The notes under the pieces are model-generated. The model was given only the letters and a program-made list of their open reading frames with translations. It was not told the origin of the DNA and ran no database searches. Below, piece by piece: positions 1-64,000 of a stretch of 64,000 bases of DNA (positions within the stretch are counted from its first letter, which is position 1; the number at the start of each line of letters is the position of its first letter). Location of the stretch: assembly GCA_007922225.1 (NCBI GenBank), contig ML679959.1, forward strand, positions 23,968,118 through 24,032,117, in the 5' to 3' direction. A program made the position numbers and the translations under genes. Source of the DNA: Emydura subglobosa (lineage: Eukaryota; Chordata; Testudines; Chelidae).

Positions 1-637
1 TAAAATATTTTGCAATTTGAAAATATAGACAACCATTAAGACCACTTATCACATTAAACCTCACATCAGTGGATTCTTAGAACCACTGTTAACAGTACAG
101 GATTCAAGGTGTCTGGAGCTCCATTAAAGCAGCACCATTTTAAGCAGAATAAAGTAGTTAGCCTTGTGAGGGTGAAGTAAACATGCAACGTAGCATGGGT
201 CAGATAAATACACCACAAGACAATGAACTGATCACATGTGCACTGCAGTTTTCATGTTGCACAACTGCACACAAATTTGAGTTTTCAAAAAAGTGCATTT
301 TGTTTCCACTCAGAACATCCTGCTATATCACATCATTTTTAAGATTTCACCATTTGCTGGGAGATACTCTTTCAGAACTACACAGCTTTTCAGCTGTTAC
401 CTGCACCTTCTCCCAGCATCACCTCCAAAGAAGTCACATCTGAACTCCCTTCATGTGGATAGGGAAAACCTAATGGGACAGAAGCTAGTCTGTTTCCCCA
501 TTACACTCAAGTGACAAGGATTCTGAATGGATATTAGTTACAGACCCCTTTAAAAAGTCTGTTAAGTGTCCTACACAGTTGTGAAACCCGAAACCTATGC
601 AACACGCAAGCAGCTTTTTTAACTACACTATCAATAC
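1..637 (-). other. EIF4A2: EIF4A2 intron downstream of exon 4 (partial)
   Basis: No exon is seen. In mammals further snoRNAs (SNORA63, SNORA81, SNORA4) sit in later EIF4A2 introns; no H/ACA hairpin-hinge-hairpin could be assigned here by eye. Confidence 0.5.
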
Positions 638-777
638 CTGTTGAGCCAGTTCTCTGGTAGGGGCCAATACTAGTGCTTGGGTCTCCTTGAGATCAATCTC
701 CAACTGCTGCAGGATGGAAATAGCAAATGTGGCTGTCTTGCCAGTACCTGACTGAGCTTGAGCAATCACATCATACC
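638..777 (-). CDS. EIF4A2: EIF4A2 coding exon 4 (Walker A)
   Basis: A 140-nt exon encoding [20 protein letters not shown], then [20 protein letters not shown] and RELAQQ. It contains motif I (P-loop) and motif Ia. The acceptor lies at 778-779 and a GTATTG donor at 632-637. Confidence 0.95.
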
Positions 778-2882
778 CTAAAAAAAGTAGGATATACATT
801 TACTGCTCCCACACAAGTCATTCATTAATTCTATTCCTTTTGAAATAAGTGATCAGTCATTAAGAGCTCTCTCCATTTCAGGTCAGTCCCGAAAGATGGT
901 ATACCATCATCTCACTTGTTCAAGCAAAGATTAAAAACAAGTGTCATCAACACACTAAGTATAACATAGTATATACATTTAAAAAAATCTCTTTTTAGTT
1001 CACTTGTGTTGTCACTATTAGCAGATAGATGCACCAGACTTTTGTGCTCACCTACCTTTGATACATGGAATAATAGCTCTCTGTTGAATAGCTGAAGGCT
1101 TCTCAAAACCATAAGCATAAATCCCCCTGAGAAGGGATTCTTTTAAATTCATATCATCAAAATTGTCAACAATTTCATTCCAATTGCTCTGTAAGAAAAA
1201 GCAGGTTTACTACATTGATTAGCTACCTCCATACTTGATTTGAGTCTAAATATTATGCACTTGCTCACCTCAATGACACCATCAGGGTCCATTCCCTCTG
1301 GGCCACCATGGTCTCTGTTACCAAGAAAGAGCAGGCCATTAACACTCTTTGCAACTAACAAACCGCATGGGGAACAGGACCTCATCTTGCATACCACTAG
1401 CTAGCATTGCCCACACCAAATTGGAACTTGAGCCAGTGATGGATTACTCTAGCAAGTACTTTGGTATTTTGCCAGCATGAGTACTGTCACTTCTGCCCCA
1501 GAGATGCCATTGCCCCACACTTTGTGTCAGGCTCAGTCACTATTCATTCATGAGCACTATGCCACAGTGTAAGATCATCAGAAATCTTTACCCTGCAGCA
1601 AACCACAGGGGCAAACTACAAGTGGCAGCACAGCTTGCTTCCCCACAGCAAGGCTAGCAACAAGGCTTGAGGAATAGCAGGCCCCAACATGCAACACTTC
1701 CCCTGTAGCAAACATAGGCCCAGGGCAGAGACTACAAATCCCATCCCAGCACTCCCCTCACAGCAAAAAAATCTGCTCTACAGGTAGCACTGCATGCTGG
1801 GAACTGTAGTCCCTGCCAGAGAGAAGTGCCCATACTGCACATTGTAGACTAGCTCATTGGTTCCCACACTGGGGATATGTGGGAGTCGAGCTGGGAGCCC
1901 AGCCAGACGTGGGGCTGTGAGCTCAGAGAGCTGCCGCCCACAGTGCTGTGAGACCCTAGCCCAGCAGAGAAACATGGGGGAGAGGAAGTAAGTGGTGACA
2001 GATACCGCTCACACACACCCCCACCCCCGCACAGGGACCATGAGGCAGGGGAGCGAGGCGCAACGCTCCCCCCTCACAGCTTCCTTAGGGTGCATGGAGG
2101 AGCTGCATTCGAGGGGATGGGGGCGAGCAGTAATACCAGCTGCTCTGTACATATAGGTCAGTTTCCCGGGGAAGGGGGGCAATGAGGAGCCCAGGGGGGC
2201 CGGGGCGAAGGGGGAGCCCACGGGGTCGCACTTGGAGGCTTGCTAGGTGAAAGGGCGGAGAACTGCTCTAGCAGAACCAGGAGTGACGTATGCTGGCCGG
2301 CTTCGATAAGGATGTGCTGAATTGCACCCCCAGCTGAGGCGGACAAACTCTCGCGAGAGCTCCACCCCATGGGATTGCGCAAGATGAGGACACTGAACAA
2401 ACGCCGGAGAAACGCGACCGGCGTTTGCCTTGAGGGCCGCGCCCCTCCCCCTCTGCATGAAAATGGATTCGCCCGAAGCCGGGCCTATGAAGCACTGGAG
2501 TGAACCAACAGCGGGAATCCTGGGGGGATATAGCGCCGAAGGGCCATGGCCGGCTCCTCTCAGGGCTAAACCATTGGGGGGGGGGAGGGCCGTAGGAGCG
2601 GTGTATGGAGCCCCCGAAACAGCCAAGATGCGAGAAAAACCGGCCTACAAGGGGACATCTAGACAGAACCATATAGGATGGGAGCGTAAGGAGACCCTCC
2701 CCCCCACCCGAGATGGTACTTCCCACCAATGGTAACGACCCGCCATCGCACGCGCTTCTCCCCACCCGTCCTTTTTGCCCTTCAAAATCGCCTCAGAATA
2801 AATAAACCAGCAAGGCCCCAACATGTTCCCCCTCCCCTCAACCCACCCCATACCTGCTATAATCCGTAGAACCCCCTGACAT
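638..2882 (-). CDS. EIF4A2: EIF4A2, eukaryotic initiation factor 4A-II, 5' four coding exons (gene runs off the window)
   Basis: DEAD-box RNA helicase of the eIF4F cap-binding complex, cytoplasmic; it unwinds 5'UTR structure in an ATP-dependent way. Coding exons on the minus strand: 2854-2882, 1269-1314, 1056-1188 and 638-777 (348 nt, 116 codons), all with AG/GT borders and joining phases. The translation starts [10 protein letters not shown], runs through [14 protein letters not shown] and the Q-motif region ([10 protein letters not shown]), then Walker A AQSGTGKT and motif Ia PTRELA. The N-terminal MSGG with [12 protein letters not shown] is the EIF4A2 rather than EIF4A1 form. Positions 1-637 are the following intron; the C-terminal three quarters lie outside. 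The next gene upstream on this strand is KNG1, 16.7 kb away, as in human. Paralogue confusion is unlikely given synteny and the intronic SNORD2. Confidence 0.95.
847..917 (-). ncRNA. SNORD2: SNORD2 (snR39B) box C/D snoRNA in EIF4A2 intron 3
   Basis: On the minus strand a 71-nt unit starts AAGTGAGATGATGG (box C) and ends CTGATCACTT (box D). The terminal AAGTGA/TCACTT pair forms the closing stem. An internal CTGA (D') follows the guide segment ATCTTTCGGGA, and TGAAATG can serve as C'. Sequence, size and host agree with SNORD2, which in mammals lies in an EIF4A2 intron and is assigned to 2'-O-methylation of 28S rRNA (human G1509). It sits about 70 nt upstream of the exon 4 acceptor, the usual spacing for intronic box C/D snoRNAs released by splicing. 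Confidence 0.93.
1056..1188 (-). CDS. EIF4A2: EIF4A2 coding exon 3 (Q-motif)
   Basis: A 133-nt exon encoding [20 protein letters not shown] through [15 protein letters not shown] to IPCIK. It holds the aromatic and Gln residues of the DEAD-box Q-motif that contact adenine. Donor GTAGGT. Confidence 0.95.
1269..1314 (-). CDS. EIF4A2: EIF4A2 coding exon 2
   Basis: A 46-nt exon encoding [16 protein letters not shown], with a CAG acceptor and GTGAGC donor. It begins with the last base of the Arg codon started in exon 1. Confidence 0.93.
2854..2882 (-). CDS. EIF4A2: EIF4A2 coding exon 1
   Basis: The ATG is at 2880-2882 and the exon encodes MSGGSTDYS plus two bases of an Arg codon, followed by a GTA donor at 2851-2853. 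Its 29-nt coding length equals the short first coding exon of mammalian EIF4A2. It is separated from exon 2 by a 1.5-kb intron. Confidence 0.9.
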
Positions 2883-2920
2883 GTTCCGATATCCAAACCC
2901 CACGTCTGTTCTCTCCTCAA

Positions 2921-2960
2921 CTGAAAAGGCTGGCGCGACCGCGACGTCCGCTTTATATAC
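2921..2960 (-). promoter_or_regulatory. EIF4A2: EIF4A2 core promoter: TATA box and TOP-like start
   Basis: The minus strand reads TATATAAA at 2952-2959. About 25-30 nt downstream is CCTTTTCAG (2921-2929), a C followed by pyrimidines that fits a 5'-terminal oligopyrimidine start. The resulting 5'UTR is roughly 45-50 nt to the ATG at 2882. Several CpGs surround it. The start site is inferred from spacing only. Confidence 0.7.
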
Positions 2961-2982
2961 ACATCCTGCCGCCGGGACTCAT

Positions 2983-5495
2983 TCCGCCTTTCGGAGCGGA
3001 GGGATATGCATATCGCCACACAGTCCAATACACAATATGCCATGTTTAGGGCTCGCATGCGTCACGGATGTCCCCACTCAGATTAAGTGTGCTATTTCCC
3101 GTGGGGTTCGTAAAGCGGAAAGGGCCAAAAAAGCGGGCGCCTGGGGAACTATTTTTTTGTGTCTCGGAGGCGGCAGGATATTGCAGCAGTTGGGGTGTGA
3201 GCCTGAACGGTTCCTTCCTCCGTCCTCCTGCTCAGCCCCCACCGCCCGCCACCGGCACACGCGGGGTTTACCCGCCTGGCCCCTGCTGCAGCCAGAGCCT
3301 TAGACTGGTGGGGGAGGGGAGAGAGTAGAGACTGCGGGGAGCTTGGAGAAGGGCCAGAGGAGAGGGAGGAACAGGGGCAGCTGAGAAAGGGAAGGGGGCT
3401 TAGGGAGGGAATGTGAGTCCCACCCGGGAAAGAGGGGAGCTTTGGGGTGGAGGAAAGGGGGGGGTGTCCTGTTGGGAGGGTTCACAGGTCAAAGTGGGAG
3501 CATCAGCAAGCAGGGTTGCCCCTTAGCAGGATTTTATCACCAGTCTTGCACTGTTACTGTTACTCCTGGGCTCCAGGAGTCAGGGGATTATGTGAGACTC
3601 TCCCCTTTCATTTACCACTCTCCAAAAAAAAAAAAAAAAGGAGGGGGGAGGGGGGCTGGAAAACCGAACTCAGAAAGTTTCCAAAACAAGCGGGCGGTAA
3701 AAGAAACTCAAATAGTCAAAATAAAAAACCTGCTGGGGATTTTTAAATCAATCTTGTGATTTTGGGAGGCGGGGGTGATTCGGTAGTTATGAATGCATGG
3801 AGTTGGCAATGCTGGCATGGGGGGAAAAGGGAAGGAGAGGCTGTGGAGCTCTGAAGAAAGGGCTGTGTCGAAGCAGTCCAGGGAATAGATACCAGGGGAT
3901 GAAGGAGTAGGATGGAATGAATGCAGGAGAAGATGACCCTAGTGGAGACGGTTGCAGATAGGGAGATGTTGCTGTCTGTACTGATTGGCTAGAAGGGTGA
4001 TTTCTACAGCCATCTTGCTGTTTAATTCAGGTGCTCAGATACCGTGGTGATGGGTGCTGTATAAAAACCTGGATAGGTAAAATAGATTAGCTTCAAATCC
4101 TGTTGTGCTGTGGGCAGCATTGAAATTAATGTTTGATTGATTTGTTTCTGAGGTAGCAGAAACTGGCGGAGGGGATTGTAAAACAGAGTTAAAAAGTGGG
4201 TATGTATTCTAAATGAAGGTATCCTTGGGGGATGTTTGTGTGGGAATTAACCTGTGCCATCGCTAGGATTGCTGCTGCTTTGTTTGTATGTGATGGAAAA
4301 GTTGTTGTGACAGATTGCTATTGACCGTATGGCAATGTGTCAGGAAATATTGTTTTGATGGCACAATCTAAAATAAAACAAGATAATACATTAAATAAGT
4401 AAATTCTTATTGTGCAAGCTAGGTCAAAATGGCCAATGGTGGTATGCTAGTTGCTTTTATACCAATAAAAAAATATTGCTTCATTTACTACACTTATCAG
4501 AATTATTGAAAGAGCTTTTTCTCTTCACATTTGTGACAATGGGACTCTACAATAAGGTAAAGCTGATCAGTACAAGGGACAGAAGTTTATCAGTGGCCAG
4601 ACTGAGTGGAATTAAATCCCCTAGGAACCAAGGATCATCACAAACCTCACCACCTTCCACTCCAAGTGCAAGATGCATTTCTTTGACCTTGCCTTCTGTA
4701 ACATAAACAAATAGCAATATGTATGTTTAAATAACAAAACACCCCCTCCCCATCCTATTAAAACAAGACACTACATTGCATATACTTCTGCCCCTCAGGA
4801 GAGGATGAGAGAACAAACAATGTGATATACTGGAAGGGGCTCAGATATGATGGTGATAAGTGTGGTAAATAAAATGTTGCCCTCTTTTGACCTGAGCATC
4901 TATTCAAAGTTTGGGATTCTGGGGATGTTCCAGTTCAAAGGAGAAATTGATGGAGTTTTTTATTTTCTTTGATACAATCTTGTTTATTTTCAAGGAATAT
5001 AAGTGTTTTTTACAATTATCTTAAGTGAAAGGTGTATTTGTACATCAGTTTTAATGAGGTTTTAACTCAGCCCATAACAAGGTTTCACCCAACTCATAAC
5101 CCTAGACAGAATAGAATAGAATCCAGACAGTTTCACAGTGTAAACTGTTCTTAACCATTGATAGCAGTGTTCATGAAGTATTATTCCTCAGGATGTGAAA
5201 GTAGCAGGATGGGTAGAAGAAGGAAAGTGGTTGGGGCATATGTCAGGTAGGGAGGGTGTGAGAGCCTTGGAGACAGGCTGTGACCCTAAAAGCATCTCAG
5301 TGCCAGAGTGCAAGGGGTTCACTGGGATCAGGTAATGAGTTTCATCTGGCCAATTCCCTTATGTCATAACCTATATCTAATAGGTGTCATGTAAGGTATC
5401 ATTAGAAAGCCCCTAACAGATGTGTGGTAAAGCAATGGTATATGTGCTCGTGGGGTACTCAGAGGTCTCCCAGGGGGTACTCAACTCATCTAGAT
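2983..5495. other. Intergenic spacer upstream of EIF4A2, no gene seen
   Basis: The first kilobase is purine-rich with G-runs (3300-3480) and an A16/G-rich tract near 3626-3655. The remainder is AT-rich single-copy-looking sequence. Open frames here have no recognisable protein content. Confidence 0.5.
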
Positions 5496-5930
5496 CAGTG
5501 TTTCTCAACTGGGGACTGGCATGGGACAGGTTTAGGAGGTGTCACAAGTGGAGGGCCGGCATTAGGGGATGGCAAGCAGGGCAATTGCCTGAGGTTCCAC
5601 ATCCCATGGGGCATCGTGAACCTAAGTTACATGCTTCAGCCCTATGGGCTGGGGCTCAGACTTCAAACAAGGTTCACCAGTGAAAAACAGACTCAAGTAC
5701 CACACTGAAATGTAAGTACAATATTTATATTCCAATCAATTTATTTTATAATTAGAGGGTAAAAGTGAGAAAGGAAGCAATTTTTCAGCATTAGTGTGCT
5801 GTGACAGTTTTGTATTTTTATATCTGACTTTGTAAGCAATTAGTTTTTAACTGAGTTAAAACTTGGGGTATTCCAAACAAATCAGCCTCCTGAAAGGGTT
5901 GTAGTAGTTTGGAAAGGTTGAGAACCACTG
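5496..5930. mobile_element. hAT-type non-autonomous DNA transposon (Charlie-like)
   Basis: The ends are CAGTGTTTCTCAACTGG and GGTTGAGAACCACTG, the inverted-terminal sequence typical of hAT/Charlie elements. The interior 5690-5860 is the reverse complement of the interior of the element at 47272-47668 (shared tract from the TATTTATATTCCAAT region through TTTTTCAGCATTAGTGTGCT), so both belong to one family in opposite orientation. No transposase frame remains. Confidence 0.7.
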
Positions 5931-6676
5931 TGGTAAAGGCCTGAAGAACAGTTCAAATGTGAAGGACATATGGGACTAAAATGCGTTTCAACCAGAAAAG
6001 TCTGGGGAGTGGATAAATTGTCTGGAAAAAATCTAAAGAAAGACCGATGCCTCCATCTGGATGCAATTGCAGACATTTGGCCATTCATGGGCACATCAGA
6101 GGTTACAGGGACAGATCAATTTGCATTGTAGAGGAAGAATGAGATACCTAAGGGCACACTGAAGGGGTTCCTCCTAGAGGCTGTTCCAGAACTGGAGGTA
6201 TAGCACTGATCCTGTGGATCTGAGACACCAAGTTATTGGGCTCAACATACGGGTAGGTAACTAGGTGAAATGTAATGACCTCTGGTATACAGGAGGTAAG
6301 ATTAGATGATTTAATGGTCCTTTGCAGCATTAAACTCTATGAACTGAAATCCTTTGCATTGTGAGATCTCAGTGGGATCTTGACCAAGTTAATGAGAGCT
6401 CTTTGATTCAGCTCATTAAGTAGTTGTGCATTAGGCTTAATATGTACAATTTTCAAAAGCCCTTAAGTGACTTGGGAGCATGTCTCATCAAAAGTCAATG
6501 GGATTTAGGCTCCTAATTCACATAAGTACTTTTGAAAATTTTACCTAATATCTATTCCATTTTATACTAGATTTTTGGAATATTCCAAGATCCTTTCTCA
6601 AGGCACTGGGCCACACATTGGTGGATCTATTATAGTGCCAGTCTTTTCCCCCAATCCAATCAGACTGTCCTGCCTT

Positions 6677-6995
6677 CATAGACTTTAAGGCCAGAAGGGA
6701 CCATCATGATAATCTAGTGATTCTAGTCTGACCTACTGCATGTTGCAGGCCATAGATCCTTGCCCATCCACTCCTGTAATAGACCCATAACCTCTGGGTA
6801 AGTTACTGAATTTCACAAATCATGATTTCAAGACTGCAAGTTACAGAGACTCCACCATTTACTTTAGTTTAAACCAGCAAGTGACCTGTGACCCATGCCC
6901 CATGCTGCAGAGGAAGGTGAAAACCCCCCAAGGTCTCTGCCAATCTGACCTCGGGGAAAATTCCTTTGAGTCTTTCTTTCCTTAAACAAGGAAAA
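6677..6995 (-). mobile_element. CR1-type LINE 3' end fragment
   Basis: Starts CATAGACTTTAAGGCCAGAA and continues through GGGACCATCATGAT, the reverse complement of a common CR1 subfamily 3' end. A related copy is at 33462-33650. Confidence 0.6.
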
Positions 6996-7329
6996 TACCT
7001 ACAATGTAACTGGGATATGCTTTTGAAATACTATATTTCAGTAAAAGATTTGTGATGTTCTTATGATTTTCCCAGCTAATAGGAAGCATGCTGACCCAAT
7101 AAAATCTCAAAGCATACAATTTTTTCTGTTGAAATATTTAGGTCTTCTCTTTCTCATATTTAATATTTCTTTATTGATCATTAAATCCTCTACATACTGC
7201 AGACCTAAGAGATACAATTGTAATAATAACTGGGTGTCTTGAGTCTTCTGTTTGATTTGGAGTCAGATTCTAACCTTCAGATTCTCACCACCGAACAGAG
7301 GAAAAGAGTTGAGTGGTTCAGGCCCAGGA

Positions 7330-7610
7330 CTGGAAGCTGGGAAATGCTGGCTCTGTTCCCCACTGTGTCACACACTTGTGATGTAGCCTTAGGCAAGTCA
7401 TTTAGGGGCTGACTTCACCATTGAAATCAATGGTTTTGTCATTGGTTTCAAGTGGAACAGGATCAAGTCTTTGTCTACACTTTAATTTCCTCTTCTCTAA
7501 AGTGGGGATAGTAATAACTCCTTCACATGGGTTTTGTGAGGGCAAATCAAATGTTTGTGAAGAATGTTGAGATCCTTAGTTGGAAGGTGCTTTAGAGTAC
7601 AAAGTATAAT
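7330..7610 (+). mobile_element. MIR-like SINE remnant, interrupted
   Basis: Fragments typical of MIR are present: CACTGTGTCAC...GTGATGTAGCCTTAGGCAAG, then TTAATTTCCTC and AAAGTGGGGATAGTAATAA, ending in AAGGTGC. An insertion of about 60 bp splits it. Confidence 0.5.
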
Positions 7611-8969
7611 AAGTTAATGGAAGCTGAGTGCATGTGTTTGAGGGCAGAGTTTGTTCTTTAGATTGCAAGAAAAAAGATGGCTAGAAAAATTAAGCAAGTG
7701 ACAGCTGCTGATATCATCCTGAAAAAGTACTGCATTTACATTTATTTTTCAGGCCAAGTGGAAGACTTCTGCACTACCATGGTACACTGTACTTCATGTA
7801 CATTTGTCAGAAGCAGTCTGCAAAAAATAAGAGTGGTGGCTGCCTCAAAAATTCTGAGAAAAGGTAAATTTGAAAATATTTATTAATTTGAGCAAAATCT
7901 TGATATTGATCTGTTTTTCTTCATAGTACAATTTAATCCTTCATATGATATATTTATTCTCTTGGTTGTTCAGTTTGGCGTCCACAGATGAAACTCAAGT
8001 TTATAACTGCCAAGTTAAATTAACTTCAGTTTGTACCAAAGTAGTCACATTTACTTCTACTTATCTAACAACTGCTACGGCCTGGCCCTGCTCATCATGT
8101 TGATTCCTTTTAGTGCGGGTTCCTTTTCCCTTTGAATTAGACATTCTGCAGTCATGCATCTCAGTCCTGCTAATAGTGAAATCTATTGATTGTTCATTGT
8201 TAATTAGAATTATAGTAATTTACATAGATACAAAATTGATGGCAACTATTGAGTGAAGAAATTAAATCTAGTTAAACTGCTGTATACTAGGAAGTTGAAT
8301 TTCTTGTGTGGCTGCTGGTTGTAGTAGGTTATATACCCAATATTAATGATTAAATCAGATATTTAAAATAAAGGATGCTCTTAAAATAATATATATTTAC
8401 ACCAAGAAGGATAATGGATAATTTTGCTGTTTGAAATAAATGCAAAATAATTCAATTTACAAGTGTACTAACTATGGTGCTATATAAGTAACAACATAAG
8501 TGTGAGTGGTTGCTCAGCCAACTATCTGGTTAAAACAACAGCTGACTGGCTCTTTATCAACTGGTAAAACACTGCACAGAAGAGTTCAGGTTTTAAATGT
8601 CTTTCTAGGCTTTTATTGTCAGAACATTAAAAAAATTAGCCTTATAACCGTCAGGAAAGAAATGACACAAGGTATTCACCTCTCTGGATTGTAAGCATTC
8701 TTTGCTTGTTTTGCCCTTCATGTGTCAGCCAAATGTAGCAAAAGTTTCCATGCTTTACTCTGGATGGACATTTTTACTTCCCTCACTGAGTATTCTGCAG
8801 CATTTATACAATCTATCACAATAAGTAAATGTTAACAATTAGGACAGTTCACTGCATCATTAACTGTAAACAAAGAGTATATTCAGAACCAAAACACGCA
8901 CCATCTTCAGGGCAAACATATATTTCTAAAGGATCTTAGTTTAGCCTTTATTTTTTTAACAAAATATGG

Positions 8970-9135
8970 TGGAGTAGTTAGAGCAGGTGATTGAGAATCA
9001 GAACTCCTGAGTTCTATTTCTGACACTGTTATGAAACTATGGGTGAGTAATTTCAACTCTCCGTGCCTTGCTTAAACCTGTTTTATAAAATAAGGATAAT
9101 AATCCTTTCCTGCCTCACAGGGATTTCTTAGATTT
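8970..9135 (+). mobile_element. MIR-like SINE
   Basis: Shows the tRNA-derived A/B-box-like start (AGTTAGAGCA...GAGTTCTATTTCTG) followed by the MIR core with AATAAGGATAATAATCC and GCCTCACAGGG. Confidence 0.55.
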
Positions 9136-12100
9136 GGGCAGTTCAGGGCAGAAATCATATTTTTGTGTGCGTGTTCCTACAATGCCTCGACCAATGGAGC
9201 ACCCAGTTCTGAGTGGGGCCTTTAATAAATAGCAGTTAATCAAGGGATGTTGTGAGGCTTAATTATCTGATGTTTATAAAAACTCTTTGAGATTCTTGGA
9301 TGAAAGATGCTAGGCATGGTCTATATTACATCTTTTTAACTAGTTAGTGACATAGCTGGGGGTAAACATGTCCACAGAGCTAAGAATGTTTCACCTAGCC
9401 TTTCAACACAAGTTGTCTTCATGTAACTTTCTGTTGTACTGTTTATGTGCTATTTTTTGGAGTGTGGTTAGGACTACCAAGACATGCGGTGTGGACCAGT
9501 CCTCCTTTCCAGCTGTCTGTGTAATAGGACTTCCTACAGTAGTGCTTGTGCAGCTATGTGTGCATGGCCTTTGACTACAGTGGTCCTACAAGCCACCGAC
9601 AAATTGATATAAATGATTACATGAGGTGCAAGGCAGTGAAGAATCAGCCCTTCTATCCATAGCTCAGGCACTACTATGTAATAGCTCCCCAGATTTTCCC
9701 AGAATGCATTAATACAGACTCAGCAGTGTGGTAGGTGTAGATGCACAAACATGTTTGTTATAAGGTTTTGTTGTGAAAAAAGCTGCTGTTTGGACACAAC
9801 AGTGTTTGGTGTAAATGATTCAAATAACAGTTTCACAAACTTATTACTAAAACATAGCACAAGGGCACAGCATAAGTCAAATAATAAACTGCTCTGATGG
9901 CTCAGTTTTGGGTCACAAACGTCATCCAGTAATTTCCAGATTTTTGCTGTGAGTTTTAATATAGTCGTATGCCAAATATTTCTTTGATGCCAGGAAAACA
10001 AAACTGAAAAAAGCCCCAGTCTCTCAAGCCGCATATGCTGCTATGCAGATTAGAGTATAGTCTCATTTTAGTGTGCAGAACTTCATGCACAAAATGTGCC
10101 GAGTGGTGCAGCAAAATAGGGAGTTATCAAGAGTTACAGTGGCAATCGTTAGTGCTAATGCAGAGCATGCACTTTAGCACAACATGTCACAGCAGTCAGC
10201 AGTAACCAGAAGCTTTGTTCCTTACACAGCAGGAACCAGAAATGACCATTCACATTCAGCTACAGAAATACATTTATTTATTACTTTATCTCCTTTTTGT
10301 CACAGTGCTTCCTTTAAAAGCCTCTCATGAAGTGTGCTTCTGAGTCTCATATAGTGATTTATTTGCTATTCTATTTAGCATTTATTCGCACCCCATTTTT
10401 TGATTAATTTGTAAGTGGGGGAAACCTAGGAAATGCCCCTTTCTAATCAATGAGTTTCCTGGCTGTAGATGTTCAATGACCTCTCAGTCAGGGAATATTT
10501 TGTTTCTGTGATAACTACTGTTCTGTAGCTTGTATTATCATTTCCAAATATACTCTGATGCACAATTGACCTTGGTCTGAAACTGCCAGACCCTTATATG
10601 GCTTTACATTTTTTCTTCCTCCAGGAATTTCACAAGTAAATCACTGATTTTATATAGGTGTCATGTTGAATAAAGGCTTATTCAATTTATGCACAAAATA
10701 TTTAAAACTCTTTCAGGACCCCACTTGGACATGATATTTTATCTATGGACCATGTACCCAAAGCACAAAAGAAGATGGTTATAAATGGTTTTATTATAAA
10801 TACATTAAAGGAATTTTCTGATTTCCTTTAATGCCTTTCATTAGTGAGAGCAACATTAGCTATCTGGAAAATACATCTTAGCAATCCTAAAGAACAAATT
10901 CACTTGCAAAATGCACATTGAAATTGCATTTGCTAATATACTGTGCAAATAAATCATGCCTCTGTATGCTGAATGAAGAAAATGAAAGTGAGAGATGCGA
11001 AGGATTGATGTCTCAAGCTGTTGCTGGAATAGAGCTGCTGCTCAAGAAAAAGCAGCAGCATGGATTTCTTCTGCTACTGAAGGTAAGAGGAGGGCACTGG
11101 AAAGACTTGGGGGAAGGGAGAGAGAGCAAGTTGGTGGCCGTGCTGTCAGAAAAGGAAATTCGTTTCAGTGCTTTGTTTCATCTCAACTGCTTAGGGTGGC
11201 AACAATGAGCACACTCCCCTGCTCTCTGGAGGAAATATTGCAAAGGAAGGAGGAAGAAGAGCTGCTACTTTATCATTTAGAAACTGTTGCTGCTTCTGAA
11301 TTACCATTTGACACTGCTGTGTACTATAAATATTATCCTAATGAGCAAAAGCAACTGTGAAAGAAATCCAGTATGGTGAATCAGCAACAAGAAAAAGTAA
11401 TGCTAAATACCCGATCTTGAACACATCAATGTTGTGTGTATAAAGATAGTTTAATTGTTGTTTACTATAATGGCTGTTAATTGTACAGTGCCCTGAGTGC
11501 CTTCCTACGAAGAATGGAGGTGATTTCTGATACAATTTTTAAGATAGATCAATCTTTGGACATGCCTTAGATTAGATATAATATGAGTGAAAAATATAAT
11601 TACTAAAACATCTCACTGCTAAATAATGGTACTCAAAATACTTTTGTCAGTTGTGGAGAGTCAAGAAGTGGCTTCGGATTTGCAAAGTGGAATTCTGCAA
11701 AGTGGTTGAGCCTTGCAGAGTGAGCTGCAGAATGATCCTTCCTTAAGTGACTGTTGTTGAATTCTCCACATCTGCTTAGCCTCTCTGTCATATCTTGCAG
11801 TTCTTAGCTCTCCTTCCTTCCCCCTCTCATCCCAGGGACTCTCTCACTGGTTCTCCACTTCTTCCAAGATCCATTGAAGGCAGGTTTAGCCATATGTTTT
11901 ATGCAACAGACCCAATACGATAGGAAGTCAGGTCTATCCCCTGCTAAAGCCAGTCTATGCTGCTCTGGTGCCATAAAGGAGCCTTAAAGATGGCAAAAGC
12001 AGACCTAATAGAATATTCACAGTATAGTGGCCATGTGCCAATTCCCCAAACCCCAAAGTGTAGTGGGATGCCAAGACTGGAGGAATTAGATGATAATTTG

Positions 12101-12289
12101 CTGCTGTCTCAGATCCTCCCCTTCTAGGACCTCCTTTTCTACCAATCTGCCACCTAGAACTGCCTTTATTGTTGATCTCCTTCCTCTCAATCATCTATGG
12201 GACCTCCTTGTGTTTCTGCAGGAGTTAGAGGGAGAGTGAGCAGAGCACTGTGCATTCCAGCTCTTCAGGCCTATAGAGCAGTCAGTTGG

Positions 12290-12580
12290 CAACTGTGGGA
12301 GGTGTAATTCCCAGCTTGAGTAGACATGCATGCACTAGCTCTGTTTGAGCGAGCACACTAAACAAATAGCATCATGTCTGTGGCAGCATGGTCAGTGGTT
12401 CGAGCTAGCCACCTGAATATGTACCCAGGGGTCAAATGGGATTGTACTCGGGTGGCTAGCTGGAGTCGTCCCCTGTAGTACCTTGGCCGTGCTGCTATAT
12501 TTAGTCTGCTAGCGCAAGCAGAGATAGCAGATGTACATCTACTAGAGCTGGGAATCAACACCTCCCAGCTGCTGTGTAGA
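12290..12580. mobile_element. Foldback (inverted-repeat) non-autonomous element
   Basis: The left arm GGAGGTGTAATTCCCAGCTT near 12298 is the imperfect reverse complement of AGAGCTGGGAATCAACACCT near 12544. Inner arms with AGCTAGCCACC and GGTGGCTAGCT also pair. It has no coding content. Confidence 0.5.
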
Positions 12581-13095
12581 TGTACCTACATGAGAAAAGC
12601 CTTGGGTCTGCTCTGTCTAATGCCAGGGGCTGCACTAGCCCCCAGAGCATCCCAGAATCTGGCAGCCACAAAGGAAGCTTAAAGCCATCTTTGCACACTC
12701 TCTCCACTATATAGGCTATATTGTACAGCACAGAATTTGGCTCTGAATTTTCTCTGGCTCTGAAGTGTATTCTATCCAGATAAACCAAATGTTCAGTATA
12801 TTAGCTTGACACTTCTGCTGAAGTAATCTATGGTAAAATAGTGTACAATGTTGACATTTAAACTCCATGTTAGACTTCAAATGTAATTCACTATTGAGAT
12901 GGACAGGGTAGTTTACACCTGTCTGCAGATTCAGGAAAACAATACTGCATTAGGTTACATTTGGAAGGGTTTCTTCACAACCTCAAGGGCTAAAAACATA
13001 AACATGCAGTTGTTAGTTGTATTTTTTTAAAGAAAGCTTAAATTCAGAATAAGCTGTCGGGGTCCCAGAAGGCTTCAAGGTACACTTTGCCAAAC

Positions 13096-13359
13096 TCTGG
13101 TTATGTCTACAGTGCAATCAGAGATGTGACTGCAGCACATGTAGATATATCTGAGCTAGCTGTAATCTAGCTAACTGAAATAATAACAGCAAAGACATGG
13201 CAACATGGGTTAGATGCTCAAATATATGGCCAGGCTTGTATGGCCTATGCTGCTGTAGCTTCACTGATATTGTTCGAGCTAGCTAGATCAAAGGTAGCTT
13301 GGGTATTTCTCCCTGAGCTGCAGTCACACCTCTGATTGCAGTGTAATCATAGCCTCTGG
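13096..13359. mobile_element. MITE with ATGTCTACA-GTGCA inverted termini
   Basis: About 40 bp at the left end (TTATGTCTACAGTGCAATCA, then GAGATGTGACTGCAG) is mirrored at the right end (CTGCAGTCACACCTCTGATT, then GCAGTGTAATCATAGCC). It belongs to the same family as the elements at 13545, 22174, 28592, 29974 and 58586. Confidence 0.65.
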
Positions 13360-13544
13360 GTTTTACACTACAGTGAAGTATTCTCTTGTAAGAGGCTGGC
13401 TGCCTCTTTTCAAGTAGTAACCTATTTCTCCACTATCGACTCAGTCATTTAGGGCCTAATTTTCAGAAGTACTGATCATCGACAATGCCATTTGAAGTTA
13501 ACGGGAGCGAGAGCCTCTCAGCACAATTTACAATTAATCTCTTA

Positions 13545-13810
13545 GAGTATGTCTACATTGCAGTTAGGTAGGTATGTGCATGCTAGCTTTAATCTAGCTG
13601 GTACTTGTAATAGTAGTGTAGACTTGGTGGCACAGGCTTCAGCATGAGTTAGGTGCCCAAGTACAAGCCTGCCTGGGGTCCTGCGTATGTACTCCGGGTG
13701 CTTGCCCGTGCTGGCATGTCTACGCTACTACTCTTACCTATGCTAGCTAAATTAAAATTAGCATGGGCATGCCTACCTTAGCTACAATCAGAGCTTCATC
13801 TGAAATGCCC
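13545..13810. mobile_element. MITE, same family, diverged
   Basis: The left arm AGTATGTCTACATTGCAGTT, followed by GGTATGTGCATGCTAGC, pairs with the right arm GCATGGGCATGCCTACC followed by AGCTACAATCAGAGC. It lies 185 bp from the previous copy. Confidence 0.55.
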
Positions 13811-15020
13811 TCAGTGCCTAAACGAGATATTTTTAGTTTAACAGTCTTATGATTACTAAAGTGATCCAGTTTGTGTTATCCCTAGACACAGTCAGTAACT
13901 CATTTGTTTCATGAAGCAAGCACTTAGCTAGGGTAGCAGATACTTTATAATTCCTAGGGAACGGGGGCATGTCTTAATATGTCCTGTTTTTGGTTGTTTT
14001 AGCTAATACCCAACTATTGGAGCTGCTGGTATGTGTGGGTGGAGAGGAAGATTTGCTGCTCCTTGTGACATTTTACAAATAAATCTCTTTAATTGGAAAT
14101 GAGTGGCAGGAAATATATTTCTGCTGGCATCCAAGGGTCAAAATAAGAAACAGAAAAGTAGTCATCTCCATTTATATTTCTTTGTATGTGTCTGACTATT
14201 TTTTTCAAGCTAGTGAGCTACAGAGTTTGGATACATTAGCCAAACTGTTTAAATGAGTTATTGCTATCACAGTTCTACTGATGAGTGCTTGCATTCCTCC
14301 TTGGAGCCATTAGTAAACCATTTTGAATCAATGCTGATAGTTGATTTTTTTATAGTAATCTGAGCATCGCATTAAAAATAGTCCTCTCTGGGGCAAAGGA
14401 AGCTAGAAAGGTGCCCCTCTCTCTCTGTCTCTTGGCTAGCTTCATATGTTCACTGTCTCAATTTTTTTCCTTTGTTCAAGTGTTTTCTATTCCAACCTGC
14501 GGTAGATTTTGACAGCTGAGTGGATCATTTTAGGCTCCAATAATAAGTGCATCTGTAACATGCAGCATCATTTGCTGAATTCTTTACTGTAACTTTTCAC
14601 AAAAGAAATTTGTTTTGGGTGCTAGCTCTTTGAGTCATGAGGCCAAGTACACTTCTTTGGCAGAGATCCTGTCTCTTTGAATGGTTCTGAGACACTAAGC
14701 ATTGTACATGGCCCAAATGTGTAACCAGACTCTGGAATTTAAAAAAATCAGGTCTTTCCAGCATTTTGTAATAGTAACTGAGAAATCTGAGCACCAGTAA
14801 TTGCAGGGCAGCTCCTATCTATAGAACAGTAGGGGTAAAATGTAATTGTGATTTGGCATCTTTTTTAAACCCACTTTGGACTCATGGCTGTGATTCCTGA
14901 ATGAGGAGCAGGCCTCCAGCTGAATTTGTGATTCTTGAATAGATGACTGAAATACATGTTTGTCTCTATGGTTCCTCTTTGGGACTATTCCTCTACATAT
15001 CATGGTCATCTATGTATCTG
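13811..15020. other. Intergenic spacer, nothing recognisable
   Basis: AT-rich, no coding signal and no clear repeat structure beyond short fragments. Confidence 0.4.
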
Positions 15021-15024
15021 ATAA

Positions 15025-15485
15025 TTCTGTTCTTTACTATAATTTCCATCAATTTGCCTGGTACTGAATTTAGGCTTACTGGCTGCAATTGCCAGGATCA
15101 CGTCTAGAGCCCTTTTTAAAAATCGGCGTTACGCTAGCTATCCTTCAGTCATCTGGTACAGAGACTGATTTAAGCAATAAAGTTACATTAGTTAGTAGTT
15201 CTGCAATTTCATATCTGAGTTTTTTCAGAACTTGGGTGAATACCCTCTGGTCCTGGTGACTTATTAATGTTTAATTCATCAGTTTGTTCCAAAATCTTCT
15301 CTGTTGGCACCTCAGTCTGGGACAGAGTCTCACACTTGTCACCTACAAATAATGACTCAGATATGGGAATCTCCTTCACATCTTCTGCAGTGAAGACTGA
15401 TGCAAATAACTAATTTGGCTTCTCCTCAACGGCCTTGTCTTCCTTGAGTGCTCCTTTGGCACTTTGTTTGACTGGTGGCCCCACT
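15025..15485 (-). mobile_element. CR1/L3-type LINE fragment (RT 5' region), minus orientation
   Basis: Reverse-complement reading resembles the segment at 16880-17240 on the plus strand: TTTGCATCAGTCTTCACTGC, GACAAGTGTGAGACTCTGTC, then GCTCTAGACGTGATCCTGGC. The frame is broken. With 16700-18760 it makes an inverted pair of partial copies. Confidence 0.65.
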
Positions 15486-15489
15486 GATT

Positions 15490-15930
15490 GTGTGGCATCA
15501 AGTGGAACCATGTTAACTTCCTCCTTGCTCCTGCCAGGAACGCCACCCAACTCCTGTCCCTGACTCCCCACTCTGCTTCTATTTTCCCCTGCCCGGATCC
15601 TGTCTCCATTCTCTTTCCACTGCTCCTGCCCCTGTTCTCATTCTATGCCCATATTCCACCACTCCTGCTCTTTTCGCCCTCATCTCCTAAATCCCTTCTT
15701 CTCCAGGCTCCTATCATCTTTCCTCCCGCAAAGTTCCTGCCTCTCTCCCCACAATCTGTATCTCTTCCAACCCCGGCTTCCCCCTGCACTCCAGTCAGGG
15801 TGCTTCCTCCTACTCCTCCTCTTTGCTGCTTGGGGGCCAACAGCAGGAGCAATGTGAGCTCAGGATAGACATTCTCCCAATACCAGTTCTGGTGCTGGTG
15901 CCACAGTGGCCCTGGCAGCCAGGAAGCACA
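15490..15930. other. Pyrimidine-rich tract
   Basis: The plus strand is strongly C/T-biased (runs of TCC, CTCC, TTCC). Open frames on both strands here reflect the composition. No gene. Confidence 0.45.
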
Positions 15931-15934
15931 ACTA

Positions 15935-16320
15935 CAGTAGAACCTCAGATTTACGAACATCTCGGGAATGGAGGTTGTAACTCTGAAATGTTCGTAACTG
16001 TGAACAAAACATTGTTTGTTCCTTTAAAAGTTTACAACTGAACATTTACTAATACAGCTCTGAAACTTTTACTATGCAGAAGAAAAATGCTGCTTTTAAC
16101 CATCTTAATTTAAATGAAAGTTTCTTTACCTTATCAAATCTTTTTTTAGACTTTATTTTTTTAGTAATTTATGTTTAATGCAGTACTGTACTGTATTTGC
16201 TGCTGCTGCTGCTTTTTTCCCCTCTGCTGCTACCTGATTATGTATTTCTGGTTCCAAAGGAGGGGTGTGGTTGACTGGTCAGTTCGTAACTCTGGTGTTT
16301 GTAACTCTGACGTTCTACTG
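15935..16320. mobile_element. Tigger-type (TcMar) MITE
   Basis: Begins CAGTAGAACCTCAGATTTAC after a TA and ends GTAACTCTGACGTTCTACTG. These are inverted repeats of about 25 bp, and the internal GTTCGTAACTCTG motif recurs near both ends. A short (CTG)n tract lies at about 16199-16213. No transposase frame. Confidence 0.75.
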
Positions 16321-16699
16321 TGTAGGGAAAGTCCAGCGCTGCTCCTGAAAACCTGGGCTGGAGCATGCTCAGTGCAGATAGAATATTCAGGGAATTTAGT
16401 CGCCAAATGCTAACAAACCTATACTAAGTATGTGCCATCTGCAATTTTTCAGAGGCTTATAACTTGGCCAAATTTGGGTGGATTTTCATGGACATGGCAA
16501 AAGACAGATCTCTGACACCAGCATGAACCCCAGCCCCACCCCTTACCAAAGTCTTTGTTCCAAAGCACTGAGGTTCTAAAGCTTATTAGCAAAATGTTGT
16601 CATAGGTTTTTTTTTAACTTGGGCAAAACAATGTATTTTTTCCTGACATCTTTCTCTAAAATGGCTGAAACATTTTAGCTGAAACTTTCAAAATAAAAT

Positions 16700-18760
16700 A
16701 AAATAAATCAGCCTTTGGAAGACACCCAGTATGGAAATAGAAAAGAGCATAAACTCTGACAAGTGAAGTGTAAAAATATAATTAGGAAGGCCAAAAAAGA
16801 ATTTGAAGAACAGCTAGCCAAAGATTTAAAAAGTAACAGCAAAAAAATGTTTAAGTATATCAGAAGTAGGAAGCCTGCTAAACAACCAGCGGGGGCCACT
16901 AGACAATCAAGATGCTAAAAGAGCGCTCAAGGAAGATAAGGATATTGCAGAGAAACTAAATGAATTATTTGCATTGGTCTTCACAGCTGAGGATGTGAGA
17001 TAGATTCCCAGACCTGAGCCATTCTTTTTAGGTGACAAATCCGAGGAACTGTCTTAGATCAAGGTGCCATTAGAGAAGATTTTAGAACGAATTGATAAAT
17101 TAAACAGTAATAAGTCACCAGGCCCACCTGGTATCCAACCAAGAGTTCTGAAGGAACTCAAATGTGAAATTGCAGAACTACTAGCTGTGGTATGTAACTT
17201 ATCATTTAAATCAGTTTCTGTACCAGATTACTGAAAGATAGCTAATGTGATGGCAATTTTTTAAAAGGCTCCAGACGGCGATTCTGGCAATTGCAGGCTG
17301 GTAAGCCTAAGTTCAGTACCAGGAAAACTGGTGGGAACTATAGTAAAGAACAGAATTATCAGACACATAGATGAACACGATTTGTTGGGGAAGAGTCAGC
17401 ATGTTTTTTGTAAGGGAAAATCGTGCCTCACCAATCTATTAGAATTCTTTGAGGGCATCAACAAGCATGTGGACAAGGGTGATCCAGTTGATATAGTGTA
17501 CATAGGTTTTCAGAAAGCCTTTGACAAGATCCCTTACCAAAGACTCTTAACCAAATAAGCAGTCATGGGATAAGAGGGAAGGGTCCTCTCCTAGATCAGT
17601 AACTGATTAAAAGATAGGAAACAAAGGGTAGAAATAAATGGTCAGTTTTCAGAATGGAGAGAGGTAAATAGTGGTGTCCCCCAGAGTTCTGTACTGTGGT
17701 CAATACTGTTCAACATATTCATAAATGATCTGGAAAAAGGGGTAAACAGTGCAGTAGCAAAATTTGCAGATGATACAAAACTACTCAAGATAGTTAAGAC
17801 CAAAGCAGATTGAGAAGAGTGACAAAGGGATCTTATAAAACTGGGTGACTGGGCAACAAAATGACAGATGAAATTCAATGCTGATAAATGTAAAGTAATG
17901 CATATTGGAAAACATAATCCCAATGGAACATAAAAAACGATGGGGTCTAAACTAGCTGTTACCTCTCAAGAAAGCGGTCTTGGAGTCACTGTGGATAGTT
18001 CTCTGAAAACATCCACTCAATGTGCAGCAGCAGTCAAAAAACCTAACAGAATGTTGGGAATCATTAGGAAAGGGATATATTATAAGACAGAAAATATCAT
18101 ATTGCCTCCTTATAAATCCAGGGTGTGCCCACATCTTGAATATTATGTGCAGATCTGATTACCTCATCTAAAAAAAATATATTGGAATTGGAAAAGGTAT
18201 AGAAAAGGGCAACTAAAATGATGAGGGGTATGGCAAAGCTTCCATATGAGCAGATATTAATAAAACAGACTTTTCGGCTTGAAAAAGAGATAACTAAGGG
18301 GGGATATGGATATAGGTATATAAAATCACGACGTGCGGAGAAAGAGAATAAGGAAGTGTTATTTTTTCGTAACACAAGAACTAGGGGTCATCAAATGAAA
18401 TTAATAGGCAGTAGGTTTAAAATGAACAAAAGGAAGTATTTCTTCACACAATGCACAGTCAACCTGTGGAACTCCTTGCCAGAGGATGTTGTGAAGGCCA
18501 AGACTATAACAGTGTTCAAAAAAGAACTAGATAAGTTCGTGGAGGATAGGTCCATTAATGGCTATTAATCAGATGTGGAGGGATTGCTGTTTGCCAGAAG
18601 CTGGGAATGAGCAACAGGATGGATCACTTGATAATTACCTGTTCTGTTCATTCCCTTTCTTATGCCCCAGGCATTGGCAACTGTGAGAAGACAGGATACT
18701 GGGCTAGATGGACCATTGGTCTGATGCAGTATGGCCGTTCTTATGAAAATGTCAGCCTGG
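16700..18760 (+). mobile_element. CR1/L3-type LINE, degenerate reverse-transcriptase copy with 3' end
   Basis: Plus-strand frames, broken by stops and shifts, give RKAKKEFEEQLAKDLK (about 16780), then NKSPGPPGIQPRVLKEL (about 17110), then GKGKSCLTNLLEFFEGINKH-like and GFQKAFDKIPYQRL (17400-17540). These are followed by SGVPQ-like and KFADDTKLL (about 17770) with the RT catalytic FADD. Later segments are HLEYYVQ, RGHQMKLIGSRFKMNKRK and NLWNSLPEDVVKAKTITVF (to 18567). The 3' end carries TGGGCTAGATGGACCATTGG. This is a dead retrotransposon, not a host gene. Confidence 0.85.
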
Positions 18761-19670
18761 ACATTTGGCAGAGTTATAAGCAATAGAAATCAAGATTTTG
18801 TAATGTCACTTGTAATGAAAGTGTCAGACAGTCTTAAGTATAGACTGTGTCACCTATAATACTGTAATCAGACCAGGGGGGTCTGAGCACCTTTGCCAAA
18901 TGAAATTCTCTCAGTTGTGGTTTCAGTTCTATATACAATAGTTAATATTTTATATACAGAAAATAGTTATGCAGCTTTGAAAATTTATACTAGTAGGAAC
19001 CTGCATGAGTGAGGATTCTTTATCTGGGATTCTCTGAGCTGACCTCTAACATCTCCTCCAAGAAGGCAACCTGTTAAGTGAAGGACTGATGGGCATGTTA
19101 ATTGGAATAAAGAAATTAACAAGACATACATTTTCCTTTTATTTTGTTGTTTTGTATTCTCCAAAAATTTGTCAGTCCTGCAGATGTGAAAAATATGGTT
19201 TTAAACATTTAAGGAACGGGTTCTCACCCTGTTTCATACTGTGCCCTCTTTTCCCCCCATTCTTAAGCTACATTTGACTGGGTTTCCTCAGATGATTCCC
19301 AGAATTTGTACCTGTTCCCACAATGATTCAAACATGCTGTGATGGAATTGGTGCCATGGTTCCTAGGATGCTTCTGGCATCTGAGGATAAGTTGCAAGTA
19401 ACTGAATAAATCCACTTCAGCAAAAATTGGAGAAAAGTAGCCTTAATTTCCTCTCACTTATATTTTTTCTATGCCAGTATAACTCATTGATTTCAATAGA
19501 GTCACTCCTGATCTACACCTGTGTAAGGGGAGAGTCAAACATAGAGAATTAGCTCATGCTCTCAATTCCTCCAGAAAACTGCTGGTGACCCTCTTAAGCA
19601 TCATAGCTAACAGGATGAGAATCACTACTCTACATTTTTATGTTTCAAAAGAGAATACTTTTTATGATTT
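18761..19670. other. Spacer downstream of KNG1, nothing recognised
   Basis: No coding signal. In mammals a further exon for low-molecular-weight kininogen lies 3' of exon 10; no match to its tail was found here. Confidence 0.4.
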
Positions 19671-19674
19671 TCTG

Positions 19675-19680
19675 TTTATT
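19675..19680 (-). terminator. KNG1: KNG1 polyadenylation signal AATAAA
   Basis: The minus strand reads GCAATAAACAG 28 nt after the stop codon, implying a very short 3'UTR. Position fits, but no cleavage evidence is available. Confidence 0.6.
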
Positions 19681-19707
19681 GCCTGAATGGATCATAAACT
19701 GTTTGAA

Positions 19708-20547
19708 TTACGGTAAGAGATCCTTGAGGTCAAAATCTGTCAAGTCCTGGGAGGGGGGTCTGTAACTTTCTGTTATTGGGTTGGTGTCTTCAGACAGATG
19801 AGCTAAAAGATCCTCATTTGTCAGTACTTTGGGTTTGCTAGTAGCTGTTGTGAAGTCTGTGATTGGTTTCCATGGCTTTCCAGGACACTTTGGGACAGAT
19901 GGTTCTGGGAGATCCGGCAACCCGCCAAATGAAAGAATATCAGGAATAATGCCAGTGCTGTCTGGTTCTGCAGGGAGATCAGGGATTTCTGCAGGGAGAT
20001 CAGGGATTTCTGCAGGGAGATCAGGGAACTCAGGAAAACCATCTGTTAGATCTTTTGTGGGCTGAGGAATAGGTAACGCACCTACTTCTACAAGACCAGG
20101 CTTTAAAGATTGTGTACGCAGCCTTTCCTTTTGGTTAGCAACTTCATCATGGCATTCTTCAGAAGACTCATCTTTTGAATATTTATGTTTGCCCTTTATC
20201 TCCTTTTGCTTATCCTTATGTTTTCCATGCCCATGCCCATGTCCACCTCCATGTTTTTCCTCATCTTCATGTTCTGGTCCACGTCTATGTCCATGTTTAT
20301 GCTCATGTCTGGGACCTTGTCTATGTTCACATTCTGGTCCACACCCAATATCATGTCTGTGCCCATGTTTATCCTCACCTCCATGTTTTGGTCCACACCT
20401 AATATCTTTTCCTGGCCCTTTGCCAGGGGCTTGACCTTCTCTAGGCCCCTTTTCATTTTTATTTTGGGGTGTGGTTTGCGTGGCTTTTGCTTCCATAAAT
20501 AGAGATCGGAAAGGAGTCAAGCCTGGAGGCCTTCTTGCCAAAATAGT
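19708..20547 (-). CDS. KNG1: KNG1 exon 10: bradykinin, His-rich D5 and D6 (HMW tail)
   Basis: 840 nt including TAA (19708-19710), 279 residues. It opens TILARRPPGLTPFRSLF: the kinin RPPGLTPFR (20502-20528) is preceded by Arg and followed by Ser. D5 (about 20170-20430) is rich in HGH, HKH and GHGHGHGKHK motifs and has three Cys (RCGP, GCGPEC) not present in human D5. A fourth Cys is in SSEECHDE. A DLPAEIP heptad repeats three times (19970-20033). D6 keeps IPDI and KCPGKPWKPITDF but not the human DDDW. The tail ends FDLKDLLP. No separate low-molecular-weight exon was identified. Confidence 0.95.
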   Translation of the reverse strand, partial: TILARRPPGLTPFRSLFMEAKATQTTPQNKNEKGPREGQAPGKGPGKDIRCGPKHGGEDKHGHRHDIGCGPECEHRQGPRHEHKHGHRRGPEHEDEEKHGGGHGHGHGKHKDKQKEIKGKHKYSKDESSEECHDEVANQKERLRTQSLKPGLVEVGALPIPQPTKDLTDGFPEFPDLPAEIPDLPAEIPDLPAEPDSTGIIPDILSFGGLPDLPEPSVPKCPGKPWKPITDFTTATSKPKVLTNEDLLAHLSEDTNPITESYRPPSQDLTDFDLKDLLP

Positions 20548-23500
20548 CTAAAAAGGAACAAGAGATATTTAGACAAATACGTAGCAATAATTTTATTATC
20601 TACACTTATTACACCATTTAGAACAATTCTGCTTGTGATTGCAATGTAAAAGATATACATCCCTTGACACGTGTTTTTTTTTTTAAAAATAGTGCTTAAG
20701 GAGAAGATGAGTGGGGTTTTTCTTTGTTGACTGCCTACCTCAGTGCATTAGTTTCAAATATTCGAGAACTAGCAAATTGCAGATGATGTGTAAATGCGAA
20801 CCAGTTAACAAAAATGTGTTAACAGATCTTCTGAACTTAACTAGATAATCATGTACATCTATAAGGATGATAACATTTATATAGTCTAGTACCTTTACTC
20901 CTGAAAAATTTCATAGTGTTTTAGAGATTCTAGCTAAAGAAGAAAACATTTCACTCACCCCTGAAATCCAGCCTCCTTTAGGATGGAATAGTACAGTATA
21001 GCATAGTACGACAAGAGCTGACACATTTTAGAAGTTAATATATTGGTTTTAGTCTGTGAACAATACTTTTGAATTCTGGAACTAAATGCCCCTGTCATAG
21101 GCACGGAATATCATATTGAGGAAGGATTGTGATGCACACTTCAGTCTAGCCTCAAAGCAGGCATGAATCAAAGACCTGGATTATTTTATTAAGTGAAGTA
21201 TTACTTATTGAATTTCTAGTTTCTGGATTGAACAGCTGCATTGCATGGCGTCAGAAGAGAATAATAAACATAGGTTAATGTCTACACTACAAAACTTAAG
21301 TGTTTGACCTCAGGTGACCAACACAGCATCCTCCCTGTCTCCACTAATGTAGAACACCTTTGTAAGAATATCTAATCAGCTGATCAACAAAAGTTTATTG
21401 CTCTTTCTATATCAAATGTCCAGCCTGGCTTGGTTCCTGTCCACCAGTGACTGTGACTGAATAGTGACAGTCTGAATACTGAATACTGCAGAATACTGAA
21501 TAGAATAGTGACTGAACCCTATTCAACCATTGTTCAGGGAAGTTCAGGGCGAAGCCATGTTTGAAAACTGAAGTCAGGTACAATATGATCTGTAGTGCAG
21601 ACATAACTAGAGTAGGCATCTACAGTCAATACACAATGGATAGGATGTTAAGAAGTTGTTGAACATACCAAAATTGCTGAATGTGAGCTTAATTTCATTC
21701 ATTGAATAGGGTCTGTCACATGTGTTTTATTTTCCTGATTTTAGTAAAAAGCCCCATAATGATCAAAATTCTAGAAGCTTGATTTTTATATCACTATTCT
21801 GAAACCACCAAGCTCTGATGTAGATACAGGGCTGGATGATGGTTGGATAGGGGAGATCTGGAAATGCCTCCTGCAGACAAATCTACAATTCCAGGCCCAT
21901 CCTGCCAGGCAAAAGGGGATTTGGACTGATGTCTGCTGTCCTACTAATGTGCAAAGATCAGTAGACACTGTGGATATCTGTGCATCTTCCCAAGATGGTA
22001 AATTTCCCCAAGTTTGCAAACTCAGTCAACATAGACATCGGTGGGGTTTGACAGTGCTTAGCACCTCAGGGAATTGAGCTTGACAGATCCTGCAAAGAAC
22101 CAGTCATCAGGCAGGCAGAATAGTCTCTATACTGTAACGTTGTCTTATTCTGCTCCCTTCTGCAGTTTCTTAGTACATGTCTACACTGCATCTGGGAGTG
22201 AGCTTCCCAGTCCAGGACCACAGACTTGTGCTAGCAGGACTCCTGCTAATACACTAAATATGCCTGTGTAAACCATGCTTTGATATTGTGATTTGAGCTA
22301 GGAGGCTTGCTTCCAGATGCAGTGTAGATGTGATCTTACATAGCCCAGCATCTCATCTCATGCATTGCATTAGCCCAGTGTAGGCTACCCAGGTCAGAGG
22401 GTAAGAGGAATGATGATGACATTACTAAGATGATAAAAAGTAACCATTCCCTCTCCCCCTCCCCCCCCCTTTTTTTTTTAAAAAATTCAAGGTTATGAGC
22501 TAATCTGAGGCTAAAGGTATGAGCAAATCGGAGAACTGAATGTTTTGGGAGACAGATAAAGGCATAAAAATATTTCCCCACTACAAACTTTGCATAATGT
22601 TGTAAGTAGTCTGAAGTGAAATAATATATGTATTCAGAATTCTTACCTCCTGTATTTTGCAGTTAACATTAGGCTGTATTGTCTTTGTCCAGGGCACCAC
22701 ATAAACTTGTGCTGTGCATTGTAAAGGATCCTGTCATCAAAAAAAAAAAAAAAGCCAACATGGGATCTTAAAACAACAATACATCACACACACACGGGAA
22801 CAGGATTATATATGAATAAGGATATACATTTTAATGACCTTTTAAAGACCCTATTATATTTGGAGCTTTACATGAATATCTGTGGAATCCATCTGTGTTA
22901 TCTCTGTAGGTTTTTATATTGGAGTCCCATCTCCGTTTAGTTCTATTTAGCTTTAGCAAACTGGCATGAACATCACAATTCAACCCAGAACACTAATTCT
23001 TAGCGCTTTCCATCTCCAAAGTACTTTACGAGCATTAGCTAGTTGATCATCACAGCACCTCTGAGAGGTAAGTAAATGTTGATGTTATCACTATATAAGA
23101 TGGGGAAACTTGAGATACAGAGAGGTTAATGCCAAATATTTCAAAAGTGGCCATTGTTACTGGATGCCTCAGTAGAACTGATGTTACCACCCCTTGCAGT
23201 AGTGTTTTTCAACCTTCAGAGATGAGAACTTCTGGGTGAGAGAAAGTGTGTGTGGGGGAGAGAATGAAGAAAAACTCCCCCAACCACCACCACTGTGTTA
23301 TGAACACCAGTCCCAACAGCACCATTCTCCTGACCAGGCCTTCTTCCCTAGCCTCAAGAGTGCTCACTACACCAGCACTAACCCATCGTTTGACCTCAGT
23401 GGCACCCAACTAACATAACTCCTTTTGCCCCAGGTGTTCTGGCCCCTAGCCCTACAAGCACTTCACTCCAGCAATACCAACCTGCCCACACCCCAGTAAA

Positions 23501-26500
23501 ACCTCCCCCCTGCTTTTTTTTAATCACAACCCATACAATTGGATCACAATCCATAAAATAGTTAAAAAATGATCCCATTAACTTTGCATTAAGCAGAAAG
23601 ATTTGTACAGTTGGAGTGACTTGACCAAAACAACTACTGTCCTTGGCAGTATCTTGGGTCACACACACACACAGCTAATGACAAAGGTAAAGATCATGCT
23701 AGAACAGAGAACTCCCTCTGTTTATTGAGGAATGATTAGCATTTATTGATCTGGCTGGTTAGTGGCAGTAAAGGCCAATTGAAGTTACCTAATAAAAACA
23801 CCAAACCTGGGTTGCTGGTTTGGTGGGGGTTATTTTTTATTAATTTATTTTATGACATGATCATCTCTAATGCCATTCAATTTGGTTAATTGGGAACCAT
23901 CCCTCTGAGTTGGTGATCTGCAGCATCCCAATCACTTACACTGTCTATTGTAGCCTTACAATCTTCATTCAGTTTTTTGACATCTGACTTTGAGCAATTT
24001 GTCTTCCGAATTATAAATGTTATATTATAATTTTTTCCAGCAACCACCTGAAAAATCAATAAGAAGATTTTCCTCATTCAGTGTGTTTTTATTGCAAGAG
24101 GTTCACAGAAAAGACAAGTGATCTAAAAACTTAATACCTTCCCATCAGAGCTGTGTGCATAAAAACAAACAAAACCGTTTGACAGTACAAGGGACAATCA
24201 GTATACATTTCTAATTGACCTTTTTTCTTCCATTCCACCCTCAAAAATCATCATAGCACTGAAATTGGAGGAGATAAAAAGGTCAAAAGAATGTGAGGTG
24301 CACAATTCTGGGTTTGTTTTACTGCATGGCTGCAGTAATTTCATTACTAAAAAAGGAAATCGTTACAGACACAGGGAGCCAAATATGAGGTAAGGGAAGT
24401 TGGATGAGGGTAAAATGAAGAGTCTGATAAATACAATCTCAGTGAAAAACAATCCTATTTGCCAAACAGATTAAAGAGTTAAACTGTAATGGCTCATTAA
24501 TGTGCCCGCGACAGTTAATTTGTTGTTGATATTATTATTTAGTGATTTTTATCACACCCAAAAAGGTCATAGGCATCTCACAGTAGAAACAACAGACATG
24601 ATGGGGTGAAATTTTGGCTTTACTGAAATCAGTGGGAGTTTGCCATTGATTTCACTGGGCCCACAATTTCATCTATGTTTCCTTCCTGAATCTATTTATA
24701 TACGAATTGTGTTCATGATATTACAAGGGGATAAGTACACAATAGGGACAAAGTGGAAGAAGGAAGCATATATCAATAAAATAATATGGATTACTCTGCA
24801 AGTCTAGTCCATGCAGTGGTAGGCTAGAAGTGTTTCTAATATTATGATATTATTTAACAAATCTATTACTTGGCTAATTTTTTGTTGGCTTCACAGAAGA
24901 AGTGGGTCTTGGGGCCTGATCCAATGCCCATCGAGGGCAATTGACTTTTCATTGACTTCAGTGAGTGCTGGAACAGATCAATAAGGAAGCATTGTCAGGG
25001 AGGAGAAAGTGGTTAGTGGCCTTTCAGACCAGCTCAGGAAGGGTGAACCATGTGTCTGGGGCAATGTGGAAGAGGTACATAGACTTTTGTGGGAGAGACA
25101 AGCAATCGGGGCATTGGGGCTGGTATTCCTGGTGAAGTGGAGAAGGTGAGGATTGTTTTGTTTTAATCAGACACCATGTATAAACTAATTTATGTTGTTT
25201 TTTCCCAACTAGATGAATATTTTTACCTTGAAAATCATCATCAGTAAGAATTTTAGTGTCTTCCATGCGCCAAGCAGTATTTGCCAACTTAAAGTTTCAG
25301 TAGTGAGTACCTAATATTGCAGCTCTCAGCACTGAAATAACTGCTTGTAAATGTTTGTGTGTGTAAACGGAGGGAGAAAAATTATTCAGCGTGATTAAAG
25401 GGGTTCTATATTTAGAAATAAGTAGATGAGATTCAGCAAAGGAAAATGTAAGTCAATTATTAAGTATTTTCTGATAGTAAGATCTGTTAGACTGTGGAAT
25501 GGTTATTTATTTATTTAGGTAGCACCATAATTGTACATGATGTTTTACAGACAAATAAAAGATGGGACCATATTCTACTCTGAGTTATAATGGTATAAAT
25601 TCAGTGGAGTTAGTCTGGAACATTACTCAGAGCAGAATTTGGATCTAAGGTAAGCCAAGGAAAATAGTGAATGCTCCATTGCTTGAAATTTTTAAATCTG
25701 CTGTAGGATAGACAAAGGGGAATATATGGTATAGAATGCTGGCCTGGAGGATAGGTTGGATGATCTTACCTCATAGGTCTTTTCTATTTCTGATGTACTA
25801 TGAATTTATGACAAAAGGTTTAGTAAAGAAGAGGGGTGTAACAAACCTCAGATGCCTGAATTTGAACCCTGCCCTATTATTTTAAGTCCAGGTCAGACAA
25901 AAATATGTTGAGGGATGTTTTTTGGATCCTTTTGGATGCAACCTAAAATGGCTGAAATTTGCAAGAACAGGCATTCAGATACCCTTGTGATCAAACTGTT
26001 ATAAACACCTAGGCAGATAGACCAGCTCCCAAGATTTCAAACCCAAATCCAAACCTTAACCATGATTCAGCCCTCACCCCTGGCATTCTTGGCCCATCTC
26101 TATAAAACATGGAGAGGTGGTCTTAAATAAAACTGAGCATGAAAAGGAAAGAAGAATCCCAACCTGCACTGTGGCATATAATATTGCTTCAGCTTTATAA
26201 TAGAAGCCATCATTGCTGTCTTCATTATACTTCTCCAGGGAAGCCCTCAGTGGTTCTTCCAGTTCTGTACTGTTAGTTGGGATGGGCCTTGGACAGCCAG
26301 CACAAATAGGAGTGAGGGGAATTACAGTTTCCTCAACTGAAAGAAACATCAGGTTTCAAGTAAATCTAAGAAACAAATGATTCAGTGTGCATGGGGACCT
26401 GGGCGAACCATTGAGACAGAAATTTATCCCTGCCAGGACAGGCTGTGTTTGAATCTGTGAAGTGGAACCTAAATATTTTGGGGCTTGATTAAGTAGATGT

Positions 26501-29500
26501 TTGTGTTGTCACATCAGTGATGTGTTCAGGAGAGAGCATAATTTAAACAATGCATTTGATCAACACACTGTTCCTCATGGAAATGAGTAGTGTGCACAAA
26601 TTGAGGGTGGCAAGTGACTGCTAGAGAAGAAACATCGGCACTTGTGTGGTGGGCTGGACTAGAGGAAACAGGAGGCTCCTTTCATTCCTGAAATCTATGA
26701 GTGCTCACTGTATGCAATGAGTGATTGTATTTTGACGAATTACATAACCATTTCTTGAAGCAAAACGAGTCTAGGAATGGGTGGGGAAGTAGCACATTCT
26801 ACATGGAGTGACCCTGTACCTGCAGATCTAAAACCTTGGAATGGTAACAATCTCTGTCCAATAGGAAACTAGAAAGAAGTGACAATAAAGAAAATTGTCT
26901 TGCCAGAGACATGATGCTGGGTAATAAGTAATCAGTTGTAGGTGGGGTAATTTACCCCTGAAAAGAAACTAAGTTTCCAAGTTATCAAATTCAAGAATAG
27001 ATGTAATGTGCTATCACTGTTTTTATTTCATTAGATGAATTCTTGAGTCCAGTTGACGAGCTCAGAGAGCACCAGCCAAAGTGGCTATGGCTCTTTAATT
27101 TAAGGAGGTGATGTACATACAAAATCCAGTTGTGAATGTGGAATATATTTGTGCATGTTAAGGGGTTGTTCCTCTATGCCTTTTTTGGATATATCTGTAT
27201 CTTTGTGAAAGTTCTTTAAATGATGGCCATCTCTGCAGCTCTACTGCTAGTTGGAGGAGTAGAACAGAGTTCCTGGGGAAAATATAGTTCTTCTGGAAAC
27301 ACAACATACAAAACTGCTTACTGAAGATACTGTGTGATACTGACTTCTCTTTAAAGGATATCTCCTGGTGGTGATGATGGAGGAGGAAAGAAATAGGGGT
27401 TTATTCTACGTGTAAATAAAGTTTAGGGGGACAGTTATATTCTCCGAGCTGCCCTGCTGATCTTCATGATAGGTTTGACCTGGAGCTTAATTCTGCTGAT
27501 CCCCGTACATGGGTCAGTGGCCAGCTTCACATGTCATAGAGTATGGCAGTGTAAAGAACAGAGAACTTTCTGCTGCATTTTAAATACTTGTAGGAAAGTG
27601 AAAAAATTATCGATTAATATTCTGTTGTGGAGAAAAAGGCCTTATTGTTTTGCTGTGCCAGCAGAATAATTTTCCCCCTTCTATGATTTGTTTTTAGTCC
27701 CTTGGCATTTTTATTGTACATCAATTTGTAATTATAACAAACCATTAACATTTTTGAGTTGACAGATGGTTGTCACATACCTGGAAATTTGCATTTCTGT
27801 ACAACATCTACAATTGTGTCACTAAGATCCACGTAGGCCTTGGCTTCACAGCGACCTACATGCTGGATTGGGGGCGGGGGGAGAAAAAAAAGCCCTCTTT
27901 GTTTTCTCTTAGAAATATTTAACAAGCACATTTGTAAATGTCCTGATGCCCTTCTTCACAGCAAACAGAGGCTAGGTCATGCAGAGAAAGATGAGAGGCC
28001 TAATTGTGATATCTTTTACACTGGTCTAACTCCATTGTCTCCAGTGAATTTTCTCCTGATCTACACTGGTGTGAATGAGCTCAAACTCAGGGCCAGTGAT
28101 TTCTGATCAAGAGAAAGATGACCTTGGGAAATCCTCCTGGGAAAATGGAAGAACCCTTTATAGATAGATATTGATAAAAGATTAATGGGATCAGTTTTGA
28201 CTTGGTGCTGCAAGGTACTGAACAACTCCCTTGACTCCCTTTTACTTCAATGGGAGGTTAGAATGCTTAGTACCTACAGATTCATACCCTTAGGGCAGTG
28301 GTCCCCAAACTGGAGGTGGGGTGCGGCAGGGCCCAGGGCAGCTCTCATGGCGGGGCGGGGAGAGAACACTACCCAGCCCCACTCTGTCCCCAACCCTGCT
28401 CCCGGCCCCTGCTCTTGCCCACTGGCCCCTGCTCTTGGCTGCCCCCAGCCCCCGCTCTCAGCCGTTGGCCCCTGCTCCCAGCTGCGGCCCCTGTCCCATC
28501 CACAACTTTACTTCCAGCCCGGGAGGGTGCGGACACATTCTATTACTGGTAATGGGGGGGAAGAGAGGAAAAGTTTGGGCACCAATGCCTTAGGGTATGT
28601 CTAAACTGCAATGTCAGCCCGGTGTTTAAACTCAGGCTCAAGCCCAACCCCCCTTCTGTCTACACACAAATCATGCTAATCCAGGGCTCAGATCCAGGAC
28701 CCCACAGGGGTGGAGGGTCTGAGCCTGAGTCAAGCCAGGACCCAGGATTCAAGCCCTATTGCTTTGCCATGTAGATGCAGCCCCACTGGACTCATGCCCA
28801 TGGGATTCTGGTAGCCTGGGTCCAAGTCCTGAGTGAGTACAATTTGTGTGCAGACAGAAAAGAAGTTTGGCTTGAGCCTGAGTTCAAACCCTGGATTTAC
28901 ATTGCAGTGTAGACATACCCTGAGAGGCCAGGCTCTCTAGTACTGCTGTGAACAATTTTCTGTTCACACACTAGTAAAGCTTGAAGCATAAGATAACAAT
29001 TCAGAAGTATTGGTCTCAGGTTACAACAGCTGGTCATGTGCAGAAAGGACCTGCTGATCCTGCTAATACCTACCAATGAGTAGCTAATAAAACTGCTCAG
29101 TGGTTCAGGTGTTATATGGCTAAGGCCCAATCTTATAAGCCATAAGTGGGTCAATATTACATGCCATTACTGGTAGCCCTCCTGAATATTTGTGACATAG
29201 GCAGATATCCCATTTGACAGATTGGGAAACTGAGGCTCAAACAGATTAAATGACTTGTTAACAGTTAAAGAGCAAGTCAGTGTCAGAGCCAGAAATTGAA
29301 CCCAGATAGTCTGCCCCTGCCCCTTCTTCTTTCAATCCATTATACTATGCAGTCATTTCTTCTCCTTTGCATCAACACTTCTGAAGTTTGGTAGCATTCT
29401 CAAGGCACCCTTGAGCAACAGGAGAGATATTCTGCATAGGCACTTGTCTGTAACAAATAGATTTTGGTAAAATATAAGTGGGTTTTTGTAGCATGGTCAT

Positions 29501-32500
29501 TTCCATCCAAAAGACAATTTTAGCCACTGCTAGTAGCAGGCAGGAAGAAAAAGAATGAATGCTTCAACCATTTCCTGAAAGATGTACCTGTAGCCAAGAC
29601 ACTTGGTAATTCATGACACAGCCTGCCTGGACTATGTGTATTTATTTGTCATATCCTTTGAAGTTTTCCCATACAGACTGCAGTGCAGATAACAGTAATT
29701 TAGTGACTTGCTTTTCCTAAAAAGCGTTTTAATTTCCACATTACTGTTCTCCCAATGCAGCTCCCTTGGCCAGGCTCTCCTTAAAAATTAGACTTTGTGG
29801 CTTTGATGAGACTATTTTGGCTGTGCAAGGGAATTTGCAAACATTTCAAGGGCGTGGCCTTTTTAGGCCCTGATTCAGCAAAGGACTTAAACATGTACTT
29901 AAATCCATTCCTAAGGAGCATAGCACTGAAGCAGATGTTTAATTTTAAGCCTGTGGTTAAATTGCATTGACTTTAGGAGTATGGCTACACTGCAGTAAAA
30001 ACACCCATGGCTGACTAGTGTCAGCTGACTTGGGCTCGCGGGGGCTCAGTCTGCTGGGCTATAAAATTGCAGTGTAGCCGTTTGGGCTCAAGCTGGAGCC
30101 TGGGCTCTCGGACCCAGCCAGAGCCTGGACAACGACACTGCAATTTTATAGTCCCGAAGCCCAAACTTTGTGAGCCCCAAGTCAGCTGACATGGGCCAGC
30201 CATAGGTGTTTTATTGCAGTGTAGACATATCCTAAATTAATCAGGTGCATAAGTACTTTGCTGAATCATAATCTTAGTACTGTAGTTAATCACCAACATG
30301 AGAAGCAGTTTTGATAAACTGTACATGAATATCACTTACGCCTCCAAAAATGGGTTTGCACACAGGACTTAAATCCTGAAAATTATTCTTGGAGCAATTA
30401 GTCTCCTTGACTTCATATTCAATTGCATAATTCCATCCAGCCACCACCTGGAACAAATATTTAGGAGATGATTCAATATGTATTTGAAAGAAAAACTATT
30501 AAATAAAATCACCAAATAAATAGCAAGATAATAATACTTTGCACATCTATAATGCCTTCCATCCAAGGATTTCAAATTGCTATGCAGTCACTAAACCACA
30601 CAATAGCCCAGTGCAGCAGGAAATTATTATTCTCATTTTATGGAAGGGTAAACTGAGTCATGGGGGCCAGCTGTAAATTTGTAACTAGATTCAGGTTCAG
30701 TTTCCAACCCCCCTGCCTCACAGTGCAGGGTTTCTTACAGCTTCCTTTGAAGTATTGGTACTGGCTACTGGACTAGAAAATATTGGTCTGATCCAGCATG
30801 GCAGTTCCTAGGTATAGCACATGGCATAACAGTATCTGAATAATACAACTTTCAGTGGTAGGTGTCATTTATTATCAGGTGTGCTGCAATTATTATTTAC
30901 TAGGAATTGTGCCTGCCTTTGGGCATTTTCTTTTCTGTTGTTCAGGATTTAAGTCACTTCTTGTTTGTAAAATGGCGACTTAAAATAATATCGACTGTAA
31001 GAGTGCTGTTTACCTAATGCACGTGTATCCCAAGTACTCTCCCAGCTCATGGAACAGCAAAGTAGCCTTATCCTCTCTGCATCACAGTGGACATAATCCC
31101 ACTGACTTCAGTGCATTTTGGATCAGCTCCACATGCAGAAGTGATAGGGATGCTGGATCAACATAAGCATACAGAATATTCTTTCCCCAGTCCATCCCAG
31201 TGAAGTCCTTTGACTAGTTTATTCTAGTCTGACATGAAGACCACTCAGAGTGCACAGGTGGTGTGGCAATCCCCTCTTCAGCTGCTCCACAGCAGCCCTC
31301 CAGGGTTTAAGGAATGTGTAAACCTGTGTGTCTTGCAGCTAAGGTGAAAAATGCCATTAACAAAAGGTGGAAATTGGTTTCTTAATACAACTGATTTGGT
31401 TCCTGATATTTTGTGCAAGTTAAACAGTGACTCAAACTGACTTGTGCAACACAAAAAGATAAATGCTTACAAATATGCAAAGGAAAAGGATACGTAGTTT
31501 GTGTTAGGTAATATATTACTAAAAGTAAAATCAGAAACATCTCTTTAGAATTGTAAATCTTAGAGGTCTGTCATACCGATGCCTAAGCTGAGTCGTTGGC
31601 ACAGATATGGAACACAAATTGACATGGAAATTTGGGGACTTGAGCGTGCATTCCTTGTACACTCAAAATTCCCACTGAAGAACAAAATGCAAAATCCACA
31701 TCTATCTCACAGGCAGAGTGTGGACTTTTTATTTTTCTGAACCACTTTCCTTCATTAGTCTTGTCTAAACCACAAAATACATCAGTTGCTGACAATGTGT
31801 GTTGGCAACATGTGCAGCTGAACCAGTGCTGACCACAGTTTAGCTGAAACTGGAGACAAGGACAAACTATGTTCATTAGCGGTTCAGAAGCCATGGTTAA
31901 AACCACTGAAAAAAAATCAGGCATTTAACTTTTTGTGCTTCAGTGTCCCCATATGTAGAAGTTGTGTTATTTTTATCACATATTTTACGACTGTAATATT
32001 GAACTACAGATAGATAGATTAGATAGATATAAATGACCAAAGTACCTTCTTTTATAAAATAAAGAAAAAAAATCTGATATACAAACCTGCCTGGTGGCTT
32101 TTATTATTTCACCAAGGTCAAAAAGGGAGGATTGATCACTCTGACTGTTAAAGATTTGAATAGCATATCTCAAAATGGGTAACAATTGTAGGCTGTCTCC
32201 TGGTATGGGATGAAAGCATCCAAGACATGCAGCATGGGAAACAGTCACCTTCCCTTCAACTGAAACAAACACACAAACAAACAAAAAAAATCAGCGTTTT
32301 CCTTAATAAAACAGCCTCAGATGTTTAGCTCCCAAATTTTTTTGTGAACAAGAAAGAGAGTTTGAGGAGCAAGAATCCTCATTCTTTTTTACTGGAAATG
32401 AACTTGAGCAGCAAAATACAGATCCACATTTCAGCCCACTTGCGAGGATATTCAAGGTGTTCAGAACCAGGCTTTTTGGCTCAGCTCAGTATAGTTGTGT

Positions 32501-35500
32501 GGGGCATTTTTGAAAACTGAATCCAGACCTGGGTTCAGATGTTAAACCCTTCACCCACAAAAGGTCAGGAGTCTTTGGATCTAAGGTTTTGTTTAGAGCT
32601 CTTCTCTACTTTTAATGTGAAATACAGCCTGCAGCTTTGAAACTGTGCAAGAAAGGGAGTCATCCATCAGCCATGAATAGGAGAACCCACAGGGTTGTGC
32701 CTGCCAGGGCTGCAGTAAAGGGAGATTCCCCAGAAGGTTCTGGTTTTTACCGGAGAGTTCAGAGTCAATGTGCAGCAGCTTGTACTCCTCACCATGCTGC
32801 AACGGAAAACTTCACATTAACATTTCATCTGGCACCTTTTGAGAGGAGCTACCATGACTCAGAGCTCCCCTACAGATGTGGGTCCAGCTACTCTTCAGAT
32901 GTATTGTCAGAATTGCCCCTGCATAGGCTGCCAAAGACTTACTAGCTAGAATCAACTTTCAGGCACTACCAACCTGGGCTGGATTTGAATAGGCAATCTG
33001 GAAGGAGGAGGCTCCAGACTCTGTTCCCTGCCACTAATCCTATTAACCCCCTTTCCTTCCTTGTAAGCATGGGTTGGATTTTCATATATTAATTACATAC
33101 TTCAGTGCATAAATCTAATTTCACAATTCAGTGACCTTGAGAATCAAAGTGAGACAATATTAGATCACTGTGGGAATTTCAGTAAGATCTGTGGGCCAGA
33201 ACCTCAGCTGGTGGGTGCAATGCCAATTTACACAGCCAAGGAACTGGCCTAATATTTATATAAGGACAAGGTGGAAAAGTTCCACTAGTGAAGGCACAAC
33301 GTTACTTACACATTAGAGACTGAGCTGTGAAATCCTTTACCAGATGGACCCCATTGTTTACCTCTTCCTGCAGATAGGAATCATTGGACAACCTTCTGCT
33401 TTCATTAGTGTAAATCTGAAGTAACTCCACTGTAAGCAATGGACCTACTCCTAGTTTACATCATAGACTTTAAGGTCAGAAGGGACCATTATGATCATCT
33501 AGTCTGACCTCCTGCACAAGGCAGGCCACAGAACTTCACCCATCCACTCCTGTAATAGACCCCTAACCTATGACTGAGTTATTGAAGTCCTCAAATCGTG
33601 GTTTAAAGACTTCAAGGTACAGAGAATCCACCAGAGATTATTATAATCAGGATAGCTGACCCTATTTTCACAAACCAGAATGCAGAAAAACATACAGCAC
33701 TTCCTGTTCTAAAATGACTGTGGTCTTACACCCACAATTTTAGCTCTTTTCACGAGCAGTGAAAAACTTGGACACCTTTTGCAAAACTGTAGTTGTGTTT
33801 CTGATGCTGTGCAGCTGATATGCTCATGTCAAATATAGATTTTCGGCTTTCAAAACAGCAAAATCAAATGTATCCCTTCCTTGAGTTTCTCCATGGAATA
33901 CAAATACTGCTTATTAACCTTCCTGGCAACTAGATGTCACCATTGCTCTACAAATGCATCTGAAACAAAGTATGATTTAGATGGTAGTAAAACATGGACA
34001 CTGAAAGAAAGCTCAGCAATGCTGCTCTCAATCGTAACTTGTTTCTAATTCAGGAATTTACGCATGGACGTAATGACCATGTATGGGTGGGGGGGTGTAG
34101 CAAGGCATCCCCTCGCCGTGCCTCTCTTTGGTACACCTCTGGACCGTAAAGGACTCAGAGACCCTCAAGCTTGCAGCCACCAGTGGTTTATTTACAACAT
34201 ACACAGGACTCTCCCACCACCATATAGGGCCTTGCCAGGGGCTGCTCAGGGAGCCGGGCCCAGCCCTCAGCTCCTTTGCCCTCTGGCTTCCCAAACCCTC
34301 TGGGGCCTGGCTTATAAACCCTGCTGGGCCAGTAGGGCAGCTGCAGCTCATGGCTGAATCAAACCCCTTGGGAGGCTGCTCAACCTGGGCGTACGCACAG
34401 CTACCTCTCCTCAGGCAATCAAGCCTCCGCCCAGTTACCTGCTCTGCTACCCCTGAGTTAGCTAAGCTAGCATGGCAGGGGGTTGGCCAGAGGTTCACCC
34501 CTTCAGCACCCTGTCACAGGGGGATTTGTGGATTATAAACAGACCCTGTGGCATCAACTATTATTAAGGTTGCCTAAGTATTTCCATTCCAAAGAGCCTT
34601 TTTCTGGTTATTATAATCCTGTCAGACTTTTACTTTTTGGAATGAATTTTTGCTCATTTTTAACTCGGTCAGAAGAGTCATTTGGGGGGGGGGGGTAAAT
34701 ATGAAGAAAACCAAGTTCAGCCATTTTTGACTAAGAAGAAAGTGAAAAAGATACATTTTTGCTATATAACACATCTTTTTGCTACCGTTATTAGAACATC
34801 AGTTGTTCCTCAGGGGTGCAGATGGAGTCTCATAATTTAGGGGATATCCAGTCCATAGGTCACGGATGTCCCTTGGTGCAGTGAAAATCAGTTTTGATTT
34901 GGCTGAGATTTAAAGATTTAAAAACCATTTGTCATGCAGATGATGGTTTTCATTACATGATAATAGGTATTTTTATAGCAAACTACCTGTGTTCTGTTGG
35001 TACAGCCCATGCTTGCAGAAGAGAGTGAAGTGGAATTTCATTTTTAATGTATAGTTGCCTTTGGAAGATAATTTGTGAGGTTATGAATGGAATGATGCAA
35101 GGCTCCTACCTTTAAAATTACCTGAGAGACAAGATAGGTGAGGTAATTTATTGGAGCAACTTCTGTTGGTGGCAAGGACAAGCTTTCGAGTGGAGAAAAT
35201 GCTCCAAAGAGAAAATTGAGTATACACACCTTAACACACCTAAACTCGCTTGCACTAAACAAGGACACTCCACCAGAGAAGTAGATTGCATCGTTGAATG
35301 GGCCACCCAAATACTTTGAGAGCTTGCTTCTATACAGAAAAAAAAATAAAACAAGCCACCAACTGCACACCTCCAGGTGTTGCCTACCACCCCACACTAG
35401 AACCCATATGGGTCATCATCAAACAATTACATCCCATACTTGATCGGAACCACATCCTGAAAGAAATCTTTCCTAACCCTCCTGTTCTGGCCTTCAAACA

Positions 35501-38500
35501 ACCTCCCAGCCTCACCAAACTGATCTTTAGTAGCAAGCTCCCCAAAGACCAAGTACACATCTACTCAAGGCAGCACCAGTTCCTTCCAGAACAACAGATG
35601 CAAAACATGCAGACATATCTCCACAGCTATGACAGTCAATACCTTCACAACAACTTTTCAAGGTTCCCTGGTCCTACACTTCCCTATGACAACATGTGGT
35701 GTACCATGTCCAGTGCAACAAATATCCCAACAACGATGATGTGGGTGAAACCAGACAATCACTATGATCTTGAATGAATTCACACAGAAAAATGATAAAA
35801 GACAAAAACATCTTATCAGCCGTAGGCAAACATTTTTCCCAAAGCGATCACTCCACAGCTGACATATCAGTCGTCATCCTCAAAAGAAACCTGCACACCA
35901 CTTTCAAAGGAGAAGCCCGAGAACTTAAATTCCTAACTCTGTTGGACACTAAGACATATGGACTTAATGGAGACACTGGTTTTATGACCCCTTACAACAA
36001 TTTGTAATGTATTCTGCACCTACTAACCTTCCATGGTCCTATGACTGCAGAGATGTTCATTGTTCATTTCATTTTTAAATGGTCTCCTGTAAAATGTGTG
36101 AATCCCTTATGCTTAACAATCTGTCCCACCTTGCATTTAGCTTGGCATTCTGGTTACCTTCTCTGAGGAAGAACTCTGTGGCGTTCCAGAGCTTGTCCTA
36201 TCCACCAACAGAAGTTGGTCCAATAAAAGATATTACCTCAACCACCTTGTCTCTCTCAGACCCTGGAATCAACACAGTTACAACAATACTGCAAACAACA
36301 ATTTAAAATTACCTGTACGTCTCAACAAAGTTCTCTTGCCATTTGTAGTTGTTCTTTGTATTCAATACAGCTATATAATGCCCTTCTGAGCAGTTACATA
36401 CCTGGGATAATTTTGCATTCCTGTGTAACACTACTGATTTTCTCAGCCTTGTCAATATCAACTTGAGCAGTACATTCGCCTGATTCCTACAAACATAGAT
36501 GAAACCATTTGTCTTTAAGCCACATGATGCAGAAATGCAATTAGCACCATATTTATTGCTGTGAAATACTTCTGTAGTAGTTTGTTGCAATAATAAAACA
36601 CAATTGGAACGTATAACCAGTATTTAGTGGACAAAAGAGATACAAACTGATAGGTGCATGTACCTTGTTGAATAAAAGACTTTCAGGTTTGCTGTCTCAT
36701 ATTTGCTCAGGATTTTTCTACAGAACTAGTGGGCTAATTGATCAATTGAAGGAAGTAGGAAATGGCTAGAAAGACAGCACTGAAGATCCTTTTTGTTTTA
36801 TGATTAATGCACGTGATTGGAAGCTGTAATATTTTATTGCAATTGTTTATATTAATTAGCTAATGCATCTGGACCCTAAAATAGATGCAATGAACAGATT
36901 TAAATAAATAAGGTATAGATAATTTGCAGACTTAACAACTGAGGTCTAAATTCCCTCTGCTAGTGCAGTGAGGTAGAATTTGGATCTCCTTGTAGCATCC
37001 TGGCTCACTGCACCTCAGGGTGATTCAGGCAGCAGTATCACTTCCTTCCCTCCTTATCTTGGAGTTTCTGCAATATGAGGGCAACAGTCGTCTCCACCAA
37101 GAATTGAGATAGGAACCTTGCCAGCCCCTGTGTGTCCTGAATTCTCTGGTTGCATTAGCCACATTCCATCCCTCATTCTGGCTGTCTGCATTAGAGGGAA
37201 GATTCAAGGAATTTTGCACAGCTACACCCTGCCTGATAAATTTTCTGGAAGATGGGGTTCTTTGTCAGGGTTTGTACTGGTGCAGCCCAGAGTCAATTTG
37301 TTCCTGCAAGTTTTCATTATATGCATGTAATATATGGAATGAAATTTGCCTCAGTGTAGATAGGCAGCTTCAGGCTCTCATACTACTTCCTTGTACCTTC
37401 TGTTGAGAGCTTTACTTTGAAAAATCTCTGTATAAAATAGCTCTTCCTTGCTGCACAGATCTGCTCCTTGCATGTATTTAGGGTCATGCTTGTTGACTTA
37501 GTGATGAATACATTTGTACTGTGTGTTACTCCTGTTAGCCTTGCAGTGATATCACAGCTAGAAGAGTGAGCTGGGTTCTCTTCCTTCTCATGCATCATCA
37601 AGGAAGTTCTCTATTAAATTCCAAGCACTTACACCTGTGCAGTCACACTGACAGCAACAAGAGGTTGCACAGTTGTCAGTGAGGGCATAACTTGGCTTGC
37701 AGGATCTTAATTACTGTGATATCATGCCAGAAGGGATTGCCCAGTTTGACTATCAGACACCATGGTGGGTTTGTACGGCTGCCAGTTAGGAATAAGTCAG
37801 AGGAGATTCAGGATGCATCATTTTACTTGTAAACTGAAAACACTTCCTCTGCAACTCGACCAAGACGCAATAAATATGGAACTGCACAATATCATTTTCA
37901 GAGTCACTTTTCATAGCAGAAGTGCACTCTGTCCCCAAGAGCCTGCTATCTTGTTGATTACATTGCTACTTCCATATATGGAATTTTGAAAGAAGGCAGC
38001 ACTTACAGCTTCTGCAGATGCTCTGTAATCGCAATCTTGCCAGAGTTTATCTCCCCCTACAGCACAAGAGCTCTCTCTTATTCGGTACTTTACAAAGAAC
38101 TGTATGCCGGGGCCTGTCTGAAGAAAACAACATGCAAGCCATCATTTGCACAGTGATAAAACAGCAAGTCACTGGAGGGGATGAGGGTTTCAAAGGACTT
38201 TCATACTGTGTATAACAAGGAATGATAACCTATGCTTCAAATTAGCTACCATCTCTGCTGAGCAGATCTCCAAAATCTTTCTGACTCAGTAATTAACAAC
38301 ATTTAATTACATAATTTGTTCTATTTAGCCATTGCCAAAGTTGTTCAACATACTGTCTCTAGAGTGAAAAAACAGTGCAAGAAATCAGCCATGTTTTCAA
38401 CTCCATAGTATCTTAATATGTCAAATGCTCTCTGAGTCAGCAAATATGAGCCACTGCTTCAGGTGATCTGCAGCTCTCCCATTTTGAACTATGCTTGTGT

Positions 38501-41308
38501 CAGCCTTTATTAATTATAAGTTAGGTTGGGCCTGGTCGGTAGAAGGATGGGATACTTCTGAGGAAATCCTTGAGATGCTGCTGGGGTAATTCAGCAGGAG
38601 GCACTGCCTCTCACCCTCCAAACTCAGTGAACCAATGCCCTCAGGTGGTATTGGAAGGCACTGCAATGCTTGAGGGTGTATCTTTTGGATGACCATTTGT
38701 AGTCATTAGAAATCCTGTGGCATTTTTTCATAAAAGATGAGTTATTAACCTCTGTTCCTGGCCAAATTTGAACATGGGGAACTATGTTCATCAGTCTTAA
38801 ATTCCCCCTGCAATTTCAGTTGGATATAGCAAGAGAATTCTTGCCTTCATTATACCACAGTTAACTCTATTAAAGTCTAGTTGACTTAACGAAATTATGA
38901 TGGATTTACACTGGTGTAACTGAGAGCAGAATTCGGCTCACTGTTCTTTCTCTTTGTTGTGCAATGTTGTGCACAAAATAGTAGCTGCAGCTCAGTGGCG
39001 CATGAAATAATTTCCAAAGGCTCTACAGCAGAATGAAAACCACATAATGGGCTGGATCCTCACTTTGAGTAATTGACTTTAACGAAGCTGTGCCAATTTA
39101 CACTAGCTGAGGATCTAGCCCATAATGGACCAAAGTCTGCCCTCTGTTACGTTGGTGTAAATCTGGAATAAGTTTACTTCAGCAAGTAACAGATGTAAAT
39201 GAGAGAAAGAGTTGGCTCCGTATGTCACGTTGTTTGTTGTTATATTTCATTGTTATTGCCATGAGCTATGTCTTTAACTAGGGCAGACTCAATCTTGCAC
39301 TAGTCAGCCTTTATGTTTAATTATCTTATCAACAATTAATGTACATGAAAGTGTAATAATAAGCCATTTAATTGATGAATTCAGCACTGCATGACTGATG
39401 ATAAGTCAAATCTAGACTATATTTAGAAGAAGAATTAAGAAGATGATCAAATTTCCCTTGTGGGTTTTGGCAATCTTCCCTCTTGCTCCCCCCTTCCCTC
39501 CCCAACATAGACAGATCAGAAATTAAAAGAAACAAGTAATTTTCACTTCAGATCCTCTGTAAAATTAAATCAATGTGTCTAGATAAGGAAAGGCAAAGAG
39601 TGACTCCAATAAACGTGTATATATTAAAATAAAAATGTCCAGCAGAGATAGTTGTGAATATTAACAATGTGCATTACTGGAAGACTAGAAAGGAAGGAGG
39701 TGTCATCAAGGCTCTGATTCTGCAACGACTTATGCATGTGCTTAACATTAAACATGTGAGTAGTCTCATTGAAGATGATTGGACTAGTGTGCTTAACATC
39801 AACAAATGTAGTGTTTGCATGATCAGGACTGTACTTGGTACTGTGTGCTAGGGGGTCTCTTCAACTCCCTCCCCCCACCTTCCTCCAGCATGAATTGGCT
39901 CATTTCAGGTCTAGAAAACACAGGCAAGATTTTTGACTCTCTGTTTGCAGAAAAGACAATGTCATCTAGCGGTTAGAGCAAGGGGGTTGGATGTCAGGAG
40001 ATGTGGGTTCAAGTCCCACCTCTAACAATGGCTCACTGTATGATCTTGAGTAAGACACTTTACCTCCTTGAACTCAGTTTCTTATTTGGGTAAAGTGCTA
40101 TGAGATCTTGGAGTGCTAAATATTCTTATTAATATATTGTTTCTGATGTTCTACATTTTAAAATCCAATGCAGTAGAAAGATGTTAATGTTGTTCCCAAG
40201 TAAAGTAGTGCTTATCATTATCCTTATAGCAACATCATCTTTGTGTGGTTCTCAGAAGTAATTACTCTTTTCTTAGACTTGTCACCATATATGAGTAAGA
40301 GACTGGCTGATGTTTTAAGTAGATATATGACTCAGGACTAAAGACGATCAAATAATATTCACAAATAATTCAAAATTTGTCAAATCAATTATTTGCTAAT
40401 ATATTTTCACATTGCAACCAGCTCTTTTCAAGACAAGACCACATTAAGCTTCTTTTAATAATAAGCATAGATCTCAAAGATTTCTCCATGATGGATAAAT
40501 GTTAGTATGGATAAATGTCACATGTAAAGTGACAACGGTGGGTCAGTGGTATAGTTGTGAAAAGAAACTATGTTTCCTGACTTAGTCCTGCAACCTACTG
40601 ACCCCTTAGTACTGGGGAGACTCTGCCATGAAGTGTAAATACAAGGCCAGATTCTGATGTCATTTCTCATGATGAGTAGTACGTTACTACTCAAGTAACC
40701 CCCTTGCATAGTGCCTTGATTTCAATGGAGCTACTTTGCTCATAGATCCTTTAGTACTTGCCTCGACCTAGTTACAATAATTTAAACATTTTTTTTAATA
40801 GGGCCAGATTTTGAACCCTTTATTCACAATGGTGAACGTTTCCTGGTAGGAGTAGTCCCACTGACAGGAACGGCTTACCCGTGTGAGTAAGGGCTCAGTA
40901 GAGCCTTAAGTATCAAGGAAAAGAAGAACTACAAGGCCAGATTCTGCTACCCTTATTCATGATGAATAATACCTTGCTCTGCATCAGTTCCTTTGATTTC
41001 ATTGGGACATCATGCAGCCGCAGGTGCGATTTCACATGACAGAGGTGGGCACAATCTGGCCATAAGTAAAAAAAAAATAAAATTCAAAGACGCTTTTTGC
41101 AAAGTTTACTTACTGTTCTCTTGGCTTCCATCACCATGTACAGAGCAAACTGGTTGCCATCTGTTTTGTCTCCATTATATTTTCTCAGTGCTATTTCCAC
41201 AGCTTCAAAAACATCAGGGTCATCACAGTCTGCATCCTGGGTTGGGAGCGGGCTGGCACTGCTAGAGAAAAAACTGCAGCAGAGAACTAGCACAGCGGAA
41301 AGTTTCAT
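19708..41308 (-). CDS. KNG1: KNG1, kininogen (HMW form), complete, 10 coding exons
   Basis: Secreted plasma precursor of bradykinin, thiol-protease inhibitor and contact-system cofactor. Exons: 41114-41308, 38007-38117, 36402-36486, 32087-32259, 30340-30447, 27781-27862, 26164-26336, 23940-24047, 22647-22730, 19708-20547 (1959 nt, 652 aa; human 644). All borders are AG/GT and phases join. A signal peptide (MKLSAVLVLCCSFFSSSAS) precedes cystatin D1 (exons 1-3), D2 (4-6) and D3 (7-9). The papain-binding QVVAG spans the exon 4/5 junction in D2 and the 7/8 junction in D3 and is absent from D1, as in mammals. Exon 10 holds the kinin RPPGLTPFR, the His-rich D5 and the D6 tail with CPGKPW. Glycosylation sequons include NST (exon 7) and NIT (exon 8). 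Liver expression is expected from the family. Oddities: Leu at kinin position 5, extra Cys in D5, altered D6. Confidence 0.96.
20502..20528 (-). other. KNG1: Predicted kinin peptide [Leu5,Thr6]-bradykinin
   Basis: Codons AGG CCT CCA GGC TTG ACT CCT TTC CGA give RPPGLTPFR. Human is RPPGFSPFR, and the turtle and crocodilian peptide known from the literature has Thr6 with Phe5. Flanking AR|R upstream and R|S downstream allow release by kallikrein-type proteases. Confidence 0.88.
22174..22338. mobile_element. MITE, ATGTCTACACTGCA family (KNG1 intron 9/8 region)
   Basis: The left end ACATGTCTACACTGCATCTG is mirrored by CAGATGCAGTGTAGATGTG at the right end, with matching AGCTTCC...GGAGGCTTGCTTCC inner arms. 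It lies just downstream of KNG1 exon 9, in the intron before exon 10. Confidence 0.6.
22647..22730 (-). CDS. KNG1: KNG1 exon 9: cystatin D3 end
   Basis: 84 nt encoding DPLQCTAQVYVVPWTKTIQP and NVNCKIQE. Human has CNAEVYVVPWEKKIYP here. The acceptor follows a T-run at 22738-22754. Confidence 0.94.
22990..23140 (-). mobile_element. MIR-like SINE, minus orientation, in a KNG1 intron
   Basis: The reverse complement shows the MIR 3' half: GAGATGGAAAGCGCTAAG, AGTACTTT, and CTCTGTATCTCAAGTTTCCC before a poly-purine segment. Confidence 0.55.
23940..24047 (-). CDS. KNG1: KNG1 exon 8: cystatin D3 with VVAG
   Basis: 108 nt encoding VVAGKNYNITFIIRKTNCSK and SDVKKLNEDCKATIDS; it completes QVVAG of D3. 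Confidence 0.95.
26164..26336 (-). CDS. KNG1: KNG1 exon 7: cystatin D3 start
   Basis: 173 nt, the same size as exon 4. Encodes ICAGCPRPIPTNSTELEEPL, then YNEDSNDGFYYKAEAI and YATVQ. Closely parallels human ICVGCPRDIPTNS. The donor GTTGGG is weak. Confidence 0.95.
27781..27862 (-). CDS. KNG1: KNG1 exon 6: cystatin D2 end
   Basis: 82 nt encoding HVGRCEAKAYVDLSDTIVDV and VQKCKFP. The acceptor CAG follows a C-rich polypyrimidine tract at 27863-27890. Confidence 0.9.
28296..28587. mobile_element. hAT (Charlie-like) element with perfect 8-bp target duplication
   Basis: Ends CAGTGGTCCCCAAACTG and AAAGTTTGGGCACCAATG are inverted repeats. CCTTAGGG flanks it on both sides (28288-28295 and 28588-28595), the 8-bp target-site length of hAT. 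The interior is GC-rich, with no transposase. It lies in KNG1 intron 5. Confidence 0.85.
28592..28922. mobile_element. MITE, AGGGTATGTCTA...TGCA family
   Basis: Left end AGGGTATGTCTAAACTGCAA, right end TTGCAGTGTAGACATACCCT. The inner arms AACTCAGGCTCAAGCC and GGCTTGAGCCTGAGTT are perfect complements. Its first bases overlap the target duplication of the neighbouring hAT. Confidence 0.75.
29190..29345 (-). mobile_element. MIR-like SINE, minus orientation
   Basis: Plus-strand text GATTGGGAAACTGAGGCTCA, then GTCAGAGCCAGAAATTGAAC, is the characteristic MIR core in reverse. Confidence 0.65.
29974..30234. mobile_element. MITE, same family, nearly full inverted repeat
   Basis: GAGTATGGCTACACTGCAGT at the left matches the reverse of ATTGCAGTGTAGACATATCC at the right. 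The middle contains a second pair (CTATAAAATTGCAGTG / CACTGCAATTTTATAG), so it can fold into a nested hairpin. It sits 105 bp from KNG1 exon 5. Confidence 0.75.
30340..30447 (-). CDS. KNG1: KNG1 exon 5: cystatin D2 with VVAG
   Basis: 108 nt encoding VVAGWNYAIEYEVKETNCSK then NNFQDLSPVCKPIFGG. VVAG completes the inhibitory QVVAG loop of D2, the calpain-inhibiting domain in mammals. Confidence 0.95.
30525..30680 (-). mobile_element. MIR-like SINE, minus orientation
   Basis: Contains AATACTTTGCACATCTATAA, then CAATAGCCCAGTGCAGCAGG, then TTATTCTCATTTTATGGAAG and AAACTGAGTCA. These are reversed MIR-type landmarks. Confidence 0.5.
32087..32259 (-). CDS. KNG1: KNG1 exon 4: cystatin D2 start
   Basis: 173 nt. 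Encodes CLGCFHPIPGDSLQLLPILR, then YAIQIFNSQSDQSSLF and EIIKATRQ; the final Q starts QVVAG. Donor is GTTTGT, a weak but valid GT. Confidence 0.95.
33462..33650 (-). mobile_element. CR1-type LINE 3' end fragment
   Basis: CATAGACTTTAAGGTCAGAA, GGGACCATTATGATCATCTA and GTCTGACCTCC match the copy at 6677, in minus orientation. In KNG1 intron 3. Confidence 0.6.
34096..34518 (-). mobile_element. Solo LTR of an LTR retroelement, GGGGG target duplication
   Basis: On the minus strand it begins TGTGACAGGG and ends TTGCTACA. It is bounded on both sides by the 5-bp GGGGG of the plus strand (34091-34095 and 34519-34523). Internally the minus strand has a TATAAG-type box near 34312 and AATAAA near 34190. 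No internal coding region or second LTR was found, so it is a recombined solo copy. Whether it is ERV or Gypsy is undecided. In KNG1 intron 3. Confidence 0.75.
35124..36260 (+). mobile_element. Penelope-like retroelement fragment with GIY-YIG endonuclease remnant and inverted ends
   Basis: A degenerate plus-strand frame gives PTLEPIWVIIKQLHPILDRN, then KEIFPNPPVLAFKQPP and KLIFSSKLPK (about 35390-35540). After a broken stretch comes AVGKHFSQSDHSTADISVVI, then ALELKFLTLL-like and YGLNGDTGFMTPYNN (35830-36004). This order (RT-thumb linker, then GIY-YIG C-terminal half with HF..HS and LN.D.GF) is that of Penelope-like elements. The ends carry inverted repeats: GGTGAGGTAATTTATTGGAG (35137) and CAATAAAAGATATTACCTCA (36221). 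In KNG1 intron 3. Confidence 0.75.
36402..36486 (-). CDS. KNG1: KNG1 exon 3: cystatin D1 end
   Basis: 85 nt encoding ESGECTAQVDIDKAEK and ISSVTQECKIIP, ending one base into the next codon. The reading frame selects the GTAG acceptor at 36487-36488 over the CAG six bases further in. Confidence 0.9.
38007..38117 (-). CDS. KNG1: KNG1 exon 2: cystatin D1 middle
   Basis: 111 nt encoding TGPGIQFFVKYRIRESSC and AVGGDKLWQDCDYRASAEA. It shows the cystatin W-x-D-C spacing. Acceptor TTCAG, donor GTAAGT. Confidence 0.93.
39051..39120. mobile_element. Mini foldback element with 8-bp flanking duplication
   Basis: GCTGGATCCTCA at the left pairs with TGAGGATCTAGCC at the right. CATAATGG flanks both sides (39043-39050, 39121-39128). 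In KNG1 intron 1. Confidence 0.6.
39958..40140 (+). mobile_element. MIR-like tRNA-derived SINE
   Basis: An A-box-like TAGCGGTTAGAGCA and B-box-like GGGTTCAAGTCCCAC are followed by the MIR core (ACTGTATGATCTTGAGTAAG, then ACTCAGTTTC) and the tail. In KNG1 intron 1. Confidence 0.65.
41114..41308 (-). CDS. KNG1: KNG1 exon 1: signal peptide and start of cystatin D1
   Basis: 195 nt, 65 codons. The ATG at 41306-41308 opens a hydrophobic leader, then DADCDDPDVFEAVEIALRKY and NQFALYMVMEAKRT. The Cys in DADCDD corresponds to the human N-terminal Cys that bonds to the D6 Cys. Donor GTAAGT. Confidence 0.96.
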
Positions 41309-41381
41309 AACTGGACAAAGAAGCCCCCTCTGAAATTGAGGGACTCTTCCAAATACAAATGAAAAAGGAACCCCTGGTAGA

Positions 41382-41395
41382 GATTTAATAATCTC
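41382..41395 (-). promoter_or_regulatory. Possible HNF1-like site upstream of KNG1
   Basis: The minus strand reads GAGATTATTAAATC about 75-90 nt upstream of the ATG. One half matches the HNF1 ATTAA half-site and the other is poor. Suggestive only because KNG1 is a liver gene. Confidence 0.25.
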
Positions 41396-41629
41396 CTTTT
41401 TTTTCAGAAGCAGTAAGCAAGTAAACTGAGTAAATGGAGTGTGGGAGTTGGTGGACTCTCATCATATTCTGTTTGCCCAGCAAACAGCCCTCTGGGTTTA
41501 TCCAAACAAACTTTGTGCAGTCACCATAATGACACCAAGGTTGTCCACCTGCCATCAAGATAATGGGATAAGCCTCTGCACGTTAGAGTCACAGGGTTAG
41601 ATTCCCAGCATCAGTAGCACAGGGCCCTG

Positions 41630-41711
41630 AGCACAGGAGAGTCTCAGAATGGGGGTTGGACTGGATGACCTCCTGAGGTCCCTTCCAACCCTAATCTTCT
41701 ATGATTCTATG
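41630..41711 (+). mobile_element. CR1 LINE 3' terminus
   Basis: GGGGTTGGACTGGATGACCT, CCTGAGGTCCCTTCCAACCC and the terminal TTCTATGATTCTATGA octamer repeat are diagnostic of CR1 3' ends. It lies 300 bp upstream of KNG1. Confidence 0.85.
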
Positions 41712-42630
41712 AACATTTGGTAGCCCTCTGGCTGCTGGTTCCTTTTTGACATCAGAACACCCACTCTGAATGAATCATTACATAAGGCTTATAAAAACAC
41801 CCAGAAAGGTCACGCACGGCACAGCACAGAGATGACAAGTGCTAGATCTGGACAGTGGGACTGTGACCTTCAGGGAACGGTTTACTAATAAGGTGCAAGA
41901 GTTCTAGAAAGTCAGCTCATGTTTCAAAAATTACTCTGCATAAATGTGCCTCATTGAATAACACTTTGCATTTAAATAGTGCTGTACAATCATTACACCT
42001 TGTCTTGCAATTGGAACTGCTAGTGCCAAGTCTTGCAACTCTGTGGATCCTGCGTCTGGGTCATAAACTAACCCGTCCTCACAACTTCTTGGTGCACTGG
42101 ATATGCTTTATTAAGCAGATGATGAAAATGAGGCACAGAGAAGTGAAGTGACTTACCCAACCTAATGTATTTTTAACTTAGTTTTTGTGTTCGTAATTTC
42201 CTAGGTTTTAAAAAAAAGCAAACTGAAAAAACAGAAAGTTCATCATGTGGCATCATCCTTACACCCGCTTGGGTCACCACTCGGACTGGAACCTTTAGTT
42301 CCCCTGCCCAGACCTCTGCCCCTTGAGCTAACAGTAACTGATAGCAATAGTAGATCATCATCCTCTCTGTAGACCAACACTAGACAGGATTAAGACAAAC
42401 ACTTTGCCAGTGGTTTCATAGATATTTGATGGCTGCAGAGGAATGATAAGACTCAGGAATATTGAATTACATTCCAGGCTTTAAAGGGGTTTGTTCTCAA
42501 GTGGGCACAGACTCTTCTGCCTATCCCTCACAAGTGTGACCCCTTCTGTGCTCTTCTCCCCTATCCCTGTCCCAGTCCTGTCTCTCCTCCGCCTCTGGCT
42601 CCTTGTCCCATATTCATTCTCTTTGCCTAT
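41712..42630. other. KNG1-HRG spacer, no gene
   Basis: Single-copy-looking AT-rich DNA, no coding signal recognised. Confidence 0.4.
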
Positions 42631-42639
42631 CTGGTCTCA

Positions 42640-43075
42640 GTCTCCATAAGAACATAAGAATGGCCATGCTGGGTCATACCAATGGCCCATCTAGCCCAGT
42701 ATACTGTCTTCTGACAGTGGCCAATGCCAGGTGCTTCAGAGGGAATGAATAGAACAGATGATCATCAAGTGATCCATCCCATCACCCATTCCTAGCTTCT
42801 GGCAAACAGTAATACCTGCCATCTATCTAATAGCCACTGATGGACCTATCCTTCATGAACTTATCCTGTTCTTTTTTGAATATCATTATAGTCTTGGCCT
42901 TCACAACATCCTCTGGCAAGGAGTTCCACCGGTTGACTATGTGTTGTGTGAAACCACTTATTATGCTTCTCATCCCAGTCCCAGTTTCCTTACTCAGGCA
43001 GTCCTGATCTCTCTCTCTGGGCTCACTGTCTGAGCCCCAACTTCCCACCAACTTCCATTCTATCCCCTTCTTCAC
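42640..43075 (-). mobile_element. CR1/L3-type LINE 3' end, minus orientation
   Basis: The reverse complement carries NRWNSLPEDVVKAKTIMIF and KFMKDRSISGY, then ATGATCATCTGTTCTATTCA and CTGGGCTAGATGGGCCATTG. It matches the 3' end of the element at 16700-18760. Confidence 0.75.
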
Positions 43076-43079
43076 ACTC

Positions 43080-43950
43080 AGTCACATTCTCTGTGCCCAG
43101 CCATTCTCAGTTTCCCCCTCCTGGCTCCTCACCTGGTCTTTCTCTCCCCTCCCTTAAGCACAGATTCCCAGTTCTAGTCTCAGTCCCCTCTCAATACCCT
43201 GCCTGATTCTTTGCATCATAAATATTCACTAGTTAAATCTTACAAGGTCCCTGCAAGGTAAGTACATTAATATGATTGTAGGTGGGGCTGGTACCACTGT
43301 GTTATCTAATCTTACACAGAGCAGGTCTAGACAATTGGGTGGTCAAACCTTTGGTATTGCAGGGTTAGCTGAGCTACTCTAGTTCTCCTGTCATTTCTGT
43401 CCTCTGTGGAACTGCACCTCTGAAAAATGAGGCCCATAGAGTGGCAAGTGTTTCTGCATCAGGAAAAGCCAAAGTTTTCTGTAGTTTTATTTTCTTTTAA
43501 CACTTTTTCAGAAATGAAGGTAGTGCTGGATTATCCAGAGTGGATAGAGTATAGGCCGCACAAGCTCCACACATGCCGCCCTGCCACAGTGCCTTTACTA
43601 TGACTGAAGGAACTAGGTCTACAGATCAGATGGTACTGGATGTTCAGTCTCCATTCCTATGCAAAACTTGCTGAAACTGCTAATGACAGCAGTAGTGTTG
43701 TGAAGTGGACACCTTTCTAACTGGAGCAAGACGAAGTTCACTTCATATAGGGCCCTGAACACCCATCACATCGTAACAGTTTTCAGTTCAGACCTGGGCT
43801 GGATTTGAGCTTGTGATATTCAGTTGAAAAAAGCTCCTTATCCATTAATAATCCCTGAGCTATTCAGCTTTTTGTGTGTCTTTGTAGATTATGAAACCTG
43901 CAAAGTGTAGAAGTGCAAAGTGTAGACGATATAGTGAGACTGCATGCTGA
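43080..43950. other. Spacer 3' of HRG, no gene
   Basis: No coding signal or clear repeat. Confidence 0.4.
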
Positions 43951-43960
43951 ACTGCAGAGC

Positions 43961-43966
43961 TTTATT
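43961..43966 (-). terminator. HRG: HRG polyadenylation signal candidate AATAAA
   Basis: The minus strand reads CCAATAAAGC about 250 nt after the HRG stop. It is the first canonical hexamer seen downstream. Confidence 0.5.
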
Positions 43967-44216
43967 GGCTTAATTTGGAACGGGTACATTAGTCAGAAGC
44001 AATATGACATACATATGTATATAGAAGCATATATTCTAATTTTCAGTATGAAAAATTGTGATTTGATATTCATTGTTGGGGTATTTTTTCCCCTCCATGT
44101 TACAACTTCGCGACTATGTATAGATTGATGTACCACCGCTGAAGTCAATGGAGCAAGACCAGTTTACACCAATTGAGGGCTTGGAATGATGACCATTTCC
44201 ATTAAAAGAAAAACAT

Positions 44217-45280
44217 TCACTGTGAAGATCTAGGTGGAAATAAAGGCAAAAGGTCTGATGTGTCATATTTGGGTTTTCCTGGGCATGATTTTGATTCTGA
44301 AGGGGCTTGTGGAAAAGGCTGAATTGCTGGCTTCTCACTTACACCTTTGCCAAACAGATCATGGGGAGCTGACGGATGATCAGGGAAGTTTGCAGCAGGA
44401 GCTGGGAGGATGTCATGCTGATTTAAAACTGGAACATGATGGATGGATCCAACCTGTCTTTTAGGGAAAGGATGGAGTGTTTGGGATGAAATGTGCTCTT
44501 CTGAGGAGCTGCTCTCATCTCCTCTTTCCTTGGTAGAATTGCTAGACCTCTGACCATGTAGATGGATATGTCTGTGGCCATGTTTGCAACCACGCGGAGG
44601 AGTAGTGGGGGGTCCAACAGGGGAATGGGTTGGACAAGGAGGAGGGGGAGGAAGATGATGTGGTCCATCAGGGGCACCTGGTGGAGGAGGAAGATGAGGA
44701 GGCCCATGTTGGTATTCCTCTCCAGAGAAATTATGATGATGCTCAGATCCTTCAGGGTGTATGACCCTATTTTCAGGAGGTAGTGGGCATCTGTGGTAAT
44801 GTTTATTATGATGTCCAGGCCCAAAGCCATGACGATGATGATATTTGTGATGTGGTCCATCAGGTGGTGGGGGAGGATAATGAGGACCTGGTGGAGGAGG
44901 ATGATGAGGAGGCCCATGTTGGCGTTCCTCTCCAGAGAAATTGTGATGATGCTCAGATCCTTCAGGGTGTATGACCCTATTTTCAGGAGGTAGCGGACAT
45001 CTGTGGTAATGTTTATTATGATGTCCAGGCCCAAAACCATGACGATGATGATATCTGTGATGTGGTCCATCAGGTGGTGGGGGAGGATAATGAGGACCTG
45101 GTGGAGGAGGAGGATGAGGAGGCCCATGTTGGCGTTCCTCTCCAGAGAAATTGTGATGATGCTCAGATCCTTCAGGGTGTATGACCCTATTTTCAGGAGG
45201 TAGCGGGCATCTGTGGTAATGTTTATTATGATGTCCAGGCCCAAAGCCATGACGATGATGATATCTGTGATGTGGTCCAT
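44217..45280 (-). CDS. HRG: HRG last exon (3' part): His/Pro repeats and C-terminus
   Basis: Stop TGA at 44217-44219. The 5' end enters the N gap. It contains two full and one partial 70-residue units with YHHRHGFGPGHHNKHYHRCP, VIHPEGSEHHHNFSGEE and a PPPPPGPHYPPPPPD spacer. A unique HGHRHIHLHGQRSS region, an acidic-Ser segment (DESSSSEE) and the conserved C-terminal block follow. Confidence 0.93.
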
Positions 45281-48200
45281 NNNNNNNNNNTTTACCTATT
45301 AAATCATATATAAAGTGCAAAGAATTATTGGGGCCAGATAGTTCCTTGTAAGCATGGACACCCTCCCTGCATCAGTCTATCAGGCCATTACTCCACTTCC
45401 TTCAAAACCTCCTCAAGATCCATTTTTAGCATTATGTCTACTAGCAATTAGCTTGCTTACTCTGGTTCCCGGTAGGAACAGTTGATATATTCTTCAAAGG
45501 AAAAAAAATCCTTTGAATGTGTGATTTTATCCCTCTCCCCCTCCGTTTGCTTATCTCTTTAGACAGGACTAGAATGACCCTTTGCTCAAAACCCTGAGTA
45601 ATGGGCAGTGTCTGGCTGTGCTGCCCCGGGAGGCAATTGACTGCCCCTCATTCCCCCCTTACTCCTGAGGGACATCATTTACTGCAGATGTTTACAGAGG
45701 GCAGTTGAATGTCCCACTCATGATAGCTACGCTCTGTTGGCCATTGCATTGGGGATGAGGGAGAGTCAAGTTCCCCCCTCTCCCCACATCACTTGCTTGT
45801 ATATGGAGGAGTACTGACCCCTTGGAGCCTACTTTTTCCCTGTCACGTGGACTCATGACCTAGTCATTCCACAAAGGGCATGTAAGAAACACTGGGACAT
45901 ATTGTGAGAATTTACCTTTGTCCCCACCCATTGCAACAATTCGTTCTCCATTGCTCTACTTACAGCATATCTGTTGGGCAGAAATTCACATTCAGACACA
46001 TTTGCATGTGGTGTGGATTTGGCGCAGCAGCTCTCTTTTATAGTAAATTCGACACGGTATCCTGTACGAGGTGCGATCTGGAACAAACAGGCCATATGAA
46101 CATCAAGTGAAAACCTAATGCATTTGAAATATACTTTATCATTTTAAAAATAGCATTAATTTCATTACTGTAGCCCAAATCCCACTCACAGGACTCATTG
46201 ACTAGCTATGCTGTTTTAAGTTTTTGAACGTGCACCCATGGTGAGTAAAGAGTGCCGGATTTGACACTATATTACATAATTCCCTCGCTAATAAATTGTT
46301 TGCATGAGTGTCTGCTTCAGTGTCTGCCATGTGCTGTCTGTCACGTCTCCTGTCCATTTCTTGTCCAAGGTTTGCATTTTCCGAAAGTAAGGCCACTGGA
46401 GTCTTCTCCCTAAGCACAATTTCTACTTTCTTAATAATCCAGAGGCCCACTGAATGGGAGTACTTGTATCCAGTGATGGGAGAATAGGATCCAGAAGTGC
46501 TGATATTAATTTAAGACCAGATTCTGTCACCTCAGTGTTTAACTCACACTGATCAACAGAGTAAGATACAGAGTAAGATACTGCTCAGTATGAGTAAGGG
46601 GGAAGAATCTGGCCCTTGCTCCTGCTGAGATAAAAAACCAAACAAACCTTCTGATTCCAGATTTTCCCATTTTCAATTTCAGCTGAAACACAATGTTATT
46701 TCACCTTTATATTGAGAATTACCTCAGCTAAGGGCTTATCCACACATAAAAGTTACACCAATTTAAATGAATTGGTTAAGAAATTGGTGAAAACCAATAA
46801 GAAAGGTGAGTGGGATTTGGGCTATAGTAATGAAATTAATGTTATTTTTGGTGGATACTCTGATTTCAGACTAAGTACGCTATATTGATTTAACTTAAAT
46901 TGGGGGTGAGGGGGAATTACATTGATATAAAGCATTCAGTCTAAGTAATTAATCCAAAATAAGAGTGTCCACACCAGATTTTTGGAGTGATTTAACTAAA
47001 CTGGATTCTAAACAATGCTTAGACTGTAAGTAGACCAAGTTGAAGTCTAGGGTGAGAACCACATCCCCACTCTAGACCCTTTACACTGGGTAAAAGGGCT
47101 GGGGTAGCATGAGGGGACTTTAAAAGTCCCAATCTGGCCAAAGCAAGGACCCTCAGGCTCAGGCACTGCAAAGACACCTATAAGGATAAGGATGGGGGCG
47201 GAGGGGGAGCCACAGCACTATGGAGTTTCCAAGCAGATTTGTGGCCCAGAGACAGATGCAGTCACTTAGGTCAATGGCTCTCAATCTTTCCAGACTACTG
47301 TACCTTCTTCAGGAGCCTGATTTGTCTTGTGTTACCCCCAAGTTTCACCTCACTTAAAAACTACTTGCTTACAAAATGAGACACAAAAATACAGAAGTGT
47401 CACAGCACACTAGTGCTGAAAAATTGCTTACTTTTGGTTTTTTGCCATATAATTATAAAATACATCAATTGGAATATAAATATTGTACTTATTTTTCAGT
47501 GTATAGTAGATACAGCAGTATGAACAAGTCATTGTCCCTATGAAATTTTAGTTTGTCCTGACGTCACCAGTGCTTTTTGTGTAGCCTGTTGTAAAACTAG
47601 GCAAATATCTAAATGAGTTGATGTACCCCCTGGAAGACCTCTGCATACCCCCTGGTTGAGAACCACTGACTTAGACAATCAGGGCTGCTTATGTCATGCT
47701 AGCGGCTGTGGAGCAGCCTAGAAATGGGGAAGTGCAGAGGTGACTTAAAGCCACTTTATTCCCCCTTTGTCTGGGCTGCACCTCTTAAATTCTGTGCCTC
47801 TCCTTCTAAGGGCCTTCCCTGTATTGCAAACACTAAGTGGCGCTAGGGAATAAATGTACTTTGCTAACATTTTGTTTTTCATATGGGTGAGATATAAACA
47901 CAAAGAATAAAAGGTGGAAAACTTACAATTACTCCAAAGCCATGTGCAAAACTAAAGGCCAGATCCTGCTGTCATTGAAGAGAGTTTTGTCCTTGACTTC
48001 AAAGACAGGAAGATCGGTCCCCATGTTTATTTCAGCATGGCAAACAATCCAGATACTGCAGAGCTGATCACTTATTGCCAGCTGTTCACCCCAAGCTACT
48101 AATGTACATGTTCTTTATTCTCCAACAATTTTAAATCTTAATTGTATATTAAAAAGAATTTTAATTAAAATATTTCTGTAAACAGATTGTTGATAAAAAT

Positions 48201-51200
48201 AAAAGTACACACACAGATTGAGGCTCTGATGGAAGCTTATAAATCTGCATAACTTTAGGTAGATGAGTACTCCCATTGTCTTCAATGGAACAACTCACCT
48301 GCTTTTAATTAAGAACATGTGTAAGTTGTTTGCAGTTTGTAAGCTTATTTGCAATCTAGGCTTAAAACATAAAACAGATTAGTTGCACTGAATGTTTATA
48401 AACAATAGGCTTGGTCCTATGAGGTACTGAGTGCCCTCAACTCCCTTTGATAGCCATGGGAGTTGAGTCCCTCACAGGATTTTGCTTAGTGATAACTAAT
48501 AAGATAAGATGTCACATACCTCTATGGTAACTCTTTGTACTTTATCCACCTTGAAATACTGTGTGTGGTTACTGTCCTGATTGTATCTCTCCAGGGCTCT
48601 CTCAGCTTTCCCTTTGTGCTGCTCAAAGTCTTCTAAGGCTATAGGTCTTCCAGGGCAGAGTTTACACTTGTATACCTGTGAAGGATCTGTGACAATAGCA
48701 TTTTTATTAACACTGTATTACGTTAATAGTGCGTTATGGATGGCACTGTGTACATCTTTAATATCAGCTCACAATGGGAAATTGAACAGCTGGGGATTTT
48801 TTTCTCACATAACCCACCCACCCTATCATCCCACACATGGGTTTATCTGTGCCATTTGTGGGGGAAAAGATCAATTAAAATATACTCATATATTTTTGTG
48901 TTCCACTTTAGCATCTTATCACCACAAATAAGTCCTCTCCACTGGGCTGTCTACCTTTTCAGCTGATTTCTAGGACCATGTTTTGCTTTTAATGATGCAG
49001 GATTTACATAATTCTATAATTAATTCTTAACATTAGTTTCACTCTATTTTACTTTATCCAAATATGAATTATGTACAGATTAGTTAATCTGTCATATTTA
49101 TCCTACATTAGGAGCACACCTGCTTGTGCATCAGTATTGGGAATGGTGAATTAAAAATATGTTGATTCATGGAACTGGTTATTGTACCTGGACTCACTGT
49201 GCAGTTATAGTTGTACAGTATTTCTTTCTTCAACTCTCTGTTTATGTACACGATAGTTTTACATTGCCCAAATACCTGGGAGGAAAAAAAATTATTGACT
49301 GTGTATAATATTCCAGAATAAGGCATATGATAGGATTTAGGAGGGCATGTGGCTCTTTCATTGATTTCATTGAAGTTATCAGATATAACTGAATGAAGAA
49401 TTTGGTCGTCTTTTTATATACAGTAAATACATGTAAGAATCACAAGACCCTTTATTCTGATTGCAACCGAAGTTTGTAGTTCAAATAAAATGGGACTCAT
49501 CTCCAAAAGCGTTTTCATTTAGAGTTTGCCCAACTGAAAAAGCTTTGCAAAACCAATGCTGAAAGCAAAATGCAGCCTTCTCAGCCCCTCTCTAACGTTG
49601 TGTGTAGGATGTTTCTAGCCAGCAGGAATACTTTCAATTCCAGAAGCACACAGAAGTTGCAAAGCTCATTAACAAAGAGTGGACATACTTCTCTTCCCTG
49701 GCATTAAAAAGGGCAGACACTATTCTGTACCACAGGGATCTTGATGCTTTCCTCTACCTACCGACTTCATCTCTATCTTGTCTTGATTAAGTGCAGCCAG
49801 CTGGCTTCTATCCCAGATTGCAACATTTGGATCTGATGTAAAGATGATGTATTGCTGCATGTCATCTGCATGCTGATGGCACCACAGATCAAGCCATAAC
49901 ATGGTGGCATCACAAAGACATTGAAAAGGAGGGGGTGACAAATATAACCCACCCACTTCTGCCTAACATACCAGGTATATGGTATATGGTATACATACCA
50001 GGTATATGGAAAAATGCACTTCCAGTGTTGCTCTAGGTACTTGGTACAACATTTCTGGATTATCAGTGCTGCTGAGCTGAACAAGTTACCAGCAGTGCGA
50101 TGTAAGAGTATAGACCCATTTTATCAAACTGGTTAACTGAAGCTGTATTTAGCTGACAAGGCCATGTAAGGCTTGAGGTTGTTTTCAGCTAACAAGTTGT
50201 AGGTCGAAACTCATTTAAATGGCTAACGAGCATACCTGATCCTCAAGGACGATGGCTAGTGTAAGCATCCGATGGCTCAGGAAGCCAGATGTCCTCTTAG
50301 TGATTCTAATTCCAATGAGAACAGCACATTTGCTTTTAGAATTTCTGTCTCATCTGCCACCTATCTGTAAGGATTTCCCCCCCCACCCCTTCTTTCTCCA
50401 CCCTACCCGTACCCCGAGTGTAGCCCTAGCATCCTTGATGTAAGTAGAGTGATTAAAGTGTCTCTGCATGTATGTAACGACCATTATCACTGTTCTCTCC
50501 GGATGGGACAGTGTCTGTATTTGTAAGTGAATAGATAAAGAATTTCAAACGTACTATGTAATCGATAAGAAAGCGTATAGAATTGACCACTGTAACACCA
50601 TGAAGTTGAAGCTGATTTATCAGACTTCCTGGTATCGTGAATAAACCTCTTTAGTATTGTCTGTGCTGCCAGATTCTTGGAGAAAGAATCCTTCATGCTT
50701 TACAGCCATATGACCTTTTCTCAGCCAATTAACTTGTGTTTGAAAATCCAAGGATGTAATAGATATTATTCTACTATATACAGACATTAATGCGTGGTTT
50801 CCTCAAAGATTTACACTCAAACATGATAAAATTGCCCACAAATTCACATGGAGGGATTATTGGTGTTGATGTGTGATTGACCTATAGCTCTGAAGAGATA
50901 CCATTACTTGCCATTACATTGTGCTGCGGGAGTTCACAGGACCCCCAGTGTCTCCTGGATAATACAGAGCACTGAGTTTCCAGCACATCAAGAGTCAAGT
51001 AAAGGACTGATGAATTCCCCTGGAAAAAAAGAGCAGAAAAAAAATTGCATGTGACAAATTTGTTGTGAAGGAGACAATCTAATTACTTTTTTTTTATATT
51101 TGGGTACCTCTCATCCTTCAGTAGGTCTTCCCAGAATCCTTGTCATGATCTTGTCTGGGCTGGCAAGGACCCAGGGTATAAGTGAGTGAGAATGGGGGTT

Positions 51201-53103
51201 ATTGCATTTTACTCCTTTTGGTCTTTAGCTCACAAACCATTGGCCCTCAAGCATAAGTATCGCCATTCTTTACTGTATCTGGCCCATGCTACAGATACAT
51301 CAGTTCCTGCTGTGGCCAGTAACCAGATTTCCCATGTGAGCAATATTTCCTACCCAGATTATCAAGGAAGGGATGCTACAAACGTCCACTCACGCCTCCA
51401 AAATCAAGAGCCTGGGCTCCTCAATGCATCTAATCGATACTGGCCTGGAAAAGTCTGGGAGCGAGATTGAAACCAGATTCCCTGTGTGGTAGCCTGACAA
51501 GTTACCAGTTATTACTGGTCCACTGAAACAATCTGAAGTGAATACTTAATGAAGAATTAAGAAGAACTGTTTATTATTGTGATGTCCACTCGTGCAGCTG
51601 ATGTTAAACTAACTCTTCTACTTCTATAACACCTTTCATCTCAAGGTGTTAATGTACTTTGTAAATACCAGTTTAGCTTCACTGAACAGCTATGTAGGGG
51701 GGTCACTAGCATATCTATTTTATAGATGGCAAACCTGAGGTTAGATGACTTCCCCGAGGTCACACGATCTGTGGTAGCATCAGGAATAGAACATAGATTT
51801 CTTAATTGCCAGTGCAGTGCATTAACCACAAGATTACCCTCCTTCTGAGATTTGGTTAGATTTTCAGGTTTATTTTTATAAATCCCAGTAATTTAAACAT
51901 GCCAGTTTAATCTGCTGGAAAAATGCAGATTGGAAGATAAAGCCAAAGAGAGGGAAGCAGGGGAGACAATCTGGACCAGAAATATCTTACTCTTCCACGT
52001 TGTGTTTATGACCTTGCACTGGATGAATGGGAAGAATTACTTGTTTATCTGGACAAATCAGTCCTTTCTATAATAACATTTTCAGCAGTCTGAACCCAAA
52101 AGAACTCTCCAAAACTGAAATAATTGAATAAAAAAGTCCGAGGAACTTGATAAAAGCAAGTGGGCTAAATGAATCCCTAGCCAATGTCCATTAATTTCCC
52201 CAGGAATGGATTTGGTCCATTATGTCTAGTGACTAAAGCAAGGGAATTAGGACTCAGTACTCCTAGGTTCCCTTCCTTACTCTGTCACTGATTTGCTACG
52301 CGACCTTAAGCCAGTCATTTAGAAAGAATGGCCTTGTCGTTAAGGCATGGGAATGGGAGCTAACTGATCTGGATTCTCTACCCAGCTTTGTCACTGATTT
52401 GCTGGGTGTTGTTTCGGCTCTTTGTTCTTCACTTCCCCCACCAGTCATCGTCTCCAAGATGGAAATAATAATATAATAGCTAGCCCACAGAGGTGCTTTG
52501 AGTCAATTAATTTAGTGTGCGTAAAGTGCTTAGAGATCCTCAGATGAAAGAAGCTCTAGGTATGTAAAATGTTCATATAATGCCTGAGACCTATCACCTG
52601 ATTGCAGCTTAAAATCAGGCACCATACAGAGCTATTAAGGGTGTAGCCCTAATCCCAAAATCCCACTGGAGTCTATGTGAATTGAGGGCACACAGCAGCA
52701 TGAAGTTCATACACAGCAAACCAGGCTATTTTTCAAATTAAAACAGAGCCAGATCCCTAGCTGGCATAAATCAGTGTAGATCCATTGATTTACATCAGCA
52801 TAGTGCCCATTAAAGACAATGGAGCTATGCCAGTTTATACCAGGAGCTGGCCCATTGTTTTTAAACTAGAGTAGTTCGTAAATCAACCTTTAAATTGATA
52901 CTTACTGCATGTTGTTCATGGGCATCAGCAACACGGAACAGAGTAAAAATGTAGCCATCTCTGCGGTGTTTATTGATCAAATCCAGGGCCAGCCCTGCAT
53001 CAGTTTCAACAGTGCCACAGTCTGCAGAAATTACAGATGTTTGGTTTTGCGCATTAGAACAGAGCAATAATGTGAGACAGAGTTCTGCAAATAGCAGCTT
53101 CAT
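44217..53103 (-). CDS. HRG: HRG, histidine-rich glycoprotein (exons 1-5 and 7; exon 6 not found; assembly gap)
   Basis: Secreted plasma protein with two cystatin-like domains and a His/Pro-rich C-terminus; the family binds heparin, Zn, plasminogen and thrombospondin. Exons: 52906-53103, 50918-51019, 49188-49275, 48520-48686, 45964-46077, and the 3' part of the last exon 44217-45280. Phases agree across exons 1-5 (223 codons). The last exon has 70-residue repeats (GPHHRYHHRHGFGPGHHNKH...), then RQVGSIHHVPVL, PAPAANFP and ESKSCPGKPKYD, which align with human RQIGSVYRLPPL, PEANFP and SESCPGK. Sequons NQT, NSS, NCT, NHT and NVS are seen. Ten Ns at 45281-45290 interrupt the repeat; exon 6 and the 5' part of exon 7 are presumed lost in that gap. 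Neighbours FETUB (3.5 kb upstream) and KNG1 match mammalian order. Confidence 0.93.
44670..45280 (-). repeat. 210-bp tandem repeat in HRG last exon
   Basis: Unit boundaries recur at 44860, 45070 and 45280, a 210-bp period that keeps frame. Copies 44861-45070 and 45071-45280 differ at only a few positions; 44670-44860 is a diverged, truncated copy. The array is cut by the N run. Confidence 0.95.
45281..45290. other. Assembly gap (10 N)
   Basis: The run of Ns sits exactly at a 210-bp repeat boundary. The sequence beyond it (45291 onward) is non-coding, so the gap probably hides more repeat copies, the exon 7 start, intron 6 and exon 6. Confidence 0.95.
45964..46077 (-). CDS. HRG: HRG exon 5: second cystatin middle
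   Basis: 114 nt encoding IAPRTGYRVEFTIKESCCAK and STPHANVSECEFLPNRYA. Donor GTAAGT, acceptor CCAG. Same length as FETUB exon 5. Confidence 0.92.
46516..46616. mobile_element. Mini foldback element (CCAGATTCT family) in HRG intron 4
   Basis: ACCAGATTCTGTCACC at the left mirrors GAAGAATCTGGCCC at the right, with TAAGATAC repeated inside. Confidence 0.45.
47272..47668. mobile_element. hAT (Charlie-like) element with 8-bp target duplication
   Basis: Ends are CAATGGCTCTCAATCTTTCC and GGTTGAGAACCACTG. Flanks ACTTAGGT (47264-47271) and ACTTAGAC (47669-47676) are an 8-bp duplication with two late changes. The interior is shared with 5496-5930. In HRG intron 4. Confidence 0.8.
48520..48686 (-). CDS. 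HRG: HRG exon 4: second cystatin start
   Basis: 167 nt encoding (D)PSQVYKCKLCPGRPIALED, then KAERALERYNQDSNHTQYFK and VDKVQRVTIE. Human shows ANKALEKYKEENDDFASFRV here. Same length as FETUB exon 4. Confidence 0.92.
49188..49275 (-). CDS. HRG: HRG exon 3: first cystatin end
   Basis: 88 nt encoding VFGQCKTIVYINRELKKEIL and YNYNCTVSP plus one base. Same length as FETUB exon 3. Confidence 0.92.
50918..51019 (-). CDS. HRG: HRG exon 2: first cystatin middle
   Basis: 102 nt encoding GNSSVLYLTLDVLETQCSVL and SRRHWGSCELPQHN. Acceptor CCAG after a T-rich tract, donor GTAATG. Confidence 0.92.
51600..51845 (-). mobile_element. MIR-like SINE, minus orientation, HRG intron 1
   Basis: Reversed MIR landmarks: TAACACCTTTCATCTCAAGG, TATTTTATAGATGGCAAACC and the tRNA-related TTAACCACAAGATTACCC end. 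Confidence 0.6.
52215..52575 (+). mobile_element. Two MIR-like SINE heads in tandem with one tail, HRG intron 1
   Basis: Two tRNA-like heads (CTAGTGACTAAAGCAAGGGA at 52225 and TTGTCGTTAAGGCATGGGA at 52335) each run into TTTGTCACTGATTTGCT-type cores. Only the second continues into AGATGGAAATAATAATA and the TAAAGTGCTTAGAGATCC tail. Confidence 0.6.
52748..52853. mobile_element. Mini foldback element, HRG intron 1
   Basis: GCCAGATCCCTAGCTGGCAT at the left mirrors CAGGAGCTGGCCC at the right, with an internal AGACAATGGAGCTATGCC block as in the copy at 62998. Confidence 0.5.
52906..53103 (-). CDS. HRG: HRG exon 1: signal peptide and first cystatin start
   Basis: 198 nt. MKLLFAELCLTLLLCSNAQN leader, then ADCGTVETDAGLALDLINKH and RRDGYIFTLFRVADAHEQHA. 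Human HRG reads ALDLINKRRRDGYLFQLLRI here. Donor GTAAGT. Confidence 0.95.
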
Positions 53104-53164
53104 TTTGTTTAAAACATGAGATTACTTTCTCCTTTCTGTGCTTTGCTAAAGCCAGTAATTTGTG

Positions 53165-53171
53165 TTTATAT
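53165..53171 (-). promoter_or_regulatory. HRG: Possible TATA box of HRG
   Basis: The minus strand reads GATATAAACAC about 65 nt upstream of the ATG, giving a start near 53135-53140 and a 5'UTR of about 35 nt. A second TATAAA-like run lies further upstream near 53221. Confidence 0.4.
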
Positions 53172-53620
53172 CAGAATTGCCTGTGAAAGCCTGTATAGGT
53201 CTGCCAAAAGGATGTGTTTATATAAATTTATAGCTACTGTGTAACTAACGGCTAATACCTTGACCCTGGATTAATATCTGCAAATAGAAAGTAAATGATT
53301 GAATGATGCTTGAGCAAATATTGAGGAAAGCAGGATAAACTTTTTGGGCACAGGTCCCATTTGTAAATGTTTATGACCTGTTGCAACCCAGTAAATAATG
53401 GATGGAAGTCCTTCGGTGGTTTTGGTTGGATTCTGCCACGCACCCCTTTGAAACATTCTGGCGACCCAGTTTTGGGTCCCGACCCACGGTTGAGAAACTC
53501 TGTGCTAAACGGTATTGTTGAAATGTTTAGTGTTGCACAGGGTAGAATTGTCAGTGTGTGGCTGCAGACAGAACAAAAGCAAAATCTTAAAGTACAGCTG
53601 CCAAAGGGACTATTTTATCT

Positions 53621-53677
53621 GGCTCTTATGGCGTCGTGGCTCTTATGGTGTCGTGGCGTGGCTCTTATGGGGTCGTG
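53621..53677. repeat. Short minisatellite, three units
   Basis: GGCTCTTATGGCGTCGT recurs three times with small changes and a 5-bp insert (GGCGT) before the third. Confidence 0.7.
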
Positions 53678-56652
53678 TGATGCAGTGCCATTAATATTGA
53701 GGAGCTCTCACAAGGACTGACGTTTGACTGGCTCTTAGTAGCCTTGATCCTGGTTAGCAGGTGACATTAGGGCAAGAGAGGAACTGGGCCAGATAGATAA
53801 GGATAATGGCTTTTTTCCTCTGGGTAACCACTTATTTCACTTCCAGCCCAGATTTGTGGTAGGTGCCTCCAAGTGATTATAACATCAGGACTGCATATAG
53901 ATAGCATATGTGAAAGGAGCTTGTGGTTCACTCCACTTCTTAGATGATAGTTCATAACATCACAGGTGGTATCAAAGTGCTTGAGAGAACTGGCAGTTTT
54001 GCACACCTTTAATAACATTTGGGCAAATGTGGATGGACATTATTTTAGTCACCTATTTGCAAATTTCCATTGAAAATTAGATGGATGGCCTTTTATGCCT
54101 GGGCAAATTTAAAAGGAAAAAAGGTGACTAATAATTATTGAAATTGCCATAGTATATTTGTCTGTATAATACTGAGATAATGGGTATTATACAAAACCTT
54201 AAAATAGATAGGTAGATGGATAGATCTAACAAAGAGATAATTCTGGTTGCAGAGAAAAGCTTGAAAATATGAAGTGAGTGTAACCTGAAGGCTCAGAACT
54301 GAGAAGGTAAATGAAAAGAACTCCAAATTTACTTTTTTTAACAGTCACATGATTTTTAAGCCAGTCTCAGGATTTTGCGGGGCCTGACTCATGATTTTTG
54401 AATACTTAGGGTTGGCAATATAGAGAGTGTAAGGGGGGTAGCTGAAAAACCTAAAGAAATAACTGGCTTTTCCAATATAGCTCCTTCCTGAAGATGTCCA
54501 GCAGGCTCAGACTGTCACTGCCAATTTCATCCTGTGTTCATGCAGGCTGTTTATTTAGCAACAAAACCTTGAAAATGTTAGCTGACAATGCCAAATGCAC
54601 TGGAGTTCATCAGCCGCTGGCTGTCTGTTCCTGAGTGAGACACATTGTCCATGTGATATTTGCATGTCCCCCCACCACAGAATAAACAATTCAGGTCAGA
54701 CTGTGACTGGATGTTGTGCAAGTGGGGCCTCCTCCACTCTGCCCCACATAGAAGGACCAGATACAATTGCAGTCTCTGGTGCACTCTTTTGAGTGCAGGA
54801 ACTGCCCCCCACAAGTACCTCCTAGGGCACAGGCCACACCAAAAGGGGCAGGGAAGGAGTGGGGCCATGACCCTAAGATGCTACACTGACCACCAGAGCT
54901 AGTCAAACTTGATATCCCTAAGATATCCCCCTGGGATAGTGCATTCTCCCCATCCCTTATCCCCCATGCATGGACTTGTGCCTTTAAATGGCCCATTGTG
55001 GCCTCTCTCATCTGTACATTCTGTGTTTGAGCTGAATGTTTTCTTTGACTGGTCAGGTCTTTTAAGATCAAGCAATCAGGTCAAAACCTATTTCATCCTT
55101 AGTGCAAGAAATAGGCCTCTTAATATAATTCCTTTGATAATTAAACTTACATTAAGAATAGAAATGGGCCTAATCTGGATTTGAAATATCAAAATTTCAA
55201 ACATACAGGAGGATTTAGATCCAGTTTTTATTTGGTCCATTAAAGATCAGTTGCAAATTTTAGACTCTTGGATCCAAATGTCCACTAAGTTTGATTCGGT
55301 GGTTTTGGTTTGGGGCCATGTCTCATGAGGAAACTTCAAATTAAAAACATCTAAAAATATCAGACACAGTGTGAAATGTAGTAGAATGCCTCATTGCCTT
55401 GACCATTTCAAACTAGACTGATCAAAACACTTCCCCAGAAGTCTTTTCTCTTAGTTCATCTCTAGATGTCAGGGGAAAGCTCATTCAGATCCTGCTTCCA
55501 TCTATAAAAACATCTTCTTCCCCATTTACAGACTACTGCAGTCAGTATGCACACAGAGTTCTGCCACTAGTGCTGCCTGAGTGCTAAGCAGCTAGCATGC
55601 CCAGGTTTCACATTCTCAAACATCTGTGAGCAGCTACGTTGAGACTAGCCAGGGTCCCGTCCAACTTGGACTCCTGCTAGCATCCACTAACAGATGTTAG
55701 GTGCAAGGTGGCAATTGATGTTGCTACTTAAAATGCTCTTCCCTGAGGCTTTCAGACTATGTCTGTTGTTACCTGTCAGCTCTGTGTTCTTGGGGAACCA
55801 GGGTGCAAAACCCCTACTCTCTCTGGCTCACCTGAATCCCCCGCCCAGCCTCTGCTTGAACCAGAAACCAAAAGCAATGAAAAGGCAGTGGGAGACACAC
55901 CTAAATCCTTCCAAACAAGGGTGATAGGATTAAGGCAACTCCCCTAGCCTCATCTACATCAAAGATGTAAAAAGGAGGCATCTTGATTAGCACATCGAAT
56001 GGAGAAGAGAAGGCTCATCTACATGGAAGATGGAACAAGAATTAGCACACTGAATGGAGAACCAAGCTCCAAAGGAGGAACTGCACTGAACTCTGGGATT
56101 GGCAAAGCAGGGACACATGGCATGATGGGAGATCTCTACTCCTGATGTTAATGAACCCACACCTGCACACACCCAGCTCTGCAGTTATCAGACCATTCTA
56201 GTTATTGATATCCAAAACACTGAATCTGCCTGATTGCATTGTGAGCTCCCTCAAGGAACACTGCCCATAGCCAAGAATGATCAGCTCCTATTGTCCAGCA
56301 TAAAGAAAACCACTCTGGTATACTCCCTTGAGTCATTGTTTACCCATAAACAAACCTAGTGTTCTCCCTTGAACCATTGTTTCTTCCCTACAAAAACCCT
56401 AATAAATGAGCATACCCCAAGGTGACGGGCAAATCTGGTAACACTCTCCAGTGTTTTGCCTTCTTCAGTCAACTGTGCCTTGGTCACTGCTCTACAATTG
56501 CCCTTCACTAATGCTCCACCCTGTAGGGAAAAGCCAGAGTTTGGCTCAAAATTCTCTTGCTGGAAGATGCCTAATAAAATTCCTTATCATAACCAGTCCC
56601 TGAGATCACTTTAAGCTGACACAACACCAGAGACCATAACTCTAAAGAATAT

Positions 56653-56662
56653 TTTATTTATT
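56653..56662 (-). terminator. FETUB: FETUB polyadenylation signals (two overlapping AATAAA)
   Basis: The minus strand reads CAATAAATAAAATA about 55 nt after the stop; another AATAAA lies at 56697-56702. Confidence 0.6.
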
Positions 56663-56714
56663 GAAAGTTCTTACACACCGATGAGAAACATGAACTTTAT
56701 TTAGTCACAGCTTG

Positions 56715-57371
56715 TCACGGCGATACTTCTATTGGTGATATTTTGATAAGCTTTCTGGGAAGCAAAGGGAGGATGATGGAATTAACAAACTTGGGCTCTC
56801 CTGGGCACGTATCTGATTGCGAAGGCCCTTCAGGGAAAGGGAGAATGGCAGGGCCAGTAGCTGGCTTTCTCAAACCTGGCTTTCCTTCTGGCCTGTCTGT
56901 CGGATGCTTTTTCACATCAGCGACACCATCAGTGTCTGGAAGGGCAGGCCCTAGCGTTGCCTTTTCCGGGGGAACGGGCTTTCCATCTATATGCTCAGTC
57001 TGACTTAAGGTGTGGAGGGACACATGCTGCTCTGTAACAGGGAGAACTTTAACCCAACCCACTGTTTTTTCAAGATGTGGGGAGATGTGACTGGCTTCAG
57101 AAGGGGAAGGCTGCTGATGCTCATGTTCGTGGTCCTGCTGATGCTCATGTTCGTGGTCCTGCTGATGCTCATGCTTGTGGTGGTGCTGATGCTCATGTTC
57201 GTGGTCCTGCTGATGCTCATGCTTGTGGTGGTGCTTGTGGGGATGCTTGTGGTGGTGCTGGTTCCCCTTCCTTCTAGGGTGATGAGGGTGTTCATGGCTT
57301 TCATCGTCATCTTGATCAGGTTTTTCAGATTTACGGCCAGGATGCCGCTTCTGGTCTCCAGTGGCAGGCGC
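56715..57371 (-). CDS. FETUB: FETUB exon 7: His-rich tract and C-terminus
   Basis: 657 nt with TGA at 56715-56717. After the acceptor TTTAG it reads APATGDQKRHPGRKSEKPDQ, an acidic DDDESHEH, then about 50 residues of HHHK, HEHQQ and DHEHEHQ units (57113-57258) with some 24 His. EKTVGWVKVLP, VADVKKHPTDRPEGKPG and ILPFPEGPSQSDTCPGEPKF follow. The overlapping frame with many Ser-Ile-Ser-Thr repeats is an alternative reading of the same repeat and lacks domain support. Confidence 0.92.
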   Translation of the reverse strand, partial: APATGDQKRHPGRKSEKPDQDDDESHEHPHHPRRKGNQHHHKHPHKHHHKHEHQQDHEHEHQHHHKHEHQQDHEHEHQQDHEHEHQQPSPSEASHISPHLEKTVGWVKVLPVTEQHVSLHTLSQTEHIDGKPVPPEKATLGPALPDTDGVADVKKHPTDRPEGKPGLRKPATGPAILPFPEGPSQSDTCPGEPKFVNSIILPLLPRKLIKISPIEVSP

Positions 57372-60300
57372 CTAAATTGGCAAACGACAAACACACACAT
57401 GTACTGAAGGTATTTAAAAACCTTTCTCTGATATAAAGAAAGACTCAGACTTAGTCTCTACTCAGAATCAGTCCAAATTCCAGCAGCTGCACCAGTGCAA
57501 AATCCTATGGTAGACAAGCAAAGCAGCTGCAACACACGGGGGGAGATTACCCGTGCTTGGAATCAGGGTCATTCAGCTATTTCTTAATTTCTCTCTTCCT
57601 GTAGTTTTATTATGCTGGTCGCTTTAATTCTGTAACTGTATTATTTTCAATTACTTTGTAAAATGTTTGATACAATTTGTTTTAATGACTATGGGGTATG
57701 TCTATACTGTGGTCTGACGTGTGACTGCAGCAGGACGACACATAGCTAAGCTCTCTTTGATTTAGCTAGCTTGAATAACAATAGCAGTGAAACCCTGACT
57801 ACATGGGCTGTATAAGCCTGCCCAGGATCCTGGCAGTCGCTTGCCAGAAATTGTATTGTACTGTCTTTTTTCCAGTGATCTTATCACAAGTGAGTTTCTT
57901 TCTGATTTGGCCTATACATTTCCATTATGCATGCAGTCTGTTTCTTTGTGGATAACAACACCACAGAATGATCAGCCTTTATTAATTCCACTTTTAATTT
58001 ATAAAGGACCATTTTGAAAAATGTTAATCAGATGAAGAAATACCTGTGGATCATAGATTTGGCAGGATATGCTGACAAACTGCTGATGATCAATTTGGCT
58101 TTTCGTTACAGAACCTTTGCAGAAACCAGTATGCTGGAAAAATAAATGGCTAATTAGGACAAGTGAGCATCAAGCCACATTGCGTCACTAATATTTAGAT
58201 CCTATGATTGTAAAATAGGAGATTCTGAAAGTCCAAACAGATTTAGCTCCACAAATACATCTGCATATATGTATAGCTAGTACAAACTTTTGATTTTGGG
58301 GCTGGCAAAGTTACCTAGGAGGACAGATTTCCCAGATGAATATTTTATTTCTGAGTAGGGTTAGCTGACATGATGGTAAAAATGCTGGCAGCCCCATGTG
58401 CCCCATTTATGCTAACTCTCTTGTTAATACCAGTGTGGCACTGCTTTGGTGATGGCGGACACTTTTAGAAAATGCCACTAGAGGCAAGGTCTATAAAAGA
58501 ATATTAGATAACGGTTCTCAGAGAAAAAAAATTCTCTTCACACGGATCAAGAAAACCATGCTAGAATACTGAGAGTAACAACTGTGGGCTTGTCTACATG
58601 GTACCACAGTCCCCACTACAGGAGTGTGAATTGTAGAGAGTTCTATCAGGTTGCTGTCTAACTTCCCCATGTGGACCCTGCTGGTGTGAACTAAAAGGTA
58701 TCTAGTACATGTGCATGTAGTCCTGTTTGGAATGGGACCACATCAGTGCAAACTAGGTATCTTTGGGTTCATGCCAGTAGGATCTACATTGGGCAATGAG
58801 AATGCAACACTTTTTTCACAGCCCTGTAGTATGAATTGCAGCCATGCAGACAAGCCCTAGATTGACATATGCTGTTAGATAGTACAGTTCTAATCTCAGC
58901 GCAGACAGAGGTTGAGAGAACAGAATCCATTAGTTTATATGCTAATTTAACCTTTCAACTGGTCTTGTCTTGAAGTTCCTTCCTCTAATTCCTAAAGGTT
59001 TTCTTTATTTGACTTCTTGAGCACAATGTGCATATATTGTGTATGCATTCTTTATAATTTGTTATTTGTGACTGCTTATACAGAAGAAGCCCGTGAGAAC
59101 TAATAACTTTTGCAAAGCACTAGCTACTCTGCTTATTCTATACTGTATTTTTCTATGCCATCCGTGTTCATACACTTCTGGACAGTTATCCAGAACTTTG
59201 TCTGGGATACTTTCTCTATCTTGTCTTAGATGGTAAACTCTTTGGGGCAGGAACTGTTTTAGTTCTGTGTTTGTCCAGCCCCTAGCATGATGGGAGTCTA
59301 ATCCAGGACCGGGGCTCTGAGGTACTACAGTAATACAAATAATAAATAATAATCATATATAAATATATATATATATAGGGCTTGATCCAAAGTCCAGAGA
59401 AGTCAATGAAAAGACTCCCATTGACTTCAGTGGACTTTGGATCATGTTCATAAAGAAAAAAACAAAAAACAAAACAGAAGGGGATATGCAAAATGCTTAA
59501 TGCAAAATCATAATATCCACAATATGTATTTTTACAAACAGAATTACTTACTGCCAATTCAGGTGAGAGGGACTTGCACTTGGAGACATCAGCAATGGAT
59601 TCATTTTTGGAACAGGTTGTCTCCTGAATTGTAAACTCTACGAAGTGTGAAGGACCAACGACCCACTGTCAACGTTTTGTATGTAAGGAGAGAGAGAGAG
59701 CATTTAGTGTTATTGTTAGCCTTTGCAAATGTGCCAGCAAGAGAAAAACAAACTCATAATCCCAATCCTGCACCCTTTGCATTGAATGCAAAACTCCCAT
59801 GAACAACAGAGGGAGCAACGTTAGACTTCTGAGTTTGTTAGCTGTATTGCAGGAGATACATTTTCTATGTTCTTTGAATGCTGCCCTACAACCTGATCCT
59901 TACCTTTGATACAGAATTCCCACTGAAGTATCCCTCTAGCTCATGCATCAGTCAAAGCTGAAACCAGATTTAAATGCTTTTTTCTTTCATAGAATATTAG
60001 GGTTGGAAGGGACCTCAGGAGGTCATCTAGTCCAACCTCCACCCTCCCAGTATTCTTTGAAATATTATTAATAATTGTTATTTCCCCAGAGCTTTTCATC
60101 CAAAGATCCTCACTGTGGCTCAACAAACTTTTTATCTATAGGAATCACTTGACCCAGTCCTGAAATGCAGCCACTTCTGGGTTGGAATGTGGAAAAATGT
60201 AAACAGCACCAAGTAACATTACACAACCATTACAGAGACTATCCAGTTTAAATTAATTTTAGGAAGGCAAGATATAATTGTGAGGCCCAAATGGAATTTA

Positions 60301-62802
60301 GCCAGGACACTGATAATTAGCACCTCCTCACTGTGCAATGAGATTTTAAATTATTTTAAGATAATTTGGCGAGTTACAGGTGTGCATAGAAAAGGACATC
60401 CATGCTACACTAAGTACTTTACCATATGGGCCTTTTGCTAGAGCCAGGCCTGAATCAAAAGCCCAGATTGGAATACCACTGAACTATGGAACTCAAATCT
60501 AGATCTGAATTTTGCAAATGGCCTTGCTCTCTCTAATAAGCTGAATCAAAGCCCCAGATCTACAAAGCCTCAAACTTTGCAGGGTTCAGAATCCTACCCT
60601 GACCCAGCCGTTGGTGCTCAAGCCCATCTCTGCACCTGACACAGCAACCTGTAAAACATTCAGAAGTTGTATCAATGCTTCCCAGGGCCTAGAATGAGCC
60701 GTATGAATCTCAGCCTTACCTGCATTGAAGCTTTGGTGACATTGAGGACAGAAAAATAATGAGCTTGCTCACTTTCCTTGTTGAATTTGGCCAAGCTCAC
60801 AACAGCAGCTTCCAAATACTTGGGCTCAGTTGGACAGTCAGGGACTGGACAGTCAGGGCATAGCCTTAAAAATGAGCTTGATGGAACTTGTAGAAAAGAA
60901 CAAATACAAGCTGATAAGACAGGCTTCAAAGCACTATGGTCACATTGACAGACATGTGTCGGTAGGTAGGTATACAATTATTTCTTTCTTATTTATCTTT
61001 TTAGGGTTTCAAGCCCCAGCCACACACATGCTCTTGGCATTTCACAGAATTTCTAACAACAATATTTAATACAGAGATTATAGCCATTGATATAGTAGTT
61101 AAACTGTCATGTGACTCTCCTCACATGAATCAAACCCCACAAATCCAACTCATGAGCCCACCCCATCTCCAAACATTGAAGGCTTAGTTCACTCCAGAGA
61201 CTGCTGGCTTTTGCTGAGGCAGACACCCTCAGAGTTCTCCTGCCAGCTGCTTGGAGAGAGGTTGCAATGGCACAAAGGGCCCAGAATCCCTGCTCTGCTT
61301 GGTAGCCAGCCAAAGAAAGCCTTTCCATTTGGCTGAGCTGGCCAGGAAGGGGCACGTAGCCAGGACACCCAGAGGATGGTTCAGCACATCTATTGGGCAC
61401 CCTCCATCAGCAGGGCTTCCTTAGAGCAACAGATGTACTTTAAAGCTTGGAAACCAGAGAGAAGACAGCGGTGCAACACCACTTGCATGTCCTTCAGGGA
61501 TGCCTCCCATGCGTCCCTCACACACACCATTCCCCCTCCACAGGGGGCTGTGGTCCTTGCCCGCAGTTTGCACCCCCAGCATCAATGGGGGAAAATAAAA
61601 CACAGAGATTTTAACTTATTGAGAGATGTGAATAGTTGAGCGCAAACCATAACGTTCCAATATGGGTATTTGGTTCAGCCCATTATGGATCTGGGGTCAG
61701 TCAGGAAGGTCAGTTCTAGATCCAGACATCGGCAAAGTTCAGGAGTGTTTGTATCTGGGTTTTTGGCGGACTCATCTCAGGTGTGAAAAGTCTATTAGGG
61801 CAGATGCTTCAAAGGGAATGAAGAGATACTGGGAAGAGGGTCTCTCCAAAAGCATGGAGTTCAGGGGGAGAGAAGGAAAAGAAGGAGCATCATCCTGATG
61901 GATTTCCCACAGAACAAGAAAAATGTGAAAAATATCCCTGAAGAGAGGTGACATAAAAGAACATTTAGGGATGGGAGTTTTGCCTGAATATGGGTGAAGG
62001 ATCTCACCTACTCTTGTTTAGCAGAAACAGCATGGAAGAACACTAACAATTCTGGGGAGTTTGCTGCCCCATGTCCATTGCTGTCCATGTCATATTGATT
62101 ACCAGAGGATACATGCTGGAAATAATGATAATGCATTTCATTTTTATGCAGCATCCTAGGTGCTTTGCAGAAATATTCAGTAATTTTCTCATATTGAAAT
62201 ATGAGAAGCAATGTGTCTAGTGATTAAAGCAGGAAACAGAGAGTGAGGAGAAAAGGGTTCTACACGCAGCTCTGCCACCAACTAGCAATAGGACCTTAGA
62301 TAAATTGCTTAGTCTTCCTTCTTAGTCTCTTTCCCTAATGGTAAAATTGGGATTATGATATTTAGCTGCTTTTGTAAAACATTGGATGAAAGGAGCTGTG
62401 TAGATGCAAAGGGGTTGCATCATATTCAAAGTACCATGCCAAATACAGATATAAAAAAATCTTTCATCCTCTTTTCAGTTCAAAGGATGGGACCTTTCTA
62501 ATTATGACGTGTACCCATGTTGGCCCTAAAAGTCCTCAAGATCAAAAACCTGTATCTTTCTGACCTGAGAAGGTGAGTTAGGGCAGACGCCATTGAGAGA
62601 AAAACAACATGAAACATCATGATGCCATTGTTAGTCACTTTTCAGAGTAGAGCCACACTTGAAGCATTCTCCTCCAATCCTTTATTATAACAAACCAAGT
62701 AAGTAATAACATACCTGGCTGTAACGTGCACTCATAGCTACGCAGGTGAACAATTCTCCTTGGCTTGTTAATGTAGAGGATTGCTTTACACTGTCCAAAA
62801 AC
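56715..62802 (-). CDS. FETUB: FETUB, fetuin-B, exons 3-7 (5' exons beyond the window), with His-rich insert
   Basis: Secreted liver plasma cystatin-like protein; in mammals it inhibits astacin metallopeptidases such as ovastacin. Exons: 62715-62802, 60720-60886, 59552-59665, 58044-58133, 56715-57371. Phases join (0,+1 base, 0, 0, 0). Exon 3 VFGQCKAILYINKPRRIVHL matches human VYGQCKAIFYMNNPSRVLYL; exon 4 has the CPDCP linker and EAAVVSLAKFNKESEQ; exon 5 WVVGPSHFVEFTIQE; exon 6 GFCKGSVTKS. The last exon (218 residues) encodes an unexpected His-rich tract, then EKATLGPALPDTDG and SDTCPGEPKFV. Sequons are NVT (exon 4) and NES (exon 5); the human NCT of exon 3 is lost (YECT). AHSG is the alternative paralogue, but WVVGPS and CPDCP point to fetuin-B. 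Confidence 0.92.
57113..57258 (-). repeat. 24-bp tandem repeat encoding HEHQQDHE / HEHQHHHK
   Basis: On the plus strand the unit CTGCTGATGCTCATGTTCGT recurs with 24-bp spacing. Variants alternate GTGGTCC (Asp) and GTGGTGGTG (His) endings. Confidence 0.9.
57693..57842. mobile_element. Half MITE of the GGGTATGTCTATACTG family, FETUB intron 6
   Basis: Starts GGGGTATGTCTATACTGTGG and continues into TGTGACTGCAGCAGG and TTTGATTTAGCTAGC as in the copy at 13096, but the right arm is missing. Confidence 0.5.
58044..58133 (-). CDS. FETUB: FETUB exon 6: second cystatin end
   Basis: 90 nt encoding HTGFCKGSVTKSQIDDQQFV and SISCQIYDPQ. Human reads VGLCKGSLTRTHWEKFVSVT at this place. Confidence 0.93.
58586..58858. 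mobile_element. MITE with GGGCTTGTCTACATG termini, FETUB intron 5
   Basis: GTGGGCTTGTCTACATGG at the left mirrors CCATGCAGACAAGCCCTAG at the right; inner CACTACAGGAGTGTGAAT pairs with CCCTGTAGTATGAATTG. Confidence 0.6.
59378..59445. mobile_element. Mini foldback element after an (AT)n tract, FETUB intron 5
   Basis: Left arm CTTGATCCAAAGTCCAGAGA, right arm CAGTGGACTTTGGATCATG, with AAGTCAATG / CATTGACTT at the centre. The stem is nearly perfect. Confidence 0.65.
59552..59665 (-). CDS. FETUB: FETUB exon 5: second cystatin middle
   Basis: 114 nt encoding WVVGPSHFVEFTIQETTCSK and NESIADVSKCKSLSPELA. Human reads WVVGPSYFVEYLIKESPCTK. Confidence 0.95.
59985..60048 (-). mobile_element. CR1 LINE 3' terminus, minus orientation, FETUB intron 4
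   Basis: CATAGAATATTAGGGTTGGA, AGGGACCTCAGGAGGTCATC and TAGTCCAACC are the reverse of the CR1 end at 41630-41711. Confidence 0.8.
60720..60886 (-). CDS. FETUB: FETUB exon 4: linker and second cystatin start
   Basis: 167 nt encoding PSSSFLRLCPDCPVPDCPTE, then PKYLEAAVVSLAKFNKESEQ and AHYFSVLNVTKASMQ. A 15-bp tandem duplication (60831-60860) doubles the PDCP of the linker. Acceptor CAAG, donor GTAAGG. Confidence 0.95.
62215..62405 (+). mobile_element. MIR-like SINE, FETUB intron 3
   Basis: GTCTAGTGATTAAAGCAGG, GTTCTACACGCAGCTCTGCC, then GGTAAAATTGGGATTATGAT show the tRNA-derived head and MIR core. Confidence 0.6.
62715..62802 (-). CDS. FETUB: FETUB exon 3: first cystatin end
   Basis: 88 nt encoding VFGQCKAILYINKPRRIVHL and RSYECTLQP plus one base. 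Acceptor TTAG, donor GTATGT. Same length and phase as HRG exon 3. Confidence 0.94.
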
Positions 62803-62997
62803 CTAAGGGATTATAAATATGTGCTGTGACTGTTGGCGCAGTTAGTTTTGCAACCTGTCAGTAGCCATAAAGCCTCTAAATAGTGCATTCTTTTTCAGAC
62901 ATTTATATAATTCTTTACAAAGACAGATTTTGAATTAATGTTCAGCTGAGAATGAAGCAAGTGTTTCACCATAAAAGACTTTCAAGAAATAAAAAAA

Positions 62998-63082
62998 GCC
63001 AGATTCTCAGTTGATATAAATCAACATAATTCTCTGGACTTCAGTGGAGCTATGTGCATTTACACCAACTGAGAATCTGGCC
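62998..63082. mobile_element. Mini foldback element (CCAGATTCTCAG family), FETUB intron 2
   Basis: GCCAGATTCTCAGTTGATAT mirrors CAACTGAGAATCTGGCC, with TCTGGACTTCAGTGGAGCTA at the centre. It lies about 200 bp upstream of exon 3. Confidence 0.65.
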
Positions 63083-64000
63083 AGTAGGTTCAGATTCTCA
63101 GTTGGCCACTGAGGACAGCTGAGAAGAGATAGCACAAAGGAGCTGTTTTCAGCTGGGCTGGTGCTACATCTGCACACTGTCAGTCAGCTGCTCAGACTCC
63201 CCCAAATCCTTCTGGCTACTGGGGATTGATGGGGTACATTGGCACATTTCCTTTTTCCTGGCTTTGCCTCCTCCATTGGGAGCCAGGAGGAGGGTATTCA
63301 CAGAGCCCAACCAGCTGAAAACAGCAGGAGCTCAGCACAGAGTAAATGTCCTAGCCCCTCCCGCTATCTTCCAGCCATGCTCCGTTGGTAGCAAGGAGGG
63401 AGAATGGCATAAAAGTCTGTACATCAGCTTATGGCACTGCAGGATCACCCTCATACTACAAGGAGCCTGGGCTGATTACGCTGGCTTTAGCATGAGTTTA
63501 TGCCAGCAGTATGAAAAGAATTTCACCCAGTCTGTTCATCCTATCAGTGACTTTAAATGTGAATGATCGGGTGGTTCTTTGAATGGCTTCTGAGAATATT
63601 CTCCCTTGTGGGATCAAGGCACCTGTGCCGGGAGCTTCTGAAATCTTCTGATGAACAGTCTCCATTGGGGCCACTCACCTGTCACTGTTTCTCCCTTTGT
63701 GGAAGGCTCCAGAGGTATAAAAGAGCTGGGGCCCAACCCCATCAAAAGTGCTGCTGTGATGCTCAGGAAATGGTTTTATTTTTGAATTTCAGGTTTTTGT
63801 TTAAAAAAATAAAAACTGCTTGACAAAAACCAAACATTTTTTGTTTGTTTTTAACCAAAACCTGAATATTTTCATCAGATGCTAAAACAATTTTTCAGGC
63901 AAAAATTCCTTTTCAGTGAAAATATTTTGTCAAAAAAAGTTTTGACTGGCTCTAGCAGGGAGCCCAGGTTGCTTGCTGTGTCTGTGATGCTTAGCTTACT
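63083..64000. other. FETUB: FETUB intron 2 (partial), no exon seen
   Basis: I searched for the exon 2 motif (YLTLDVLE...W.DC) on the minus strand and found none, so exons 1-2 should lie beyond 64000. Confidence 0.5.

What the first reader, a model, noticed from the sequence alone, without database searches (positions are those of the whole stretch)
57113..57258. Fetuin-B with a long histidine-rich domain
The in-frame last exon holds about 24 His in 50 residues built from 24-bp repeats. Mammalian fetuin-B has no such tract. All three paralogues in this cluster therefore have a His-rich last exon, which suggests either an ancestral feature lost in mammalian FETUB or repeated gain. It predicts Zn/Ni/heparin binding by this fetuin-B.
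Basis: partly seen in the sequence, partly recalled or inferred. Interest (0 to 1): 0.75.

Follow-up and report, generated by a model that had tools for sequence, protein, structure and literature searches.

The report
Histidine-rich tail of turtle fetuin-B
A turtle blood protein, fetuin-B, carries a long histidine-rich tail that is also found in relatives from fishes to crocodiles but is missing in the birds and placental mammals examined.

Summary
On the minus strand, the last coding exon of a seven-exon FETUB gene (482 aa) encodes 24 His in 50 residues at 57113-57258; the whole tract is 57111-57296 (28 His in 62). The gene is a typical fetuin-B: two cystatin domains, CPDCP trunk, QWVVGPS hairpin, CPG anchor, beside AHSG and HRG. 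The 24-bp repeats look like a recent expansion in an older His-rich segment. The survey favours 'ancestral and lost' over 'gained repeatedly'. At least 10 His per 50 occur in 7 of 7 other turtle rows, a crocodile, 22 of 29 squamate, 15 of 16 amphibian, 9 of 9 long teleost and 3 of 4 lobe-fin rows, but in 0 of 44 bird and 0 of 120 placental rows. Against this, short fetuin-B-like rows lack it (28 of 29 fish, 6 of 6 snake). In the aligned tails it sits before a G-x-V-x-x-L-P motif that birds and placentals keep. Metal binding is likely but untested; heparin binding at blood pH is doubtful here. No passage seen describes a His-rich fetuin-B; one paper calls such a region unique to HRG, another describes one in snake fetuin-A.

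The parts
57111..57296 (-). His-rich tract of fetuin-B (28 His in 62 residues), 24-bp units reading HKHEHQQD / HEHEHQQD
56715..57371 (-). FETUB exon 7 (218 aa plus stop): His tract, G-x-V-x-x-L-P motif, PFP...CPG anchor
58044..58133 (-). FETUB exon 6 (end of CY2)
59552..59665 (-). FETUB exon 5 (CY2, WVVGPS part of the hairpin)
60720..60886 (-). FETUB exon 4 (linker with CPDCP trunk, start of CY2)
62715..62802 (-). FETUB exon 3 (end of CY1); exons 2 and 1 lie beyond the window in locus L009 (at 64564-64454 and 67620-67399 if the window count is carried on)
44217..45280 (-). HRG last exon (partial, beside an assembly gap): His/Pro-rich 210-bp repeats, then VG...P and PFP..CPGKPK anchors like those of FETUB
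19708..20547 (-). KNG1 last exon: bradykinin match below the Pfam cut-off, His-rich stretch (14 per 50), CPGKPWK anchor

Best explanation
This is the fetuin-B gene of a turtle, probably a side-necked turtle, and its tail keeps a His-rich segment that was already present in the fetuin-B of the common ancestor of bony vertebrates. The segment was lost on the way to birds and on the way to placental mammals, and is missing or shrunken in some fish and snake relatives. In this species it was recently lengthened in frame by 24-bp units. Likely mechanism: the two cystatin domains and the CPDCP trunk inhibit astacin-type metalloproteases (known for mammalian fetuin-B), while the flexible His tract, held between the CY2 end and the CPG tail that is disulphide-linked in mouse fetuin-B, is a separate low-specificity site for Zn2+ and similar ions that turns strongly basic when His is protonated, so it could tether the inhibitor to polyanions in a zinc- or pH-dependent way, as the His-rich domain of HRG does. 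Shown here: gene, frame, position and distribution. Inferred: disorder, metal binding, tethering.
For: Seven-exon GT/AG model, 482 aa. The five best solved structures are all fetuin-B: 7uai, 6saz, 7auw, 6hpv, 6ht9. Two cystatin stretches. Order AHSG-FETUB-HRG-KNG1 on one strand. Distribution counts. Tree: window sister to Pelusios (100/96), birds and placentals each one clade; minimum 4 changes of tract state. Flanking motifs shared by tract-bearing and tract-less proteins, so a deletion explains the birds. Core motif H[LM]H.[HY]E[HQ]HH in 26 of 343 proteins: 9 of 9 long teleost rows, 12 of 16 amphibian rows, both coelacanth rows, paddlefish as a relic, and two further rows. The human fetuin-B tail is dispensable for astacin inhibition (PMC6789097, passages). 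The HRG His-rich domain binds heparan sulfate in a zinc-dependent way (PMC4101493, passages).
Against: Repeat units differ between snakes, geckos and teleosts, so part of the length is local regrowth, and a low-complexity tract can arise more than once. 'Ancestral' rests on position, flanks and a core motif that I defined after seeing the sequences and that caecilians, lungfish and all named amniotes lack. Lungfish has only 10 His per 50, an unnamed lungfish-like row 9, paddlefish 5-6. Of 29 fish rows under 395 aa 28 lack the tract, as do 6 of 6 short snake rows (that search selected short proteins by design); some species, such as Pseudorasbora and Denticeps, have both a long and a short gene. 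No binding or expression datum for this gene. No named marsupial was sampled. The structure prediction did not run.
Confidence: 0.75

Rival explanations
1. Repeated gain: tails of type-3 cystatins are free of structural constraint, and CAY-rich repeats grew independently in FETUB, HRG, KNG1 and AHSG and several times within FETUB.
For: Units differ between lineages and the window's 24-bp units are young. Short repeats expand easily. Many short fish and snake relatives have none.
Against: Same place before G-x-V-x-x-L-P in nearly all of the 21 aligned tails; a shared core motif in most non-amniotes, with 3 of 13,000 shuffled tails showing it; 4 changes suffice on the tree.
Confidence: 0.18
2. 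Neutral slippage product: the tract is a tolerated repeat with no binding role, kept only because the tail is dispensable for protease inhibition.
For: The tail is dispensable for inhibition in human fetuin-B. The richest window varies from 12 to 27 His per 50 among turtles and crocodile. Birds and placentals do without it.
Against: His is kept through large changes of repeat unit and spacer residues in most sampled groups from long teleost genes to turtles; both CAC and CAT codons are used in this tract (15 and 13).
Confidence: 0.2
3. The locus is a non-expressed or diverged paralogue rather than fetuin-B.
For: No RNA from this species. The search of the genome for other copies of the exon did not complete; cystatin matches on other contigs were not examined.
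Against: Intact reading frame and splice sites, motifs kept, synteny, sister to Pelusios fetuin-B with 88% identity over the cystatin part.
Confidence: 0.03

Closest known systems
Mammalian fetuin-B (PDB 7uai, 6saz, 7auw, 6ht9)
   Same: Two cystatin domains, CPDCP trunk, QWVVGPS hairpin, G-x-V-x-x-L-P and PFP..CPG tail motifs
   Different: Tail roughly 90-100 aa shorter and without His tract (0 of 120 placental rows reach 10 His per 50)
Histidine-rich glycoprotein (HRG)
   Same: Paralogue next door; His-rich segment before similar VG...P and CPG anchors in the last exon
   Different: FETUB tract has no GHHPH repeats and little Pro; FETUB keeps the CPDCP trunk, where window HRG reads CPGRP
Kininogen-1 domain D5
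   Same: His-rich part of the last exon before a CPG anchor
   Different: Three cystatin modules (PMC6400186 passage) and bradykinin; different surroundings of the tract
Snake fetuin-A (habu serum factor)
   Different: Product of fetua genes, relatives of AHSG (PMC9907073 passages); inhibits snake venom metalloproteases

Membership tests
Fetuin-B (FETUB) | Two tandem cystatin domains | tested here: met
   PF00031 with 2 stretches, 80 bits, cut-off 22.2
Fetuin-B (FETUB) | CPDCP trunk between CY1 and CY2 | tested here: met
   LCPDCPVPDCP in exon 4
Fetuin-B (FETUB) | QWVVGPS hairpin of CY2 | tested here: met
   Identical to the solved fetuin-B in the alignment
Fetuin-B (FETUB) | C-terminal CPG tripeptide that links to CY1 | tested here: met
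   SDTCPGEPK present; Cys and Pro of the anchor invariant in 36 of 36 aligned homologues, window not among them; disulphide itself not tested
Fetuin-B (FETUB) | Place between AHSG and HRG | tested here: met
   tblastn order in the contig; the human order, and the names HRG and KNG1 given to the neighbours, rest partly on recall
Fetuin-B (FETUB) | Inhibits astacin metalloproteases | not testable with these tools
   needs protein
HRG | GHHPH repeats | tested here: not met
   None in the tract sequence; consensus taken from PMC12751054
HRG | Zn-dependent binding of heparan sulfate by the His-rich domain | not testable with these tools
   needs peptide or protein
Kininogen | Bradykinin sequence in the last exon | tested here: not met
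   No Pfam match at E up to 1 for FETUB exon 7

The most novel reading that the evidence does not exclude
Fetuin-B, not HRG, is the older histidine-rich plasma glycoprotein: a His-rich tail arose in fetuin-B or an earlier type-3 cystatin, HRG inherited its hallmark region from that ancestor, and in many living vertebrates the circulating astacin inhibitor is itself a zinc- and pH-switched tethered protein, a property that birds and placental mammals lost separately and left to HRG and kininogen.
Probability: 0.3. Interest if true: 0.65.

Novelty: new variant of a known kind. Interest (0 to 1): 0.45.

Why it matters
The fetuin-B papers seen here concern mainly mammals, where it guards fertility by restraining ovastacin, and treat its tail as dispensable for inhibition. 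If a common vertebrate form carries a metal-binding His tail, mammals and birds are the exceptions. The 'unique' region of HRG then has a wider history, and plasma fetuin-B of turtles or fish should come out on nickel columns beside HRG, so nickel-purified HRG from non-mammals may need re-checking.

Tried and rejected
Rejected: chance (no shuffle reached the observed density); wrong frame; a gene other than fetuin-B. HRG nested inside fetuin-B: the AU test did not tell it from HRG outside (p 0.471), and the HRG and AHSG branches are long. Marsupials and monotremes: none among the named rows of the three protein searches; a 2009 survey (PMC2784779, passages) lists fetuin-B as present in Metatheria and absent in platypus. 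Sharks: none among the named rows; the same survey lists fetuin-B as absent there. HRG exon 6 was not found; an assembly gap of 10 N lies at 45281-45290. Checks of the neighbours' names by solved structures did not clinch them: HRG exons match fetuin-B best and HRG (4ccv) at 5e-6, KNG1's last exon matches nothing and its first exon matches fetuin-B. Structure prediction never ran. On re-checking I counted the short fish and snake rows and lowered the leading reading from 0.78 to 0.75 and raised repeated gain from 0.15 to 0.18.

Rows left out: three rows of the 69-row table (Pleurodeles kininogen-like, Ascaphus P0113, Rhinophrynus) were dropped before the tree because their cystatin limits were cut wrongly. 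In some searches I assigned groups by the names in the listings; unnamed rows (P0034, P0037 with birds, P0101 with lobe-fins, those among P0121-P0237 with placentals, P0314, P0322, P0323, P0329, P0333 with fishes) went by similarity. Seven rows are in no group count: P0070, P0074, P0076 (3-5 His per 50) and P0075, P0095, P0102, P0112 (17-29). The 106 rows seen only are counted: 29 fish, 6 snake, 3 others and 68 bird rows, the last all without the CPG anchor and so silent about the tail. Two of the four lobe-fin rows are the same coelacanth. The placental rows include splice isoforms and two entries named after bacteria (P0137, P0237), which I take for mammalian contamination. The HRG figure does not exceed shuffles (1450 of 2000 reach it), because that exon is His-rich throughout; for AHSG 11 of 2000 shuffles reach it.

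Full report
What was checked. The window is C24:23968118-24032117 of a 1.93-Gb assembly. The gene of the finding runs on the minus strand. The exon that covers 57113-57258 reads APATGDQKRH... to a stop at 56715. Shuffling the exon-7 peptide 20,000 times never gave 24 His in 50. Tandem Repeats Finder reports 24-bp units at 89% and 48-bp units at 94% match, multiples of three bases.

Gene model. Two exons lie beyond the window, so 40 kb of the neighbouring contig were fetched. Seven exons with GT/AG at all junctions give 482 aa. I chose the exon-1 donor GTAAGG from four that kept the frame; the sea turtle protein stops at the same place. Against solved structures the five best matches are fetuin-B (E 1.3e-62 to 7.7e-72). 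The alignment shows CPDCP and QWVVGPS in place. Pfam finds two cystatin stretches. tblastn with sea turtle proteins shows four type-3 cystatin genes in a row on one strand. I call them AHSG, FETUB, HRG and KNG1: AHSG from its match to the first half of a Chelonia record of that name, HRG and KNG1 from their place, the His/Pro repeats, and a bradykinin match of 17.7 bits that is below Pfam's cut-off of 20.7. Solved structures do not settle the last two. In a tree of the cystatin part of 68 proteins the window sits with the side-necked turtle Pelusios (100/96), so the animal is probably a side-necked turtle.

Survey. Three protein searches gave 343 proteins (each lists at most 120 rows, of 206, 370 and 129 found). 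Counting the richest 50-residue window of each protein, with groups assigned by me, at least 10 His are found in 7 of 7 turtle rows, 1 of 1 crocodile, 22 of 29 squamate, 15 of 16 amphibian, 9 of 9 teleost rows of 455 aa or more and 3 of 4 lobe-fin rows (two of them the same coelacanth), but in 0 of 44 bird and 0 of 120 placental rows. Seven squamate rows fall below 10 (P0055, P0069, P0081, P0082, P0088, P0096, P0105); two of these have the CPG tail anchor and five do not, so the five may be incomplete. The amphibian row below 10 is 295 aa long.

Results against my reading. The third search, whose short query admits only proteins up to about 390 aa, listed 29 fish rows of which 1 has the tract, and 6 short snake rows of which none has it. 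These are mostly a separate short gene: Pseudorasbora (P0119 and P0328) and Denticeps (P0110 and P0342) appear with both a long and a short one, and in the tree three short fish proteins form their own branch beside the long ones and paddlefish. Paddlefish has only a relic, and lungfish only 10 His per 50. So the tract is common but not universal outside birds and placentals.

Homology or repeated gain. An alignment of 21 tails shows one layout in nearly all: CY2 end, His tract, G-x-V-x-x-L-P motif, PFP...CPG anchor. Lungfish and one caecilian are poor at the middle motif. In birds and placentals both flanks are there and the tract is not, which is what deletion predicts. A core H[LM]H.[HY]E[HQ]HH occurs in 26 of the 343 proteins: 9 of 9 long teleost rows, 12 of 16 amphibian rows, both coelacanth rows, paddlefish (HLHAHEQHH, though it has little else of the tract), and P0095 and P0112. 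No named amniote, caecilian or lungfish row has it. Shuffled tails gave the motif in 3 of 13,000; I defined the motif after seeing the sequences, so this is not a clean test. On the gene tree the presence or absence of the tract needs at least 4 changes (short rows and paddlefish scored as absent). I conclude that the His-rich tail is old in fetuin-B and was lost separately toward birds and toward placental mammals, while the repeat units turn over quickly within lineages. The 24-bp array of the window is such a recent expansion: Pelusios has His-rich sequence there but no such repeat.

Paralogues. The richest 50-residue windows of the last exons in this genome are FETUB 24, HRG 14 (in an exon that is 18% His throughout and is cut by an assembly gap), KNG1 14 and AHSG 11. 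HRG shares with FETUB the VG...P and PFP..CPG.PK....LPL.P tail. Whether HRG arose from within fetuin-B is not resolved (AU p 0.471).

Transcripts in relatives. Three tract-bearing proteins come from contigs of only 1.4-1.8 kb (P0075, P0095, P0102), too short for a gene that here spans about 11 kb. I infer that these are spliced transcripts, which would show the tract expressed in frame in other species. I did not see the contigs themselves.

Mechanism. Human fetuin-B inhibits astacins only slightly less well without most of its tail (PMC6789097, abstract and passages), so the tract should add something else. The His-rich domain of HRG binds heparan sulfate with zinc (PMC4101493, passages), and that region of HRG is disordered (PMC12751054, passages). 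By analogy, zinc-type metal binding is likely here: 19 HxH pairs in 62 residues. The computed charge of the window tract is -3.9 at pH 7.4 and +9.2 at pH 6.0, so binding to heparin at blood pH would need zinc. In Emys, Carettochelys and Crocodylus the tract is already slightly positive at pH 7.4. All of this is inference.

Literature. Ten searches of the open PMC library were made. I saw their listings and, for ten papers, passages; none was read whole. No passage seen describes a His-rich tail in fetuin-B. PMC10388577 (passages) calls the His- and Pro-rich regions unique to HRG. [quoted passage not shown] PMC2784779 (passages) dates fetuin-B to bony vertebrates and HRG to tetrapods and lists platypus as lacking fetuin-B. 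Lee et al. 2009 on type-3 cystatins, cited in these papers, was not read and may mention fish tails; most subscription papers are not held.

Verdict. The feature is widespread outside birds and placentals rather than special to this locus. It matters mainly as an overlooked property of many vertebrate fetuin-Bs and as a constraint on where HRG's hallmark came from.

Noticed in passing
window 44676-45280 (-): HRG last exon is built of 210-bp units (2.9 copies, 97% alike) of His/Pro-rich sequence; an assembly gap of 10 N at 45281-45290 cuts the gene and exon 6 was not found.
   Followed up: partly
AHSG last exon, about 72736-72311 if the window count is carried on (locus L009): Fetuin-A of this turtle is His-enriched before its CPG tail (11 per 50), as snake fetuin-A is described to be.
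   Followed up: partly
window 60886-60720 (-): The trunk reads CPDCPVPDCP, a near-duplicate of the CPDCP element; Eretmochelys has the same, Emys and Chelydra CPDCPVPGCP.
   Followed up: no
P0114 (Mixophyes), P0311 (Ascaphus): Frog proteins named fetuin-B-like or hypothetical may be HRG orthologues: Mixophyes groups with window HRG at 96/95, though long branches meet there; P0311 was compared by eye only.
   Followed up: partly
P0119/P0328 (Pseudorasbora), P0110/P0342 (Denticeps): Some teleosts have a long fetuin-B gene with the His tract and a short one without it.
   Followed up: partly
P0137, P0237: Database entries named Yersinia pestis and Salmonella cystatin proteins have mammalian fetuin-B sequence, probably host contamination.
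   Followed up: no
window 19966-20027 (-): KNG1 last exon has three exact 21-bp units encoding an EIPDLPA-type repeat.
   Followed up: no
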